A stretch of 64,000 nt of DNA from Chloroflexaceae bacterium (GTDB taxonomy: Bacteria; Chloroflexota; Chloroflexia; Chloroflexales; Chloroflexaceae), in assembly GCA_025057155.1 (NCBI GenBank), contig JANWYD010000001.1:1-64000 (forward strand), given 5' to 3'. This document shows, piece by piece, positions 1-64,000 of this stretch. Under the pieces are notes generated by a model, which saw only the letters and a program-made list of their open reading frames with translations, did not search any database and was not told where the DNA came from. How positions within the stretch are numbered: position 1 is the first letter of the stretch; each line of letters starts with the position of its first letter. Made by a program: the position numbers and the translations under genes.

Positions 1-81
1 GCAAGCGCCCTGCGTTCGACTTGCATGCATTAGGCACGCCGCCAGCGTTCGTCCTGAGCCAGGATCAAACTCTGCGTTGAA
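1..81 (-). rRNA. rrs: 16S rRNA, 5' end (partial)
   Basis: The minus strand reads through the universal 5' 16S motif AGAGTTTGATCCTGGCTCAG (complement ends at position 73) followed by GACGAACGCTGGCGGCGTGC and the AAGTCGAACG block, so this is the beginning of a small-subunit rRNA gene transcribed leftward out of the window. The mature 5' end is set by analogy about 8 nt upstream of AGAGTTTGATC and is approximate. The rest of the gene lies left of the window. Confidence 0.97.
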
Positions 82-181
82 ATGATGGTTACACCCGCGC
101 CCGCATCTGCGGACGTCGGGCGCACGGGCACGCACGCGACCACACTCGTCTGGTAAGGTGCACGGGATGCGTGCAGCGAAC

Positions 182-213
182 AAAAAACTAGTGTCACCAT
201 CGGTGACCCTAGT
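182..213 (-). terminator. terminator-like hairpin inside the rrn leader
   Basis: Minus strand: ACTAG-GG-TCACC, loop GAT, GGTGA-CA-CTAGT, then a run of T (A182-A187 on the plus strand). The shape is that of an intrinsic terminator, yet it lies between the rrn promoter and the 16S gene, so it is either an attenuation/antitermination target or part of the RNase III processing stem. Confidence 0.6.
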
Positions 214-305
214 CGGGAGGACGACCACATTGTCCGACCCGAATGTTTCTGCTGCCTGGTCTACTTCCTTGCTGGAGTAAGACCGGGATCCACATCCCGC
301 CTAAT

Positions 306-334
306 AGTATATTCCAGGCCACGGCTTGTGTCAA
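306..334 (-). promoter_or_regulatory. rrn promoter, consensus sigma-70 type
   Basis: On the minus strand TTGACA (329-334) is followed after exactly 17 bp by TATACT (306-311), a near-perfect housekeeping promoter facing the 16S gene. It predicts a start near 299 and a leader of about 220 nt. Confidence 0.85.
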
Positions 335-396
335 GGTGTGCTATTATGATGCAACCTGGAAGGGTTGTACACCGCCGTGCTGTTCCCCGCTGTGAT

Positions 397-414
397 GGGA
401 CAACCGGTTTCCCC
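397..414. repeat. dispersed palindrome, family A copy
   Basis: GGGACAACCGGTTTCCCC, an imperfect palindrome immediately upstream of ctaA. It belongs to a family of GGGAAACC-GGTTTCCC elements found at more than ten intergenic sites in the window. Confidence 0.6.
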
Positions 415-437
415 ATAGCATGTCAGAAGAGGTCGCT

Positions 438-1403
438 ATGCTCCGCTTGCGCTTCGCTGCGTTCGCCTGGGCCAATGTCGCCTACAATCTGCTGGTTATT
501 CTCTGGGGCGCATTCGTGCGTGCCACTGGCTCCGGGGCGGGCTGCGGCAATCACTGGCCCCTGTGCGACGGTCAGGTCATTCCGCGCGCGCCAGGCGCCG
601 AGATGCTCATTGAATTCACCCACCGGCTGACCAGCGGCGTGGCCCTGCTGGGCGCGATAGCGCTCCTGGTGTGGGCCTTCCGCGCCTACGAGCGCGGGCA
701 TCGCGTCCGACGCGGGGCGCTGGGGGTGATGGTCTTTATGCTGCTCGAGGCTCTCCTTGGAGCCGGTCTGGTGCTGTTTGAACTGGTCGCCCATAACGCC
801 TCTGCCAGCCGCGCCCTGGCGATGGCCCTGCACCTCGTCAATACGTTCTTGCTTCTGGGAGCGCTGACCCTCACGGCCTGGTGGGCCTCAGGGGGCGCGC
901 CGCTCAGTCTGCGGGGGCATGGCCGATTGCCCTGGTTGCTGGGGTTAGGCCTGGTAGGCACGGCGCTGGTTGGCTCCAGCGGAGCAGTGACGGCTCTCGG
1001 CGATACGCTGCTGCAGCATGGCGTGTTGCCTGGAGGCCTGAACCAGCCGCTCGGCGCCGCGAGCCATCCGCTGGTGCAGATGCGCGTCATTCACCCTGTT
1101 ATTGGCACGCTGGTCGGCATCTACACGCTCTTCCTGGCCCAGGCCGTTACTGCGCGTCGCCCGGAGCCTCTGGCCCGCGGCTTTGCCTGGAGCCTGGTGG
1201 GGCTGTTTCTTCTGCAGATCCTCATTGGCGGCCTTAATGTCACGCTTAAGGCTCCCGTCTGGATGCAACTGGTGCACCTGTTGATGGCCGATGCCACCTG
1301 GATCTGCCTGGTGCTGCTCAGCGCCGTCGCCCTCGCTGCGCCGGAAGAAAGCTCCGCGCCCGCTCCATTCCCCCGGACTGGCCCTGCCACTGCCCGCCTG
1401 TAG
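438..1403 (+). CDS. ctaA: heme A synthase (CtaA/COX15 family)
   Basis: An integral membrane protein of 321 residues that would oxidise the heme O methyl group to the heme A formyl group for cytochrome oxidase. It has about eight hydrophobic segments in two similar halves. Family residues visible are the extracytoplasmic cysteine pair C36/C43 (GCGNHWPLCDG), E59 and H62 in EFTHR, and later histidines in HLVNTFLLLG, HPVIGTL and HLLMADATW, matching the four heme-ligand histidines of CtaA. The ATG at 438 is preferred over the in-frame ATG at 420 because GAGG lies at the right distance upstream. No oxidase subunit gene is next to it. An 8-bp hairpin follows the stop codon. Confidence 0.9.
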   Translation: MLRLRFAAFAWANVAYNLLVILWGAFVRATGSGAGCGNHWPLCDGQVIPRAPGAEMLIEFTHRLTSGVALLGAIALLVWAFRAYERGHRVRRGALGVMVFMLLEALLGAGLVLFELVAHNASASRALAMALHLVNTFLLLGALTLTAWWASGGAPLSLRGHGRLPWLLGLGLVGTALVGSSGAVTALGDTLLQHGVLPGGLNQPLGAASHPLVQMRVIHPVIGTLVGIYTLFLAQAVTARRPEPLARGFAWSLVGLFLLQILIGGLNVTLKAPVWMQLVHLLMADATWICLVLLSAVALAAPEESSAPAPFPRTGPATARL

Positions 1404-1410
1404 CGCCTAT

Positions 1411-1431
1411 CCGAAGAAGCGGGTTCTTCGG
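1411..1431 (+). terminator. hairpin after ctaA
   Basis: CCGAAGAA / TTCTTCGG with a 5-nt loop begins 8 nt after the ctaA stop. The stem is perfect but there is no T-run, so termination strength is uncertain. Confidence 0.45.
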
Positions 1432-1560
1432 TTGCGGGAGCGCTTTGCCTCCCCGGATTATGTGCGCAACTCTCAGGGTTGCGCTATGTCTGTCTCCAGC
1501 AGGGTTGTGAGCGCCTCGATCCGGACCCTGCGCGCGGCGAAGCTACACGAAAACCTGCGG

Positions 1561-1566
1561 TATAAT
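1561..1566 (+). promoter_or_regulatory. -10 element upstream of the CBS-domain gene
   Basis: A perfect TATAAT lies 51 nt before the CBS gene ATG. No convincing -35 is visible at 16-18 bp, so this is a -10-only assignment. Confidence 0.45.
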
Positions 1567-1617
1567 GAATATTGTGGCGATTGTCACATATTATGCTGCG
1601 CCGGGGAGAGGTTTGCA

Positions 1618-2067
1618 ATGAACACTGCGCGGAGGCTGGTGGAGAAGAAGACCAAAGGCGTATGGAGCATTGCGCCGGATCGCTCCGTCGAAGAGGCGGT
1701 TCGCCTGATGGCCGAGCACGATGTCGGCGCGCTGCTGGTGGTGCTGCAAGAGCGTCTAGTGGGCATCGTGACCGAGCGTGACGTGGTGCGCAAGGCGGTG
1801 CTCCAGCGCCGAGACCCGGCCACGACCCCTGTCGCTGAGATTATGACCGAACGGGTGCTGTATGTGCGTCCTGAACAGACCGTCGAAGAGTGCATGGCGC
1901 TGATGACCGACAAGCACCTGCGGCATCTGCCCGTGCTCGATGACGGCCGCATTCTCGGCATCGTCTCCATTCGTGACGTGGTGGCCGATCTGATTGCCGA
2001 AAAGAGTTTTATCATCGAGCAACTCGAGAACTACATCTACGATATCCCCCCTTACAGCCGCGTCTGA
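1618..2067 (+). CDS. CBS-domain pair protein
   Basis: A 149-residue soluble protein that is almost only a tandem pair of CBS motifs (Bateman module): about residues 10-65 (VWSIAPDRSVEEAVRLMAEH ... GIVTERDVVRK) and 75-130 (MTERVLYVRPEQTVEECMAL ... GIVSIRDVV). Such modules bind adenosyl nucleotides and regulate partner proteins; no enzymatic domain is attached, so the partner cannot be named. The ATG at 1618 is chosen because the N-terminal extension of the longer frame is out of character, GGGGAGAGG precedes it, and a TATAAT box lies 51 nt upstream. Confidence 0.88.
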   Translation: MNTARRLVEKKTKGVWSIAPDRSVEEAVRLMAEHDVGALLVVLQERLVGIVTERDVVRKAVLQRRDPATTPVAEIMTERVLYVRPEQTVEECMALMTDKHLRHLPVLDDGRILGIVSIRDVVADLIAEKSFIIEQLENYIYDIPPYSRV

Positions 2068-2482
2068 GACGCGCCCCGCGCCGGCCTCGACGCTGTGGCG
2101 AAGATAAGAACCCTTCATTCCTTGACGATGAACAAATTGTTATCATCCAGCAGGCGATCCCCTGTACACGCCGCTCCGCCCTGTTGTACCATGGTCCTGT
2201 CCTGGCAGTATAGCTACGGAATCGCAGTGACGGCGAATAGCGCCGTCGGAAGCGTCCAGTGGCGTGAGCATCTGGTCGTCGGCGCGCGCTGGCGTCAGGC
2301 CAGACGGGTTTAGACCAGCCTTCGCAACACGTTGCCGTCTCAGCCCGGAACCTGGCCAGGTGAACCATAAAATCAGAGTACCCGCGTCATGTTGCGCCGG
2401 AACGTTGATGGATGCTAGGATCAGAGCTGCCTGCCTGGGTCGTTCTGTTCTGCATTGCACCATCATCGCCAGGGAGCGTATC
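2068..2482. other. intergenic, no gene seen
   Basis: About 415 bp between the CBS and DUF4388 genes. An open frame at 2095-2313 has no family resemblance or good ribosome binding site and is not annotated. No terminator or repeat stands out. Confidence 0.4.
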
Positions 2483-3199
2483 GTGAAGCTGGAAGGTTCG
2501 CTTGCCACATTCCCGCTGCGGGAACTGATAGACATGGTAACGTTTAGCTCGGTCACCGGGGTGCTGAATATCTACGGATCGGGGAAGGCCGGGCGTCTTT
2601 TCTTCCGCGATGGGGCCCTGTATCACGCCGAGCGGGGAGCGGCGCGTGGAATTGACGCTCTGGCTGAGTTGCTGGCCATTGATGAGGCCTTCTTCAGCTT
2701 CGTCAGCGACATCGTAGCTGAAGACGAGTCCCTGTGGGGAGCGCCGCACTACTTTCTCCAGAGCGCCGAACGCGCCGCGACTCGCTGGCGCCAGATACGC
2801 CCCTATGTGCCCGATCTCGAGCGCATCCCGCGCCTGCTGGTCGCGCCGGAGTGGATCGAGCGTCACGTCAATCCGGCGCACCATCCGTTGCTTGCACTGG
2901 TTGATGGGCGTCTCACCCTTCGCGATATCGCCGCTCGCCTGTCGTGGGCCGCGATTGATGTGGCCGAGATTGCCGCCCAGTTGAGCCTCGACGGCGTGAT
3001 CGAACTGACGACTTCCCCCTCTGAACCGCCAGATCCCGCACCACCGGCTCGCGGAAGCGGGCTGTTTGATCGACTTCTCGCCTCCGGTTCCGCCACACCG
3101 GCATCGCCGCCTGCGGCGCCTCCGCCTGCCGACCCCCAGCCACGGCCGTACCAGTCCGTCGAAGATCCGATCCTGCGTCTCCTCCGCGGGTCCGGTTAG
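2483..3199 (+). CDS. DUF4388 (PatA-N-like) domain protein
   Basis: The 238-residue product begins VKLEGSLATFPLRELIDMVT, the characteristic opening of DUF4388/PatA N-terminal domains, with the FSSVTGVLNI and GRLFFRDGALYHA blocks by residue 55. These domains occur in gliding-motility and GTPase-signalling systems of Chloroflexi, myxobacteria and cyanobacteria. A middle alpha-helical segment resembles a degenerate winged helix (LTLRDIAARLSWAAIDVAEI) and the tail is Pro-rich and probably disordered. The GTG at 2483 is preferred over an in-frame start at 2264 because it sits just before the domain and has AGGGAG 6 nt upstream. The molecular role is unknown. Confidence 0.75.
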   Translation: MKLEGSLATFPLRELIDMVTFSSVTGVLNIYGSGKAGRLFFRDGALYHAERGAARGIDALAELLAIDEAFFSFVSDIVAEDESLWGAPHYFLQSAERAATRWRQIRPYVPDLERIPRLLVAPEWIERHVNPAHHPLLALVDGRLTLRDIAARLSWAAIDVAEIAAQLSLDGVIELTTSPSEPPDPAPPARGSGLFDRLLASGSATPASPPAAPPPADPQPRPYQSVEDPILRLLRGSG

Positions 3200-3404
3200 G
3201 CGTTTGTAGAGCCAGAGCCTGCGCAGAGCCGCTGAGGCTCCAATCCCGGTGCTGGCGGTGGTTAGGGCCGCTGCGCCGCGGAAACTACCGCCACCACAAC
3301 CCTTGTGGCGGCGTAGCCGCCTCCCATTCCGTCCTGAGCCGATTTCTCACCAGCCCGAGACGGATCTCGCGGAGTTGAGGTCCGGGAGCAAAAAACCGTC
3401 GGTC

Positions 3405-3434
3405 TTGCCGTTGGGCCGCCGGGCGTGCTACTAT
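3405..3434 (+). promoter_or_regulatory. promoter for the PH-domain/ABC operon
   Basis: TTGCCG (3405-3410), an 18-bp spacer and TACTAT (3429-3434) lie about 90 nt before the ATG at 3525, inside an otherwise featureless 325-bp spacer. Each element matches the consensus at four of six positions. Confidence 0.45.
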
Positions 3435-3524
3435 AGAGCCGGGTGCGCCAGCGCGCGCTGGCGGCGCGTGCGCTGGCGTGACAGGAGCCAGCGTACCGTC
3501 ATAACAGCAGAGACGGCCCTGCGT

Positions 3525-5018
3525 ATGTTCGACTGGCTGCGCAAAATGCTGGAACTCGATGCCGAGGCCGCGATTGACCTCGGCCCCGAGGAGAAGATCC
3601 TCTTCGTCATCGGTCGCCACTGGATCGTCCTGCTTACCCGGATGATCCTGCCCCTGCTGGCACTGATCCTTTTTGGCGGCCTGGCGATGTATCGCGCCGC
3701 CGGGGGCACGTTCCTGGTGCGTGAGACCGGAGCGCCAATTGGTCTGGATGCGTTAAACTGGCTGCTGGCCTTCATCGCTGGCGGCCTGTTGCTTGTCTGG
3801 CTGGTCCTGTACGTGCGCGGCCCCAGGACGCGTGGGCCGCGCCGGGTGTTGTTACTGGCCGCCGGCGCCGTGCTTCTGCTTCTCTACTATCGCTTTACTG
3901 GCGGGCGCGTCTTCGCCATCGAGCCGGAGCTCTCACTGGCTCAGCGCGCTGATGCCTGGAACATCGTGCTGATCATTCTGGCGTTTGTCAGCGTCTTCAT
4001 GCTGCTCTTTACATTTTATGACTGGCTGAACGACGAATTGATCCTCACCAACCAGCGGGTCGTCTTCGACAACGACCAGGTGTTTATTCCACGCCTGATT
4101 GAACAGCGCGTCCAGCAGCAGATCTTTCTCGAAGATGTGCAGGATGTGAATGCGAAAACCAGCACCTATCCTCAACATATCCTGAAGTATGGCACTATTG
4201 TTGTGAAGTCGGCGCGCTTTGGCGGGAACATCGTCTTTGAGTCGGCCAGCCAGCCGATGGAGATGCAACGGCAGATTATGGACCAGGTGCGCGCCCTGCG
4301 GAGGCGCATGACCGCGGCCGATTACCAGCGCATGATTGATGAGCGCATCTACGGCAAAAAAACCTCGCCTGGCAAGACAACCACCATAATCAGGCAAACG
4401 CGTCCAGCACGCTGGCTCAGCGCCATCTTTCCTGAGAATCCCGAGGTTGATGAGAAGACGTCAACGATTACCTGGCGCCCCCACTGGCTGTTTATGCTGC
4501 GCGCCCAGATTGGCCCGACGTTGCTGCTGGCGCTGGGCCTGTTTGCCGTTGCCCTGGCCAATAGTTACCTGGAACTGGAGGCGGGCTGGATCCTCCTGGC
4601 AATCTTCCTGGTTGTGGTCGCCTACGTGCTCTGGGCGGCGTGGGAGTTCGAGGATTATCGGAACGATAAGTACATTCTTGCTCCTACCAATGTGGTAGAT
4701 ATCGAGAAGAAGCCCTTCGGCCCCGAGGATCGGCGACAGGCCAGCCTGGGGGCGATCACCAATGTCAGCTTTGAGACGACCTTCATTAGTAACTTGCTTG
4801 GCTACGGCGATGTGGTGCTGGAGACAGCGGGCGCGGGCGGCAAGTTTACGTTTTTGCGCGTGCCGCGTCCAAATCAGGTAGTTAATACGATTAACGAATA
4901 TATTGTCAATTTCAAGCGCGGCGAGCGTGAGAAAAACCTTAACGACACCCTTGACCTGCTCGCCCAGTACCATGAGGCGCAGAAGCGCTACAACGAGATT
5001 AACCCCGGCTCGGCGTGA
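3525..5018 (+). CDS. membrane protein with two bacterial PH-like (bPH) regions
   Basis: A 497-residue integral membrane protein of unknown function. After a short cytoplasmic N-terminus come four or five hydrophobic helices (about residues 35-170), then a soluble bPH-type region with the hallmark ELILTNQRVVF and ILKYGTIVVKSARF (about 180-270). Two more helices (LLLALGLFAVALA, WILLAIFLVVVAYVLWAAW) are followed by a second bPH-type region (DKYILAPTNVVDIEKK ... LLGYGDVVLET, about 380-470) and a charged helical tail. The ATG at 3525 (MFDWLRKMLELDAEA) is taken because the upstream extension is low-complexity Arg-rich sequence. It is 16 nt from the next gene in a three-gene operon with an ABC ATPase, which suggests a membrane-complex role. 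Confidence 0.8.
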   Translation: MFDWLRKMLELDAEAAIDLGPEEKILFVIGRHWIVLLTRMILPLLALILFGGLAMYRAAGGTFLVRETGAPIGLDALNWLLAFIAGGLLLVWLVLYVRGPRTRGPRRVLLLAAGAVLLLLYYRFTGGRVFAIEPELSLAQRADAWNIVLIILAFVSVFMLLFTFYDWLNDELILTNQRVVFDNDQVFIPRLIEQRVQQQIFLEDVQDVNAKTSTYPQHILKYGTIVVKSARFGGNIVFESASQPMEMQRQIMDQVRALRRRMTAADYQRMIDERIYGKKTSPGKTTTIIRQTRPARWLSAIFPENPEVDEKTSTITWRPHWLFMLRAQIGPTLLLALGLFAVALANSYLELEAGWILLAIFLVVVAYVLWAAWEFEDYRNDKYILAPTNVVDIEKKPFGPEDRRQASLGAITNVSFETTFISNLLGYGDVVLETAGAGGKFTFLRVPRPNQVVNTINEYIVNFKRGEREKNLNDTLDLLAQYHEAQKRYNEINPGSA

Positions 5019-5034
5019 GGCCGACCGCTTTTGC

Positions 5035-6972
5035 ATGGAGCTGGCATTGACGTTCCGGCGCTCTCTCCTCTGGCTTCTCATCATCGGCCTGTTCGTTGCC
5101 GGAACGCCCGCGCAGGCTCAGGTCCCGCCCGCTATCACCCTTGAGGCGCAGGTCGGCTATGATGGATCCGGGACGTACCGCGACCATTTCTGGTACCCCG
5201 TTGCGATCACGGTTGCCAACGCCAGTGGCGATAGCGTCGGAGTACTCACATGGACCGTGCCCGGCGATGCGGCCAGTACGTTCGAGTATGTCCTCGATCT
5301 GCCCCGGGGCGCCCGCAAGCGGGTGGTGCTGCCGGTGGTGAATACCAGTTTCAATACCCGCGGACGGTTAACGCTGCACATTGATGGCCAGCGGGTGGCG
5401 CAGGAGACGATCCCGCTGAACCGGATTGGCCTTGAGCAGCCGACCGTGGCGGTGATTAGTTCTGATGCGACGGCGCTCGCCAGTTTGCAGACGGCCCGTT
5501 TTTTCCCCGATGCCAACACGGCGCTGGTGCGTCTGGACCCGGATATGCTCCCCGACGACGCCGCCTTGCTGGCCGGACTGGACGCGATCTTCATTCACGA
5601 TCTGGCCACCGACGGACTGAGCGCGGCCCAGCGTGGGGCGTTGCTGCTCTGGACGCGCCTGGGGGGCCAGCTAATCATTGGTGGCGGGTTGCATGCCGAC
5701 CGCACGCTGGCTGGCCTCGCCGAGGCGTCGCCTGTTGACGTGGGCCCGTTGCGGGCCAGCGCGCCGGCTGATGCGCTGGCCGCCTTCGCCGGGCGCCCCG
5801 AACTGGCCGCCGGTGTGCCCCCGCTGACGGTGAACGAGGTGCGACCCCGCGAGGGCGCGATCGCTCTCGATGGCGCCGGTTTGCTCACGGCCCGTCCGGA
5901 AGGGGCTGGCCAGGTGCTTTTTGCGGCTTTCGACCTGGCGGCTCTGCGCGTCTGGTCCGGCGAAGCGGCGCTCTGGGAACAGGCGCTGCAAATAGCGCCG
6001 CGGACGCACATCGGCCCTTCCTTCCGCTGGCGGGGGGATAATCTGCTGCAGGATGCCCTGCAAGGCGGACTTGTCTGGCTGCCCTCGCCCTGGGCGGTGC
6101 TGGCGCTGATGGCAGCCTACATCGTGGTGATCGGTCCGCTGAACTTTTTGCTGTTGCGCCGGCTCCGGCGCATTGAACTGGCCTGGCTCACCACGCCGCT
6201 GATCGCGGTTGCCGCGCTGGGGCTGACCTATGGCGGCAGTCTGGCCCTGCGCGGCCCGGAAGCGCGGGTAGTGCAGGTGGCAATCGTGCAGGGCTTCGAG
6301 GGCGCATCCACGGGCCAGGCAACCGCGTTCTTCGGCATCTTTTCGCCCGGACGCCAGAACTACCGCCTCGATTTCGCTCCTGCGAGCCTGATTACGCCCT
6401 CCAGTCTGGGCAGCTTTGAAGCCGATCCGCTGACAGTGCGCCGCGAGGCAACAAGCAGCAGCGTCCCTGAGTTATTAATTGATGTCGGTTCATTCCGCAC
6501 CGTGATGGTTGAACAGACGGTTGGCGAAGTGCCGCAGGTGCAGAGCGAGTTGCAGCACGAAGGCCGGCATCTGCGCGGACAGGTGCGCCTGGTTGGCGGC
6601 GCCGGGCCGCTGCGTAACGCGCAGATCGTCTCCGGCGCGGCGTCGAGTTCGATTGGCGATCTGCGGCCGGGAACGGAGGCGACGGTTGATCTGGATCTCG
6701 ACCAGGAGAGTTTTCCCTATCAGTTGCAGCCAGACGGCTCAAGCCTGATCTATCGCAACCAGGTCCTGAACTCACTGTTTGGCTTTGACCGCTTTAGTCT
6801 GGGCAATCCGTCGTTGCCGAGCCAGCACGGCCATCCCGATGCGCAGGGCGTCTACCTGCTCGGCTGGATCGAGCGCCCGACGCTGGCTATCAGCGTCAAT
6901 GGGGATGCCGTCGGCCAGCAGGGCGAAACGCTGGTGATCATCAGGCTGAACGACAACGGAGCGCAACCGTGA
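5035..6972 (+). CDS. secreted, membrane-anchored protein of an ABC-type operon
   Basis: The 645-residue product starts with a clear Sec signal peptide (LLWLLIIGLFVAGTPAQAQ). Beta-rich extracytoplasmic sequence follows, then an alpha/beta segment (about residues 140-220, ending GGQLIIGGGL) that looks like the non-catalytic GATase1-like fold often seen in such operons. Two transmembrane helices near 360-420 (WAVLALMAAYIVVIGPLNFLLLRR and the next) precede a second beta-rich domain. The downstream ABC ATPase start overlaps its stop (GTGA at 6969-6972), so the two are translationally coupled. The whole protein is not a named family to me; by context it is an accessory subunit of the transporter. 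Confidence 0.7.
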   Translation: MELALTFRRSLLWLLIIGLFVAGTPAQAQVPPAITLEAQVGYDGSGTYRDHFWYPVAITVANASGDSVGVLTWTVPGDAASTFEYVLDLPRGARKRVVLPVVNTSFNTRGRLTLHIDGQRVAQETIPLNRIGLEQPTVAVISSDATALASLQTARFFPDANTALVRLDPDMLPDDAALLAGLDAIFIHDLATDGLSAAQRGALLLWTRLGGQLIIGGGLHADRTLAGLAEASPVDVGPLRASAPADALAAFAGRPELAAGVPPLTVNEVRPREGAIALDGAGLLTARPEGAGQVLFAAFDLAALRVWSGEAALWEQALQIAPRTHIGPSFRWRGDNLLQDALQGGLVWLPSPWAVLALMAAYIVVIGPLNFLLLRRLRRIELAWLTTPLIAVAALGLTYGGSLALRGPEARVVQVAIVQGFEGASTGQATAFFGIFSPGRQNYRLDFAPASLITPSSLGSFEADPLTVRREATSSSVPELLIDVGSFRTVMVEQTVGEVPQVQSELQHEGRHLRGQVRLVGGAGPLRNAQIVSGAASSSIGDLRPGTEATVDLDLDQESFPYQLQPDGSSLIYRNQVLNSLFGFDRFSLGNPSLPSQHGHPDAQGVYLLGWIERPTLAISVNGDAVGQQGETLVIIRLNDNGAQP

Positions 6973-7952
6973 CGCCAATCGTAGAGACCCGCGATCTGAC
7001 CCGGCGCTACGGCCAGACCCTGGCGCTCAATCATCTGAACCTGACCATTCCGCAGGGGGCGATCTACGGCTTCATCGGGCCGAACGGGGCCGGTAAAACC
7101 ACCACCATGCGCATACTGACCACCCTGCTGGCGCCCAGCGACGGCGAGGCGCGGGTGGCGGGCTACTCGGTGCAGCGCGATCCAGTGGCCGTGCGGCGCG
7201 CTGTGGGCTTCATGCCCGATTTCTTCGGCGTCTACGACCAGATGACCGCGCAGGAGTACCTGGAGTTCTTCGCCGCGGCCTACGACGTGCCGGTGGAGCG
7301 GCGCGCCCGCCTGATCGGCGACCTGCTGGCCCTGGTTGAACTGAGCCACAAGCGCGATGCCAACGTGATGGGCCTCTCGCGCGGTATGAAGCAGCGCCTC
7401 AGTCTGGCGCGCACGATGCTCCACGATCCGGCGCTGCTCATCCTCGACGAACCGGCGAGCGGTCTTGATCCACGGGCGCGGGTAGAGTTGCGCGAGTTGC
7501 TCAAAGAACTGCGGGTGATGGGCAAGACGATCATGATCAGTTCGCACATTCTCACCGAACTGGCCGAGATGTGCACCCATATCGGGATTATCGAACGGGG
7601 CAATCTGCTGGCCTCGGGCGATGTGGCCACAATTATGCGCGAAATGCAGCCGCATCGCGTGTTCGAGGTGCGGCTGCTGGCCGCGTCGGAAGCCAGTCTG
7701 GCCGAAACCCTGGCGGCAGCCGCGGCCCTGGTGCGCGACGATCCCCACGTGATTGATGCGCGGCCCCTGCCCGAAGATGATCCGCCGCATCTGCAGATTG
7801 ATTTCGATGGCGACGACCGGGCTGTAAGCGCGTTGCTGGCTCGCTTGCTCGCTGGCGGGATGCAGGTGATCCACTTCGCCGGTCAGGCGAGCAATCTCGA
7901 AGAGATCTTTCTGCGAGTCACCGGCGACTCAGCCTACGGCGGCACAAGTTGA
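6969..7952 (+). CDS. ABC transporter ATP-binding protein (ABC-2 type)
   Basis: A 327-residue nucleotide-binding subunit with Walker A GPNGAGKTTT near residue 38, signature LSRGMKQRL near 136, Walker B ALLILDEPASGLD near 158 and the switch His in ISSHIL, all intact. The sequence is most like multidrug/ABC-2 exporters. A C-terminal extension of about 100 residues (ACT-like regulatory tail) is usual for this group. The GTG start overlaps the upstream stop codon. An ABC-2 permease gene would be expected next, but the ATPase is followed directly by a hairpin and then an unrelated AP2-domain gene, so the membrane partner is either one of the two upstream proteins or encoded elsewhere. Confidence 0.92.
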   Translation: MTPIVETRDLTRRYGQTLALNHLNLTIPQGAIYGFIGPNGAGKTTTMRILTTLLAPSDGEARVAGYSVQRDPVAVRRAVGFMPDFFGVYDQMTAQEYLEFFAAAYDVPVERRARLIGDLLALVELSHKRDANVMGLSRGMKQRLSLARTMLHDPALLILDEPASGLDPRARVELRELLKELRVMGKTIMISSHILTELAEMCTHIGIIERGNLLASGDVATIMREMQPHRVFEVRLLAASEASLAETLAAAAALVRDDPHVIDARPLPEDDPPHLQIDFDGDDRAVSALLARLLAGGMQVIHFAGQASNLEEIFLRVTGDSAYGGTS

Positions 7953-7968
7953 CATTCTGTGGTTTGCG

Positions 7969-7993
7969 GGGGGCAACCTTCCGGGTTGCCCCC
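7969..7993 (+). terminator. hairpin terminator, family B palindrome
   Basis: GGGGGCAACC and GGTTGCCCCC form a perfect 10-bp stem around TTCCG, 16 nt after the ABC ATPase stop, followed by TACTTTGTTT. The same core recurs at other gene ends in the window (35507, 43435, 58447). Confidence 0.75.
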
Positions 7994-8075
7994 TACTTTG
8001 TTTGCCTGTGGCAAGCAGGACTCAGAGGGGAACCGGAGTTGCCCGTCTCCGCAGCTCTCCCGGCAGGCAGGGATC

Positions 8076-8096
8076 CGGGGCAACCCGGTTTCCGCC
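8076..8096. repeat. dispersed palindrome, family A copy
   Basis: CGGGGCAACCCGGTTTCCG lies between the ABC operon and the AP2 gene and is a variant of the GGGAAACC-GGTTTCCC element. The surrounding 7994-8310 spacer shows no gene. Confidence 0.5.
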
Positions 8097-8310
8097 CCCT
8101 CCTCCAGGCGGTGATGGTTGCGCAGGATGGTCCTGGAAGAACAGTCCCTTTCAGAACCCATTGCCGGGCCGGGGGGCGGTGGGAAAAAATACTTGAGATC
8201 TGAAGAATTTCTCCTCATATGCGCCTCCATGGTAACAAATTTCTGGTATGCTATATGCAGAGTATGTGCAACAACTCGACGAATGTAGTGCAATGAGGAG
8301 TCAGACGCCG

Positions 8311-8994
8311 ATGCCTCGCCGAAATCCTCCGGCGCCCTCTGTTGCGCCTGACGCGCACACGGACAATGCTGAACCGACGGTCCACCCGGCGCCTTCCGAC
8401 GACCCGCTTGCGGCGCTGCGCTACAGCCCGCCCCCAGAGATCGAAGCAGAGCTCATTGCCAGACTTCGCTCCGAGCATGGCTCATCGCTCCGTTCAGAGG
8501 CCGAAGACGCCCTGCGAGCGATTGCCGCGGCTGATACGCGCCGCCTCCCGCCCCGGCTGCGTCCAAAGACGACCAGGCACAAGGGGATTACCCGCATTGA
8601 CCATCCGGCCAAGCGCACCTTCGGCTACTTTGTGCGGGTCACCTGGAACAAGCAGCGGCGCAGCAAGTTCTTCTCTGACTCGGTGTATGGCGACCGGCTG
8701 GCGGCGCTGAGTGCGGCATTGGAATGGCGCAACAAAGCCGAGCAGGAGTTGGGGAAGCCGCGCACCGAGCGGCAGGTGATCGGCGTTTCCCGCACCAGCA
8801 CCGGTATCGTGGGCGTGCGCCGCACCGTTAAGGATGGGCGCGAGGTGTATGAAGCCACCTGGCGCGAGGGGAACCGTATTCGCCGAACTTCCTATTCCAT
8901 CGCCAAGCACGGTGAGAAGCGCGCCCTGAGCCTGGCGCGCCGGGCGCGCGAACGGTACGAGCGCCAGCGGCAGCGCAGCCCGATAGAGCGCTGA
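8311..8994 (+). CDS. double AP2-domain DNA-binding protein
   Basis: A basic protein of 227 residues. After a Pro-rich disordered N-terminus it carries two AP2/ERF-like three-stranded DNA-binding modules, about residues 91-149 (KGITRID ... GYFVRVTWNKQRRSKFF ... AALEWRNKAE) and 163-213 (TGIVGVRRTV ... YEATWREGNRIRRTSYSI ... RALSLARRARER). Bacterial AP2 domains usually sit in HNH homing endonucleases or phage integrases; here no nuclease or recombinase residues accompany them, so it is a candidate free-standing DNA-binding protein. The ATG at 8311 is chosen for GAGGAG 10 nt upstream; in-frame ATGs at 8293 and 8248 are alternatives. A strong terminator follows at 9094. Confidence 0.75.
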   Translation: MPRRNPPAPSVAPDAHTDNAEPTVHPAPSDDPLAALRYSPPPEIEAELIARLRSEHGSSLRSEAEDALRAIAAADTRRLPPRLRPKTTRHKGITRIDHPAKRTFGYFVRVTWNKQRRSKFFSDSVYGDRLAALSAALEWRNKAEQELGKPRTERQVIGVSRTSTGIVGVRRTVKDGREVYEATWREGNRIRRTSYSIAKHGEKRALSLARRARERYERQRQRSPIER

Positions 8995-9033
8995 GGCCGC
9001 TGAGGTACTGAGGCCACTGAGGCCGCTGAGGCG
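8991..9033. repeat. short tandem repeat (CTGAGG units)
   Basis: Five copies of a CTGAGG(C/T) unit with 2-4 nt spacers start at the stop codon of the AP2 gene. A simple-sequence tract with no evident function. Confidence 0.6.
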
Positions 9034-9093
9034 CTACGGGGGCACAGGCTCAAAACGGGCGAGGGATGATCCTGTGTTCTTTGGTTTTCATTC

Positions 9094-9119
9094 GGAGGGC
9101 TACTGGCCCTCCAAACTTT
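9094..9119 (+). terminator. intrinsic terminator of the AP2 gene
   Basis: GGAGGGC / GCCCTCC perfect 7-bp stem with loop TACTG, then AAACTTTTT. About 100 nt after the AP2 stop. Confidence 0.8.
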
Positions 9120-9197
9120 TTCCCGGAGCAACCTTCCGTGCGTCGAGCGCCCTGCAACGCAGAGCGCCTGACGCGCACCTGCCTTTCAAATGAAATA

Positions 9198-9227
9198 AGG
9201 ACCACGAGGAAGGTTCCCCGTGGTCCT
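9198..9227. terminator. hairpin between convergent genes
   Basis: AGGACCACG pairs perfectly with CGTGGTCCT. It lies between the AP2 gene and amt and may act in both directions, although it has no T-run. Confidence 0.45.
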
Positions 9228-9245
9228 GTTGATTAGCCAGGATGG

Positions 9246-9270
9246 TCAGGGAGGGTAAAGCCCTCCCTGA
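9246..9270 (-). terminator. terminator hairpin of amt
   Basis: TCAGGGAGGG / CCCTCCCTGA, a perfect 10-bp stem with a 5-nt loop, starts 16 nt beyond the amt stop on the minus strand. Confidence 0.65.
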
Positions 9271-9285
9271 TTCTGTGCCAGCGGC

Positions 9286-10689
9286 TTAGTCGGCCGTGCC
9301 CGCGGCGCGCACGCCCGCGCCCGCCAGATCGGGGTAGGCAACCGCGCCGTGCTCGCCAATGTCCAGACCAGCCTCTTCCTCCTCCTTGCTCACCCGCAGG
9401 CCGATGGTGGCCTTGATAGCGAGGAACATCAAGCCGGAGAGGGCGGCGGTCCAGACACCGACGGCCAGGATGCCGACGATCTGCGAGATCAGCAGGGTGG
9501 GGCCGCCACCAAAGAACAGACCGGTGGTGCCCGTATTGCCGGGGAAGGAGGCAAACAGCCCCACTGCCAGTGTGCCCCAGATGCCGGCCATCAGGTGCAC
9601 GGGCACGGCGCCGACCGGGTCGTCAATCTTCATGCGGTCGAGCAGTTCGGCGCCGAGCACCACGATCGGGCCGCCGATGAAGCCGATGATGATCGCCGAT
9701 AGCGGGGTGACATAGGCGCAGCCGGCAGTGATGGCTACCAGACCGGCAAGCACGCCATTGAGCGTCTGGCCAAGGTCAGGCTTGCCGTAGCGCAGCCAGG
9801 CGGTGAAGAGGGCGCCGAGGGCGCCAGCGGCTGCCGCCAGGTTGGTGGTCACTGCGACCATGGCTACGGCATCAGCATCACTCTGGGAGGCGATCGCCAA
9901 CTGGCTGCCGGGGTTGAAGCCAAACCAGCCCAGCCAGAGAATGAACACGCCCAGCGTCGCGAGCGACATGTTGTGGCCGGGGATGGTCCGGGGCTTGCCA
10001 TCGGGACCGTACTTGCCTAGGCGCGGCCCAAGGATGATCGCGCCCATCAGCGAGGCCCAGCCGCCGACGCTATGCACCACCGTGCTGCCGGCGAAGTCGG
10101 TGAAGCCCCAGTTGCCCTCGGTGTTGCCCGCGTAGTGGTTGAGCCAGCCGGCCCCGCTCCAGACCCAGTGTACGACAACCGGGTAGATAAAGAGCGAGAT
10201 GAGGAAGCTGTAGACCAGGTACGCGGTGAACCTGGTGCGCTCGGCCATGGCCCCGGCGACGATGGTCGCTGCGGTACCGGCAAACACCACCTGGAAGAAC
10301 CAGCTCGCCAGCACCGGTACGCTGCCTTCCTCGGTCACCACGGAGAGGAAGAACTGATCCGTGCCGATGAAGCCCCCGGCCGAGGTGCCATACGCAATGC
10401 CCCAGCCAATCGCCCAGAAGGCGATGGAGCACATCACAAAGTCCATCAGGTTCTTAAACAGAATGTTCGCCGTGTTCTTCGAGCGCGTAAGACCGGCGGT
10501 CAACATCGCGAAGCCAGCCTGCATAAAGAAGACCAGGGCCGCGCAGATAAAGAGGAAGAAGGTGTCCATCGCCACGGCCAGTTCGGTCGTCGAGGGTCCT
10601 TCCTCAGCAAAGGCCTTCCCGCCGGTAATCGCCCAGAGACCAAGACCTGCCGCCAGCGCAATGCCGGCTTTCTGCCACGTCAGTCGCAT
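9286..10689 (-). CDS. amt: ammonium transporter (Amt/MEP/Rh family)
   Basis: A 467-residue channel for ammonium uptake with a cleaved N-terminal signal sequence (ALAAGLGLWAITGGKAFA) and about eleven transmembrane helices. Family signatures visible include MQAGFAMLTAGLTRSKNTANIL, DFAGSTVVHSVGGWASL with the first pore histidine, GWFGFNPGS and VPVHLMAGIWGTL with the second pore histidine. The start is the ATG complementary to 10687-10689 (MRLTWQKAG), preceded by GGGAG; a longer frame to 10764 lacks a ribosome binding site. No glnK/P-II gene is adjacent, which is unusual for amt. Two inverted repeats of the form GNTAC-N7-GTANC upstream suggest nitrogen-responsive control. Confidence 0.96.
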   Translation of the reverse strand: MRLTWQKAGIALAAGLGLWAITGGKAFAEEGPSTTELAVAMDTFFLFICAALVFFMQAGFAMLTAGLTRSKNTANILFKNLMDFVMCSIAFWAIGWGIAYGTSAGGFIGTDQFFLSVVTEEGSVPVLASWFFQVVFAGTAATIVAGAMAERTRFTAYLVYSFLISLFIYPVVVHWVWSGAGWLNHYAGNTEGNWGFTDFAGSTVVHSVGGWASLMGAIILGPRLGKYGPDGKPRTIPGHNMSLATLGVFILWLGWFGFNPGSQLAIASQSDADAVAMVAVTTNLAAAAGALGALFTAWLRYGKPDLGQTLNGVLAGLVAITAGCAYVTPLSAIIIGFIGGPIVVLGAELLDRMKIDDPVGAVPVHLMAGIWGTLAVGLFASFPGNTGTTGLFFGGGPTLLISQIVGILAVGVWTAALSGLMFLAIKATIGLRVSKEEEEAGLDIGEHGAVAYPDLAGAGVRAAGTAD

Positions 10690-10770
10690 GGTGAGACTCC
10701 CTATCGTGTCTACGTCAAAGCGGTGGTAAGACAACTGAAGCGCTTCCTGTCTTAGCATCCACACGAAGCA

Positions 10771-10791
10771 CTGGTACGAACCTGGTACCAG
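10771..10791. promoter_or_regulatory. inverted repeat upstream of amt (site 1)
   Basis: CTGGTAC-N7-GTACCAG, a perfect 7-bp inverted repeat about 85-100 bp upstream of the amt start. Its inner half-sites GGTAC-N7-GTACC have the same 5-7-5 geometry as site 2. Confidence 0.5.
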
Positions 10792-10943
10792 CGCAGCTAC
10801 GCCGTGAGCGACCTGTTACGAATCTCTGAAACACGAGTTGTGGTGAGCCGACCTCTACGGCTGCCGCGTCGCAGGGAAGGCGGGCACACCGGCCTGTCAC
10901 CCCCTTGAAAAGAGAATGTCCACATTTTGTCGAATATTGAACC

Positions 10944-10960
10944 GTTACAGTAATGGTAAC
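10944..10960. promoter_or_regulatory. inverted repeat upstream of amt (site 2)
   Basis: GTTAC-AGTAATG-GTAAC, a perfect 5-bp inverted repeat in a local AT-rich patch about 260 bp upstream of amt. The half-site resembles the GTNAC a-box bound by GlnR-type nitrogen regulators; this is a resemblance only. Confidence 0.45.
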
Positions 10961-11185
10961 AAATTTGGAACTTCAAACAATGTCAACCGTGCCCGAATTG
11001 CTCCTCACCACGTATGTGCAAAATGACCAAATGGCGCTAACCGGCGGGTCTCCCCGCGTCTCGCGCCGCCAGAAGGGGGCGCGGCCTATGCAGGCGGCGG
11101 CTGATGCGCCGCGAGTGTTCGCATTTACCGACCTCGTTCGCTCCGCAGAGGCTGTGGAGGGCGCAAAGGGCTTCAAAACGCTCGT

Positions 11186-11214
11186 CCTCTGCGTGCTCTG
11201 CGGTAAATCTGAAC
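11186..11214. repeat. dispersed intergenic repeat, family C copy
   Basis: CCTCTGCGTGCTCTGCGGT followed by AAATCTGAAC. The same phrase occurs reversed at about 29702-29723 and 58213-58240. The 93-codon open frame crossing it (10953-11234) is not considered a gene. The rest of the 10690-11520 spacer holds the amt operators, the rnhC promoter and a family A palindrome. Confidence 0.5.
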
Positions 11215-11235
11215 AGGTTGCAATGCCCATCTGAC

Positions 11236-11264
11236 TTGACAGGGAGCGGCGATGCTTCTAAGAT
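11236..11264 (+). promoter_or_regulatory. promoter for rnhC
   Basis: TTGACA (11236-11241), 17-bp spacer, TAAGAT (11259-11264) facing rnhC, giving a leader of about 250 nt. Confidence 0.65.
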
Positions 11265-11420
11265 ATCCACTCCCGACATTACGCGCAGGAGAACAGGCCC
11301 CCTTTTTTCACGCGCTGATGGTGGTCGTTGAGGGGAAGCCCGACCCATAAAGAAAGTCGCTTTCCCGGCGCCCGCCGCGGAAAGGGAGCGGCAAGGCCCG
11401 TGCGCCGGCTGGCATCGCCT

Positions 11421-11439
11421 GGGGGAAAACCCGGTTTCC
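11421..11439. repeat. dispersed palindrome, family A copy
   Basis: GGGGGAAAACCCGGTTTCC, within the predicted rnhC leader. Confidence 0.6.
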
Positions 11440-11520
11440 TGCGGCCCCTCTGCGTTAGCCTGGAAGGAGACGGCGAAAGCTGGTTGCCGCTGGTTCTCAC
11501 CGGACGAGAAGGTTGCAGAG

Positions 11521-12411
11521 ATGGAAGATCCCCGGCTGGCCGCGCTACAGCGGGCCATCGAAGCCCAGGGGTGGCGCTGGCGCCCCGGTAAGCCTGTTCC
11601 CTACGGCGTCCAGTTGCTGGTCGAGGATGGCCGCCATCAGGCCGCGCTCACGTACTATCCCGGACAAGGGCGTATAGTTGTGGGCGGGCGCGCGACGCCG
11701 TTGCGTCACGAGCTGGAGGAGCTGGCGCTCTCGACGGCCGGCTGCGTGGTCGAGGATGCCGAAATTGGTCTGGATGAATCCGGCAAGGGCGACTGGTTCG
11801 GGCCGCTGGTGGTGGCGGCGGTGTGTGTCGATCCGGCCGTGGCTCCGGCCCTGCTCCGGGCAGGGGTGCGCGACAGCAAGACCGTCGCTGGCGACCGTAT
11901 CGCTGAACTCGCCGCCACAATTGTGCAACGCATCCCCGCCCCGGCCCATGCGGTCACGGTGCTTGAGCCGCTGGCGTACAATCAGCGCTACGCCGTAGCC
12001 GGGAACATCAATGCGCTGCTGGCGGAACTTTACGCCGCGACCGCCGCGCCGGTAGTGGCCCATACGGGCGTCAGGGCGATCATCTGCGATCAATTCGCGC
12101 AGAGCGCCGAGCGCCTGGAGACAGCCTTTGCTGTAGCAGATTTACCGCGCCCGCGCCAGGCTCACCACGCCGAGCGCCTCAGTCTGGCGGTAGCCGCGGC
12201 CTCGGTGCTGGCCACGGCGCGCTTTCAGGAGGAACTGACCCGCCTGGGGGCCCTGGCGGGGTGGGAGGGGCCGTTGCCGGCGGGTGCTTCGGACCTTCCG
12301 CTGCTGGAGCGGGCAGCGCGCTGGATCATCGCCCGCGAGGGACCCCAGGGGTTGGCCCGCTACGCCAAGCTGCACTTCCGGCCTGTGCGGGCATTGCTCG
12401 AAGCGGGGTGA
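11521..12411 (+). CDS. rnhC: ribonuclease HIII
   Basis: A 296-residue type 2 RNase H that cleaves RNA in RNA-DNA hybrids. The N-terminal 70 or so residues form the TBP-like substrate-binding domain typical of RNase HIII. The catalytic domain starts with IGLDESGKGDWFGPLVVAAV near residue 82, containing the Asp and the GKGDxFGP block that separates HIII from HII. DSK (near 120), ICDQF and the HAERLSLAVAAASVLA helix follow. An ATG with AGAAGGTTGCAG upstream is used. The next gene starts 4 nt after its stop, so the two are co-transcribed. Confidence 0.92.
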   Translation: MEDPRLAALQRAIEAQGWRWRPGKPVPYGVQLLVEDGRHQAALTYYPGQGRIVVGGRATPLRHELEELALSTAGCVVEDAEIGLDESGKGDWFGPLVVAAVCVDPAVAPALLRAGVRDSKTVAGDRIAELAATIVQRIPAPAHAVTVLEPLAYNQRYAVAGNINALLAELYAATAAPVVAHTGVRAIICDQFAQSAERLETAFAVADLPRPRQAHHAERLSLAVAAASVLATARFQEELTRLGALAGWEGPLPAGASDLPLLERAARWIIAREGPQGLARYAKLHFRPVRALLEAG

Positions 12412-12415
12412 GCCG

Positions 12416-13669
12416 ATGCTGCTCTTTGATCCATATGCGGTGCGACCCTTGTTTCCGGCGCTGGCCCAGCAGTGCGGTATGCGCGAGGCGGTGTTCTTCG
12501 ACGGGCCGGGGGGGACGCAAGTTCCGCAGTCCGTCATCGAGGCCATGGCCAGTTATCTGGCCACCAGCAATGCCAACACCCACGGAGCCTTTCCCACCAG
12601 CCGCCGCACCGATGAGACCATCGCGGCGGCGCACCGGGCCGTGGCCGACCTGCTAGGCTGCGCTTCCGAGGAGATCGTCTTTGGACCGAACATGACCACG
12701 CTGACCTTCGCCGTCAGCCGGGCGCTGGGCCGTGACCTGCTTCCGGGCGACGAGGTGGTGGTGACGCGCCTCGACCACGACGCGAACGTGGCCCCGTGGC
12801 GCGCCCTGGAGGAGCGCGGGGCGATCATCCGCGAAGTGGACGTTCACCTCGAGGATTGCACCCTCAACATGGCCGATCTCGCGGCAAAGGTGCACGGGCG
12901 CACCAGGATCGTGGCGGTCAACTACGCTTCGAATGCCGTCGGTACAATCAGCGACGTACAGAGCGTGATCCGTCTGGCCCACAGCGTGGGCGCAATCGTC
13001 TATGTTGACGCAGTGCATTACGCGCCTCACGGGCCGATTGATGTGCGCGCCCTGGGCTGCGACTTCCTGGCGTGCAGCGTCTACAAGTTTTTCGGCCCGC
13101 ACGTGGGGGTGCTGTATGGCAGGCGCGAGCTGCTGGAGCGGCTGCAGCCCTACAAAGTGCGCCCGGCGCCCGAGCAAAGCCCCGAGCGCTGGATGACCGG
13201 CACGCAGAATCATGAGGGGCTGGCCGGAACCATCGCGGCGATTGAGTATCTGGCGTCGCTGGGAGTCGCGACTAATGCCAGCGCCTCCCATGCACGGCGC
13301 GACGCCCTGATGCGGGCGATGACGACGATCAAGACTTACGAGCGCGGCCTGGCCGGGCAGCTGGTCGAGGGGCTGTTGCGTATCCCCGGATTGACCTTTT
13401 ACGGCATCCGCGAGGCGGCGCGCTTCGACGAGCGCACGCCGACGGCGGCCTTTCGCCTGGCAAATCTGCCGCCGCGGGCCGTTGCCGAGGCCCTGGCCGA
13501 ACGGGGTATTTTCGTCTGGGACGGCAACTTCTACGCCGTAGGTCTGACCGAGCGGCTGGGCGTTGAGGACCAGGGCGGCCTGGTGCGGGTGGGGTTGACC
13601 CACTACAACACGCCTGAGGAAGTGGATTACTTTCTTGATGTGCTCGATAGCCTTGCAGCGGCAAGATAG
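12416..13669 (+). CDS. class V aminotransferase, cysteine desulfurase-like
   Basis: A 417-residue PLP-dependent fold-type I enzyme. Features are the N-terminal FFDGPGGTQVPQSVIEAM, NANTHG, FGPNMTTLTF, the cofactor Asp in VYVDAVHYAPHGPID, and the PLP lysine in SVYKFFGPHVGVLYG. These match the cysteine-desulfurase-like subfamily rather than housekeeping IscS/SufS. The substrate is not determined by the sequence. It lies 4 nt after rnhC and is followed by a small damaged gene. Confidence 0.85.
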   Translation: MLLFDPYAVRPLFPALAQQCGMREAVFFDGPGGTQVPQSVIEAMASYLATSNANTHGAFPTSRRTDETIAAAHRAVADLLGCASEEIVFGPNMTTLTFAVSRALGRDLLPGDEVVVTRLDHDANVAPWRALEERGAIIREVDVHLEDCTLNMADLAAKVHGRTRIVAVNYASNAVGTISDVQSVIRLAHSVGAIVYVDAVHYAPHGPIDVRALGCDFLACSVYKFFGPHVGVLYGRRELLERLQPYKVRPAPEQSPERWMTGTQNHEGLAGTIAAIEYLASLGVATNASASHARRDALMRAMTTIKTYERGLAGQLVEGLLRIPGLTFYGIREAARFDERTPTAAFRLANLPPRAVAEALAERGIFVWDGNFYAVGLTERLGVEDQGGLVRVGLTHYNTPEEVDYFLDVLDSLAAAR

Positions 13670-13711
13670 GGCGAAGCCCGAGATAAGCGCATATCTGCAC
13701 GTGAGGCGAGC

Positions 13712-13928
13712 ATGCTCAGAGGCATTGTTGTCTTGATCGTTATTGCGCCAGCCGCTGGGCGAGCTTGGCACCTTCCTGACGCATCTCTCCTTTGTGTTCG
13801 AGGGCGGTCTGGAAGCCCTGCCGGGGGTGAGCTTCGTGCGCGAAGCCGAGGCCACGGCGGCGGCCCGGGCCGTGCTCGACGCAGCCAACCGCCGGGTTGA
13901 GCGGCTGTTAGGGGCCTCGCACCCGTGA
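13712..13928 (+). pseudogene. small gene with an apparent +1 frameshift
   Basis: An ATG at 13712 has a good GAGG ribosome binding site and opens MLRGIVVLIVI, but within 30 nt the plausible coding frame switches by one base to the frame at 13743 (LGELGTFLTHLSFVFEGG, then SFVREAEATAAARAVLDAAN), which runs to the stop at 13928. The first frame afterwards is Arg/Gly-rich and looks non-coding. Together they would make a protein of about 72 residues. It could be a decayed gene, a sequencing error or a TTG-initiated 61-residue protein. The family is not recognised. Confidence 0.4.
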
Positions 13929-13933
13929 GCAAC

Positions 13934-13962
13934 TTGCGAAATCTCAACTTTTTTGTTACTAT
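13934..13962 (+). promoter_or_regulatory. promoter for the 33-codon membrane-peptide gene
   Basis: TTGCGA (13934-13939), 17-bp spacer, TACTAT (13957-13962) in an AT-rich patch; the predicted transcript of about 290 nt runs to the terminator at 14221-14256. Confidence 0.5.
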
Positions 13963-14094
13963 TCCGGCGCGGATCGAGGGAGATGCTAATCGAGGCGTTC
14001 AGTCGGAACTGAGCGGATCGCCCGAAGCGGAGCGGAGGGGACCCGGATACACACCGGTGATGTCTATCAACAGCGAAGAACGGGGTCTCCGAAG

Positions 14095-14196
14095 ATGAAG
14101 TGGCATGCCCTGAACCTCTACATCAAGGTCTCTCTGCTGATGGGGGCGATCGCCTCGCTCCTTCTGGCGGCAGGCGCCGAGGCCAAGTGGGTCTAG
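14095..14196 (+). CDS. 33-residue single-helix membrane peptide
   Basis: The open frame encodes MKWHALNLYIKV, then SLLMGAIASLLLAAGA, then EAKWV and stops. It has a short amphipathic, positively charged N-terminus, one transmembrane helix of about 18 residues and a charged Trp-containing C-terminus. The gene has its own apparent promoter (13934) and an excellent intrinsic terminator starting 25 nt after the stop, so it looks like a complete transcription unit. The ribosome binding site (GGGG, 9 nt upstream) is weak. Function unknown. Small single-helix accessory subunits are common in respiratory and photosynthetic complexes, which is an analogy only. An alternative is a small RNA with a fortuitous frame. 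Confidence 0.6.
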   Translation: MKWHALNLYIKVSLLMGAIASLLLAAGAEAKWV

Positions 14197-14220
14197 GCAG
14201 GTAAGTTATCTCGATCCGCG

Positions 14221-14256
14221 CGAGCAGAGGGGCTGTTTCCTTCTGCTCGTTTTTTT
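14221..14256 (+). terminator. strong intrinsic terminator
   Basis: CGAGCAGA (14221-14228) pairs with TCTGCTCG (14242-14249), followed by seven T. It ends the transcript carrying the 33-codon gene. Confidence 0.9.
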
Positions 14257-14446
14257 AACGCTCTGGTTCGGTTCGGGTGATATATTAACCCGCACGATTG
14301 CCCGGCGCTCTGCGAGACGCAGCGCCGGGCGCATTGCCTATGGGTAGAGCCGTTCCCTCGCGGCGCTGCAATGCCCTGGCACGGGATCGAGCGGTGCAGA
14401 CCTGGTCATCTCTGGACGGCACGTACCGCCGCAGGATGAGAAAACG

Positions 14447-15997
14447 ATGAGTACACTGCCGCGGGCTGCACGCTGGTACCTGTACAGTCTGTGGAGCATC
14501 GCACTGGTTAGCATTATTGCAGCGATCATTTCCACCAGCGCCCCGATGCCCGGGCTACTCGCGCTTGGCATCAGCGGTGTAGCCTATGTGCTGGCCGACT
14601 ACTTTGAGGTGGTTTTCGGTCTCAATCAGCGTGATCGCGTGGCTATGACCGTTGTTGACGCGCCGACCATATTTCTCGTGCCCACGGCCGGTGCGTATGG
14701 GGTGCTGGTAGTGCTCATCGGCAGCCTGCTGGTGGACTGGCTGCGCGGGCGGCCATGGTACAAGGGTCTCTTCAATGCCTCACAGCGCAGTATCACCTTC
14801 CTGGTCATGGTCGCCATCTACAATGCGCTGGTACCGCCAGCCAAGCCGTTCTTCAGCGGCTTTGGGGGACTGGTAACGTTTGCGGTTCTTGCCGTAACCT
14901 ATTATACGCTCAACACCCTCCTCGTCTCCACCATCCTTGCCCTGGCCAGCGGCGAGCCGGTCCTCCGGGTCTATCGCGCCAGCTTTCGCGAGGTGCGCTG
15001 GGTGCATTTTATTACCTTGCCCTTTGGCGCCATCCTGGCCTACATCTGGGAAACGAACCCCTGGTTGACCCTGGCTGCCGTGCTGCCCCTGTTTATGGCC
15101 TATCGCTCCTTCAAGACCAAGGCCGCGTTGCAGGAGGAAAGCCAGCGCAGCCGCGACCTGGCCGACCAGGCGACGCGCCTGGTGGATGAACTGCGCGCCA
15201 GGCAGGAGGAGTTGATCCGTTCCTCCCAGCTTGCCGCGCTGGGCACGTTTGCGGCGAGTGTGGCTCACGAGTTCAACAATCTGCTTACCGCCATCTACGG
15301 CTATACGCAGCTAGGGCTGAGCGCCCATGAGCCCCAGGAGAAGGATCAGGCGCTTGACGTGGTCCGGCGAGCCTGCACCCGCAGGCAGAGCATTACCCGC
15401 GGTCTACTCTCCTTTACGCGCCGGCGCGAACCCAGGCGCGAGCTATGCCAGTTGAACGACCTGGTCCGGGATGCGATCACCTTGCTGCGACCTGAGTTTA
15501 TGCGCCTGGGCGTGGTGATTGAGGAGCGCCTGCAACCCCTCCCCGAGGTCTGGTGCGATAGCGGCCAGATCACCCAGGTGTTGCTTAACCTGCTCACCAA
15601 TGCTCGTAACGCGGTGCGCGACCAGGGTCACGGGCAAATTATTATCGGCACACAGATGATCGAAGATCAGATCGAACTGTCGGTCAGGGACACAGGTGTC
15701 GGCATTCCCGCCGAGATGCTCGCGGCGATCTTTCAGCCATTTGTAACTACCAAACATCCGAGCGACGCCAGGAACTCCGGCGGCGCCGGCCTGGGACTGG
15801 CCATCTGTCGCACCATCATCGAGAACCATGGCGGCGTCATCCGGGCCGAGAGCGAGGTGGGACGGGGCACCACCATGACCGTGCGCCTCCCGCTGCGTGC
15901 ATCGCTCGCCCCTGCGACAACGGATGGTCCAGGCGAGGTCGGGTTCGATGCGGAGCCGGACACCCACTACGCCAGCGCACCGCATTCGCTGGCCTGA
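14447..15997 (+). CDS. membrane sensor histidine kinase
   Basis: A 516-residue kinase. The N-terminal 220 residues hold about seven hydrophobic helices without an obvious extracellular sensor. A coiled-coil-like linker (230-260) leads to the HisKA H-box with phospho-acceptor H274 (SVAHEFNNLLTAIYG). The HATPase domain has N-box LLNLLTNARNAV, G1 DTGVGIP and G2 GGAGLGLAIC. The N-terminus resembles the MASE-like/7TM sensors of Chloroflexi kinases. No response regulator gene is adjacent, so it is an orphan kinase here. The ATG lies after GAGAAAACG. Confidence 0.9.
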   Translation: MSTLPRAARWYLYSLWSIALVSIIAAIISTSAPMPGLLALGISGVAYVLADYFEVVFGLNQRDRVAMTVVDAPTIFLVPTAGAYGVLVVLIGSLLVDWLRGRPWYKGLFNASQRSITFLVMVAIYNALVPPAKPFFSGFGGLVTFAVLAVTYYTLNTLLVSTILALASGEPVLRVYRASFREVRWVHFITLPFGAILAYIWETNPWLTLAAVLPLFMAYRSFKTKAALQEESQRSRDLADQATRLVDELRARQEELIRSSQLAALGTFAASVAHEFNNLLTAIYGYTQLGLSAHEPQEKDQALDVVRRACTRRQSITRGLLSFTRRREPRRELCQLNDLVRDAITLLRPEFMRLGVVIEERLQPLPEVWCDSGQITQVLLNLLTNARNAVRDQGHGQIIIGTQMIEDQIELSVRDTGVGIPAEMLAAIFQPFVTTKHPSDARNSGGAGLGLAICRTIIENHGGVIRAESEVGRGTTMTVRLPLRASLAPATTDGPGEVGFDAEPDTHYASAPHSLA

Positions 15998-16181
15998 GCG
16001 GCGCACCCGGTATGGTACGCAAGCGGTTTCCTGTCAGGGTCGCGCTCTCCCAGCCTCTTCTATCACTAGCCGCTTTGCACGGATGAAAAAGGATCTTCCT
16101 GAGCGTGCGCCTCTCTACCCGACTCTCCTGGCCAGCCGGGTGGGCGCCGTCTTTCCAAACCATCCCCTGGATCGGTCTCCG

Positions 16182-18365
16182 GTGGTATGGATTGCACGGC
16201 TTATCTCGCGTCATACATCGCTGGGTATCGGTCTGACCCTGCTGGCGCTGCTGGTTGCCTGCGCCCCCGCGGCCCAACCACAACCGCCCGCTCCCTACGG
16301 GCTGGTCGAGCCTTTCCTCAGCGCCTGGCGCGGCGCCGGCGGCGAGGCGCTCGGGCCGCCGCTGACGCCGCCGTTGTGGATTGACGATTTCCAGGTGCAG
16401 TTCTTCGCCCGCCACGCTATTACCGCCGCCGATGGGCAGCGCGCTGTAGTTGAACCGCTGGCGCCGGGCTGGGAACGCCGTTACCCCGGTGACGTGCTGC
16501 GCCTGCCGGCCTCGCCCTTCCGCGCTTCGCTGAGTCTGAGCGATACCGCCGATCCTGTGGCTCGCCCGCTGCTCCCGCTTACGGCGACGCTGCGAGCGCC
16601 GGGCTACAGCGGCCCCATCGAGGTGCGCCTCTTCGATGGCGCCCTGCGACCGGCAGGAGTGGCGAGGACGGAGGTGAACGCTGGAAGTGGCGAGGTGACC
16701 TTGCTGCCCCGCGGGCGCGTGGGCGATCAATGGGCCGTCGTGCTGATTGATGGGCGGATCGCCGCCGCGCGCAGCCGGTTGTTCACCCTCGATCCCGTCA
16801 CCGAGGTACGTACCGGTCAGCCCGACCTAGATGCCCTCTACCCCCGCCTGCGGGACTTTATGCAACAGGACATGGTGGCCTATGACCTCGACGGGCGCCC
16901 GGTGCGTGGCTATCGTTCGCCCGATAACCCGCTCCTGTGGTTGCGGGACCATGTTTACCAGGGGCGCGGCTTTCGCTACTTTGAGCGTGACGTGACCAGT
17001 CTGCTCGACGCCTTTCGCGCCGCCCAGCGGCCCGATGGCAGCTTTCCCGACGTGATTGATTATCCCGAACGAGCGGTGCGCGCCTTTCGCAAAGAAGTCG
17101 AAAGCGACCTGGAGTTCCTCTTCGTCCAGGGCGTGTACGAGGCATGGCAGATGACCGGCGATGACGCCTGGCTGCGCTCCAATCTGGAGGCCATGCGGCG
17201 CGCCCTGCGCTACATCACCAGCGACCCGTTGCGCTGGAATGCCGAACGGGGCCTGGTGCGCCGGCCTTACACCATTGATATGTGGGACTTCTCCTATGGC
17301 CCGACGACTGTCAGCCCCGATGGACGACCGGCCCCCCGTCACTGGATTGACGCGGATACGATCTGGGGCGCATTTCACGGTGACAATACCGGGCTGGCCC
17401 ACGCTCTGCTGTTGATGGCCCGTATTGAAGAGCGTGTGGGCGATCCGGCTCTGGCTGACGCCTGGCGCACCCAGAGCCGCGACCTGATGCAACGCCTGAA
17501 CGATCTTAGCTGGAACGGGCGCTTCTTCACCCATTTCGTCCCCGAAGATCCGGCGTTTCGCCCAGACGGTATTGACCCGGCAACGCAACTCAGTCTCTCC
17601 AACGCCTACGCCCTCAACCGTGAGGTGCTCGACCAGTGGCAGGGGCAGCAGATTGTTGAAGAGTATTATCGGCGCCGCGATTTTGGGCGCGCCTTCGCCG
17701 AGTGGTACAGTATTGATCCGCCCTTCCCGCCGGGAAGCTTCGGTATGGCCGGAGGAAAGGGCGAAAACCCCGGCGAGTATGTTAACGGCGGCATTATGCC
17801 CCTGGTCGGCGGCGAGCTGGCCCGTGGCGCCTTTCGTTACGGCCTGGAAGCCTATGGCTTCGACATCCTCCGGCGCTACGCCGAACTGACCCGCCTCACC
17901 GGGGCGACCTACCTGTGGTACTATCCCACCGGCGCGCCCGGCATCCAGGGACCCGACACCCTGGCCACCGACGGCTGGGGAGCGGGGGCGATGATCGGCG
18001 CGCTGATGGAAGGCGCCGCCGGGTTTAATGATCGCGCCGCGGGCTACCGCGACCTGCTCCTTACCCCCCGCTGGGCCGCCGACCCGCGTTTTGTGGAGGT
18101 CTACGCTGTAGCCCGCTACGCCGCCTCCGACGGCTACGCCGCCTACCACTGGCGCCGCGATGCCCGCTCCATCACCCTGAGCGTCACCGGCAATGCCGAA
18201 CGCATCGAGGTGCGCCTGCTCCTGCCTGAGGAGGCCGCCGCCCGTCCGCTCCAGGTGACCCTCAATGGAGCCAGTCTCCCCTCCACGATCCAGGTTGTGC
18301 GCACCAGTTCCTATGTCGTCGCGCCGGTTAGCGGGAGCGACGCCGAGATGGTGATCCGCTGGTAA
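16182..18365 (+). CDS. lipoprotein with six-hairpin glycosidase-like domain
   Basis: The N-terminus is a lipoprotein signal: basic residues, a hydrophobic stretch and the lipobox LLVAC, so the mature 700-residue protein would be lipid-anchored outside the membrane. A first region (YGLVEPFLSAWRGAGGEALG, then QVQFFARHAI) resembles the short repeat seen in many secreted Chloroflexi proteins. A beta-sandwich (about 110-200) is followed by an (alpha/alpha)6 barrel like GH63/GH15/MGH1 glycosidases (WLRDHVYQGRGFRYFERD, RPDGSFPDVIDYP, IDADTIWGAFHGDN). The substrate is not defined. The start is ambiguous: GTG 16182 fits the signal peptide best, ATG 16083 is an alternative. Confidence 0.72.
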   Translation: MVWIARLISRHTSLGIGLTLLALLVACAPAAQPQPPAPYGLVEPFLSAWRGAGGEALGPPLTPPLWIDDFQVQFFARHAITAADGQRAVVEPLAPGWERRYPGDVLRLPASPFRASLSLSDTADPVARPLLPLTATLRAPGYSGPIEVRLFDGALRPAGVARTEVNAGSGEVTLLPRGRVGDQWAVVLIDGRIAAARSRLFTLDPVTEVRTGQPDLDALYPRLRDFMQQDMVAYDLDGRPVRGYRSPDNPLLWLRDHVYQGRGFRYFERDVTSLLDAFRAAQRPDGSFPDVIDYPERAVRAFRKEVESDLEFLFVQGVYEAWQMTGDDAWLRSNLEAMRRALRYITSDPLRWNAERGLVRRPYTIDMWDFSYGPTTVSPDGRPAPRHWIDADTIWGAFHGDNTGLAHALLLMARIEERVGDPALADAWRTQSRDLMQRLNDLSWNGRFFTHFVPEDPAFRPDGIDPATQLSLSNAYALNREVLDQWQGQQIVEEYYRRRDFGRAFAEWYSIDPPFPPGSFGMAGGKGENPGEYVNGGIMPLVGGELARGAFRYGLEAYGFDILRRYAELTRLTGATYLWYYPTGAPGIQGPDTLATDGWGAGAMIGALMEGAAGFNDRAAGYRDLLLTPRWAADPRFVEVYAVARYAASDGYAAYHWRRDARSITLSVTGNAERIEVRLLLPEEAAARPLQVTLNGASLPSTIQVVRTSSYVVAPVSGSDAEMVIRW

Positions 18366-18377
18366 GCCGAGGATGTG

Positions 18378-18607
18378 ACGAAACGTCTTGCACGCTCCCC
18401 TTCGCCCGGCGGCTGATTAGTCTGTGAACTAAGTTTCCTGGCATTTCCGCCCCCTCCTAGCCTCCCCCCGTTAGGGGGAGGAGTCGGGCGCCCTCCCCCG
18501 GCGGGGGAGAGTTGGGGAGGGGGCGGGGGTATAGCGAAAAACTTTGTTTACAAACTAATCAGGCTCCCGGCGGGCCGGTGGGCCGCGGCACGTGCAGAAC
18601 GTTTCGT
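18378..18607. repeat. 230-bp foldback (MITE-like) inverted repeat
   Basis: The ends ACGAAACGT (18378-18386) and ACGTTTCGT (18599-18607) are exact inverted repeats. Inside, CTGATTAGT and ACTAATCAG, AAGTTT and AAACTT, and CCGCCCCCTCC and GGAGGGGGCGG pair in register, giving two imperfect arms of about 100 bp around a C/G-rich centre. No open reading frame is inside. It begins 12 bp after the glycosidase stop. It could be a non-autonomous mobile element remnant or a very large 3' hairpin; no target-site duplication is obvious. Confidence 0.65.
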
Positions 18608-18652
18608 TGCACCCGCGGGAGGGCTTTGCCCGCCCGGACCCGCCAATCCAAT

Positions 18653-18660
18653 GGTATACT
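18653..18660 (+). promoter_or_regulatory. extended -10 promoter
   Basis: TGGTATACT (TG-N-TATACT) lies 41 nt before the ATG at 18701; no good -35 at standard spacing. Confidence 0.45.
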
Positions 18661-18700
18661 CCTCCTGGCGTCCCTGCATCCGCATGCCCCCGGAGGAAGC

Positions 18701-19498
18701 ATGGCCAGAACCAACTTCGAGCCTGTGCGGCACGGTTTTGCCTTTCCCAACTCGTGGCGGCTGAAAGCCGAAGAACGAACCCATCTGCGCCAGACGCTTG
18801 CCCAATCTACCGGCGAAGCAACTAGCGTCCTGGGAAGCGACCCCTTTGGACTCATCCGTGCGATGGTGTCACCGCAGCTGGGCCAGTGGATCGAAACGGC
18901 CCTGCCCGACACCTATGGCCTCTGCGGTGGAATGGCCTTCGCCGCGGCCGACCATTTCCGTGCCGGCAAGCCCGTTCCCCACGGTATGACTCCCACTGTG
19001 CCTCCCGATAGCGACGCGCCGCTCGAGCGGGCCATCCGCGAGTACCTGTGGAAACGCCAGCTCGATAGCCTGGCGTCCAACGCACCGGTGTTGCTCTCGT
19101 GGATGGCTATGCTCTTTCTGCCGCTGCCCGGCGCCGGTCCGGGCTGGTTGCTGGAACGCACCCGCGAGCAGTTCGCCAATCTCAAAGGCTTTCTCGCTCA
19201 GGGGCAACCCTGGCCGATATGCCTGATCGGCAGTTCGACCTCACCGTTCAACAACCATCAGGTGCTTGCCATTGGCGTGGATGACCGCGGCAATGGCGCC
19301 GGCACGATCTTCGTCTATGACGCGAACTGCCCTGGCCAGACCCAGACCATCCAGCTTGACATGCGCGGTGCGGCTTTACAGGCCAGTGAAAGTTGCCCTG
19401 GCGCCGAACGCGGCGCACTCCGCGGCTTCTTCTGCGAACACTATACCCCTGCTCCGCCACCGGATTTGCCTTCGGGAAGTCAGGGAGAAGGAGTTTGA
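18701..19498 (+). CDS. papain-like-fold protein of unknown function
   Basis: A 265-residue soluble protein with no signal peptide. The order Cys (TYGLCGGMAFAAADHF, about residue 72), His (SPFNNHQVLAIGV, about 186) and Asp (TIFVYDANCPG, about 207) matches the Cys-His-Asp arrangement of papain-like and C39-like cysteine peptidases, and the Cys sits at the start of a helix as in that fold. I do not recognise the family by name and cannot tell whether it is a protease, transglutaminase-like or acyltransferase. The ATG has GGAGGA 4 nt upstream. The hydrolase gene starts 22 nt after its stop. Confidence 0.65.
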   Translation: MARTNFEPVRHGFAFPNSWRLKAEERTHLRQTLAQSTGEATSVLGSDPFGLIRAMVSPQLGQWIETALPDTYGLCGGMAFAAADHFRAGKPVPHGMTPTVPPDSDAPLERAIREYLWKRQLDSLASNAPVLLSWMAMLFLPLPGAGPGWLLERTREQFANLKGFLAQGQPWPICLIGSSTSPFNNHQVLAIGVDDRGNGAGTIFVYDANCPGQTQTIQLDMRGAALQASESCPGAERGALRGFFCEHYTPAPPPDLPSGSQGEGV

Positions 19499-19520
19499 CA
19501 GGAGCATTGAACCACAGGAT

Positions 19521-20504
19521 ATGGCTACGACATTGACTGTTACTCCGTGGGACGCCGATACGGCCCTGGCAGGCTTCGAGGCGCGCACGCTCACGTTCCC
19601 TGCCGATGACGAAGGACCGGTCATCGCTACCCTGGTGCGCCGGCGCGCCGCTGCTCCGTCGGGCCGCGCGGCGCTCTACATCCATGGCTTTGTGGATTAT
19701 TTCTTCCAGACGCATCTGGCCGAGGCCTTCAATACCCGTGGCTACCACTTCTATGCCCTTGACCTGCGCAAGTGCGGCCGCTCGCTGCGCCCTGGCCAGA
19801 CGCCGCACTTCTGTACCGATCTCCGTGACTACTACGCCGAGCTTGACGCCGCCATCACCCTCATCTTCGACGAAGAGGACCGGCCCTGGCTCCTGCTCGA
19901 TGGCCATTCCACCGGCGGTCTTATCGCCGCGTTGTATGCCCACGAGGGGCGCTGGCGCGAGCGGGTCAAGGCCCTGTTCCTGAACAGCCCCTTCTTTGCC
20001 TTTTATCTCCCCCGGCGCCGGATGCTGGCCGCGCGCCTGTTTGCCGCCCTGGGCCGCTGGCGCCCCCGGCTCGCCTCTAATAGTTCCGTCTCGCCGTTCT
20101 ATGCCCATAGCCTGCACCGCAACTACTATGGCGAGTGGGAGTTCAACCTGAACTGGAAACCGATTGAGGGCTTTCCGGCCTATGCCGGGTGGATGCGGGC
20201 GGTGATGCGGGGACAGCGCCGGCTCCAGGCCGGGCTAGAGATCGCCTGTCCAGTGCTGATTATGCACTCGACGCGCTCGCTGCTCCTCTCCCGTTGGGAC
20301 GAACGCCTGCTGCGGGCGGATGCGGTGCTCAACGTGGCCCATATGCGCCGTTACGGGCCGGGCCTCGGCCCGCGGGTGACGCTGATCGCCATCGAGGGCG
20401 GCATGCACGACCTGACCCTCTCGGCTGCGCCGGTGCGCGCCCGGGTCTTCGAGGAGTTATTCGCCTGGCTGGAATGGGTCACGCTGCAGGGCCGACGCTG
20501 CTAG
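19521..20504 (+). CDS. alpha/beta hydrolase (serine lipase-like)
   Basis: A 327-residue cytosolic hydrolase. The oxyanion-side motif ALYIHGFVDYFF, the nucleophile elbow LLDGHSTGGLIAAL (Ser in GHSTG) and the late His in IEGGMHDLTLS are all visible, so the catalytic triad looks intact. The sequence resembles monoacylglycerol-lipase-like members. It follows the papain-like gene by 22 nt and ends at a hairpin shared with a convergent gene. Confidence 0.85.
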   Translation: MATTLTVTPWDADTALAGFEARTLTFPADDEGPVIATLVRRRAAAPSGRAALYIHGFVDYFFQTHLAEAFNTRGYHFYALDLRKCGRSLRPGQTPHFCTDLRDYYAELDAAITLIFDEEDRPWLLLDGHSTGGLIAALYAHEGRWRERVKALFLNSPFFAFYLPRRRMLAARLFAALGRWRPRLASNSSVSPFYAHSLHRNYYGEWEFNLNWKPIEGFPAYAGWMRAVMRGQRRLQAGLEIACPVLIMHSTRSLLLSRWDERLLRADAVLNVAHMRRYGPGLGPRVTLIAIEGGMHDLTLSAAPVRARVFEELFAWLEWVTLQGRRC

Positions 20505-20551
20505 CGACGGCGGCCGCGGGGGAACGCCGGGGGGAAGCGCATACCAAACGT

Positions 20552-20586
20552 CACGGGCGGGGTGACCGCACGGTCGCCCGCCCGTG
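20552..20586. terminator. bidirectional hairpin between convergent genes
   Basis: CACGGGCGGG pairs with CCCGCCCGTG, with an inner GACCG/CGGTC helix, followed by TTTC. It lies between the hydrolase (plus) and the PAP2-like gene (minus). Confidence 0.7.
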
Positions 20587-20603
20587 TTTCAGCAGTTTGA
20601 CCA

Positions 20604-21251
20604 TCACAGCACCCCGTAGGCGACAAATGCGCCGATCACGCATCCCGCCGCCAGGAGCAAGCCGGCAACCACCTGCATCGGGGTGTGGTTGCGGGTGCGC
20701 ACCCGCGCCCATCCCAGGGCCAGGGCGCACAGCCAGAGGGCCAGACCCAGCGGCTCGGAGTACAGCGCGGCCAGCGTCGCCGTCGAACCCATGCTTGAGG
20801 CATGGATGCTGATCTTCCAGTACAGGTTGATGAGCCAGGCCACTACACTGATTGCCAGCCCCGACGCCGCCAGCGCCAGGATGGGCCGCGGTGCGCCGAG
20901 CAGTTGCAACACGACCATACCCGCTATCAGATTGGCGATGCCGAAAAGATACAATTCATTGCGCTGCGAGCGCACCGAGATATCGTCATCGGTGTAGGCC
21001 CCCTGGCGCAGGCGAATGGTGAAGAAGAGGGTCGGCGGCAGCACCTGTAGCCCGGTGCAGAGCAAGGCCCAGTACAACCCTGTCTGGCGCGGCTCGACGC
21101 CTAGCAGACCTACGATAAAGATACTGACCATGCCGAGAAACACCGGATGAAACACCTGCGAGATAAGCCGGGCCACGGCATAGCCGCGGCCCGGCGCTGC
21201 CCCCCGCTGGATGGCCTCAGCGGTCAGATCGTTCTGTGAAGACATGTTCAT
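20604..21251 (-). CDS. PAP2-like membrane phosphatase
   Basis: A 215-residue integral membrane protein with five or six helices. The last two motifs of lipid phosphate phosphatases are visible: SIHASSMGSTATLAA (SGH-like, motif 2) and VRTRNHTPMQVVAG (R-x4-H, motif 3). Motif 1 is weak (RLRQGAYTDDDISVRSQRN), so activity is uncertain. It ends the glycan cluster and its start overlaps the upstream GT gene by 35 nt. The chosen ATG (complement of 21249-21251) has AAAGGA 5 nt upstream. A role in recycling polyprenyl pyrophosphate is an inference from context. Confidence 0.72.
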   Translation of the reverse strand: MNMSSQNDLTAEAIQRGAAPGRGYAVARLISQVFHPVFLGMVSIFIVGLLGVEPRQTGLYWALLCTGLQVLPPTLFFTIRLRQGAYTDDDISVRSQRNELYLFGIANLIAGMVVLQLLGAPRPILALAASGLAISVVAWLINLYWKISIHASSMGSTATLAALYSEPLGLALWLCALALGWARVRTRNHTPMQVVAGLLLAAGCVIGAFVAYGVL

Positions 21252-22404
21252 GCGATCCTTTACTCGGTTCACCGGCGCCGAGCGTCCGGTAGCATGCCAG
21301 TAAACGCTGTGCGGCCGTCTCCCAGCGAAACAGCCGCGCCTGGGCCGGTCCGGCAACCCGCAGGCGCGCGGCCTCGCGCAGGGCGCGGGTGATGCCGTCG
21401 GCGATGGCGGCTTCATCAAGGGGGTCCACCAACACTGCTGCTTCACCGGCGACTTCGATCAGGCTGGATACGCCTGAAGTGACCACCGGGGCGCCACAGG
21501 CCAGGGCTTCCAGTACCGGCAATCCGAACCCTTCGTATAGGGAGGGGTACACAAAGGCCCGCGCAAGATTATACAACGCCGGAAGATCTGCGTCGGCAAC
21601 AAAATCGAGCATGTGCACCCGATTCTGGAGCTCCAGTTGTTCCACCGTCGCGAAGATATCCTCGTAAAGCCATCCGCGCCGCCCGGCGATCACCAGGTGC
21701 AGCTCCGGGTCGGCGAGGCGCGCGAAGGCGCGCACCAGGCGTGGCAGGTTCTTGCGCGGCTCCAGCGTACCAACGAAGAGCAGAAAGTTCGTCGGCAGCC
21801 CTAAGCGCGCGCGGGTCGCTTCCAGGGCGGTGGAGGGCAAGGGCTGGAAACGCGCATCCACGCCGGGATAAATCAGGCGGACGCGCGACCCGTCCACTCC
21901 GAGCAGCCGTGCGAGGTCTGCCGCCGTGGCCTGCGAATCGACCAGCACCAGATCGGCGCGGCGCAGCGCGCGCGGCACGGCGCGGGTGAGGTAGCGCCGC
22001 AGCCCGGCCTCGGCGCAGTCTGGCCGCACCAGAAAGGTGAGATCATGCACAGTGACCAGGGTGCGCGCGCGGGTTGGCGGCAGGACGAAATCGGGAGCGT
22101 GCAGCAGGTCCATAGGGCCTGCGAGCGCCTCGGCACGCAGCGGCAGGCGCAGGCGCTGCCAGAGGATGGTGAGCAGGCGCGGGCTCAGGGGAATGGGCCG
22201 CAGTTGCACATTGGGGTGCGCAGCGCGCAGGGCGCGCAGATCTGCCACGTAAGGCGATGCGGCGGGCAGGGCGCCCGCCGCATAGAAGAGACGATAGGTG
22301 ATTGTTCGATCAAGCCCGACCACGGCGCGGATCAACTCGCGCGTATAGCGCCCGATCCCCGCGCCCTGCCATACTGCCGCGGTGTAATCAACCCCGATGT
22401 GCAT
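21217..22404 (-). CDS. glycosyltransferase family 4
   Basis: A 395-residue GT-B fold enzyme. The N-terminal domain has the GxGIGRYTREL glycine loop; the C-terminal domain has LLFVGTLEPRKNLPRLVRAF, the ADADLPALYNLA segment and the donor-binding YPSLYEGFGLPVLEALACG (E-x7-E). Such proteins transfer a sugar, typically mannose, from a nucleotide donor to a lipid-linked or polysaccharide acceptor. It is in the exopolysaccharide cluster and overlaps the PAP2-like gene by 35 nt. Confidence 0.92.
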   Translation of the reverse strand: MHIGVDYTAAVWQGAGIGRYTRELIRAVVGLDRTITYRLFYAAGALPAASPYVADLRALRAAHPNVQLRPIPLSPRLLTILWQRLRLPLRAEALAGPMDLLHAPDFVLPPTRARTLVTVHDLTFLVRPDCAEAGLRRYLTRAVPRALRRADLVLVDSQATAADLARLLGVDGSRVRLIYPGVDARFQPLPSTALEATRARLGLPTNFLLFVGTLEPRKNLPRLVRAFARLADPELHLVIAGRRGWLYEDIFATVEQLELQNRVHMLDFVADADLPALYNLARAFVYPSLYEGFGLPVLEALACGAPVVTSGVSSLIEVAGEAAVLVDPLDEAAIADGITRALREAARLRVAGPAQARLFRWETAAQRLLACYRTLGAGEPSKGSHEHVFTERSDR

Positions 22405-22420
22405 GCGCCTGGAACTGTGC

Positions 22421-22455
22421 CCCTGTAGAGCAACCTTGAAAGTTGCTCTACAGGG
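22421..22455. terminator. 14-bp perfect hairpin in the glycan cluster
   Basis: CCCTGTAGAGCAAC (22421-22434) pairs perfectly with GTTGCTCTACAGGG (22442-22455). It lies in the 58-bp gap between the flippase-like gene and the GT4 gene. On the minus strand, the direction of transcription, no T-run follows, so it may stabilise or process the mRNA rather than terminate it. Related to family B palindromes. Confidence 0.6.
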
Positions 22456-22462
22456 TTTTACA

Positions 22463-23554
22463 TCATCGCCTTTTGCTGAAAATGTAGGCGATAAAGCCGC
22501 CGAAGACGATGCTCCAGAAGTTGATCAGCCGGTCGAGGAAGGTGACTGCCGCACCCAGGTGCTTATCCACCCCGAAGAAGGTGAGCACCACGGTGATCGT
22601 CCCTTCGACGACTCCGAGGCCGGCAGGGGTGATCGGCAGCGCAGTCAGCAAGGAGGAGGAGAGAGCCACAAAAATGATCGCCGAGAGAGAGAGGGTGGCC
22701 ATGGTCGGTCCAAGGGACTCGATCACGAAAAAGAGCCGGAAGCCCTCAAGGAGCCAGACCCCCGCGGTCAACCCAATCAGACGAGGGAGAATAGCGGGCC
22801 TGAACGAGCGCAGGGCGGCATACTCAAAGCGCCCATAAAACCCGTGCAACCGTCGCGGCAACACCCGGTGAACCAGGGGGCTGAACCAGCGCATTCCCGC
22901 CAGGCCGCCGAGGATCGTCACCATCAGCAGGCCGCCAAACCCGAAGACGATCTGCGTGCCTTCGGGCATATGCGCCCCGAAGGTAAAGTACGCCGAGATG
23001 ACCAGCATGCCGAACAGACCAAGCATGTCGAGCAGACGCTCGGCGAAAATGGTGCCAATCGAGGTCGAGAAGCTGACCTTTCCATTGTGCTTGAGCAGAT
23101 AGGCCCGGTAGGCGTCGCCGAGCTTCGCGGGCACGATGCAGTTCGCGAACCACGATAGATAGATGTACTCCATCAGCGCGGGCATCGAGGCCCAGCTACC
23201 CCGGCCCTCATCAACCGGCACGCCCGCGTTGCGCAACAGCACCCGCCAGCGCAGCGCGCGTAGCGGAAAGGTCAGATAAAAAATGCCCAGACCAGCCAGG
23301 AGCAGCCAGGGGTTGGCCTGCCGCATATACTGCCAGGTCGTCGCCAGGTCAATATCCAGACCACGCAGGACAAAGATGACAATCGCGATGGCAAGGCCAA
23401 AAGAGATGAGCGTGCGCGGACTGCGCAGACGCTCCCATAATGAAAACCCTTCGCGGGCAATCTCGACCTCAGGAGAGACCTCAGGCGTCGCCAGCGTTTC
23501 TACTGGCAAGGGCGCCTCCGTGGCAGAGGAACCCTTCGTATGATCTACAATCAT
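22463..23554 (-). CDS. flippase-like integral membrane protein (LPG synthase TM family)
   Basis: A 363-residue protein with about eight transmembrane helices matching the lysylphosphatidylglycerol synthase membrane/UPF0104 family: LRALRWRVLLRNAGV, NCIVPAKLGDAYRAYLL, GTIFAERLLDMLGL and the terminal TPAGLGVVEGT. Members without the cytosolic aminoacyl-transferase domain, as here, sit in polysaccharide clusters and are thought to move lipid-linked sugars. A -10 element TATACT (23602-23607 on the minus strand) precedes it. Confidence 0.85.
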   Translation of the reverse strand: MIVDHTKGSSATEAPLPVETLATPEVSPEVEIAREGFSLWERLRSPRTLISFGLAIAIVIFVLRGLDIDLATTWQYMRQANPWLLLAGLGIFYLTFPLRALRWRVLLRNAGVPVDEGRGSWASMPALMEYIYLSWFANCIVPAKLGDAYRAYLLKHNGKVSFSTSIGTIFAERLLDMLGLFGMLVISAYFTFGAHMPEGTQIVFGFGGLLMVTILGGLAGMRWFSPLVHRVLPRRLHGFYGRFEYAALRSFRPAILPRLIGLTAGVWLLEGFRLFFVIESLGPTMATLSLSAIIFVALSSSLLTALPITPAGLGVVEGTITVVLTFFGVDKHLGAAVTFLDRLINFWSIVFGGFIAYIFSKRR

Positions 23555-23601
23555 GCCTCGGCCTGCCTTTTGTTAATGGTGCGGATGCTACATTCTGGAG
23601 G

Positions 23602-23607
23602 AGTATA
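23602..23607 (-). promoter_or_regulatory. -10 element for the flippase-like gene
   Basis: TATACT on the minus strand 47 nt upstream of the ATG at 23554; the -35 is poor. Confidence 0.35.
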
Positions 23608-23649
23608 CCGTATTTTGCACATTTGGGCCAGTAACAAATCTGTTAGTCT

Positions 23650-24621
23650 TCATACGACATTGAGAGTGGGCAGGACCTCTATCTGGTACCATTCCCAGAA
23701 ACGTGCCAGACCCTCCTCAACGCTGGTGCCGGCCCGAAAGCCCAGCAGCCGCCCCGCTTTTTCGGTCGAAGCGTAGGTAATGGGCGGCTCGGTTGGCGGC
23801 AGGGGCTGCGCCTCGATCAGTGCGCGTATTCCGGTGATCTGTTCGAGCAGGGCAACGAAGCGCTGGAGCTCGACGGGGCTCGAGTTTCCTAAATTGAAGA
23901 TTTCGTAGCCCCGCGCCCGGTCAAGGGCCGCGATCACGCCGGCAACGATGTCATCAATGTAGGTGTAGTCGCGGTACAGGCCAACTCCCCGCTCGAAGAG
24001 TACAATCGGCTGTCCGCGCACCATTCTATCAACAAATACATACGGCGTCATATCCGGGCGACCCCGGGGGCCATACACGGTGAAGAACCGTACTACACTC
24101 ATCGGCGTGCCGTAGAGGCTGTGGAACGTATAGCCAAGCACTTCGGCGGCTTTCTTTGTCGCGGCGTAGGGCGAAAGGGGACGATCAGTCGAATCGTCTT
24201 CTTCGAACGGCAATTTAGTCGTGCGACCATAGACCGACGAGGTCGAGGCGAGCACGAAGCGTTCCACGTCGTAGCGGCGGGCCAGTTCCAGCAGATGCAC
24301 AGTGCCGCCGACGTTGACCTGCTCGTAGAGAGCGGGGTTGGCGATCGAGGGCCGCGGGCCGGGCAGGGCCGCCAGGTGCACCACCTCGCGTGGACGGTAG
24401 CGCTCAAACACCGCGGCCAGCGCCTCGGCGTCGCGGATGTCGGCCTCGACCAGCACAAAGCCTGGCTGGGTAGCTGCCCAGGCAAGGTTACATCGTTTGC
24501 GTTCGGGAGCATAGTAGGGAGTGAAGTTGTCGAGACAGATCACCTGTTCTCCACGGCGCAGCAGTGCCTCTACCGTATGGCTGCCGATGAAGCCCGCGCC
24601 GCCGGTTACGAGACAGGGCAT
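23650..24621 (-). CDS. NAD-dependent nucleotide-sugar epimerase
   Basis: A 323-residue extended short-chain dehydrogenase. It has TGGAGFIGSHTVEALL (GxxGxxG), the LDNFTPYY strand end, ADIRDAEAL, the VVHLAALPG block, catalytic S-S with YAATKKAAE (Tyr-x3-Lys), and VRFFTVYGPRGRPDM. The last motif and the overall length match UDP-glucuronate 4-epimerase/UDP-glucose 4-epimerase-like enzymes. The exact sugar is not determined. Confidence 0.88.
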   Translation of the reverse strand: MPCLVTGGAGFIGSHTVEALLRRGEQVICLDNFTPYYAPERKRCNLAWAATQPGFVLVEADIRDAEALAAVFERYRPREVVHLAALPGPRPSIANPALYEQVNVGGTVHLLELARRYDVERFVLASTSSVYGRTTKLPFEEDDSTDRPLSPYAATKKAAEVLGYTFHSLYGTPMSVVRFFTVYGPRGRPDMTPYVFVDRMVRGQPIVLFERGVGLYRDYTYIDDIVAGVIAALDRARGYEIFNLGNSSPVELQRFVALLEQITGIRALIEAQPLPPTEPPITYASTEKAGRLLGFRAGTSVEEGLARFWEWYQIEVLPTLNVV

Positions 24622-24859
24622 AGCCGGTCCTCCTGTCCACGTGCGAGACGCTGTGCTCTGCTAGTCGCCCTTGCCCGCAGAGAGATGAGGAAGTCAGGGT
24701 TTACTACACCTTTTCCCGCTGCTCTTATGGTAAAACCAGGGCGGCGCTGCCGCAAAATAACGCGATGAAGAGAAGGTCCTGAAAGTGGATAGTCCTACCA
24801 GGCCCTTTCACGCATGGTGGTGCGGAAAACTGGTATTCGACCAGGGTGAGGATGTAGCC

Positions 24860-24896
24860 CTTCCGCATTAAATTAATCTGTGGCCGCTGTTCACGC
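24860..24896. repeat. 37-bp direct repeat, copy 1
   Basis: Starts CTTCCGCATTAAATTAATCT and ends GGCCGCTGTTCACGC; identical to copy 2, 71 bp downstream. It sits in the 356-bp gap between the epimerase start and the ligase stop, where I see no gene. Confidence 0.9.
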
Positions 24897-24930
24897 CGCA
24901 GCGTCCTGATGCGGCGGAGGGCGTTACCAA

Positions 24931-24967
24931 CTTCCGCATTAAATTAATCTGTGGCCGCTGTTCACGC
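24931..24967. repeat. 37-bp direct repeat, copy 2
   Basis: Exact repeat of 24860-24896, ending 10 bp before the O-antigen ligase stop codon. Contains the AT palindrome ATTAAATTAAT core in otherwise GC-rich DNA. Confidence 0.9.
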
Positions 24968-24977
24968 AGCGGCCCGG

Positions 24978-26507
24978 TTAGATGGCGTCTGAGGAAAGGG
25001 ACGCCTCACACGCATGCAACACGGCCCAGATCGCGCCCAGTTGCAGCCCCATGTTCAGCACATGCAGGTTCTCAAACAGGTTATGGGCAGCGACGGCGGC
25101 AACCACGCCAATCCCCCCGACTGCCACCCCTGACCACAACCAGCCTCGCGCGGCGCGGACGGCGCGAACCGCCTGGGCCATCACCGCGCCGATCAGCAGC
25201 AGGTAGGCCGCCAGGCCAACCACTCCGGCCTCGGCGGCGATATGCAGGTAGTAGTTGTGCGCGTGGCCCCGCGAGGTGTACCAGGGCCGCACGCTGAATG
25301 GCGGCGCGTCTGGACCGGGGGGGCGCTCGTAGGCGATGCTGTAGTTGCCCGGTCCAACGCCCAGCAGGGGCCGGCTACGGAACATGTTCCAGCCGGCCTG
25401 GAGGTGGGCCATGCGCTCCACCACCGCGAAATTCTCGGGCGTCACGGCAACGCCGCGCGCGTCGAAGAGGCGCAGGTTCCGTACCAGGCTGATGGCGCGC
25501 TGCTCGACCGCGTCGGGCAACAGGCCGCCCCCGCCAAGCGCCAGGAGCGCCACCCCCACCGCGGTGACCGCTACCAGGAAGCGCCTGACCGGTACGCGCA
25601 GATCCGCCGGCAGCAACGCGAAGGCGGCACCCCCAAGGGCCAGCATGCCGGCCATGGCGCCGATCCATCCTCCGCGCGAGAAGCTGGCGATCAGCGCCCC
25701 CCCGGTCAGGAAGGCCGCCACACCGGCAAGCGCCAGCGTGAGGAGGACCGGACGGCGCGGCGCGCCCTGGCGCAGGCCCACCGGGGCGAACAGCGCCAGA
25801 CCCGCTGCCAGGGGCCAGGCCTGGTTCATATAGCCGGCGAACGAGTTAGGCTGCCCGATGGTGCCATAGGCCCGCACCCGCCCGCCGCCGATCCTGAAAC
25901 TCTCAGGACCCAGACCCAGGGCGAACTGGACCAGGCCCAGGGCGCCCGCCGTCGCCGGGGCCGCCAGCAGGCAGATCAGCAGCCCCCAGACGCGCCAGTC
26001 GGGGCGGCGAGGGGAACGTTGCCCCTGTTCGAAGCCCAGGGCGCGCAGGGCGAGCACGTACACCAGCAGCACGGTGGACCATCGCGCTGTCTCGCGCAAC
26101 CCTTCGGCAAGGCTAAAAGGAGTAAACACCGCCGAGAGGCCCAGCGTCCACACAAAGATCGCCAGCGGGACGAACAGAGGTCCCAGAACCAGCGGTTGTT
26201 CGGGGAAGGCAAGCACGTGGAAGGTCAAACTGGCCGCCGCCAGCAGTAGAGCGGCCTGAGTGACGGTAAGGCCGCCCGGCAGCAGCCAGACCTCCTGCAC
26301 GGGCACCGAGAGCACCAGCAAATACAGCGCCCAGATGGGGTCGAGCAAAGCCAGGACAGCGGCCAGAGCGCCAATCACGAGCGCGGTCGCCAGGGGGATC
26401 GGCAGGGTTGCCACGCCCAGGCCCAGGGCCGTAGCGCCAGCAAGAGCCGCCAGGCCTGCGCGCCGCGTCTCCCGCCCGAAGCTCCTGGCCCCCACACGCC
26501 AGCGCAT
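24978..26507 (-). CDS. O-antigen ligase family (Wzy/WaaL-like) membrane protein
   Basis: A 509-residue polytopic protein with 10-12 helices. The family region shows IGQPNSFAGYM, ASFSRGGWIGAM, a large periplasmic loop with RPLLGVGPGNY, and HAHNYYLHIAAEAGVVGLAAY containing the conserved His. Such proteins join polysaccharide units or transfer them to a lipid carrier. Its stop codon is 3 nt past the next gene's coding frame boundary, so it is probably co-transcribed with the SDR gene upstream (stop at 26511). Confidence 0.85.
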   Translation of the reverse strand: MRWRVGARSFGRETRRAGLAALAGATALGLGVATLPIPLATALVIGALAAVLALLDPIWALYLLVLSVPVQEVWLLPGGLTVTQAALLLAAASLTFHVLAFPEQPLVLGPLFVPLAIFVWTLGLSAVFTPFSLAEGLRETARWSTVLLVYVLALRALGFEQGQRSPRRPDWRVWGLLICLLAAPATAGALGLVQFALGLGPESFRIGGGRVRAYGTIGQPNSFAGYMNQAWPLAAGLALFAPVGLRQGAPRRPVLLTLALAGVAAFLTGGALIASFSRGGWIGAMAGMLALGGAAFALLPADLRVPVRRFLVAVTAVGVALLALGGGGLLPDAVEQRAISLVRNLRLFDARGVAVTPENFAVVERMAHLQAGWNMFRSRPLLGVGPGNYSIAYERPPGPDAPPFSVRPWYTSRGHAHNYYLHIAAEAGVVGLAAYLLLIGAVMAQAVRAVRAARGWLWSGVAVGGIGVVAAVAAHNLFENLHVLNMGLQLGAIWAVLHACEASLSSDAI

Positions 26508-26510
26508 CGC

Positions 26511-27461
26511 CTACAACTCGCCCCGGCGCCGAAGCTCTTCGCGGAACCAGGGAATGGTCTGCCGCAACCCCTCCTCCAGGGTCACCAGCGGCTCCCAGCC
26601 CAGCACGCGGCGAGCCTTGGAAATATCGGGCTGGCGCACCTGCGGATCATCGCGGGTGCGCAGATCCTTATAGACAATCGTACTCTTGCTGCCGGTCAAC
26701 CGGATGACCACATCGGCGAATTCCCGGATGGTAAACTCGCCTGGATTACCAATATTGACTGGTTCGACCTCATCCGAGAAGAGCAGCCGGTAGACCCCTT
26801 CAACCAGATCACTCACATACTGAAAACTACGGGTCTGTAAGCCATCGCCATAGACGGTCAGCGGTTCATTCTTCAGGGCCTGCCGGATAAAATTGGGCAC
26901 CACCCGGCCATCACGGAGGCGCATGCGCGGACCATAGGTGTTAAAGATACGCACAATGCGGGTATCGAGGCCGTGGTAGTTATGGTAGGCCATTGTCATC
27001 GCCTCGGCGAACCGCTTGGCCTCATCATAAACGCCCCGCGGCCCGACAGGGTTAACGTGGCCGTAGTAGCTCTCCGGCTGGGGATGCACCTGCGGATCGC
27101 CATACACCTCGGAGGTAGACGCCAGCAAGAAGCGTGCGCCCTTGGCCTTGGCCAGACCCAGGGCCTTGTGCGTGCCGAGGGCGCCGACCTTGAGGGTCTG
27201 GATGGGGAGTTCCAGATAATCTATTGGCGAGGCTGGCGAGGCGAAGTGCAGAATGGCGTCGAGCGGTCCATCAACATAGATATAGTTGGTAACATCGTGC
27301 TTGATAAACAAAAACCGCGGATGGCCTGCGAGGTGCGCGATATTATCCGTGGTCCCGGTGATCAGATTATCCATCGCGATCACCTCGTGGCCCTCGCTGA
27401 GAAAGCGGTCGGCGAGATGGGAACCGAGGAAGCCTGCGCCACCGGTAATAAGCACACGCAT
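26511..27461 (-). CDS. UDP-glucuronate decarboxylase-type SDR
   Basis: A 316-residue extended [54 protein letters not shown], then [18 protein letters not shown] (catalytic Tyr and Lys) and [10 protein letters not shown]. The ASPASP and the [19 protein letters not shown] block are typical of UDP-glucuronate decarboxylases (UDP-xylose synthases). The ATG at 27461 is preceded by AAAGGG at 6 nt; the longer frame to 27644 has no support. It feeds sugar nucleotides to the neighbouring polysaccharide genes. Confidence 0.9.
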
Positions 27462-27484
27462 GTTGAGCCCTTTTCTCTTTCTGT

Positions 27485-28999
27485 TCAGTATGCTCCGCGA
27501 CCGCTGATCAGCACCGGGATAAGCATAAGCAGGATGCGAAGATCCATGCTTACCGACCAGTTCTCGGCATAATAGATATCGAGTCGAACCTGCTCGTCGA
27601 ACGACATATCGCTTCGTCCCAGAGCCTGAGCCAGACCGGCGCAACCGGGCAGCACCTCGAGCCGGCGACGGTGCCAGGGTTCGTAGCGCGCCACTTCATC
27701 GGGAAGGGCGGGCCGCGGTCCAATCAGGCTCATCTCCCCGCGCAGCACATTCCAGAACTGCGGCAACTCATCAAGGCTGCTCCGGCGCAAAAAGCGCCCG
27801 ATGCGCGTAACGCGCGGATCGTCGCGCATCTTAAATAACGGCCCATCCGCCTCGTTCCGCGCAGCAAGTTCGGCCTTCCGCGCCTCGGCATCAGGCACCA
27901 TGGTGCGGAACTTGTAGCAGATGAAAGGCTGCCCGCCTTTCCCCACACGAACCTGGCGAAACAACACCGGACCGCGCGAGTCCAGCTTGATCAGCAGCGC
28001 GATGAGGGCGACAAGAGGCAAGACCAGGGGCGCCGTCAGGAGCACTGTGGTGACGTCAATGGCGCGTTTGAGCAGCAGATTAGCGCCGCTCAGCCGGATC
28101 TCTTTGGGCCGCAGCAGCGGCACGCCGCTCAGTTGCAGCACATCCACCCGGTCGAAGCTCAACTGGTGCACATCCGGGGCGATCTGGTACCGGACGCCCA
28201 GACGCTGACAGACGGCCACCAGCTCTGGCAGGCGGCTCTGCTCGGCAAACGGCAGAGCCACAATCACCTGCTGTGCGCCGCTCTGCTGAATGGCCCGCTC
28301 CAGGTCTTCCAGTTTGCCCAGATGGCGATAGACCCGTGTGGCGCGGCCATTGGCAACGATGGGCTGATCGTCTACATAGCCGACCAGCGTGTAGCCCAGG
28401 CCCGGCGACGAGGCGATGCCATTCATCACCTGCTGGCCCAGATCGGCGCCCCCAACCACCAGCACCCGATCCCGGCCAACCCCGTGGGACCACTGCCAGT
28501 GCCGCACGCTCGCGAGGGCGATCCGCCAGCCGCTGAGGAGCGTGAAAATGCTGACCCCGGCGAACGCGAAGATCAACCGCGAATAGTAGAATGGCTTATA
28601 GAGAAAAACAAAAATGATCAACAGGGCCAGGCCGGTAACCAGACTATTGAAAATGATGCCAAGTTGATCGAACAGGCTCAGACGGGGGGCGGCGCGATAC
28701 AGGCCCTGACTGGCAAAGCGCACTGCCAGGAAGAACATCAGCGGCAGGACCGAGGGAAGCAAAAAGGCGCTAAACTCCACATGGTTCTTCGTAGCGACTT
28801 CAAGAACCACACGGTCGAACGGCGGAGGCCAGTCGGCGAGATAGCGCAGCCAGTACGCGATAGCAAAGCCGGCGAGGATCAGCGCCTGATCGAAGGCCAC
28901 TACCCCGACAAGCGCCAGGCGTCGCAGGCGCCTGGCGACCCAGGGCTGTTCAGGAGTGGTCAGTACCGGCTGAGCGGTCTGGTGGATGCTTCTGTCCAT
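27485..28999 (-). CDS. polyprenyl glycosylphosphotransferase (EPS initiating enzyme)
   Basis: A 504-residue protein with five N-terminal helices and a cytosolic Rossmann-like CoA-binding region ([18 protein letters not shown]). The C-terminal bacterial sugar transferase domain shows [57 protein letters not shown] and the terminal DLRILLML. It starts repeat-unit assembly by transferring a hexose-1-phosphate to undecaprenyl phosphate. The ATG at 28999 with GGGAGAA upstream is preferred over that at 29014. It is the first large gene of the glycan cluster. Confidence 0.92.
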
Positions 29000-29266
29000 G
29001 GGGTTCTCCCGCATCTACCCGGCCCTTGCAAGCGGGGCTATACACCCGTGCTTCCAGACAGGGCATGTGCAGGGCTCCGCCTGTCGCACCACCGCTACCT
29101 ACTCACGCCGGCCTGATCGAGACGAGCCGTGACGTGTTGGATAGCGCACAATATCCTGATCCTATATCGGATGCGAGGCCTCATGCACATAGTGATCGGC
29201 TAGAGCAAAGCCGGGTATATGCGGATTGTACCATACAACCCGGGGACGCCAATAGTCCCGCGCGTC

Positions 29267-29404
29267 TCAGGCGATTTGCTGTGCGCCATCGTTAACGGCG
29301 TCGCCCGGATCAGCGGCTGACGAGCGCAGATTCTCCAGGTATAGCGCGATGCCAGGAATAGCCGCGACCATAAGCATGAGCGCGAGAAGAGCAAGCCAGG
29401 CCAT
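29267..29404 (-). CDS. 45-residue single-helix membrane protein
   Basis: The minus strand encodes MAWLALLALMLMVAAIPGIA, then LYLENLRSSAADPGDAVNDG and AQQIA. It has one N-terminal transmembrane helix and a short acidic tail. AGAGGACCT directly upstream of the ATG is a good ribosome binding site. It is oriented with and lies 268 bp upstream of the EPS-initiating enzyme gene. The family is unknown; the case rests on the ribosome binding site and clear membrane-protein composition. Confidence 0.5.
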   Translation of the reverse strand: MAWLALLALMLMVAAIPGIALYLENLRSSAADPGDAVNDGAQQIA

Positions 29405-29641
29405 AGGTCCTCTACACCGTGAAAGCAAGATTTCAGAACCGATCGTTCCGGCTTGAGCAGCGCTCTACAGCCCACATTCTGTGGAGATGTGTAGGGCTGT
29501 GGAGTTGTGGCGATGAAGACTCAGATAGTCAGACCCATGGGCAAGATGCCTTACATTGGTTGAGCGACTACGCTAAGCGAAACGACGCCGAACGTTCGAG
29601 CGACACATCCAGCCGGCTGGCTTGCCTTGCGTATCCTACCA

Positions 29642-29663
29642 CACTTGCGCCAGGGCGCAAGTG
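29642..29663. repeat. 22-bp palindrome
   Basis: CACTTGCGCC-AG-GGCGCAAGTG, a perfect 10-bp inverted repeat in the 29405-29926 spacer. An operator or hairpin cannot be told apart. The spacer also holds a family C repeat (29702-29723) and no other convincing gene. Confidence 0.5.
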
Positions 29664-29701
29664 GAGCGAAGCCGGTGCATGTTATGTTGACTGCATCCGT
29701 A

Positions 29702-29723
29702 TTCACTGCAGAGGACGCAGAGG
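29702..29723. repeat. dispersed intergenic repeat, family C copy
   Basis: Reverse complement of the CCTCTGCGTCCTCTGC phrase also found at 11186 and 58213. Confidence 0.45.
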
Positions 29724-29926
29724 GTTGTAAAAGCCAATCCTCTAGCCTTCTCGGCAGGCTCTGCGCTAAGTTGAACCGACGCCGAAACCACAGCAGGGGC
29801 TTACAGGACCACTCAGCCGCCCGGGGATGGTTTTTTGGCGCTTCTGGCGGCTATCATAGCTATGCGCGGGATCTGGTATCATTCTGGCAGAAGGGCGCGA
29901 AACCCGGTGGCCCCAGCGAGCCAGCC

Positions 29927-30406
29927 ATGTCTCACGAATCTTCCAAACTCCGCAGATCTACAGAGAACAGCACGGAAGCGCCGCTCGGTCAGGGGCCGTT
30001 TCAGGCGCACGAAAGCCTGATCGAGCGCCGCATCCGCGAGGCCGAGGCCGCGGGCATGTTTGACAATCTGCCCGGCGCGGGCAAACCATTGCCGCTGGAC
30101 GACGATGACCATGTACCGGAGGATCTGCGCATCGGCTATCGCTTGCTCAAGAATGCGGGCTACGCTCCCTCGTGGATCGAGTTGCAGAAGCACATCTACG
30201 CCGAGCTCGCTGATCTGGAGCGCTGGCTGGCCCATGTCACCGCGCGCTGGGCCCGGACCGGCCCGCTGGAGCGCGAACGCCTGCGCGCGGAGTACGCGCA
30301 GAAGGTGCACGACCTGAACCGGCAGATCACCACGTATAATCTCATCGCCCCACCGGCAGCCGGCCAGTTGCCGCTACGCCGGCCCGGGCGCGAACTCGCC
30401 GAGTAG
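29927..30406 (+). CDS. DUF1992 (DnaJC28-like conserved) protein
   Basis: The 159-residue soluble protein contains the diagnostic ESLIERRIREAEAAGMFDNLPGAGKPLPLDDD near residue 28, shared by bacterial DUF1992 proteins and the region of eukaryotic DNAJC28. The following helices include RIGYRLLKNAGYAPSWIELQKHI and RLRAEYAQKVHDLNRQITTYNLIAP. There is no J-domain. Function is unknown. The ATG at 29927 is taken because the upstream extension looks non-coding. Confidence 0.85.
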   Translation: MSHESSKLRRSTENSTEAPLGQGPFQAHESLIERRIREAEAAGMFDNLPGAGKPLPLDDDDHVPEDLRIGYRLLKNAGYAPSWIELQKHIYAELADLERWLAHVTARWARTGPLERERLRAEYAQKVHDLNRQITTYNLIAPPAAGQLPLRRPGRELAE

Positions 30407-30432
30407 GCGCTGTTTCAAAACCTTGCGGGTAG

Positions 30433-30467
30433 AGGGGCGTGGGGTAATCTGGTTTCCCCACGCCCCT
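30433..30467. terminator. bidirectional hairpin terminator, family A palindrome
   Basis: AGGGGCGTGGGG pairs perfectly over 12 bp with CCCCACGCCCCT around a loop containing CTGGTTT. It lies between convergent DUF1992 and gltB and is the longest-stemmed member of the GGGAAACC-GGTTTCCC family, including the trailing ACGCCCCTGCC. Confidence 0.75.
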
Positions 30468-30502
30468 GCCTGAGGGGAGGCGCTGGAGGGGCGTAGCTCC
30501 GC

Positions 30503-33500
30503 TTATGCCGCGCGGGCGGCGGCGGGCTTGAGTTCCTCGGTGCCCTCGGCGGCGTTTTCGATGCGCGCTACGGACTCCCGCGGCGCCACGGTCCAGAAGA
30601 GGTTGCGATAGTTTTCCCAGCGGGCCAGGATCTCGGCCCCGCGCGGGCTGCCGGTCAGTTCGACGTGCCGGCGGATCAACTGTTGCACCCGAGCCTCATC
30701 GCGGGCGCTCATAGGGCGCAACTCGATCAACTGCGGATTGTAGCGCCGCTCGAAGCTGCGGGTTTCATCCAGCACGTAGGCGATGCCGCCGGTCATCCCG
30801 GCCCCGAAGTTGCGCCCGGTTGGCCCCAGGATGACCACGGCGCCCCCGGTCATGTACTCGCAGCCGTGGTCGCCCACGCCCTCGACGACGGCGACGGCGC
30901 CGCTGTTCCGCACGGCGAAGCGCTCACCGACCTGACCCGCAGCGTACAGTTCGCCGCCGGTGGCGCCGTAGAGCAGGGTGTTGCCGGCGATGACGTTCTC
31001 GTGCCAGGCGAAGCGCGCCTGGGGGTCGGGCGCGACCACAATCACGCCGCCGGCCATCCCCTTGCCCACATAGTCATTGGCCTCGCCGGTCAGCCGCAGT
31101 TCCACTCCCGGGGCGTTGAAGGCGCCGAAGCTCTGGCCAGCGCTGCCCCGCACGTGAATGGTGATCGTGCCGGGCGGCAGGCCCTTGTCGCCGTAGATCT
31201 GGCCGATGGCGCCGGCAAGCCGGGCCCCGACGCTGCGATTGCGATTGCGGATCGTATAGCTCAGCGTGACCGGACCACGGGCGGCCAGAGCGCCGCGGGT
31301 GTCGAGCATGATGCGGTCATTCAGGCTCTCCTCGGGTGGCAGGGCGTTGTTCTTGCCGTTATGGCGAATTTCATGCGTGCCGACCATGCGCGCCGCGCCC
31401 AGGACGGGGGTCAGATCCAGATCGTCGGCGCCGGGATATCCCGTTGGGCGCTGCCGCAGCAGATCGGTGCGGCCCACCGCCTCGTTGAGCGAACGCAGGC
31501 CGAGGGAGGCCAGGATCTCACGAATCTCCTGGGCCAGGTAGCGGAAGAAGGCCATGACCATTTCGGGCTTGCCGGGGAACTTGGCGCGCAGTTCGGCCCG
31601 CTGGGTGGCGATGCCGACCGGGCAGGTGTTATTGTGGCAGGCGCGAGCCATGATGCAGCCTTCGGCCACCAGGGCCGCCGTGCCGAACGAAAACTCATCG
31701 GCGCCGAGGAGCGCGGCCATGACCACATCGCGTCCTGTCTTCAGCCCCCCGTCGGCGCGCACGCGCACCCGCCCGCGCAACCCGTTGAGCACGAGGGTCT
31801 GCTGGGTCTCGGCCAGGCCAAGTTCCCAGGGCACGCCGGCGTTCTTGATACTGCTGAGCGGCGCGGCGCCAGTGCCGCCAGCGTGACCGCTGATGAGGAT
31901 AATATCGGCATAGCCCTTGGCGACGCCCGCGGCAATGGTGCCTACCCCGGCAGTAGCCACCAGTTTCACGCTGACGGTGGCGTTGGGGTTCACCTGTTTG
32001 AGGTCGTAGATCAGTTGGGCCAGATCCTCGATGCTGTAGATGTCGTGGTGCGGCGGAGGTGAGATCAGCGCCACGCCGGGAACGGTATGGCGGATGCGGG
32101 CAATCTCCTCATTCACCTTATGGCCAGGCAATTGCCCGCCCTCACCGGGCTTGGCGCCCTGGGCCATTTTGATCTGCAACTCACTGGCGCTGGCCAGATA
32201 CGCGGGCGTCACGCCGAAGCGCCCGGAGGCCACCTGCTTGATGCGGCTGTTACGCTCGTCCTTGAAGCGCTCGGCTTCTTCGCCGCCCTCGCCGCTGTTG
32301 GCCAGGCCGCCGAGGCGGTTCATGGCGATCGAGAGCGTCTCATGGGCCTCTTTGCTGGTCGAGCCGTGGCTCATCGCCGCGGTGCTGAAGCGTTTGACGA
32401 TTGACTCCACCGGTTCCACCTCATCGAGCGGCACGGGAGGACCGGCGGGCACAAACTCGAGCAGATCGCGCAGTTCCGTCGGCGGGCGCGCGTGCACCAG
32501 GTCGGCATAGGCGCGGTAGAGAGCGTAGCCCTCAGGGCTGATGCGGTCGCGGCTGTCGCCATTCAGGGCGTAGGGGTTCTGCACGGCCCGGTGCAGGGCG
32601 TGGATGACCGCAGGGCTGAAGGCGTGGTACTCCCCGTCCTTCTTGAATTTGTAGAAGCCGGGATGGGGCAGGGCCGGCGCAGCGTCGCCGAAGGCCCTGC
32701 GCTGGCGGGCGCGCACGTCGCGTTCGAGCTTCTCCAGGCCCACACCGCCGATGCGCGAAGGCGTGCCGGTGAAGCAGGCGTCAATCAGTTCCTGATCAAG
32801 CCCGACAACCTCGAAGATCTGCGCTCCGCAGTAGCTGTCCAGGGTGGAGATGCCCATCTTCGACATCACCTTTAGCAGGCCCTTCTCGAGCGAGACGATC
32901 AGATTGTGCTCGGCCTCTTCGGCCAGGGTGCGCGAGCGGGGATCGTCGCGCACCTTCTCGACGGGAGCGCTGGACGTCTTTTGCCGTAGCGCCTCGCGCT
33001 CCAGGGCCAGGTGGCGCACGCTGGCCAGCGCCAGGTAGGGATTGACCGCCTCGGCGCCGTAGCCGGTCAAGCAGGCCAGGTGGTGGACCTCGCGCACCTC
33101 GCCGGTTTCGGCCACAATGCTACAGAGGGTGCGCAGTCCCGCGCGGATCAGGTGATGATGAACGGCGCCAACGGCCAGGAGCGCGGGAATTGGCGCGTGG
33201 GATGGGTTCACCCCGCGATCGCTGATGATCAGGATGGAGGCCCCGGCGCGCACGGCCTCGGCGGCCTCGGCGCGCAGGCGCTCCAGAGCGTCAGCAAGAG
33301 TCTCATCGGCGTGCAGGAGAGCCGCGACCGTGGCCACGCGCAGGGCCGGATCGCGCTGGGCGCGGATGGCGGCAAGCTGCGCGTCGGTCAACACCGGGGA
33401 GGTGAGTTGCAGCAGGTGGGCGTGCTCGGGTGTCTCGGTAAGCACATTGCCACGCCGGCCCAGGGCAATGCTAAGGGACATCACCAGCTCTTCGCGCAGC

Positions 33501-35116
33501 GGGTCAATCGGTGGGTTGGTGACCTCGGCGAAGCGCTGCTTGAAGTAGTGAAAGAGCGGACGCCCCAGTTCCAGTTGGGAGAGCACTGCCGTGGGCGTAT
33601 CATCACCCATCGAACCAACCGGCTCGTGTCCGGTGGCAGCCATAGGCTTCAAAATAACGTTCATCTCCTCCGACGTATAGCCAAAGGCCATCTGCAACGG
33701 CTGCAGATCGGCGCCCTGCGCGGCGACATCCGCTCCCTCCGGCGTCTCCGGCTCGTGCGGCGGCAGCGTGCGCAGATGCTGGCCGACCCAGGCGCCGTAG
33801 GGCCGCAAACCGGCGAGGTAGCTCTTCACGTCCTCGTTAGTGAAGAAGTTGCCGGTCGCCGTATCAACGGCGATCATCTGCCCGGGACCGAGCTTGCCCT
33901 TATGGACGACGCGCCGTTCGTCTACACTGACCGCGCCAACCTCGGAGCCGGAGAACACCAGCCCATCATCGGTGACAATATAGCGCGCCGGGCGCAGGCC
34001 GTTGCGGTCGAGGGCCGTGCCCACGATGCGCCCATCGGAGAAGGTCAGGGCGGCGGGCCCGTCCCACGGCTCGATCAGGCAGGCATGGTACTGGTAGAAG
34101 GCGCGCAGGGCCGGCGGCAGGTCGGGCACCTTTTCCCAGGCCTCGGGCACCAGCATAGTAAGAGCATGGCGAATATCGCGCCCGCTGATCACCAGCAATT
34201 CAAGGGCATTATCAAGCATCGCCGAGTCGGAGCCGCGCTCGTCGAGCACCGGGGTGAGGGCCACAGGGCCATCCACGGGACCGGCGGCGAGAAAATCGGC
34301 GGGCAGGTGTAGCACTGCCTGGCGGGCGCGCATCCAGTTGGCATTCCCCTGGATGGTGTTGATCTCGCCATTATGGGAGAGCATGCGGAAGGGCTGAGCG
34401 CGCTCCCAGGTAGGGAAGGTGTTCGTCGAGTAACGCTGGTGATACACCGCGATGGCGGTAGTAAAGGCCGGGTCGCGCAGGTCGAGGTAGAAATCGGCCA
34501 GGTTGCTGCCCAGGAGCAACCCTTTGTAGACAATGGTGCGGCTCGAGAACGAAGGCACGTAGGCGGCGAGGTTCTCGCGCTGGAAAGCGGCTTCGATAGC
34601 CTTGCGGGTCAGGTACAGGGTGCGTTCAAAGGCAACGTCGTCGAGACCGGTGGGGCGCGCGATCAGCGCCTGGCGGATCAACGGCATCGCCGCGCGCGCG
34701 CGCTGGCCGAGGGTCTCGGGGTCAACCGGCACGTCGCGCCAGGCCAGGAGCGTCAGGTTGCGCTCCGCAAGGGCCCGGGCGACAATGGTGCACGCCGCGG
34801 CGCTGGCGTCCTCTGCGTGCGGCAAAAAGAACATCCCCACCGCCAGATCCGCCGGCTCTGCGGTGATGCCCTGGCGACGCAACTCGCGGAGCATCAACGC
34901 GCGCGGTATCTGGGTGAGCACGCCGGCGCCATCGCCTGTTCTCGCATCGTCGGCGACGGCGCCGCGATGCTCCAGGTTGCCGAGGGCCTCGAGGGCCATA
35001 GAGAGGATCTCGTGACCAGGCTGGCCACTGATGCGGGCGACAAAGCCGATCCCGCAGGCGTCGTGCTCAAAACGCGGGTCGTACAATCCGTGAGCGTCGC
35101 GCACAGGAAGTTGCAT
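30503..35116 (-). CDS. gltB: glutamate synthase, large subunit
   Basis: The 1537-residue enzyme makes two glutamates from glutamine and 2-oxoglutarate. A short propeptide ends before Cys21 (FEHDACGIGF), the N-terminal nucleophile of the class II glutaminase domain (to about residue 430). The central domain, the FMN-binding barrel (ISGHAGGTGAAPLSSIKNAG) and the 3Fe-4S cysteines (CIMARACHNNTCPVG) follow, then the C-terminal beta-helix with GGxxYV and GAxxG repeats (FGAGMTGGIAYVLDE). The length is typical. No gltD small subunit is next to it, so the electron donor is encoded elsewhere or ferredoxin is used. ATG 35116 has AAGGTGG 5 nt upstream. A consensus promoter and 300-nt leader precede it. 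Confidence 0.97.
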   Translation of the reverse strand: MQLPVRDAHGLYDPRFEHDACGIGFVARISGQPGHEILSMALEALGNLEHRGAVADDARTGDGAGVLTQIPRALMLRELRRQGITAEPADLAVGMFFLPHAEDASAAACTIVARALAERNLTLLAWRDVPVDPETLGQRARAAMPLIRQALIARPTGLDDVAFERTLYLTRKAIEAAFQRENLAAYVPSFSSRTIVYKGLLLGSNLADFYLDLRDPAFTTAIAVYHQRYSTNTFPTWERAQPFRMLSHNGEINTIQGNANWMRARQAVLHLPADFLAAGPVDGPVALTPVLDERGSDSAMLDNALELLVISGRDIRHALTMLVPEAWEKVPDLPPALRAFYQYHACLIEPWDGPAALTFSDGRIVGTALDRNGLRPARYIVTDDGLVFSGSEVGAVSVDERRVVHKGKLGPGQMIAVDTATGNFFTNEDVKSYLAGLRPYGAWVGQHLRTLPPHEPETPEGADVAAQGADLQPLQMAFGYTSEEMNVILKPMAATGHEPVGSMGDDTPTAVLSQLELGRPLFHYFKQRFAEVTNPPIDPLREELVMSLSIALGRRGNVLTETPEHAHLLQLTSPVLTDAQLAAIRAQRDPALRVATVAALLHADETLADALERLRAEAAEAVRAGASILIISDRGVNPSHAPIPALLAVGAVHHHLIRAGLRTLCSIVAETGEVREVHHLACLTGYGAEAVNPYLALASVRHLALEREALRQKTSSAPVEKVRDDPRSRTLAEEAEHNLIVSLEKGLLKVMSKMGISTLDSYCGAQIFEVVGLDQELIDACFTGTPSRIGGVGLEKLERDVRARQRRAFGDAAPALPHPGFYKFKKDGEYHAFSPAVIHALHRAVQNPYALNGDSRDRISPEGYALYRAYADLVHARPPTELRDLLEFVPAGPPVPLDEVEPVESIVKRFSTAAMSHGSTSKEAHETLSIAMNRLGGLANSGEGGEEAERFKDERNSRIKQVASGRFGVTPAYLASASELQIKMAQGAKPGEGGQLPGHKVNEEIARIRHTVPGVALISPPPHHDIYSIEDLAQLIYDLKQVNPNATVSVKLVATAGVGTIAAGVAKGYADIILISGHAGGTGAAPLSSIKNAGVPWELGLAETQQTLVLNGLRGRVRVRADGGLKTGRDVVMAALLGADEFSFGTAALVAEGCIMARACHNNTCPVGIATQRAELRAKFPGKPEMVMAFFRYLAQEIREILASLGLRSLNEAVGRTDLLRQRPTGYPGADDLDLTPVLGAARMVGTHEIRHNGKNNALPPEESLNDRIMLDTRGALAARGPVTLSYTIRNRNRSVGARLAGAIGQIYGDKGLPPGTITIHVRGSAGQSFGAFNAPGVELRLTGEANDYVGKGMAGGVIVVAPDPQARFAWHENVIAGNTLLYGATGGELYAAGQVGERFAVRNSGAVAVVEGVGDHGCEYMTGGAVVILGPTGRNFGAGMTGGIAYVLDETRSFERRYNPQLIELRPMSARDEARVQQLIRRHVELTGSPRGAEILARWENYRNLFWTVAPRESVARIENAAEGTEELKPAAARAA

Positions 35117-35137
35117 CGTTACCACCTTGCACTCTAG

Positions 35138-35190
35138 TGAAAACAGACAAACGCCCGCCAGACCCTCGGCCCTTCGAGGGAGTGGCGGGC
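35138..35190 (-). terminator. attenuator-like hairpin in the gltB leader
   Basis: Minus strand: GCCCGCCA and TGGCGGGC form an 8-bp stem with an inner CCCTCG/CGAGGG helix, directly followed by GTTTGTCTGTTTT. It ends about 22 nt before the gltB ATG, so a transcript reaching it would terminate before the gene unless the stem is prevented. Suggests attenuation. Confidence 0.6.
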
Positions 35191-35199
35191 ATCGTTGGC

Positions 35200-35423
35200 G
35201 TATCAGTTTGCCGATGCCGGCGGATGCATAAACCGCCTCGCAGCGCATCCTTGCGCCGACGAGGCCGGGTGGGCTGAGAACCTTGGCCCGAATGGAGCGA
35301 CCCTTATGGACGTTTGAGAACCTGCCAGACGAGCTAGAGGTGCAAAAAGCCGCCGGACTCAACCGTTGAACTTCCGGCAGCGCCGCACTGCACCGCACCG
35401 ATGGGTTCATTAATTTCGTGTTA
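35200..35423 (-). promoter_or_regulatory. long structured gltB leader (candidate cis-regulatory RNA)
   Basis: About 220 nt of leader lie between the promoter start site and the attenuator hairpin. A second hairpin (GCCGGA, palindromic TTCAACGGTTGA, TCCGGC, then GGCTTTTTG; plus-strand 35345-35383) sits near the 5' end. The region does not match a riboswitch consensus that I can recognise, so the ligand, protein or peptide signal is open. Confidence 0.45.
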
Positions 35424-35429
35424 TGTAGG

Positions 35430-35458
35430 ACTATACAATGTTCTGTGGGCACTGTCAA
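35430..35458 (-). promoter_or_regulatory. gltB promoter, near-consensus
   Basis: Minus strand TTGACA (35453-35458), exactly 17 bp, TATAGT (35430-35435). Predicted start about 35423. Confidence 0.85.
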
Positions 35459-35506
35459 TATCACTGTCCAATCATCGCGGCGGGATTTTGTGCGGAAGAT
35501 CCAAGC

Positions 35507-35529
35507 GGCGCAATCCGGAGGGTTGCGCC
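35507..35529. repeat. dispersed palindrome, family B copy
   Basis: GGCGCAA-TCCGGAGGG-TTGCGCC, between the gltB promoter and the divergent GT gene, 40 bp upstream of its ATG. Confidence 0.6.
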
Positions 35530-35569
35530 TGCCGTACCTCCTGCCGACCTGTGCTACACTGTCGGGACT

Positions 35570-36994
35570 ATGCAGACGCCACGGATCGCTTACTGTTCGC
35601 CGGTGAATCCGGCGCCCTCCGGCATCTCCGACTACAGCGAGGAGTTGCTGCCCTACCTCGGGCAGTACGCCGACATCGTGCTGTTTGTCGAGGATGGCTT
35701 GCGCCCGGCCAACCGGCGTCTGGTGCAACACCTCGAGGTGCTGCCGCTGCGCCGCCTCCCGCGCGAGTTGCGAAGGCGCCGCTACGATGCCCTGGTGTAC
35801 CACATGGGCAATAGCCCGGCGCACGGGGCGATCTGGGACGCGGCCCGGCGGCTGCCGGGGGTTGTTGTGCTGCACGATTTCGTCCTGCACCACTTTATGC
35901 TCTGGTATGCCGCCAGCCGGCTGCGGGACGTGCAGAGCTACGTCCGCGCGATGGAGGCGCGCTACGGGGCCTCCGGCGCCCATATGGCCCGGCTCATGAT
36001 CCGCTCGCGGTTCACCGACGCGGCTTTCGACTTCCCGTGCTGCGAGCCGGTGCTCGCCAGCGCCCGCGGGCTGATCGCCCATAGCCGCTACGTAGCCGGG
36101 CGCGCCGCCGCGCTGCGTCCCGACCTGCCCGTGGCCGTTGTGCCGATGGGCGTTCCGCTGCCCAATCTGCCTCCCCGTGAGGCGGCGCGCGCGCGTCTGG
36201 GGCTGCCGCCTGAGGCGGTGGTGCTGGCAAGTTTCGGCCACATCAATGCCTGGAAGCGCGTCGAGCCGACGCTGCGGGCTCTGGCCGCTCTGCGCGCCGA
36301 GGGCCGCGACGCGCGCTATCTGCTGGTGGGCAGCGTCTCGCCAAACTACGATCTTGCCGGGCTGATCGCCCGCTCGGGTCTGGGCGACGTCGTGACGGTG
36401 ACCGGCTACGTGCCCCGCGCCGCGTTTGAGAATTATGTCGCCGCCGCCGATATCTGTGTCAACCTGCGCTACCCGACCGCTGGCGAAACCAGCGCCAGTC
36501 TGCTGCGGCTCCTCGGCGCCGGGCGCCCGACCCTGGTGAGCGCCGTTGGCGCCTTCGCTGAACTGCCGCCTGGCGTGGCCGCTCAGGTGGACCCTGGCCC
36601 CGCCGAGGGCGATCAGATCCTCGCCTATTGTCGCCTGCTGCTCGCCCGCCCGGAGCTGGCAGCGGCCCTGGGGGCGCAGGCGCGGGCTTATGTGGCCGCC
36701 GAACACACTCTGGAACGGGCCGCTGCGGGTTACGCGCGTTTCCTTGCCCGCCTGTACGGCTGGCCGGTGGTGCGCAAGATCCGCCCGGCGCCGCTGTGGT
36801 TCCCACTTCCGGAGGAGGGCGAGCCGGACAACCTCGCCGTTTCCCCGACACTACCGCCCGCCGCGCCCACGCCGCCAGCGGCAACCTCGCCCCTCGTCGC
36901 CAGCGCAGCGCGCGCCCTGGCGGAGATCGGGCTAACTGGAGAGGACACCGGCATTCTGTCGAACGTGGCGCGGCGCATTGCTGAACTGAGTTAA
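35570..36994 (+). CDS. glycosyltransferase family 4
   Basis: A 474-residue GT-B enzyme. The N-terminal glycine-rich loop SPVNPAPSGISDYSEEL is followed by VYHMGNSPAHG and VVVLHDFVLHHF. The C-terminal half has LASFGHINAWKRVEPTLRAL, YLLVGSVSP and a donor-site region NLRYPTAGETSASLLRLLGAG (E-x7-type). A C-terminal tail of about 90 residues is Pro-rich then helical. Divergent from gltB. The start is the ATG at 35570; the ribosome binding site is weak. Acceptor unknown. Confidence 0.87.
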   Translation: MQTPRIAYCSPVNPAPSGISDYSEELLPYLGQYADIVLFVEDGLRPANRRLVQHLEVLPLRRLPRELRRRRYDALVYHMGNSPAHGAIWDAARRLPGVVVLHDFVLHHFMLWYAASRLRDVQSYVRAMEARYGASGAHMARLMIRSRFTDAAFDFPCCEPVLASARGLIAHSRYVAGRAAALRPDLPVAVVPMGVPLPNLPPREAARARLGLPPEAVVLASFGHINAWKRVEPTLRALAALRAEGRDARYLLVGSVSPNYDLAGLIARSGLGDVVTVTGYVPRAAFENYVAAADICVNLRYPTAGETSASLLRLLGAGRPTLVSAVGAFAELPPGVAAQVDPGPAEGDQILAYCRLLLARPELAAALGAQARAYVAAEHTLERAAAGYARFLARLYGWPVVRKIRPAPLWFPLPEEGEPDNLAVSPTLPPAAPTPPAATSPLVASAARALAEIGLTGEDTGILSNVARRIAELS

Positions 36995-37067
36995 AGTGCG
37001 GAGCAACCAGGGTTCCTCGCTCCCCTGTCCGACTGAAAACGGACCTGATAACGAGAGGCAACCAGCA

Positions 37068-37973
37068 ATGGCCATGCCAACGCAGGCGGGCAAGACCCGG
37101 TCCGGGTTCGGCCTGCCCGTCACCGATGTGACGATGATTGCGGTCGTAATGATCTGGGGCCTGAACTTCAGCGCTATGAAGATCGGGCTGCGCGAGATTC
37201 CGCCGCTGGCCTTCGGCGCGCTACGCTTCGCCGGAGCAGCGCTGTTACTCTGGCTGGCGCTGGCCTGGCGCGAAGCGCCGCTCCGCCTGCCCCCCGGAGC
37301 GCTGTGGAAGCTCACCTGGCTGGGGTTCGTTGGCAATACCCTCTACCAGCTTGGCTTCACCTACGGGCTGCGGATCACCACTGCCGCTAACGCTTCGTTG
37401 TTGATCGCCACAACCCCGGCCCTGGTCGCCTTTTTCGGCGCGCTGCTCGGCATCGAGCGCCTGCGCCTCCACACCATCGCTGGCATCATTCTGGCCTTTC
37501 TCGGCGTGGCCCTGGTAGTTGCTTCGGGGCAACTCCACTTCACTGCCGAAAGCCTGCTTGGCGACCTGTTGCTCTTCGGCTGCGCCGTATGCTGGACGAT
37601 CTACACCCTGGGCGTCCGTACCCTGACTCAGAGCCTTTCGCCCCTGGCGATCACCGCCTGGACAACCATCACCGGCGCGCCCGCCTTACTGCTCATGGGC
37701 GTCCCCGACTTGCTGCGGCTGGACTGGTCCGGGGTTAGCGCGGAGGCGTGGGCCAGCCTGGTCTACGCAACGGCGATCGCCCTGGTGGTCGCCTATGCTC
37801 TCTGGAACCACAGCGTGCGCGTCGCCGGTTCGGTGCGCACGGCGATCTATGGCTGCGTGATCCCTTTCTGCGCGGCGCTGCTGGCCTGGCCGCTGCTGGG
37901 TGAACAACCGACCTGGAACCAGGCGGCCGGGGCGGTGTTGATCGTGGCCGGAGTACTTCTGACCCGACGGTGA
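37068..37973 (+). CDS. EamA/DMT-family transporter
   Basis: A 301-residue protein with ten transmembrane helices in two EamA repeats (about residues 20-150 and 165-300). Characteristic phrases are MIWGLNFSAMKIGLREIPPLAFGALRF and the second-repeat LLLFGCAVCWTIYTLGVRTL and GCVIPFCAALLAWPLLGE. Exports small metabolites; substrate unknown. ATG 37068 with GAGAGG upstream is preferred over 36996. The following gene begins 4 nt after its stop. Confidence 0.87.
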   Translation: MAMPTQAGKTRSGFGLPVTDVTMIAVVMIWGLNFSAMKIGLREIPPLAFGALRFAGAALLLWLALAWREAPLRLPPGALWKLTWLGFVGNTLYQLGFTYGLRITTAANASLLIATTPALVAFFGALLGIERLRLHTIAGIILAFLGVALVVASGQLHFTAESLLGDLLLFGCAVCWTIYTLGVRTLTQSLSPLAITAWTTITGAPALLLMGVPDLLRLDWSGVSAEAWASLVYATAIALVVAYALWNHSVRVAGSVRTAIYGCVIPFCAALLAWPLLGEQPTWNQAAGAVLIVAGVLLTRR

Positions 37974-37977
37974 TACC

Positions 37978-39924
37978 ATGAGCGTCGCCCCCACCCTGGA
38001 CCCTGCCTGGTCCATCGAGCTTGCCAGCGACGACCCGACAGCGCTGCTGGCTGCCGAGGAGTTGCGCGCCACGCTGGCGCGCATAGGGGCGCCGGTGTTG
38101 CCGATCACCGCAGCGGCGCAGGGACCGCGCATTCTCCTGTCGCATGGTCCCACGGGCGAGGGGTTCATCCGCGTCCCTGATGAGCACGGCCTGAGCCTGC
38201 GCGGAGCGGGTCCGCGGGGCTTGCTCTACGCCGTCTACGACCTGCTGGAGGCCCTGGGATGTCGCTGGCCCGCGCCCGAACCTGGCGCGGAGCATCTTCC
38301 CCGCCAGGCTCGCATCACCCTCCCCGCCGTCGCCGTCGCCGACCGGCCCGGCCTGGCCCGCCGCGGTCTGATCATCGGCCACGACCTCTTCCTGGCCCAG
38401 GCCGAACAGTGGATCATCTGGGCGGCCCGCAACCGCCTCAACACGATCTTTATTCACACGACCATTCGCGCCCCGGCGCTGTGGGCGTGCCGGCTGGCCG
38501 CCTGGCGCGAACGCCGCGCCGTACTGTTGCCGCTGCTTCGCCAGCGTGGAATGCGCGTCGAACTGGGGGGCCATCACCTGCGCGACCTCTTGCCGCGTCG
38601 TCTCTTCGGCGCATGTCCCGAGATGTTCCGCCATAACGGGCGCCGGCGCACCGCCGACCATAACCTCTGCGTGAGCACCCCCGCCGCGCTGGCCCACGCG
38701 CAGGAACTGGCAGCGGCGTTCTTTGCCGCCTATCCCGAAGCCGAGATCTATCACCTCTGGCCGGACGATCTGCGCGCTGGAGGATGGTGTCACTGTCCGA
38801 ACTGCGCCAGTCTTGGCCCTGCTGACCAGGCCCTGATCGCCGCGAACGCCCTGGCGGAGGCCCTGCCAACCGGGCGTCCTGGCGCCCGAGTGGCTTTCCT
38901 GGCCTACCACGACACCGAAACCCCGCCCGCGGCAACGCGCCCGCACCCGCGTGTCACGACCATCTTCGCGCCTCGCCGGCGCAGCTACGCCGAGGGGATG
39001 GGTGCGTCGGCCAACGCCGGGGTCGCCGGCAGGCTGGCCCGTTACGCCGAGGAGATCGCGGGGGAGGAACTGACGATCTTCGAATATTACCTGGACGGCA
39101 TTCTGTTCAAGTCTTCGCCCCCGCCGCTGCCTGAAGTGATCGCCGCCGACATGCGGCACTACCAGGCCACGGGGGCGAGCGGGGTGCACGTGCTGCTGAC
39201 GGGCGACCGGCCCTTCGTGGCCACGCCGCCCAGCGCCTACCTGTTCGCGCGGCTGGCCTGGGCGCCCACTGCCAGCGCGGAGGACACGCTGGCAGGCTAT
39301 GCCGCCGCGCGCGCGCCGCGCGCCAGCGAAGCCCTGGTCGAGGCTTACCGCGCCCTGAGCCGCGCCTGGCGGGCCGTGCTCGAACGCGACCCGGAGAAGG
39401 ACGAGGGCGCGCAGGCGCATCGGGGCCGCGATCCGATCGCTCATCCGCCCGCCGACGTGCTCGACCAGATCATCGCCGGGCCGCGACGCGCCATCGAGCG
39501 CCGCCTTGAGCACATACGTTGCGCCGACGAGGAGTTGCAGCGGGCGGCGGGAATGTGGAACGCCGCCCTCGCCGGGGCCGACCTGGACGCCGAACGGGCC
39601 GAGTGGGAACTGAGCGCCGCGCTGCTCCACTTCCTCCATCTGCGCCAGCAATTGTACGTTCTGGCGGCCCGTGACGCTGGCACAGCGCTCCTCGGCGAGA
39701 CGCTGGCCGAGGCTCAGGCGGCCCTTGACACGCTCCTGGCCTGGGCGGACGTTCACGTGCCCCCGGCGGCCCTAGGCGGCCACCGGTTGCTGCGCGCCGC
39801 CTTTCAATTGCACCTCGACCACATCGCCGACGCGCGGTTGCTGGGACCGCTGGCCCGCCTGGGCCTGCGGCTGCGCCGCGCGGTGGCCGCGGCCCGCTAC
39901 GCCGCACGCCTCGACTGGCGATAA
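37978..39924 (+). CDS. DUF4838-type glycoside hydrolase-like protein
   Basis: A 648-residue cytosolic protein. The N-terminal alpha/beta segment (LAAEELRATLARIG ... GPRGLLYAVYDLLEALGCRW, to about 90) is the domain that precedes catalytic barrels in GH20/GH67-like proteins. It is followed by a TIM-barrel-like DUF4838 region with HLWPDDLRAGGWCHCPNCASL (about 258-280) and IFEYYLDGILFKSSPPPLPEVIAADM. The C-terminal part is helical. No signal peptide. Starts 4 nt after the EamA gene, so the two are co-expressed. The substrate is unknown. Confidence 0.75.
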   Translation: MSVAPTLDPAWSIELASDDPTALLAAEELRATLARIGAPVLPITAAAQGPRILLSHGPTGEGFIRVPDEHGLSLRGAGPRGLLYAVYDLLEALGCRWPAPEPGAEHLPRQARITLPAVAVADRPGLARRGLIIGHDLFLAQAEQWIIWAARNRLNTIFIHTTIRAPALWACRLAAWRERRAVLLPLLRQRGMRVELGGHHLRDLLPRRLFGACPEMFRHNGRRRTADHNLCVSTPAALAHAQELAAAFFAAYPEAEIYHLWPDDLRAGGWCHCPNCASLGPADQALIAANALAEALPTGRPGARVAFLAYHDTETPPAATRPHPRVTTIFAPRRRSYAEGMGASANAGVAGRLARYAEEIAGEELTIFEYYLDGILFKSSPPPLPEVIAADMRHYQATGASGVHVLLTGDRPFVATPPSAYLFARLAWAPTASAEDTLAGYAAARAPRASEALVEAYRALSRAWRAVLERDPEKDEGAQAHRGRDPIAHPPADVLDQIIAGPRRAIERRLEHIRCADEELQRAAGMWNAALAGADLDAERAEWELSAALLHFLHLRQQLYVLAARDAGTALLGETLAEAQAALDTLLAWADVHVPPAALGGHRLLRAAFQLHLDHIADARLLGPLARLGLRLRRAVAAARYAARLDWR

Positions 39925-40011
39925 GGCCGCCCTTGACGGATGCCTGCCAGGAGCCTATGATGAACCTGTCGCCGTCTCATTGCCGCCGCTTGCACCACCC
40001 GAGGACCGCCA

Positions 40012-41781
40012 ATGGCCCGCACACCCGTGATCTTCGTGCCCGGTCTGTGTGGCTCGTTTAACCTGCTGGTCCTGCTCGATTTTCAAGGGCCGCGGCTCAC
40101 CGGCTGGAACTTTCCGCCCTTCATCAGCTACGGAAAACGCTTCCTCGAAGCCTTCGAGGAAGCCGGCTACGTTCGGGATACCGATCTGTTCGTGGCCTTC
40201 TACGACTGGCGCAAGTCGGTACAGGACGCGGCGCGCCTGTACCTCAAGCCGTGGATTGATCGGGCGAAGCGCCGCGCCCGCGCCGAGAAGGTGATCCTGG
40301 TGGGGCACAGCATGGGCGGTCTGGTCGCGCGGAGCTACATCCAGAGCGCGGAGTACGCACACGATGTCGCCCGGTTGTTTACCCTGGGCACGCCCCATCG
40401 TGGCGCGGGTGAGGCCTACTACGCCTGGGGCGGTGGCGAGTTGCGCGCCGATCCCGCCGTCAAGGCGGTCTTCGATGTCTATCTCTGGTACCTCCGCCAC
40501 GCCCATCCCTTCCAGACCCAACTGGACCCGCTGCGGACAATCCGCGTCCTGGCGCCCGGCGTCCGCGATCTGCTGCCGATTGATAATTACCTGGTCAACC
40601 ATCAAGGGCCTCCGCTCCCCAAACCCGAGTCTTCGCATCGGGAGCGCAACCTGGTGGGCCTGATGCTGAACCAGCCGGCGCAACTGGATCTGCTGGCCCG
40701 GCGCGCGCCGGTTACGACGATCAGAGCGACCGGCTTTCCCACCATTCGGGCGATTGTGGTCGGCGGCCCACCCATTCCTCCCGGTGATCCGCCCCGCTTC
40801 CCGGACGGACAGCCGGTGCAAGACGAGGTGGATAACGAAGGAGACGGCACTGTGCGCACCGCCAGCGCCGGTCTGGCGCATCCGGACATCAGCAATCCTG
40901 ACCCACTGGTCGGTGCGGCCCACGGGGCGCTGCCAGATCATCCCCGGGTGTTAGAGGCGATCCTCAATGAAATTCAGACGTTCATTGACGAGGACGTTCG
41001 CCTACCCCTGCTCGGCGCGCCGCCGGTGGAGGAAACGAAGCTGGTAGTGCTCACCGCCTCGCCGGTGACGATGGTGGTGGAGACCCCCGCCGGTCCGCCC
41101 CTTCTAGGCGCGGGCGTGCTGGGAGCGCCGCTCGAAGTGGCCAGGGCGCCCGCGCGCCCGCGGCGAGTGCGGGCCCGCGATCACGGTCACAGCGGCAAGC
41201 ATCTCAACATCGCCATCATCCCCAACCCCCCCGCAGGGGCCTACCGTGTGCATCTGCATGGCACCGCCACGGGCAGCCTGGCCCTGGGTGCCATGCTCAT
41301 CAGCGCCGAGCAGGTGACCGTCCTTGGCGCGGCTGAAGGCGCAGCCGAAATCGTAACGGCGGAGACCCGGCATACCGAGATCAGCACCGTTCATGGGCAG
41401 GTGGCCGACGGGACGGATCTCTTCTACGAGGTGGTGGTGACGGACGTAACCACGCCGCCGGACGTGCATCTTGATATGCGGGCCACTGCCGCCGACGCGA
41501 TGGCCAAACTGCGCGCGGCCCTGGGCGCGGGCGCGGTGCTCGGCGGCGTCCCGGCGGCAGAGGTGTTGAGCGAGGCGCCGCCGGAGGTGCGGGCCGCCGC
41601 CGAGGCGGCGCTGGGCGGAGATGCCGCTGCCGCCGAGGCGGCCCTGGAAACCCTCGGCGGGGCCGAACTGGCGGCAATGGTTGATGCGCTCACGGTCGTT
41701 GCCCGCGATGTCGTTGGCGCACAGGACGTGGCCCTCGCCGAGGCGCTCGTGACGCAGTTGCAGGCGTTGAAGACGGGCTAG
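40012..41781 (+). CDS. LCAT-like alpha/beta hydrolase (lipase)
   Basis: A 589-residue protein. The first 330 residues form an alpha/beta hydrolase with PVIFVPGLCGSFNLL, the nucleophile elbow VILVGHSMGGLVARSYI, TLGTPHRGAGEAYYA, catalytic Asp in DNEGDGTVRTASA and His in GAAHGALPDHP, closest to lecithin:cholesterol acyltransferase-like lipases. The remaining 260 residues are beta-rich then Ala-rich helical and not a family I know. No signal peptide is evident, though the enzyme class is often secreted. Starts 87 bp after the DUF4838 gene. Confidence 0.85.
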   Translation: MARTPVIFVPGLCGSFNLLVLLDFQGPRLTGWNFPPFISYGKRFLEAFEEAGYVRDTDLFVAFYDWRKSVQDAARLYLKPWIDRAKRRARAEKVILVGHSMGGLVARSYIQSAEYAHDVARLFTLGTPHRGAGEAYYAWGGGELRADPAVKAVFDVYLWYLRHAHPFQTQLDPLRTIRVLAPGVRDLLPIDNYLVNHQGPPLPKPESSHRERNLVGLMLNQPAQLDLLARRAPVTTIRATGFPTIRAIVVGGPPIPPGDPPRFPDGQPVQDEVDNEGDGTVRTASAGLAHPDISNPDPLVGAAHGALPDHPRVLEAILNEIQTFIDEDVRLPLLGAPPVEETKLVVLTASPVTMVVETPAGPPLLGAGVLGAPLEVARAPARPRRVRARDHGHSGKHLNIAIIPNPPAGAYRVHLHGTATGSLALGAMLISAEQVTVLGAAEGAAEIVTAETRHTEISTVHGQVADGTDLFYEVVVTDVTTPPDVHLDMRATAADAMAKLRAALGAGAVLGGVPAAEVLSEAPPEVRAAAEAALGGDAAAAEAALETLGGAELAAMVDALTVVARDVVGAQDVALAEALVTQLQALKTG

Positions 41782-41784
41782 TCG

Positions 41785-42042
41785 GTGGCGACTGTGCACC
41801 CCCGGAGCAGCCGGGTGGGTGGATGGCTTCACAGAGTGGTGCTATTTCTCCGCGGCGCCGTGCCACTGGCGCTGGTGGCGCTGGCGCTGATCGGCGTGCC
41901 GACGGCGCTGGCCTGGTGGTTGCTGGGCGGGCCGCTGGGATGGCGTCACCTGCTGGTAGGAGTGGCGGGTGCAGCGATACTCTTTGCGCTGGCGGGCCTG
42001 GCCCTGGGTTGGGCCATCGGGCGGGTGCGGCGGGATCTGTAA
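41785..42042 (+). CDS. small two-helix membrane protein
   Basis: An 85-residue protein with two transmembrane helices (AVPLALVALALIGVPTALAWW and LLVGVAGAAILFALAGLALGW) and a basic C-terminus. The GTG start lies 3 nt after the lipase stop, so it is translationally linked to it. Family unknown. Confidence 0.6.
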   Translation: MATVHPRSSRVGGWLHRVVLFLRGAVPLALVALALIGVPTALAWWLLGGPLGWRHLLVGVAGAAILFALAGLALGWAIGRVRRDL

Positions 42043-42135
42043 TACCGTTTTGGATTGTGGAGTGCCGGATATGGCGTCCGAATGAGACCTGGCGATGAAG
42101 CGGACGCTGTCTATTCAACAGAAATTGGTATAAAT

Positions 42136-43083
42136 TCAGGCGGTGCGCCGCATGGCATAGTCGACTACGCGTGCCAGGGCTTCGCGGCCAGGGCCGGGGG
42201 GCATCTGGGCAAGCATGCCGCGCGCGCTTTCGGCGTAGCGCAGCACCTCTGCCCGGGCTGGAGCGAGACCATAGCGGCGCACCTCATCAGTGGCCCAGCT
42301 TTGCTCGCCGGCATCGGCGCTGTCAAGAGCGGCCGCCAGACGCGGTCCGTCGCCGAGCGTAGCAGCGAAAATAAGCGGCAGGGTCACGACCCCGGCGCGG
42401 AGGCTGGCGCCGGGAGCGCTGCTGCCGTTCCGCTCGCTGAAATCACGCACTTCGTCGCCGAGGCGCAGGGCCAGACCCAGTTCATGGCCAAAGCGTCCCA
42501 GGGTCTCAATCTGTTCCGCATCTCCGCCCCCGATAGCGGCGCCAGCCTTACAGGCGGCCACAATGAGCGCCGCGTCCTTCTGACCCACACGTTCCAGATG
42601 GTGTGCCCGTCCCTCCTCGAGCGGCCGCAACGGCGCTGCAGGCGTCAGGATCCCCTCGGTGATCTGCTTGACCGCCTCGGTAAAGAAAACGATCACCCGC
42701 GGGTCGGGACTGAGGGCCATCTCGCTGGCGGCCAGAGCAAACAGGTAGTCGCCGACCATAAGGGCCGCGCTGTGGTTCCAGGGACCAACGCGTGGCTGAC
42801 CGCGGCGGCGTTCGGCTTCGTCCACCAGATCGCTATGGGTTTGTGTGGCGGCGTGGATCAACTCTACGGCTGCTGCAGCGTGGATGGCCCGTTCGAGGTG
42901 ATAATCGCCGGTTTGCGCCGCCAGGAGCACCAGAGCAGCCCGCAAGCGGGGCGCATCCGGCGGCGACAGTCGAGAACTCGCAATGCTGGTCACCGCGGCG
43001 CGCGCGCGTAGGCGGTTCTGGATGATCTGTTCTACCTGCTGGAGATCAGCGCTCAGGGCGGGAGAAAACTCTATATGTGGCAT
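42136..43083 (-). CDS. polyprenyl synthetase family protein with altered Asp motifs
   Basis: A 315-residue all-helical protein of the trans-isoprenyl diphosphate synthase family: AAAVELIHAATQTHSDLVDE with RRGQP, LMVGDYLFALA and LALRLGDEVRDF. The first DDxxD is SDLVD (S84) and the second is DEVRD (E211), so each of the two Mg-binding motifs has lost one Asp. It may be a low-activity or specialised enzyme, or a non-catalytic subunit of a heteromeric synthase. A TATAAT box (43122-43127, minus strand) lies 39 nt upstream. Confidence 0.82.
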   Translation of the reverse strand: MPHIEFSPALSADLQQVEQIIQNRLRARAAVTSIASSRLSPPDAPRLRAALVLLAAQTGDYHLERAIHAAAAVELIHAATQTHSDLVDEAERRRGQPRVGPWNHSAALMVGDYLFALAASEMALSPDPRVIVFFTEAVKQITEGILTPAAPLRPLEEGRAHHLERVGQKDAALIVAACKAGAAIGGGDAEQIETLGRFGHELGLALRLGDEVRDFSERNGSSAPGASLRAGVVTLPLIFAATLGDGPRLAAALDSADAGEQSWATDEVRRYGLAPARAEVLRYAESARGMLAQMPPGPGREALARVVDYAMRRTA

Positions 43084-43121
43084 GGCTTGCCGCTGCTTCA
43101 GGCGTGCGTGGCGCTATTTTT

Positions 43122-43127
43122 ATTATA
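43122..43127 (-). promoter_or_regulatory. -10 element of the polyprenyl synthetase gene
   Basis: Perfect TATAAT on the minus strand, 39 nt from the ATG; -35 weak. Confidence 0.5.
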
Positions 43128-43256
43128 CGGCGCAATTGATGACGAATAAGCAGGTATTCAGGTAGACCGGCGGAACGCACCCTGAGACGGTCGAAGAAGG
43201 CATTCCGCCCTCCGCCCTTCGACGAACACCGCCCCGCCGTCCGGCACAAAAGCGAC

Positions 43257-43278
43257 GACCGCACCGGAGGGTGCGGTC
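43257..43278 (-). terminator. terminator of tRNA-Arg
   Basis: GACCGCACC/GGTGCGGTC, a perfect 9-bp stem and 4-nt loop, followed on the minus strand by GTCGCTTTTG, starting 10 nt past the tRNA CCA. Confidence 0.8.
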
Positions 43279-43287
43279 GCTGCCGAC

Positions 43288-43363
43288 TGGCGGGGCTGGT
43301 GCGGATCGAACGCACGACCAGCCGCTTAGAAGGCGGCTGCTCTATCCACTGAGCTACAGCCCC
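43288..43363 (-). tRNA. tRNA-Arg (anticodon UCU)
   Basis: The minus strand folds as a standard cloverleaf: acceptor GGGGCTG/CAGCCCC, D-arm GCTC/GAGC, anticodon stem GCCGC/GCGGC around loop CTTCTAA giving anticodon UCU, and T-arm GTGCG/CGCAC with TTCGATC. CCA is encoded (43288-43290). Decodes AGA/AGG. Confidence 0.97.
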
Positions 43364-43375
43364 ATCGCTGAGTGT

Positions 43376-43404
43376 ACTATAAACCAGACATGGAGTGGTG
43401 TCAA
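43376..43404 (-). promoter_or_regulatory. tRNA-Arg promoter
   Basis: Minus strand TTGACA (43399-43404), 17 bp, TATAGT (43376-43381), 13 bp before the tRNA 5' end. Confidence 0.85.
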
Positions 43405-43434
43405 AGCCTCCCCGGGCCACCAGGTTCTCCTTAT

Positions 43435-43459
43435 GGGCGCAACCCGGAGGATTGCGCCC
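43435..43459 (-). terminator. hairpin, family B palindrome
   Basis: GGGCGCAA...TTGCGCCC around CCGGAGG, 9 nt beyond the stop of the secreted-protein gene ending at 43468. Confidence 0.6.
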
Positions 43460-43467
43460 ACAGGGCC

Positions 43468-44583
43468 TCATCCCACAACGAACGACGCCACACCGGTTAG
43501 ACCGCTACGCTGGCCGTAGAGCACGATCTGGTAAATGCCGGGCGCCAGGCCCGTGCTGTTCAGCACCAGTTCAATGCTCCCTTCGCTGTTGGCCGTGCCC
43601 CTCAGCGATAGCGGCTGGACGCGCCCTCCGGGAGTGTTCAGCCAGGTGGTCACTCCTTCGCCGGGCAGGAAGCGATTGGTGAAAAACGCGAAGCGTGTGC
43701 CGGCCGGACCACTCATAGGCGTCCTCTGCACCCAGATATAGGGCGTGTCAACCGGACCGCTGCCCACCAGCACCGGGGCCCAGTTCGTGCGCTGGCCGCC
43801 ACCCCGAGCATCGTCGCGGAAGGTGTAGCTGGCGCGGGTATCAATCAGCACCGGGGTCTGCGTAGGCGACGGCAACGGCAGGTTCTCATTCACGCGCATA
43901 AAGAGCTTGCCGCTGCGCCTGGCCCCCGCACTCAGCGGACCGAACACCACCGTGATGCTGTTCTGGTCCACCGAACGCACCCAGTCCCCGGCCCGGCTGT
44001 CCAGGCTGGTATAGAAGCCATAGACCTGAGCGCGGTTGATAGGGAAGACCACCACCGTCTCGCGCGCCGTGCCCCGGCCGTAGTTCGTCAGGCGGAACTC
44101 ATACTCGAGAAGGCCGCCCCGCGCCACCCAGACGCTCGGCCTGGGCCAGATCGTCACCACCATATCGGCAGGCTCGCCCGGCTCGGGTTCAGGTTCCGGC
44201 GCCGGCGTTGGCGTCGGGGTAGGCGTCGGCGCCTGACCGACCTCTGGCGGCCTGCGGAGAACCGGGACGTACACGGTGGCGATGCGGTCAAGCACCGCTA
44301 TACTCGGAACTGCGTTCTGCTCCAGGAGCGCCAGCGCTTCGTCCAGCATCAACGGATCACTGCTGAGGTAGGCGCGAAGGGTCGCCTCGACCGCCTCCTG
44401 TTCGCTCAGCATCCAGATCGGCACGTCGGCCGTTAGAGCTTCTTCCGGCTCGATATTCGGCAGCAGAGGCTCACCGGGCGGGCCGGGCTGGGCGAATGCC
44501 TGACCAAGCACTGCCAGCGCCAGCGCCACGACCAACGTCAACGGCAAGCCCCAGCGCCGGATTCGCGCAAGCCTGCGAGACAT
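43468..44583 (-). CDS. secreted protein with DUF11-like beta domain
   Basis: A 371-residue protein with a Sec signal peptide (LPLTLVVALALAVLGQAFA). An alpha-helical region (about 45-110) is followed by a Thr-Pro/Glu-Pro linker (residues 119-137), a DUF11/CARDB-type immunoglobulin-like domain (MVVTIWPRPSVWVARGG ... EYEFRLTNYGRGTA, about 140-260) and a C-terminal beta domain (FFTNRFLPGEGVTTWLNTPGG). Likely extracellular adhesion or scaffold; no enzymatic motif. The family is not recognised beyond the domain type. Confidence 0.7.
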   Translation of the reverse strand: MSRRLARIRRWGLPLTLVVALALAVLGQAFAQPGPPGEPLLPNIEPEEALTADVPIWMLSEQEAVEATLRAYLSSDPLMLDEALALLEQNAVPSIAVLDRIATVYVPVLRRPPEVGQAPTPTPTPTPAPEPEPEPGEPADMVVTIWPRPSVWVARGGLLEYEFRLTNYGRGTARETVVVFPINRAQVYGFYTSLDSRAGDWVRSVDQNSITVVFGPLSAGARRSGKLFMRVNENLPLPSPTQTPVLIDTRASYTFRDDARGGGQRTNWAPVLVGSGPVDTPYIWVQRTPMSGPAGTRFAFFTNRFLPGEGVTTWLNTPGGRVQPLSLRGTANSEGSIELVLNSTGLAPGIYQIVLYGQRSGLTGVASFVVG

Positions 44584-44703
44584 TGTCGTATCCTTTCACC
44601 AGGATGACTGAAGGGGCTACCGTGGCCCCTTCGGGGAAGTCAATAGTACTTCCATCCTATATAACGCTGGCGGATGGGAATATGTTCCATTGTTGGAGAG
44701 AAA

Positions 44704-44733
44704 CGGGAAAAACTGGTCTCCCCATTCCTCTGC
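44704..44733. repeat. dispersed palindrome, family A copy
   Basis: GGGAAAAACTGGTCTCCCC followed by ATTCCTCTGCC; lies in the spacer between the PLD-like and secreted-protein genes, in which no gene is seen. Confidence 0.6.
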
Positions 44734-44818
44734 CCACCGGGGGCATCCGGAAAGGCGCAGCCCCCCGAACGATCCCCCAGGGAACGTTGGCAACCCGGCG
44801 TTCTGGAGGCGTCGAGGT

Positions 44819-45946
44819 TTACACGCAGCGCGCAGGCGCGCGGGCCTGCCGGTAGACGCGGGAAAACTCTTCGGCGAAGGCCCGCGCCAGTACCAGGTCC
44901 TCAATGATTAACAGATTTTCGTCGTTCACCTCCTCGGCGCGGCGCGTGAAGTTGTACGAGCCGGTGATGACCACCCGCCCGTCGAGGATCATCACTTTGT
45001 GGTGCATCGTATGGCAGTTGCCATCGCGGTGGACATCGAGGCCCGCCACGCGGAGGCGCGCATACTCTGAACCCGACCCGTTGGCGTTGCGCGCTTCAAA
45101 GACCACTCGTACCGGCACACCCAGACGGTGACGATTAATCAATGTCTCAGCAATGGCGTCATCGGTGAAGGAGAACGCCAGCACGTCCACGCTACTTCGC
45201 GCCAGGGCCAGATGCTCCAGGATGTGTGCGCGCACCGGCTCGTGCGGCGAGAAGAAGGTGGCGATCGTGGCCCCTGGAAGACGCGCCAGAGGATAGGGCG
45301 TTGCTCCGCCCTTGCGGCTGCCGAAGCGCCCCGCAGCCATGCGCTCGAACTCAGCGGCGTAGTTCGCCACGACCTGGGGCGCCGTGATACGCAACAGGTT
45401 GTTGTTATTGCGGTAGGTGTCGTTCACCGTCACGTTCCACGAGCCGGTCCAGACCACTCGCCGGTCGAGGATGACGAACTTGCTATGCAGAAAGCCGTCA
45501 CTCCGCTCCCAGCTCACGCTCGCGCCGGCCTCTTCGAGCATCCCCGCCCAGCGGGACATAGCTGGATGGTGCAGGCCCTCACGGTCGAGGGCCATGCGCA
45601 CCTGCACTCCCCGGGCGCGGGCGCGCATTAACGCCTCGGCGACGCTGGCCAGGTTGTACTCAAAGCTCGCCAGTTCAATCCGCTCCCTGGCAGCGGCGAT
45701 GTCGGCCAGCAAGGCTCGTTCGAAGGACGGCGCAATCCGGTTGCGCGGCACATCGGGGTAGTGCAACTCCGGCGTGGTGAAGTAAACCGCCACTGTTCCT
45801 CCAGCAGTCAGTTGGGGCCGGTGAGAGCGTCCAGGCAAAGGGACGGCCCGCTCCAGGCAGCCATGGGCTGCCACAACAGCGAGCGCGAGCGCCAGGATGA
45901 TCAGCGTGCGCCTGGAGCGGCGTGGAGCAAGAGTGGCAGGGTCCAT
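44819..45946 (-). CDS. phospholipase D-like protein, two HKD motifs
   Basis: A 375-residue protein with an N-terminal signal/anchor (LIILALALAVVAAHGCLERA) that may be a lipoprotein (Cys near 30). Two complete PLD motifs are visible: LHSKFVILDRRVVWTGSWN (about residue 160) and MHHKVMILDGRVVITGSYN (about 315), so the phosphodiesterase site is intact. These proteins cleave phosphodiesters in phospholipids or nucleic acid. The extracytoplasmic location argues for a lipid or external nucleic-acid substrate, but this is not decided by the sequence. Confidence 0.9.
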   Translation of the reverse strand: MDPATLAPRRSRRTLIILALALAVVAAHGCLERAVPLPGRSHRPQLTAGGTVAVYFTTPELHYPDVPRNRIAPSFERALLADIAAARERIELASFEYNLASVAEALMRARARGVQVRMALDREGLHHPAMSRWAGMLEEAGASVSWERSDGFLHSKFVILDRRVVWTGSWNVTVNDTYRNNNNLLRITAPQVVANYAAEFERMAAGRFGSRKGGATPYPLARLPGATIATFFSPHEPVRAHILEHLALARSSVDVLAFSFTDDAIAETLINRHRLGVPVRVVFEARNANGSGSEYARLRVAGLDVHRDGNCHTMHHKVMILDGRVVITGSYNFTRRAEEVNDENLLIIEDLVLARAFAEEFSRVYRQARAPARCV

Positions 45947-46082
45947 ACGCCACGAAGTCGAGAAGAGTGCAAAAGAATGGAGGGCTGAGCCTGCAAACCT
46001 GGAGGGTCAGGCCCGCGACCCACAAGAAAACCGTTTCAGGAGCGGGAAAGTTACGCTGCCAGAAGAGAAGCGTATGGGCCCT

Positions 46083-47045
46083 CTACCACTGCGATCGCGG
46101 GTCGAGGGCATCGCGGAGGCCGTCGCCGATGTAGTTGATGCTCAGCACCGTGAGGAAGATGAGGAAGCCCGGCCAGAGGACCACCCAGGGAGCGAATTCG
46201 AGGAAGTTCTGCCCATCGTTGAGCAGGCGGCCCCAGGTAGGCGTATCGGAGGGAAAGCCCAGACCGAGGAAGGAAAGCACCGACTCGGTAATGATCGCCG
46301 CGCCGACGCCGAGGGTCGCTGCGACGATGATCGGCCCGAGGGCATTGGGCAGAATGTGGCGGAACATAATCGTTATCTCGCCAACCCCCAGCGCGTGAGC
46401 AGCCTCAACAAACTCTTTCTGTTTGAGCGAGAGGAAGGAACCGCGCACCAGGCGCGCCACGGTCATCCAGTTCAACCCACCGATCACCGTGACGATAAGG
46501 ATAAAAATGCCTCTTTCCGGTCCGAAGGCGCTGCGCAGACTATCACGGAAGAGAAAGATCAACAGCAGCAGCAACGGCACCACCGGCAAAGCCAGAAACA
46601 GATCGGTCAGACGCATAAGCAGGCCGTCAACTCGACCGCCAACGAAGCCGGCTACGGCGCCGATCAGGGTGCCGAGGGTGATGGCGATCAGCATCGCCGC
46701 CACGCCAACCGCCAGCGAGACGCGACCGCCGAGCATTACCCGCGCCAGCACATCGCGGCCCAGGTCGTCGGTGCCCATCGGGTGCGCCCGGCTCGGCGGA
46801 AGCAGGCTCTGCGAGAAGTCAATTTTGCGCGGATCCCCAGGCCAGATCACGGGGCCAACGATGACCCCCAGCATCAGGAAGGCGAACATCACCGTGCCGG
46901 CCACAGCCATGCGATGGCGGCGGAAACGCCGCCAGGCATCGCTCCATAGCGAGCGCGGCGGGCGCAGCGCCTGGGCGAGTGTTGCCGCCTCAAGCGTCGC
47001 GCGCGCTCCCGTAGCATGTTCGACAGGCGGGTTCGCTTCCGACAT
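46083..47045 (-). CDS. oligopeptide ABC transporter permease (OppC/DppC type)
   Basis: A 320-residue inner-membrane permease with six helices and an N-terminal tail. It has PMGTDDLGRDVLARVMLGGRVSL and the EAA cytoplasmic loop FVEAAHALGVGEITIMFRHILPNALGPI, diagnostic of OppC. The ATG at 47045 with CAGGAG upstream is preferred to the longer frame. Last gene of a binding protein-permease-permease operon. Confidence 0.92.
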   Translation of the reverse strand: MSEANPPVEHATGARATLEAATLAQALRPPRSLWSDAWRRFRRHRMAVAGTVMFAFLMLGVIVGPVIWPGDPRKIDFSQSLLPPSRAHPMGTDDLGRDVLARVMLGGRVSLAVGVAAMLIAITLGTLIGAVAGFVGGRVDGLLMRLTDLFLALPVVPLLLLLIFLFRDSLRSAFGPERGIFILIVTVIGGLNWMTVARLVRGSFLSLKQKEFVEAAHALGVGEITIMFRHILPNALGPIIVAATLGVGAAIITESVLSFLGLGFPSDTPTWGRLLNDGQNFLEFAPWVVLWPGFLIFLTVLSINYIGDGLRDALDPRSQW

Positions 47046-47092
47046 CTTCACTCCTGAGCCTGGCGCCGGGGATCGGCGCTCTTTGCGAGGCA

Positions 47093-47112
47093 TTGGAAAC
47101 CGGTTTTCCCCG
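47093..47112. repeat. dispersed palindrome, family A copy
   Basis: TTGGAAACCGGTTTTCC, in the OppB-OppC intercistronic spacer. Confidence 0.6.
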
Positions 47113-47158
47113 CGCTTTTCCAACCAGCGGCGGCGTTGCTTGCGCCCTGCTATCAGGC

Positions 47159-47185
47159 AGGGGCGTGGGAAACCCGGTTTTCCCA
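47159..47185. repeat. dispersed palindrome, family A copy
   Basis: GGGAAACCCGGTTTTCCC with GGGGCGT at its left, directly before the OppB stop; second copy in the same 142-bp gap. Confidence 0.6.
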
Positions 47186-47187
47186 GG

Positions 47188-48147
47188 TCAATCGTACCGA
47201 ATGCGCGGGTCGAGAATCCCGTACAGTACATCCGCAATCAGATTAAACATCACCACCAGCACTGCAAAAATAAACGTAATCGCCATCACCACCGGCGTAT
47301 CGGAGGTCTGGATTGACTTGATCAGCAACTCACCGATGCCATTGATACGAAAGATCTGTTCGGTCACAATCGCTCCGGTGAAGATGGTCGGCACGCCCAG
47401 GGCCAGCAGGGTCACCACGGGGATCATGCTGTTGCGAAACACGTGCCGCAGTATCACCATGCGCTCGCCAAGCCCCTTGGCCCGGGCGGTGCGGGCGTAA
47501 TCGGAGGGCAGGTTCTCCATCATCGCGGCGCGCACGAAGCGCGTGAGTGAGCCGGTCTGGAACAGGGCCAGCACCGTCACCGGCATAATCATCTGGCGCA
47601 CCTGACGGGTGAAGGTTTCCCAGTCGGTGACCCGCAGGGTCGTGTCGTAGATAAAGGGCAGCCAGTTCAGACGCACGGAGAAAATCACGATCAACAGTGG
47701 GCCGGTAAAGAAGGTCGGCACGGAGAAGCCGATGAAGGCGAAGGTCGTGGCCAGGTTGTCGAAGAGCGAATAAGGGCGCACGGCCGAGATGATGCCGATC
47801 GGGATGGCGATGAGGATCGAGACCAGATAGGCCACCCCGACCACCTGCAAGGTCCGCGGCAGGCGCTCGACGATGAGGTTCAGTACGGGAACACGGCTGG
47901 TGAAAGAGTAGCCCCAGTCGCCCCGGACCAGGGCGGCCAGCCATTTGAAGTAGCGAATGTACCAGGGGTCGTTAAGCCCCAGGTTCTCGCGGATCTGGTC
48001 GCGCACCTCGGGCGGCACTGAGGGATCGGCGGCGAACTGCGCCAGAGGGTCGCCGGGAGCAAGGGCGAGAACGGCGAAGATCACCACGCTGATGCCCAGC
48101 AAGGTGGGGATGGCAAAAACGAGCCGGCGGAGAATGTAGCGACCCAT
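47188..48147 (-). CDS. oligopeptide ABC transporter permease (OppB/DppB type)
   Basis: A 319-residue permease with six helices: MGRYILRRLVFAIPTLLGISV at the N-terminus, LAPGDP, and the EAA-type loop YARTARAKGLGERMVILRHVFRNSMIPVV, all typical of OppB. It lies between the binding protein gene and OppC. Confidence 0.93.
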   Translation of the reverse strand: MGRYILRRLVFAIPTLLGISVVIFAVLALAPGDPLAQFAADPSVPPEVRDQIRENLGLNDPWYIRYFKWLAALVRGDWGYSFTSRVPVLNLIVERLPRTLQVVGVAYLVSILIAIPIGIISAVRPYSLFDNLATTFAFIGFSVPTFFTGPLLIVIFSVRLNWLPFIYDTTLRVTDWETFTRQVRQMIMPVTVLALFQTGSLTRFVRAAMMENLPSDYARTARAKGLGERMVILRHVFRNSMIPVVTLLALGVPTIFTGAIVTEQIFRINGIGELLIKSIQTSDTPVVMAITFIFAVLVVMFNLIADVLYGILDPRIRYD

Positions 48148-48155
48148 AGATGTTC

Positions 48156-48178
48156 CTGGGAGGGCTTAGCCCTCCCAG
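48156..48178 (-). terminator. hairpin between binding-protein and permease genes
   Basis: CTGGGAGGGC-TTA-GCCCTCCCAG, a perfect 10-bp stem without T-run. In ABC operons such a hairpin often reduces expression of the permeases relative to the binding protein. Confidence 0.6.
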
Positions 48179-48226
48179 ACCCTTGCCTGGCATGGCTGTC
48201 AAGCGAAGAGCCGCGCTGCTCTCCTG

Positions 48227-50068
48227 TCACTTGTACCAGTTCGCCACATCCCACAGCTCCGCGTCCCATCCGGAGGGGTTGTAGCCCTTGAGATCCTTGC
48301 TGGCGCCGGCGACGCGCGGGCGGGCCACCAGGGGGATCATGGCCACATCGCTGACGATCAGGGCGTCCATCTGGCGAGCGATCTCCACGCGCCTGGCGGG
48401 GTCAAGCTCTTTGCGAAGCTGGTCGCAGAGGGCGTCATACTCGGCGTTTTGCCAGCGCATATTATTGGTGCCGCGCCACTCGTTCTCTTTCTGCGAGGCG
48501 GCGCTGGAAATCCACCCGCAGAGGTGCGATGTCGGGTCGGGTTCGGTAGCGCCAGTGGTATACATCTGGATATCGGCGAAGAAGTGGCCGATGTTGTCGG
48601 GGTTGCCCGGATCGCTGCCGAAGAAAACGCTGCCATCCACGCTTTTCAGTTCGGTCTCCACGCCGATCTCGGCCCAGTTGGCCTTGATCAACTCCTGAGT
48701 CTTCTGACGCAGAGTGTTGACGTTGGTCTGGAAGAGCAGGCTGAGACGCCTGCCATCCTTGACCCGAACGCCATCGGGGCCGCGTGTCCATCCAGCCTCG
48801 TCGAGGAGGCGGTTGGCCTCGGCGATATCCTGATCGCAACCCTTGAAGATATCGGCGACGCTTTCGGCGAAGGGCGGGTACCACAGGAGGGTGCAGGTTG
48901 GATAGCCCGCCGGGCCGTAGAGTTGCTCGGCGATGGCCTTGCGGTCAATCGCCAGGGCCAGGGCCCTGCGCACGTTGAGGTCGGTCAGGAAGGGGTGCGG
49001 CTGGCTGAGCTGGCCGCGCTCCTCGCCCAGGGCCGGATCGGGGTTGGTGAAGTTAATCAACAGGCGCTCGACATTGGCCGTGTTATAGGTGACCAGAATG
49101 CCCTGGCCGCCCTGGTTGGCCAGTTGCTGGAGCACGGCGGCCTCTACCTGGAGGTTCCATGCCCAGTCCACCTCGCCAGCCTGGAGCACGGCGCGGGCCG
49201 CCGAGGGCGCATCGCCGCCGCCCTTCAGCTCCACACGCTTGAAGAAGGGCCGCTCAGGGTCGCGGTACAGTTCGTTGATCTCGTAGATCACCACGTCACC
49301 GGGTTTGAACTCGACTACCTTGTAAGGGCCGGTGCCGATGGGGGCTAGATTGGCCGCCTGACAGTCGGCGGCAGTGGAGGCGGCCTCGCCGACGCACTTC
49401 TCGAACTGGGCCTTCTGGAGAATGGCCCCGCGGGCGCTGGTAAACACCTGGTAGGGATAGCTGTTGGCAGCCTGCCATGTAATCTTCACCGTATAATCGT
49501 CCAGCGCCTCGACCGACTTGATGCCGCGGAAGGCTGCAACGCTCGTACAGGCGGTTTTGGGGTCGGCGCAGTAGTTGTAGGTGAACACCACATCGGCAGC
49601 GGTAAAAGGGGCGCCATCGGACCACTGCACGTCCTTGCGCAACTTCCAGGTGATCGAGGTGAAATCCTGGGCCACGCCGCCATTCTCGACAGTAGGAATC
49701 TCCTCGGCGAGCAGCGGCACGAAGTTGCCCTCAGGATCGATGGCCGCCAGTGGCTCAAGCACCAGCCGCGAGGCTTCAACGTCTTTTGTGCCGACGGCCA
49801 GGTGGGTGTTGAGAATCGTGGGCGCCTGCCAGTAGAGAATGCGCAGTGTATCGCCTTCACCGCGACCGGGACGGGCGGCGGGCGCCTCAGTGGGCGCGGG
49901 CGCCGCCGTGGCGGCGGTAGCGGGCGCCGCCGTTGCCGCGGCAGCGGTGGTGGGGGTCGCCGGCGGCGGGGTGGGCGCCTGTGCGGGGGGAGCGCCGCCA
50001 CATGCTGCCAGAACCATCGCTCCGGTGAGCAGAGCGGCCATCCAGGACCAGATCCGTTGCTGGTTCAC
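48227..50068 (-). CDS. peptide ABC transporter substrate-binding lipoprotein (SBP_bac_5)
   Basis: A 613-residue lipoprotein: signal with lipobox LAACGG, then a Pro/Ala/Thr-rich linker (about 25-70), then the family 5 solute-binding fold with LAEEIPTVENGGV, FTSITWKLRKDVQWSDGAPFTAADVVFT and LNVRRALALAIDRKAIAEQL. GTG start with AGGAG at the proper distance. Captures peptides or other solutes for the two downstream permeases. No ATPase gene accompanies it, so these are shared or elsewhere. Confidence 0.93.
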   Translation of the reverse strand: MNQQRIWSWMAALLTGAMVLAACGGAPPAQAPTPPPATPTTAAAATAAPATAATAAPAPTEAPAARPGRGEGDTLRILYWQAPTILNTHLAVGTKDVEASRLVLEPLAAIDPEGNFVPLLAEEIPTVENGGVAQDFTSITWKLRKDVQWSDGAPFTAADVVFTYNYCADPKTACTSVAAFRGIKSVEALDDYTVKITWQAANSYPYQVFTSARGAILQKAQFEKCVGEAASTAADCQAANLAPIGTGPYKVVEFKPGDVVIYEINELYRDPERPFFKRVELKGGGDAPSAARAVLQAGEVDWAWNLQVEAAVLQQLANQGGQGILVTYNTANVERLLINFTNPDPALGEERGQLSQPHPFLTDLNVRRALALAIDRKAIAEQLYGPAGYPTCTLLWYPPFAESVADIFKGCDQDIAEANRLLDEAGWTRGPDGVRVKDGRRLSLLFQTNVNTLRQKTQELIKANWAEIGVETELKSVDGSVFFGSDPGNPDNIGHFFADIQMYTTGATEPDPTSHLCGWISSAASQKENEWRGTNNMRWQNAEYDALCDQLRKELDPARRVEIARQMDALIVSDVAMIPLVARPRVAGASKDLKGYNPSGWDAELWDVANWYK

Positions 50069-50145
50069 GCTGATCTCCTGATCTAGAGGAACGAACCCTG
50101 TCTCGGAACCATATGCGGTCAGGTTGCACGCTACAAGCGTGAATG

Positions 50146-50170
50146 CGGGAAAAGCCGGTTTCCCCGTGCT
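50146..50170. repeat. dispersed palindrome, family A copy
   Basis: GCGGGAAAAGCCGGTTTCCCC, in the leader of the SBP operon. No gene is seen in 50069-50393. Confidence 0.6.
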
Positions 50171-50216
50171 TGCTCAATGGAAAGCCTTCACACGCAACGC
50201 TATAATGCTGCCCGTT

Positions 50217-50246
50217 AAGGTAACACACTTCTTCTCGGCTTGTCAA
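50217..50246 (-). promoter_or_regulatory. promoter of the peptide transporter operon
   Basis: Minus strand TTGACA (50241-50246), 18 bp, TACCTT (50217-50222), about 150 nt before the SBP GTG. The -10 is weak. Confidence 0.45.
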
Positions 50247-50393
50247 GTTCAACGGGATCTTGAGAGTTTTATCGCATCGTAGAGGGAGGATGCCATCGCA
50301 AAGCATGGAAAATTGTAAAGCGTTATTGGACCGATCAGTTTTCTTCCAGTCCAATATCGTTCCAGTGTGGCGCAGCCGTGCCGCGCTCCGCGC

Positions 50394-51839
50394 TCAATGT
50401 GCGGGCTTGGCGTCGGGCGCGCCAAAGCCGTCGCGGCGAAAGACGATGTTGCCGCCGGCCATGGTCAACATGACCTGGCCCTTGAGGCGCTGGCCGTGCA
50501 GGGGGGTGTTCTGCCCCCGCGAGACGAAGCGTGTCGCGTCCACGGTCCAGGCGGCATCAGGATCGAAGATCACGATGTCGGCGCGGGCGCCGGGGCGCAG
50601 GGTGGCCGGGGAGCGGCCAAGCACCTGAGCCGGTCCCTCGGTCAATCTGGCGACCACGTCCACCAGATCCATTTCGCCGCGATGTACCAGCGAGAGCACG
50701 AGGGCCAGGGCCGTCTCCAGACCGCTGATGCCAGGCGCGGCCAGGCCGTACTCGCACTCTTTCTCGACGCGCGATTGGGGGCTGTGGCCGGTGGCAATGG
50801 CGTCAATCGTGCCATCACGCAGCCCCTCGGCCAGGGCCTCGATGTCCTCCTCGGTTCGCAGCGGCGGGCACACGCGGGTGCTCGGGTCATAGGGCGGCAG
50901 ACGAGTAGGATCGAGCCAGGAGGGCAGTCCCAGTTCCGGGTGGGGGTTGGACTGGCGGCGTTGCGCCGAAGACGCTACAGGCGCCGGATCATGGATGGCA
51001 AGGTTGCCCAGCACCCAGCGATCGGTGAGCGTCAGGTGGTGCGGCGAGACCTCGGCGGTGACACGCACGCCCCGGGCCCTGGCGGCGCGGATGAGGGCCA
51101 CGCCACCAGCAGTGCTCACCTGACAGATGTGCAGGTGAGCGCCGGTCAGTTCGGCCAGGGCGATGTCACGGGCGATCTGCGCCTCTTCGGCGGCGGCGGG
51201 ACACCCCGGCAGACCCAGGCGCGTGCTTACCGCGCCCTCGTGCATGGCCCAGCCAGCGCTCAACCGCGCCTCCTGGCACAGGCTCATCACCGGCAACCCC
51301 AGGGCGGCGGCGTAGGTGAGGGCGTGCCGCATCAAGGCAGCGTCGCTCAGCGCCCGATCTCCGTCGCTGAAGGCGATGCAACCCGCTTCGGCCAGTTCAG
51401 CCAGATCGGCGAGCACGCGCCCCTCGCGGCCCACGGTCAGCGCGCCTATCACGTCCACGTGCACGTGGCCCTCCCGGCGGGCAAGCTCCTGCACCAGCCG
51501 CACCGTCGCCGCTGTGTCGTGGGTGGGATGCTCCGTGGGCATCGCGCAGACGGTGGTGAAACCGCCGTGGGCCGCGGCCAGGGTGCCGCTGGCGATGGTC
51601 TCTTTGTGCTCTTCGCCCGGCTGGCGCAGGTAGGTGTGGAGATCGGTAAAGCCCGGGGCCACCACCGCGCCGCGGGCATCGATGATCTCCACATCATCGC
51701 CCAGCACATGCTGTTCTTCGGCCCGGTCGGCGATTTCGAAGAGGCGCTCCACCTTGCCGTCGGTGACCAGCACGTCGCCTACCGTGGCAACCCGCTGCGC
51801 CGGGTCAATGATCGAGCCGTTTTTGATCAGGTAGCGCAT
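50394..51839 (-). CDS. dihydroorotase-like protein, active site lost (PyrC')
   Basis: A 481-residue amidohydrolase-fold protein that aligns with class I dihydroorotase, but its metal and substrate residues are replaced. HxH is H68-T-Y70, MPNT is MPTE (100-103), the HCED histidine is L187 (SLCQEARL), HVST is QVST (Q240), NPPLR is CPPLR, and TDHAPH is TGHSPQ (G351, Q355). The scaffold phrases PHHLTL, GTIDAIAT and GISGLETALALVL remain. An insertion of about 35 residues precedes CPPLR. It follows pyrR and pyrB, so it resembles the inactive PyrC' that assembles with aspartate carbamoyltransferase in some bacteria; a functional pyrC must then lie elsewhere. ATG 51839 with GAGGT upstream. Confidence 0.88.
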   Translation of the reverse strand: MRYLIKNGSIIDPAQRVATVGDVLVTDGKVERLFEIADRAEEQHVLGDDVEIIDARGAVVAPGFTDLHTYLRQPGEEHKETIASGTLAAAHGGFTTVCAMPTEHPTHDTAATVRLVQELARREGHVHVDVIGALTVGREGRVLADLAELAEAGCIAFSDGDRALSDAALMRHALTYAAALGLPVMSLCQEARLSAGWAMHEGAVSTRLGLPGCPAAAEEAQIARDIALAELTGAHLHICQVSTAGGVALIRAARARGVRVTAEVSPHHLTLTDRWVLGNLAIHDPAPVASSAQRRQSNPHPELGLPSWLDPTRLPPYDPSTRVCPPLRTEEDIEALAEGLRDGTIDAIATGHSPQSRVEKECEYGLAAPGISGLETALALVLSLVHRGEMDLVDVVARLTEGPAQVLGRSPATLRPGARADIVIFDPDAAWTVDATRFVSRGQNTPLHGQRLKGQVMLTMAGGNIVFRRDGFGAPDAKPAH

Positions 51840-51848
51840 GTGACCTCG

Positions 51849-51882
51849 ATGTTGGATTTTGGATTTTAGATTTTGGATTGCT
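51849..51882. repeat. degenerate tandem TTGGATTTT repeat, family E
   Basis: A run of TTGGATTTT/TAGATTTT units in the pyrB-pyrC' gap. Similar runs occur at 57145-57182 and weakly at 42048-42068. Confidence 0.5.
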
Positions 51883-51960
51883 GGTTGATGCGGTGGATAT
51901 GGGCGCGGGTGGTGTCCCGCCGGAGTCTGAACCGATTGCCCGGAATGGCGCGATGATTCA

Positions 51961-51980
51961 GCGGGAAGCCGGGTTCCCCG
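51961..51980. repeat. dispersed palindrome, family A copy
   Basis: GCGGGAAGCCGGGTTCCCCG, between pyrB and pyrC'. Confidence 0.5.
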
Positions 51981-52044
51981 GCGCGCGCCGCCCTCCGGGT
52001 TGCAGGCTACGGCGGTTCCTCCCGGCAGTTTCCCCGTACTCATA

Positions 52045-52989
52045 TCAACCTGCCAGGCGGTACAACAGGGCCATGCGCACGGCGACGCCGTTGGTTGCCT
52101 GTTCTTCAATCACCGCATTAGGAGCAGTGGCGGCCTCGGGCGAGATCTCGACGCCCTCGTTCATCGGGCCGGGATGCATGATCAACACCCGTTTGCCCAG
52201 TCGCGCCAGCCGCTCGGGAGTCAACCCGTAGAGGCGGGTGTACTCCCGCAACGATGGCAGCAGACCGGCCTGTTGCCGCTCTTTCTGCAACCGCAGGAGC
52301 ATTACGACATCGGCGCTGTCCAGCACCGCGTCGAGTTGATAGGAGATCGTCACCTCTGGCCATGTCGCCGTCCAGTACGCGGGCGGGCCGAGCAGCGTCG
52401 CGGGGCCGCAGAGGGTGACGCGGGCGCCCATGCGCGTAAGGCCCCACAGATTGGAGCGGGCCACGCGACTGTGGAGCACATCGCCGACAATGAGCACGTG
52501 GAGGCCGCCGATCTGCCCCAGATGTTCGCGCATGGTATAGAGGTCGAGCAGGGCCTGGGTGGGGTGGGCATGGCGCCCATCGCCAGCGTTGATCACCGAG
52601 CCGCGGAAGTGCTGCGCGACCAGGTATGGCGCGCCAGACTGGCTGTGACGCATCACCACAATGTCGGCGCCAAGGGCCTGGAGGGTGCGCACGGTATCCA
52701 CCAGCGACTCGCCCTTCTCGACGCTGCTGCCGCGGGCGCTGAAGTTGACGATATTGGCCGAGAGGGCGCGGGCGGCCAGTTCAAACGAGATGCGCGTGCG
52801 GGTGCTGTCCTCATAGAACATGTTCACGATGGTGCGCCCGCGAAGGGCCGGCACCTGCTTGATCTCGCGAGACAGCACCTCTTTCATACTCTCGGCAGTA
52901 GTGAGAATCTCCTCGATCTCGGCGGACGAGAAATCGTCTAGATCGATCACGTGGCGACGGCGAGCGCGCTCCGTGGAGGATGTTGGCAT
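52045..52989 (-). CDS. pyrB: aspartate carbamoyltransferase catalytic subunit
   Basis: A 314-residue enzyme for the committed step of pyrimidine synthesis (carbamoyl phosphate plus aspartate). It has the carbamoyl-phosphate motif YEDSTRTRISFELAA, MRHSQSGAPYLVA, NAGDGRHAHPTQALLDLY, LIVGDVLHSRVARSN, VMLLRLQKER and MHPGPMNEGVEI. All catalytic residues appear intact. The ATG at 52989 is taken; the ribosome binding site is weak and GTG 52998 is an alternative. No pyrI regulatory subunit is adjacent, so this fits the dodecameric class that pairs with a dihydroorotase-like subunit. Confidence 0.95.
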   Translation of the reverse strand: MPTSSTERARRRHVIDLDDFSSAEIEEILTTAESMKEVLSREIKQVPALRGRTIVNMFYEDSTRTRISFELAARALSANIVNFSARGSSVEKGESLVDTVRTLQALGADIVVMRHSQSGAPYLVAQHFRGSVINAGDGRHAHPTQALLDLYTMREHLGQIGGLHVLIVGDVLHSRVARSNLWGLTRMGARVTLCGPATLLGPPAYWTATWPEVTISYQLDAVLDSADVVMLLRLQKERQQAGLLPSLREYTRLYGLTPERLARLGKRVLIMHPGPMNEGVEISPEAATAPNAVIEEQATNGVAVRMALLYRLAG

Positions 52990-53018
52990 ACCGTTCACAC
53001 CATTTCTTTGATGGGGAG

Positions 53019-53194
53019 TCCCGCTTTCTCCCCGCCGCTGCCTGTGGAAGGGCCTGGATGGCCCTGCCGCCGGTTGGCGAGGCGCGGGGAAACCTGGTTT
53101 CCCCCTACTCCTGCTAGAAGGACGGGCGTGGGCGGCCCCGCTGCCAGTTGGACCCGCTGCCAGTTGGAGAGGTGCAGGGAAGCCTGGTTTCTCC
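53019..53194. repeat. cluster of family A palindromes within the pyr operon
   Basis: Clear copies at 53084-53105 (GCGGGGAAACCTGGTTTCCC) and 53176-53194 (AGGGAAGCCTGGTTTCTCC), with a weaker one at 53019-53055; each is followed by a CTCCTGC or CTCAGG and GGAAGG block, giving a period of about 75-90 bp. The rest of the 508-bp pyrR-pyrB gap holds C/G-rich hairpins (53267-53300) and no gene. Confidence 0.6.
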
Positions 53195-53497
53195 TTATTC
53201 TCAGGTGGAAGGTTTTGAGCGAGAAGCGGTTTTCGGCATTCCAATGCGCTTACGGTCCTCATCCCCCGCCCCCCTCTCCCGCTTGCGGGAGAGGGGGGGT
53301 TGGTCGTTCCAATGCCCCGGATGACGCATGCGACGCGAGCATGCGCCAGAAAACCCTGCACCTGAGAAGGTTTCTCCTCTCCCCTGCCCGTGGGGAAACG
53401 CTTATTCTCCAGGCCGGGCGTTGGAGCAACAGGCCCTTCCCACGCCCGTGACAGGCGGGCGGGTTTCCCCTTCCCCGGCCACGCACTGCCCGACATA

Positions 53498-54417
<920 letters not shown>

Positions 54418-54433
54418 CATTAAAGGCGCTGGC

Positions 54434-54462
54434 ATTGTAACACCGTGGCGGGGCCGCGTCAA
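54434..54462 (-). promoter_or_regulatory. pyr operon promoter
   Basis: Minus strand TTGACG (54457-54462), 17 bp, TACAAT (54434-54439). Start near 54427, about 380 nt before the pyrR ATG. Confidence 0.8.
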
Positions 54463-54771
54463 GCAAGGCGGGCTGAGGCTCAGAACTGGCGCAATATCCA
54501 CGGAGCAAGCTCCAAACCCCGGTGTAGTGATCTCCGGGGCGGCTACGCCGCTCCTGGCGGGCAGGCATTGCTCAAGCCCCTGCTGAGGGGAGCCAGGACC
54601 TGCGCGGGAAGTTCTGGGGGAGCGCGACCCTCGCAACATGGCCGTACCTGACCAGATGTTTCGACATTGCCCTGGCCCTGCGCCTGTCCATCCGAACGCC
54701 CGCCGATGGAAAACATGGTACGATGGGGGTGGTTGCGACTTTGACCGTTCGTCATCTCCGGGAAAACGCGC

Positions 54772-55911
54772 ATGCCTCGAGTGTTATTGCTGCACGCCTC
54801 CGTCGGCACCGGGCACAAGCGAGCCGCCGAGGCGCTGGCCGCGGCTTTTACCCGTCGCCAACCTGGCGAGGTGCGGGTGGAAGACGTGCTTGACCATACC
54901 CCACGCCTCTTTCGCGTCGCATATGCTCGCTCGTATCTGGAACTGACTGATCGTGCCCCCCTCGTCTGGGGCTATTTTTACACCCAGAGCAACGTTGATC
55001 CCAATCTGGCCGAGTTTACCAATAATCTGCGCCGGCTCGTCGAGAGCATTGGCACCACCGGCCTGAAGGACCTGTTGCGAGCCTTTCTGCCCCAGATCAT
55101 TATCTGCACGCACTTTTTGCCGATGGAACTGCTGGTGCGCTACCGGCGCAGCGCGCAACTCACGCAGCCCATCTACTGCGTCATCACCGATTACGCCGCC
55201 CACACCTTCTGGACCTATACCGAGATTGACGGCTACTTTGTCGGCGACACGCAGACCCGCGACCAGTTGATCGCCCGCGGGGTGAGCGCCAGGCAGATCT
55301 GTGTAAGCGGCATTCCGGTTGATCCGCAGATCGCCGAACCGAAGGACCAGGTCGAGATCCGCGCCCGGTACGGCCTGCCGGTGGAAGGGCCGATCATCAC
55401 CCTCTTCGGCGGCGGGGTGAACGAGGAGCATGTGCGGGTGATCGTGCAGGGGCTCAAGCGCAGCGAGGTCGAGGCGACGCTGATCGTGGTGGCGGGGCGC
55501 AACCCGACCCTGGTGGAATACCTCGCCGACGAGCGCTCCACGCCGCGTTTGAACCTCCGGCTGTACGGCTATGTCCATTTTGTTGATGATCTGGTCGTCG
55601 CCAGCGATCTGGTGATCACCAAGGCAGGCGGACTGATCGTGAGCGAGGTGCTGGCGCGCGGCGTCCCGCTGGTGGTGATTGATCCCATCCCCGGCCACGA
55701 AGAGTGGAACGCCGACTATGTCGTCCGTTCATGCGCCGGCGTTCAGTTGCGGATGGCCGAGTCGGTGCCGGCGACGGTGGAACGCTTGCTGAGCCGGCCT
55801 CAACTGCTGGCCGAGATGCGCGCAAATGCCGCCTGCGTTGCCCGGCCCCGCGCCGCGGCGGTCATTGCCGAAAAGGTGATCAGCGATTTCAACGCACGTG
55901 GCTACCGTTGA
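54772..55911 (+). CDS. MGDG synthase-like glycolipid glycosyltransferase 1
   Basis: A 379-residue GT-B enzyme of the MGDG synthase/processive diacylglycerol glycosyltransferase group (GT28). The N-terminal LLHASVGTGHKRAAEALAAAF is the lipid-acceptor loop, THFLPMELLVRYRR and ITDYAAHTFWTYTEIDGYFV follow, and the C-terminal donor site has FGGGVNEEH, DLVITKAGGLIVSEVLARGVPLVVIDP and IPGHEEWNADYV. Makes membrane glycolipids; sugar identity is not fixed. It precedes a paralogue by 14 nt. Confidence 0.87.
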   Translation: MPRVLLLHASVGTGHKRAAEALAAAFTRRQPGEVRVEDVLDHTPRLFRVAYARSYLELTDRAPLVWGYFYTQSNVDPNLAEFTNNLRRLVESIGTTGLKDLLRAFLPQIIICTHFLPMELLVRYRRSAQLTQPIYCVITDYAAHTFWTYTEIDGYFVGDTQTRDQLIARGVSARQICVSGIPVDPQIAEPKDQVEIRARYGLPVEGPIITLFGGGVNEEHVRVIVQGLKRSEVEATLIVVAGRNPTLVEYLADERSTPRLNLRLYGYVHFVDDLVVASDLVITKAGGLIVSEVLARGVPLVVIDPIPGHEEWNADYVVRSCAGVQLRMAESVPATVERLLSRPQLLAEMRANAACVARPRAAAVIAEKVISDFNARGYR

Positions 55912-55924
55912 GCGAGGAGAGCCT

Positions 55925-57139
55925 ATGAGCGAGTCGGTGGACGTGCTCTTTGCAATCTCGGATACCGGGGGTGGGCATCGCAGCGCGGCGGTGGCTATCA
56001 GCGCCGGTCTGAACGAAGTCAGCGGCCATGCGCTCTCCTGGTCAATTGACGATATTCTGCGTCTCACCGACTTTCCCGGTGTGCGCGGCGCGCCCGAACA
56101 TTACGAACGCCTCTCAACGCGCTGGCTGCGTCTCTACGATCTGACCTTTCAACTCACCAACACCACCCGCACGGTAGATGTTCTCTCGCGCCTGGTCTTT
56201 CTCACGGCGCGCCGCAACCTGGTGCGTCTGTTGCTGGAGCGCCGGCCCCGGCTGGTGGTCTCAACCCACCCGCTGGTGCACCGGCTGGTCGTGGCGGCGC
56301 GGCAGACGCGCCGGCTGCCCTTCCGGGTAGTCACCGTGGTGACCGATCTGGTGAGCCTGCACGCCTCGTGGACTTATCCCGGCGTTGATCTGGCGCTGGT
56401 GCCCACCGACGAAGCCTACCGGATCATGTACCGGCGAGGGATGCGTCCCTCGAAGCTGCGCCGCACAGGGTTCCCCGTCCACCCGAAATTCGCCGATTAC
56501 ACTACGCCCTGCTCCGAAACTCGCCGGCAGTTGGGGCTTGATGAGCGGTTTACTGTCCTGCTGACCGCTGGCGGGGTCGGCGCCGGGCGCCTGGGGGAAC
56601 TGGTGGTGGAACTGGAGCGCGCCTTCCCCGAAAAGCAACTGCTGGTGGTAACGGGCAAGAATCGGGCCATGTACGAAGAACTGCTGCGCCGCCGCAATTC
56701 GCCGCACAGCCGTATCTACGGCTTCGTAGACAACATGGAAGCGTTAATGGCGGCGAGCGACCTGGTAGTGACCAAGGCCGGCCCGGGGACATTGATGGAG
56801 GCCCTGGTAATGCGCAAGCCGGTGATCGTCACCGAAGCGGTGGGGATGCAGGAGCGGGGCAACATTGACTTCGTGCTCAACTACGAACTGGGTCTGTTCT
56901 GCCCGACCAATGAGCGCGTCCTGAGCGCGGTGCGCGAACTGGAGGAGCCGCAACGCTACGCCGACACGGTGCGCCGCCTGGAGGGCGCTGTACCGCGTGA
57001 TGGCGCCAGGCAAATTGCGCAGATCCTCATGGAACAACTCGCCCTGGTGCAAGAACGGGCCGCTGGCGAGCCACGCCGCCCGCGCCTCCTTCCGTTGCGC
57101 GCCTGGGGGCGGCGGCAGCGCGGGCGCCGGACGCGGTGA
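55925..57139 (+). CDS. MGDG synthase-like glycolipid glycosyltransferase 2
   Basis: A 404-residue paralogue of the previous gene: FAISDTGGGHRSAAVAISAGL, STHPLVHRLVVAARQTRRL, VVTDLVSLHASWTYPGVDLALVPT, TAGGVGAGRLG, and DLVVTKAGPGTLMEALVMRKPVIV. All functional loops are intact. A basic C-terminal tail is unlike copy 1. ATG 55925 has GAGGAG and lies 14 nt after the copy 1 stop, so the pair is an operon that could add two successive sugars (mono- then di-glycosyl lipid). Confidence 0.87.
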   Translation: MSESVDVLFAISDTGGGHRSAAVAISAGLNEVSGHALSWSIDDILRLTDFPGVRGAPEHYERLSTRWLRLYDLTFQLTNTTRTVDVLSRLVFLTARRNLVRLLLERRPRLVVSTHPLVHRLVVAARQTRRLPFRVVTVVTDLVSLHASWTYPGVDLALVPTDEAYRIMYRRGMRPSKLRRTGFPVHPKFADYTTPCSETRRQLGLDERFTVLLTAGGVGAGRLGELVVELERAFPEKQLLVVTGKNRAMYEELLRRRNSPHSRIYGFVDNMEALMAASDLVVTKAGPGTLMEALVMRKPVIVTEAVGMQERGNIDFVLNYELGLFCPTNERVLSAVRELEEPQRYADTVRRLEGAVPRDGARQIAQILMEQLALVQERAAGEPRRPRLLPLRAWGRRQRGRRTR

Positions 57140-57144
57140 TGCCA

Positions 57145-57182
57145 TTGCGGATTTTAGATTGCGGATTATGGATTGCCGGGTT
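57145..57182. repeat. degenerate GGATT tandem repeat, family E
   Basis: Units of TTGCGGATTTTAGATTGCGG and ATGGATTGCC type in the 188-bp gap after the second GT; related to 51849-51882. Confidence 0.45.
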
Positions 57183-57327
57183 GTGGCGTTCTGGTACGAC
57201 CTGGGGAGGATGCAGGTGCACGGTATTTAACACCAGGCGGCACAAACTCGCACCAGCGAGGGAAACATCACCCCCACGTGAGCGCCTTGCCGAACACGCC
57301 CGGCGAGGTATGTGGCGCTGGTAAATA

Positions 57328-58191
57328 TCACCGCGGCGTCTGGTGGGCCACGTCGCCGACGGGCGGTGGCGCAGCGGCGTAGGGGAAGGCGCGGATGATC
57401 ACCCGCTGGGCGAACTTGTTAGGACCGGTCAGTGGCCAGCAGGTCACCAGGGTAACCACCTCGTAGTCTGTGGGGGCGATCAGGCGCGCATTCTCGGCCC
57501 GTTGCTCGGGCGGAGCGCCCTCTTCGTTCACTACCAGGCGTTCCTTCACCACGTAGAGAAATTGCCGTCCCTCACTGTAGAGCACCACCGGCTCGCCGGG
57601 GCGCACATAGTAGAGATCGCGGAACACCTTGCCGTACCCGCCGACGTGCCCGGCCAGCACGATGTTGCCGCCTTCGCCGGGGTTAGCTGAACCGCGATGT
57701 TGTCCAACCGCGTATTCGGCGACCTGCCATACTGCCACTCGCTGGCCGTCCTGCTCCACAACCTCCCACCCCACCTCGATCACTTTGGAGTCCACCTTGA
57801 TGCTGGGAATGACAATGCGTTCGACCAGGGCCGGATGAACTTCCGCAGGAGCGGACGACGGCGCCCCCTTATTCTGATCGACGAGCACGGGGGCCTCGAA
57901 GGCGGGCAGTGCCGCCGGGGCGGCGGATGGCGGAGTGACGGGAGCGCTGGCGAAGCTCGCGTCTGTCCGATCGGCAACGCCGCCCATCAGCACCCGTGGC
58001 GCGGCAATATCGCTATCGCCGCGGGCGGCCATGCGGTGGTAGGCGATTTCGGAATACACGCCGCCGACGTACAGCAACAGGTACAGCCCCGCAATCGCCA
58101 GCAGATTGCCCAGCGTCCAGTATACGCGGCGCCGGCGGGTCGTCTGGTTGACGGTTACAATCACATCGCCAGTTCTGGAGGGTGAGGACAT
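57328..58191 (-). CDS. sortase (class D/E-like)
   Basis: A 287-residue membrane-anchored protein: one helix near residues 29-47, a Pro/Ala-rich spacer to about 115, then the sortase beta-barrel with IPSIKVDSKVIEVGWEV, catalytic H182 (VLAGHVGGYGKVF), C251 (VVTLVTCWPLTGP) and R263 (FAQRVIIRA). The triad is complete. Sortases attach proteins to cell walls in monoderms. Chloroflexi also carry them, and no LPxTG-type substrate is seen in this window. Confidence 0.9.
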   Translation of the reverse strand: MSSPSRTGDVIVTVNQTTRRRRVYWTLGNLLAIAGLYLLLYVGGVYSEIAYHRMAARGDSDIAAPRVLMGGVADRTDASFASAPVTPPSAAPAALPAFEAPVLVDQNKGAPSSAPAEVHPALVERIVIPSIKVDSKVIEVGWEVVEQDGQRVAVWQVAEYAVGQHRGSANPGEGGNIVLAGHVGGYGKVFRDLYYVRPGEPVVLYSEGRQFLYVVKERLVVNEEGAPPEQRAENARLIAPTDYEVVTLVTCWPLTGPNKFAQRVIIRAFPYAAAPPPVGDVAHQTPR

Positions 58192-58212
58192 GCGCGAAAT
58201 GCCGTGTGTTTT

Positions 58213-58240
58213 CAGATTGACCGCGGAGTACGCAGAGACT
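58213..58240. repeat. dispersed intergenic repeat, family C copy
   Basis: GACCGCGGAGTACGCAGAGA, reversed relative to the 11186 copy, 22 bp upstream of the sortase ATG. Confidence 0.4.
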
Positions 58241-58446
58241 GAGCTTTTTGGGTCCCTTTGCGCCCCGCTATGGCGCGAACGTGTCCGGTAGATGTGAACG
58301 CTAGCAAAATGTCAGATGCTCTCCACTTTTCTGAGTATACCATCAGACCGTGACGGGGAGACACCCAGAGTTGTTCCGCAGGCTGCCTCTCTCACCGAAT
58401 ACTTATTTGACACTCCAGCCCGGACGGCATACCCTGAGCAAGGGCT

Positions 58447-58473
58447 GTGGAGCAACCCTCCGGGTTGCTCCAC
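58447..58473. terminator. hairpin, family B palindrome
   Basis: GTGGAGCAACC and GGTTGCTCCAC form a perfect 11-bp stem around CTCCG, 46 nt before the yceI ATG, within the divergent sortase-yceI spacer (58192-58518), which holds no other gene. As a leader hairpin it might regulate rather than terminate. Confidence 0.6.
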
Positions 58474-58518
58474 CCACATGTATCAGGAGTTGCTCCGACT
58501 GTATCAGGAGTCTGTTTG

Positions 58519-59262
58519 ATGCTACGGCAACTGCTTGCTGTGTTCCTCCTGGCCGGGGTGCTGACCGCCTGTGCTGCCCCCGCCGCTCAGACGCCCACCG
58601 AGGCGCCGACGAGCGCCCCCGCGCCCACCGAGGCGCCGACTGCCGCTCCCGCTCCTACTGCTGCGATGGCCGCACCCGAGTCTACGAACGTGGCGACCGC
58701 CGCTCCGGGCAGTGCCGCTGCGGTCGTGTTTCGCATCATTCCCGAGGACTCGCAGGTGACCTACGAGGTCGGCGAGACGTTCCTCAACCAGAACAACCGC
58801 TACGCGGTGGCCGTGGGCCGCACGCAACAGGTCAACGGCGAGGTGCGCTTCGACCCGGCGAACCCGCGCAACAGCAGCGTGGGGACGATTACTATTGACA
58901 TAAGCGCCTTTACCTCAGACAGCCCGCGCCGTGACAATGCCATTCGCGACCGCTGGCTTGAGTCGGCGCGCTATCCGCTGGCGACCTTCACGCCTACGGC
59001 GATTGAGGGTTTGCCCGAGACGTACACCTCAGGCGAAGAGGTAACACTGACTATCACCGGCGATCTGACCGTGCGCGAGGTGACCAGGCCGACAACGTTC
59101 ACCGTAACCGGCGCGCTTGATGGCGAGACCATCCGCGGTATGGCCGAGACGCAGATCAAGATGACCGATTTCGGCTTTCAGCCGCCGGACATTGCGGGGG
59201 TGCTGCGGGCCGAGGACGATGTGAAGATCAGCTTCAGTTTCGTAGCCCGCCCGGTGGAGTAG
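58519..59262 (+). CDS. YceI-family lipoprotein
   Basis: A 247-residue lipoprotein: signal with lipobox LTACAA, a Pro/Ala/Thr-rich linker (residues 20-60), then the YceI lipocalin-like domain with VTYEVGETFLNQNNRYAVAVG, GTITIDISAFTSDSPRRDNAIRDRWL, YPLATFTPTAIEG and MTDFGFQPPDIAG. YceI domains bind isoprenoid-type lipids and are involved in polyprenyl or base-induced responses. ATG 58519 has AGGAG 8 nt upstream. Confidence 0.9.
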   Translation: MLRQLLAVFLLAGVLTACAAPAAQTPTEAPTSAPAPTEAPTAAPAPTAAMAAPESTNVATAAPGSAAAVVFRIIPEDSQVTYEVGETFLNQNNRYAVAVGRTQQVNGEVRFDPANPRNSSVGTITIDISAFTSDSPRRDNAIRDRWLESARYPLATFTPTAIEGLPETYTSGEEVTLTITGDLTVREVTRPTTFTVTGALDGETIRGMAETQIKMTDFGFQPPDIAGVLRAEDDVKISFSFVARPVE

Positions 59263-59385
59263 AGCGCTGAACGGAATGCTTCAATTCGTGACCGCCGGGA
59301 TGCCATACTGCCAGAGTGTGGCATCACTAGAACCCGTTGCGCCTTCGCGCCGTTGCGTCAACCTCTCTAAGAAATTTTCCAATTT
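59262..59385. repeat. dispersed ~110-bp repeat, family D copy
   Basis: GAGCGCTGAACGGAATGCTT at the left end and CGTTGCGCCTTCGCGCCGTT, GCGTCAACC at the right end; follows the yceI stop. Confidence 0.55.
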
Positions 59386-59468
59386 ATCTGGCAGGGGCGT
59401 GCAGATTTAACCCCCTTTTGCGCCCTCTCCGCCAGTCCCGTGGTACGCTGCAGGGCCAGGTGCGCTCC

Positions 59469-59702
59469 TCAGGCGGCGCTGGTCGGCTCGATGCCGCTGA
59501 GGCGCACGAGGGACGCGCGCAGCAGCGCGAGCTCATCATCGGTCAGACGGGCCAGCAACGGGTCAGTAGCGGCGCCCGCTTCGCTCAGCAGCAGGAGCGC
59601 CCGAAGGGCAACGGGCCATCCCGCCTCCGATGCCATGTCACCGGCGATAAAGCGGGGGATGTGTCCGTAAGGCTGTTGTTTTAGCGAACGCGCGGTGGTC
59701 AT
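59469..59702 (-). CDS. small acidic hypothetical protein
   Basis: A 77-residue soluble protein, probably all-helical (GWPVALRALLLLSEAG, then DPLLARLTDDELALLRASLVRLSG). The ATG has a good GAGGTGAT ribosome binding site. No family recognised. Confidence 0.6.
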   Translation of the reverse strand: MTTARSLKQQPYGHIPRFIAGDMASEAGWPVALRALLLLSEAGAATDPLLARLTDDELALLRASLVRLSGIEPTSAA

Positions 59703-59829
59703 AGCATCACCTCGGCATATGGCAAGTTTTGCTTAGTGTAAAGCCGAGAGGTCATCGGAGTCAAGGGCTTTTTGTCCTGATTGAAATCCAGAGTCTTCAA
59801 GCCGCAATGGGATACGGGGAAGCCGCCGT

Positions 59830-60609
59830 TCATCCCAGCAATTCAAGCAGGCTCTCCATCACATACGTGGGCTGGACCGGCGCGCCGGGCAGATCGGCGC
59901 GTGTGCTGTCGCCGGTGAGCACCAGTGCGGTGGCCATGCCCGCGTTCACGCCCATGGCGATGTCGGTCGTCAGCCGGTCGCCGACCATCAGGCAACGTTC
60001 GGGGGGAAGCTGGAGCATTGCCCCGACAGTGCGGGCCATGATCGGCGACGGCTTGCCGACATTCACCTCGCAGCGGGTACCGGTGCAGGCCTCGATCGCG
60101 GCGATGATCGCCGCCGCGTCGGGTTCGCCGCCGCCGGGCACCGGGCAGAAGCGGTCGGGATTGGTGGCCACCAGGCGCGCCCCGGCGCGAATGGCGTCGA
60201 AGGCTACCTGTAGCTTGTGGTAGGTGAAGGTGCGGTCGAACGAGGCGACAACAATGTCAATCTCGCCGGCCCGTTCGCTCAGCCGGAAGCCTGCCGCGGT
60301 CAACTCGCCGATCAAGGGGGCCTCGCCGCAGACGAAGAGCGTGGCCCCCGGCGCGTGCTCCAGCAGCCATTGCACCAGTACGTGAGAGGAGTTGACCACC
60401 TCGTCCAATTTGGCCTGAATGCCCATCCCGCGCAATTTGGCGACGTACTGCTCGCGGGTCTTCGTCGGGTTGTTCGAGAGGAAAGCCACCCGCCGACCTT
60501 CGGCCCGCAGCGTCGCCAGCACTTCCACTGCTCCGGGCAGGGGCATGTCGCTCAGATAGAGCGTGCCGTCCAGGTCGAAGATATAGCCGTCGTACCGTGG
60601 AATGCGCAT
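59830..60609 (-). CDS. HAD-IIA family sugar/nucleotide phosphatase (NagD-like)
   Basis: A 259-residue phosphohydrolase. Motif 1 is YIFDLDGTLYLSDMPLPG, motif 2 FLSNNPTKTREQYV, motif 3 NVGKPSPIM and motif 4 LMVGDRLTTDIAMGVNAGM. All four are intact. The type IIA cap sits between motifs 2 and 3. Substrate not defined; the family hydrolyses p-nitrophenyl phosphate, phosphoglycolate and nucleoside monophosphates. Confidence 0.92.
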   Translation of the reverse strand: MRIPRYDGYIFDLDGTLYLSDMPLPGAVEVLATLRAEGRRVAFLSNNPTKTREQYVAKLRGMGIQAKLDEVVNSSHVLVQWLLEHAPGATLFVCGEAPLIGELTAAGFRLSERAGEIDIVVASFDRTFTYHKLQVAFDAIRAGARLVATNPDRFCPVPGGGEPDAAAIIAAIEACTGTRCEVNVGKPSPIMARTVGAMLQLPPERCLMVGDRLTTDIAMGVNAGMATALVLTGDSTRADLPGAPVQPTYVMESLLELLG

Positions 60610-60645
60610 TGGTTAACCGACGAAAACCGGTATCTCGATATTCCA

Positions 60646-60755
60646 GAGCGCTGACGGGAACGCTTGATCCCCGTAGCGCCCTGAGCCGTGCGGCTCGTTG
60701 CGCTCACGCCCCCATGGTTGCGGACCGAATCGTTTCGAGCAACGCTATAACGCCC
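60646..60755. repeat. dispersed ~110-bp repeat, family D copy
   Basis: GAGCGCTGACGGGAACGCTT...GAGCCGTGCGGCTCGTTGCG; closest to the 61502 copy. Its right end runs 11 bp into the 3' end of the pgl gene (stop at 60745), so the last codons of that gene may derive from the repeat. Confidence 0.5.
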
Positions 60756-61482
60756 CTGCCGCCGCCTGATCGAGCATCCACACCACGGCGCCGCCGGGCG
60801 GGCGCACAATCTGCGCGGGGATGGCGTGGGGATCATACGGTCCCCGCAGGGCCGCGCGGACCATCGGAGCCTTGTCGGCGCCCGCAACGAGGAAGAGCGC
60901 CAGGGCGGCGCGGTTCAACGCGGCGGGGCTGAGGGTCACGCGGGTGGGAGGCGGTTTTGGCGCCCCTTCGACCGGCAAGGCCCACACATCGAGCGGCGCG
61001 TCAAGCTGCGGAAAGCCCGGAAAGAGCGACGCCGTATGCCCGTCGGAACCCATGCCCAGCAGCGCGAGGTCAATGCGCCCTTCGTGCAGCGCGAGCAGGG
61101 CCGCTACCTGCTGATGGTACACTTCGGCGGCGCGAGCGGCGTCGTAGTAGGTCGCCACAGGGTACACCTGCGTCGAAGGGATGGGCACATGGGCCAGCAG
61201 GGTCTCGCGGGCCAGGCGGTAGTTGCTGTCGGGACTGTTGAAGGGCACGAGGCGCTCATCGCACCAGATCAGGCTGATCCGTTCCCAGGGAACCCGGCTG
61301 CGCAGCGGTTCCGACGCCAGCAATCCGAACACCCCCGGCGCCAGCGACCCGCCGGATACGGCGAGCAACACGCGCCCCCGCGCGCGCCCCGCCGTCTCGG
61401 CCACGGTCGCCGCCCGCTCCGCTGCCGCCGCCTGGAGTTCCTCCGGGCTGGCGTAGATCTCAACCTCGGGTTGTGCTGGCAT
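60745..61482 (-). CDS. pgl: 6-phosphogluconolactonase
   Basis: A 245-residue enzyme of the oxidative pentose phosphate pathway. It has LLAVSGGSLAPGVFGLLASEP, the ISLIWCDERLVPFNSPDSNYRLARETLL motif, LALLGMGSDGHTASLFPG and VTLSPAALNRAALALFLVAGADK, all diagnostic. Catalytic His in GSDGHTASL is present. No zwf or gnd neighbour is in the window. Confidence 0.95.
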   Translation of the reverse strand: MPAQPEVEIYASPEELQAAAAERAATVAETAGRARGRVLLAVSGGSLAPGVFGLLASEPLRSRVPWERISLIWCDERLVPFNSPDSNYRLARETLLAHVPIPSTQVYPVATYYDAARAAEVYHQQVAALLALHEGRIDLALLGMGSDGHTASLFPGFPQLDAPLDVWALPVEGAPKPPPTRVTLSPAALNRAALALFLVAGADKAPMVRAALRGPYDPHAIPAQIVRPPGGAVVWMLDQAAAGAL

Positions 61483-61501
61483 GGTCTGGAACTTTCTTGA
61501 T

Positions 61502-61615
61502 TAGAGCACTGACCGGAATGCTTGATCCACTGAAGATGAGGACACTGAGCCGTGTGGCTCGCGGCGCTCGTGCCGCCTTCGTTGCGGATCAACCTTTTCG
61601 AGAAACGCTATATTG
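61502..61615. repeat. dispersed ~110-bp repeat, family D copy
   Basis: GAGCACTGACCGGAATGCTT...GAGCCGTGTGGCTC; directly upstream of pgl. The following 61655-61740 is a C/G-rich CCCTCCTCC...GGAGGGTGGG foldback of the kind seen in the centre of the 18378 element. Confidence 0.5.
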
Positions 61616-61752
61616 GGGGCGCCCCACGCTCCTCTAACGGTAGAAGGGCGGCTGGTCCTTACCCTCCTCCGCCTCGCTAACTCGGCGCCCCCTTCCTCTC
61701 CACCTGTGGGCAAGGGAGGGGGTTGGGGGAGGGTGGGACCACCGCCTCACGC

Positions 61753-62724
61753 TTACGCGGCCACCAGGGTCTCGATGAGCCGCAGGGCGTCGTCACGGGC
61801 CGCCTCGTAGGGCTGAGCGCGCATGTAGTGGTAGGAGGCGAGCCAGAAGCTGGCCAGCAGACGCAACAGGGGCAACCGCTCTTCCTCGGCCGGCGAGAGC
61901 GGCCCGGCAACGTTGTAGCCCTCCAGCAAGCCCTCGCGCCAGGGCTCAGGGTACACCGGGCACAGGCCGCAGGCCAGATCCCACAACCCATCGCCACCCA
62001 CCCAGCGTCCTGGCGCCTCAATCGCCTCCAGATGCACCCCGTTACCGGCCGTGCAGCGCACCACCGCCGGGCTAAAGGCGCCGTGCATCAGCACCGGCCG
62101 GGGCAACTCCAGGCGCTCATCATCGAGCAGCAAGCCAATGGCCGCCCGTTCCGCCTCGCTGAACAGCAGCGCGTCAGCGGGGGGCGGGGCCAGATGCTCG
62201 CCAATGCGCCGCAGCACCATGCGCCAGTGCATCTGCGGCCAGCGCCCCGTAATGCGCGGACGCCCCGCCCCGGGGGTGTTGACGTGGTGCATGCGTCGCA
62301 GCACGCGCCCGGCCTGGCGCCCCGCGCCGCGCAGCAGGTGTGGTTCATCCAGCGCCGTCGCGGGTACGCCGGGCGCGAATGTTTCCAGGGTGTAGGCAAA
62401 GGGCGCCAGGGTGCACGACAGGTCGCGCTGAATGAGCCGCGCCGCGGGCAGGTTCTGGGCGCTCATCATGCGCAGAAAGAAGACGTGCGCCGCCAGGTCG
62501 TCCTCGGGGGCGATGCGCAGGATCAGATGCTCGTTGAGCGTTGAGATGCGCACCAGGATGTGCTGCTCGGTTTGCCCGTAGAGGGTCACAGCGGTGGGGC
62601 GCAGGTTCAGCGCGCGCACGATCAGCGCGGTATGCTCGCCCAGGTGAGCCAGCAGGCGGCGCCAGGCATCGCTCATGCCTTCGCTGACCGGTGGGATGGC
62701 GTGGTTGAGGTGGGTGTAATCCAT
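61753..62724 (-). CDS. APH-fold protein with a dead catalytic loop
   Basis: A 323-residue protein with the aminoglycoside/choline phosphotransferase fold: an N-lobe to about residue 120, then the C-lobe. The catalytic HGDxxxxN is HGAFSPAVV (214-222), so the catalytic base Asp is Ala and the metal-binding Asn is Val. The usual IDWE (DFG-equivalent) is AIEAPG, with Glu instead of Asp. The N-lobe Lys region reads LILRIAPE. The rest, including WVGGDGLWDLA, is well kept, which argues for a pseudokinase rather than a decaying gene. Function unknown. Confidence 0.75.
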   Translation of the reverse strand: MDYTHLNHAIPPVSEGMSDAWRRLLAHLGEHTALIVRALNLRPTAVTLYGQTEQHILVRISTLNEHLILRIAPEDDLAAHVFFLRMMSAQNLPAARLIQRDLSCTLAPFAYTLETFAPGVPATALDEPHLLRGAGRQAGRVLRRMHHVNTPGAGRPRITGRWPQMHWRMVLRRIGEHLAPPPADALLFSEAERAAIGLLLDDERLELPRPVLMHGAFSPAVVRCTAGNGVHLEAIEAPGRWVGGDGLWDLACGLCPVYPEPWREGLLEGYNVAGPLSPAEEERLPLLRLLASFWLASYHYMRAQPYEAARDDALRLIETLVAA

Positions 62725-62760
62725 TGGTTCTGGTATGAAACTGGTCGGTTGAAGAGAGGT

Positions 62761-62790
62761 GGAGAAACCGGGTCTCCCAACGCTCCTGCC
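62761..62790. repeat. dispersed palindrome, family A copy
   Basis: GGAGAAACCGGGTCTCCC followed by AACGCTCCTGCC, between the APH-fold gene and the NHL gene. Confidence 0.6.
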
Positions 62791-62829
62791 TGCTGATCCC
62801 TGCGAAAACCCTCGTTCCTCCGTCCCCCC

Positions 62830-64000
62830 TCACTGAGGCGCCACGTCGGGCAAAACGAAGCGCAGCACCCGATTGGTGGCGCGGTCGGTCACCCACACCG
62901 CCCCCCCGGCGTCCACTGCCAGGCCGCTCGGGCTGGTCAGGGCGACGAGATCGTTACTCTGCCCACTCCAGCGCAGCAGCGGATCGCCGCGCAGGTTGAA
63001 GGAGATGACCTGGCTCCGGCTGGGCACGCTGACAAAGACCGTGCCATCGGGGCTGGCGGTAAGCGCGGGATCATCGTAGGTGTTCGGGCGCCAGCCGGCC
63101 ACCTGCCAGGTGACGATGGGGATGGGGCCGACCCGTCCGGCGCCATCGGGCGCGAACACCTGGACGCGGCTGTTCCAGGTGTCGGCCACGTAGAGATTGC
63201 CCTGCGCGTCCACAGCCAGGCTGGTCGGCTCGTTGAACTGACCTGGCTCGGCCCCGGCGGCGCCGAACTGGTAGAGGAACGTCCCGTCGCTATCGGTCAC
63301 GATGATGCGGCGGTTGCCAGTATCAGCGATGTAGACGTTGCCCCGGGCGTCCACCGCCACGCCGCGCGGCCCGAACAACCCCAGGGGGGCGGCGGCATTT
63401 CGCTCCGGGTCGCCTCCAGTAATCGTCGCTAGCCGGCCATCGCCCAGATCCTGTTCGCCGCTGCCCCAGGCGGCGACCGCCCGGCCCTGGGGATTGTACT
63501 TCACAATGCGGGCGTTCCAGGTATCGGCGACATACAGGTTCCCCTCGGCGTCAACGGCCAGACCACGGGGCTCGTACAGCTCGCCCAGGGCCGCGCCCTG
63601 CCCGCCAAGGCTGCGGATCAAGCGCCCGTCGGGGCCGTAGACGTGAATGCGATGGCCGCCGGTGTCGGCGATGTAGAGATTGCCCTGCGCGTCAATGGCC
63701 ACGCCTGTCGGCTGGCCACCCCCGGCGGGCAAGGTTAGCACCTGTCGGGCCACCAGCCGCAGATCGGGCGACGCCGGCGCCGCTGGCGGCGCCCCCCCGC
63801 CGCCGGCCACCAGGTCGCTGCGCACCCAGACCTCCATCTCCCGTGCGCCAGGCACGAGGGGATAGGGCAACTCGCGGTACAAGACGTAGCGGCCCAGCCA
63901 GTTCCAGTTCTCAACGCGGAACGGCCACAGAAGCGGAGCATACGGGCCGTGCACCTCCGCCGAAATATCGCGCCCGCACCCGCCCGAGCCGCCGGACCCG
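62830..64000 (-). CDS. NHL-repeat protein, C-terminal part (partial at right edge)
   Basis: The frame is open to the window end, so only the C-terminal 389 codons are seen and the GTG at 63954 is not a real start. The first part (PYAPLLWPFRVENWNWLGRY, PYPLVPGAREMEVWVRSDL) resembles the extracytoplasmic tail of GT39/Agl23-like membrane glycosyltransferases of Chloroflexi (TIGR03663-like). It is followed by six or so NHL repeats (GVAIDAQGNLYIADTGGHRI, GLAVDAEGNLYVADTWNARI, GVAVDARGNVYIADTGNRRI, and on) forming a beta-propeller. The glycosyltransferase identity is an inference that needs the missing N-terminus. Confidence 0.75.
   Translation of the reverse strand, partial: GSGGSGGCGRDISAEVHGPYAPLLWPFRVENWNWLGRYVLYRELPYPLVPGAREMEVWVRSDLVAGGGGAPPAAPASPDLRLVARQVLTLPAGGGQPTGVAIDAQGNLYIADTGGHRIHVYGPDGRLIRSLGGQGAALGELYEPRGLAVDAEGNLYVADTWNARIVKYNPQGRAVAAWGSGEQDLGDGRLATITGGDPERNAAAPLGLFGPRGVAVDARGNVYIADTGNRRIIVTDSDGTFLYQFGAAGAEPGQFNEPTSLAVDAQGNLYVADTWNSRVQVFAPDGAGRVGPIPIVTWQVAGWRPNTYDDPALTASPDGTVFVSVPSRSQVISFNLRGDPLLRWSGQSNDLVALTSPSGLAVDAGGAVWVTDRATNRVLRFVLPDVAPQ

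Follow-up and report, generated by a model that had tools for sequence, protein, structure and literature searches.

A degraded class I dihydroorotase in the pyr operon of a Chloroflexaceae bacterium, a probable structural partner of aspartate carbamoyltransferase

The pyrC' gene of the window (the whole stretch of 64,000 nucleotides analysed here) very probably specifies a class I dihydroorotase that is catalytically dead (pseudo-DHO) and is kept as a scaffold for active PyrB chains. Class A aspartate carbamoyltransferases (ATCases) are built from three DHO dimers that hold two ATCase trimers. By analogy with Pseudomonas pDHO, the PyrB-PyrC' pair most likely belongs to class A2: it includes a DHO-homologous chain with residues missing, the gene is adjacent to pyrB with a type II dihydroorotase encoded elsewhere, and there is no PyrI. 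The role of PyrC' would be structural only. The dihydroorotase reaction would have been taken over by the separate type II enzyme, whose gene may have arrived first and permitted decay of the class I copy. A sequence-only reading of the window had already proposed such a structural partner, and the proposal is supported by co-occurrence, strict pyrB linkage, purifying selection, selective catalytic loss and absence of pyrI. From these observations we infer the physical complex, in which an inactive PyrC' would bind PyrB as a 6+6 dodecamer and PyrB would depend on PyrC'. PyrB alone could also be a stable active trimer.

The active site of PyrC'

The reading frame runs from an ATG at 51839 to a stop at 50396-50394. 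Among solved structures its best matches are the class I dihydroorotases 3mpg of B. anthracis and 3d6n of A. aeolicus (E ~1e-97 to 1e-95), and it reaches 358 bits with TIGR00857 (cut-off 279). Since it passes this NCBIfam dihydroorotase cut-off, automatic annotation is expected to call it a dihydroorotase. Chloroflexus, Roseiflexus and similar phototrophs would then bear the wrong label for one pathway step.

At the eleven sites that read H61-H63-R65-N95-D153-H180-H232-N278-D305-A307-H309 in A. aeolicus DHO, the aligned residues of PyrC' are H-Y-R-T-G-L-Q-C-G-S-Q. Seven of the nine diagnostic catalytic residues are altered (H63Y, N95T, D153G, H180L, H232Q, D305G and H309Q, Aquifex numbering). 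R65 and N95 are the substrate residues of the class I family, and an active member is expected to have both; PyrC' keeps the arginine and carries N95T. The alpha-zinc ligands H61, H63 and D153 with the nearby D305, equally expected of an active class I enzyme, are incomplete (H63Y, D153G and D305G). In A. aeolicus DHO, a single zinc is bound by H61, H63 and D153 with D305 nearby, and mutation of both H180 and H232 leaves activity undiminished (PMC3880350). As these two histidines are dispensable, only H63Y, D153G, D305G and N95T carry weight.

Alignment to A. aeolicus DHO confirms all the residues listed in the sequence-only reading (Y70, T102, L187, Q240, C324, G351 and Q355), to which the change of D153 to G160 has to be added. 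The accompanying statement that every motif is replaced goes slightly too far, because H68 (= H61), R72 (= R65), PPLR and H-x-P are retained. The scaffold motifs were rightly described as conserved. The AlphaFold model, which is of good quality (mean pLDDT 84.9), predicts the fold of an intact DHO, with a TM of 0.96 to 3d6n, the A. aeolicus DHO in its complex with ATC. The degraded state is not due to chance or sequencing error, since the same-genus relatives G022-G024 and record SKW209 (L120) have a catalytic state identical or almost identical to that of the window protein.

The insertion ahead of the PPLR motif, previously estimated at about 35 residues, is indeed present, and its residues 283-303 are predicted to be disordered. 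It is unconnected with inactivation. The stretch corresponding to Aquifex 262 to 278 measures 34-67 residues in both intact and degraded Chloroflexales copies versus 15 in Aquifex; the insertion is therefore older than the inactivation and was rejected as its cause.

Table 1. Location of the pyr operon features in the window
Feature	Position	Strand	Basis
Sigma-70-like promoter TTGACG-17-TACAAT, extended TG, immediately before leader	54434..54462	-	10/12 matches
PyrR-binding leader and terminator, probable operon attenuator	54312..54430	-	RF00515
pyrR, pyr operon regulator / uracil phosphoribosyltransferase	53498..54049	-	NF003549, 246.5 bits, cut-off 138
pyrB, aspartate carbamoyltransferase catalytic chain, 314 aa	52045..52989	-	catalytic residues present
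pyrC', class I dihydroorotase homologue, degraded active site, 481 aa	50394..51839	-	alignment, profile, fold
Y70 in place of alpha-zinc ligand H63 (A. aeolicus numbering)	51630..51632	-	alignment; ligand role PMC3880350
G160 in place of alpha-zinc ligand D153	51360..51362	-	alignment; PMC3880350
Insertion of ~34 residues ahead of PPLR motif (residues ~280-313)	50901..51002	-	alignment

A type II dihydroorotase in the same genome

The genome that contains the window (5.13 Mb, 100% complete) had been predicted to encode another, true dihydroorotase. A type II enzyme was found on another contig (C6:152403-153383; 356 bits, cut-off 293). Its catalytic residues are intact at 9 of the 9 positions checked, as in all 36 genomes with the gene, and suggest that the enzyme is active. 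Proteins encoded on C12 and at C1:136 kb were rejected as the second dihydroorotase: they are dihydropyrimidinase/hydantoinase-like, fall below the TIGR00857 cut-off and became superfluous once the type II gene was found. Many Chloroflexia also have another amidohydrolase, which reaches about 250-300 bits with the dihydroorotase model (L113, L115, L116, L117, L099 and L107-L112). Several of these lack N95 or H309 and some exceed the cut-off; they are probably hydantoinase or allantoinase relatives.

The nearest solved relative of the type II enzyme is 3pnu, which we take to be the Campylobacter dihydroorotase (379 bits; the E. coli enzyme 1j79 reaches 231). Identity to the Chloroflexales type II enzyme is 54-55% for copies on Campylobacterota plasmids and about 42% or less for others. 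In the type II tree, the Chloroflexales genes cluster with Campylobacterota, apart from E. coli, Nostoc and Methylocystis. Within a 400-genome sample of the phylum the gene occurs in 27 genomes, all from two families, presumably Chloroflexaceae and Roseiflexaceae. The Chloroflexales enzyme was probably acquired laterally. The type II gene on the Sulfurovum mangrovi plasmid (L232) appears to be frameshifted, since it was matched as two pieces and has no entry in the PLSDB gene table.

Co-occurrence across Chloroflexia

Class I copies from 115 Chloroflexia genomes were sorted into intact and degraded. Where a type II gene accompanies an assessable class I copy, this copy is degraded in 33 of 33 genomes and intact in none; among the 62 without type II, 60 have an intact copy and 2 a degraded one (G002 and G027). 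The co-occurrence is strong and not statistically independent: the Fisher p of 1.6e-23 cannot be read as a probability, as shared ancestry leaves 2-3 independent contrasts.

The first exception, G002, is an 86% complete genome congeneric with the type II-bearing G001 and G003. The second, G027 (Chloroflexaceae PL24a_bin.39; L034 / L129), carries N95D and D153A in its class I copy, and a search of this 99% complete genome recognised neither a type II nor any other candidate dihydroorotase. This second exception would reflect a gap in the assembly or decay at an early stage. Three type II genomes gave no class I match, and loss of PyrC' was rejected for each: the contig stops 117 bases past the pyrB match in G003, in G052 the contig ends within pyrB itself, and pyrB is absent too in G016. 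Among the 115 Chloroflexia genomes there is thus no confirmed loss of PyrC'.

The pyr operon

The gene order pyrR-pyrB-pyrC', already proposed from the sequence, is borne out by profile matches and coordinates, and is preceded by a promoter-like site and a PyrR leader (Table 1). All 11 catalytic residues checked are present in the window PyrB and likewise in the other PyrB proteins aligned. In 35 of 35 degraded copies, G027 included, pyrB lies directly upstream.

The leader scores 42.7 bits with RF00515 (E 0.0039), under the gathering score of 54. Matches of 35-50 bits recur at the corresponding upstream site in five relatives (L134:2364-2482, L122:1897-2015, L121:1734-1850, L125:2215-2337 and L126:2102-2224), the 3' end of the window leader forms a strong terminator hairpin with a T run, and pyrR lies downstream. 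For these reasons it is read as a probable divergent PyrR attenuator. In every genome examined the Chloroflexaceae leader scores under the Rfam gathering score, so that standard annotation would miss it. The type II dihydroorotase locus was also searched for a PyrR leader element and none was found.

The spacers of the operon contain repeats. A palindromic repeat near GGGAAACCAGGTTTCCC gives 23 strand matches with at most 3 mismatches (about 12 places in the window; 0.19 expected), including 53087-53103, 53177-53193, 51963-51979, 47167-47183 and 30442-30458. Two lie inside the 508-base pyrR-pyrB gap and one inside the 205-base pyrB-pyrC' gap. The latter gap is absent in many relatives, for example L081 and L087, whose pyrC frame begins 3 bases past pyrB. 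Short tandem AATCCAAAATC-like units are found at 51844-51880, immediately ahead of the pyrC' start codon.

No pyrI was found in any of the 115 Chloroflexia genomes (0/115), while 7 control genomes gave matches. PyrC' would occupy the place that PyrI has in the E. coli ATCase, and all 34 degraded copies outside G027 retain H68. A dead PyrC' might have gained another job, for example as a sensor of a nucleotide or pathway intermediate that regulates PyrB. We regard this as very unlikely, because the pocket residues vary between genera with no single new conserved set and because no true allostery was found in the Pseudomonas complex (PMC7053772).

Mode of decay and selection on PyrC'

In each of the 35 degraded copies one or more of the alpha-site residues H63, D153 and D305 are missing. 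No one substitution is common to all of these copies. The catalytic-residue pattern depends on the genus: HQGGDHQ in the Oscillochloris type, HHRTGSR in Chloroflexus, HHRDEHH in Roseiflexus and HYRTGLQ in the genus of the window. Such genus-specific losses are as would be expected for relaxed constraint after redundancy. They also bear on the possibility that the class I copy is still partly active as a dihydroorotase owing to a changed mode of metal binding, or backs up the type II enzyme independently of zinc. Lost zinc ligands are no proof of inactivity, since a Pseudomonas PyrC paralogue without them has been reported to have dihydroorotase activity, according to the work as cited in PMC2770081. 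The Roseiflexus copies, which retain most histidines together with D153E, and the conserved H68 and R72 of the window protein would fit this possibility. It appears very unlikely nevertheless: N95, D153, D305 and H309 are lost too, and losses that differ by lineage resemble relaxed constraint more than a shared new active site.

The losses are concentrated in the active site. The 23 intact Chloroflexales copies share 128 invariant columns, 67 of which are still fully invariant in 34 degraded copies. Columns kept in less than 80% of the degraded copies comprise 9 of the 10 catalytic ones versus 16 of the 118 others (Fisher p 9e-7, computed on sequences that are not independent). The dN/dS of degraded copies is 0.02-0.11 in most pairs, with a maximum of 0.21 against the divergent G022, which is near the values for pyrB, for the type II gene and for intact class I copies. 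Low dN/dS and losses that fall selectively on catalytic columns together argue that the protein is selected for something other than catalysis. A functionless relic decaying in the operon would account for the lost catalytic residues and the presence of a replacement enzyme. It is scarcely credible, since the reading frame is open in every genome, 67 of the 128 invariant columns persist without confirmed loss of the gene and dN/dS stays at ~0.02-0.2; it was rejected on the last of these. Maintenance of PyrC' as a scaffold for PyrB is the reading that we retain.

History of the degraded state

A class I tree built without the catalytic columns does not hold the degraded copies together: those of Roseiflexaceae are placed apart from a Chloroflexaceae clade of 25 rows (support 100/98), whose sister is formed by intact copies of the same family. 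A single clade of degraded copies is not rejected by the AU test (p 0.064, with the fast-evolving pair G050/G051 left out). Two origins of degraded copies in Chloroflexales are therefore likely but not proven. The proteobacterial degraded copies L149 and L152 are placed elsewhere in the tree, which indicates that the Chloroflexales inactivation is separate from theirs.

We lean towards a scenario in which the DHO subunit changed from active (A1-like) to inactive (A2-like) at least twice in parallel within one order, in Chloroflexaceae and in Roseiflexaceae. Each change would have been accompanied by a laterally acquired Campylobacterota-like type II enzyme. The outcome would be a graded series of 3-7 lost catalytic residues (2 in G027) that illustrates the conversion of an enzyme into a scaffold.

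Comparison with known systems

Inactive DHO chains associated with ATCase are already known from Pseudomonas and fungi. What appears unreported is the occurrence in Chloroflexota, its tight coupling with a type II enzyme that was probably acquired, and the series of graded decay. No relevant report turned up in the literature on Chloroflexus/Chloroflexota dihydroorotase that we searched, which covered few subscription journals. Chloroflexales offer intact, partly and fully degraded versions of one subunit alongside presence or absence of the replacement enzyme. This makes it possible to test whether a metabolic subunit loses catalysis after a substitute arrives while its assembly role preserves the protein.

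The Pseudomonas PyrC'/pDHO (class A2) is likewise a class I homologue without metal and substrate residues in a genome with a separate functional dihydroorotase. In P. aeruginosa the requirement of the inactive pDHO for ATCase activity is experimentally established (PMC7053772), and the same necessity of the inactive chain is described in PMC2770081 and in Schurr 1995 as cited there. The window copy differs in that it comes from another phylum and, judging from L149 and L152, would have a separate origin; copies of its type are nested inside intact Chloroflexales class I sequences. It also has the Chloroflexales insertion and a probable pyrR attenuator before the operon. The class A1 DHO-ATC of Aquifex aeolicus (3d6n, 4bjh) is the closest complex structure and has the same fold (37% identity). 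However, A. aeolicus DHO is active in the complex (PMC3880350), whereas the window protein lacks H63, N95, D153, D305 and H309. Fungal URA2 / CAD-like proteins likewise combine an active ATCase with an inactive DHO module, their pseudo-DHO domain (PMC7053772, PMC4581275), but as parts of one fused multidomain eukaryotic protein, while the window encodes a separate bacterial subunit. Finally, the intact PyrC of other Chloroflexaceae (e.g. G004, G005, G019 and G025) shares up to ~71% identity, the same insertion and the pyrB linkage with the window protein; it keeps all catalytic residues, in genomes that have no type II gene.
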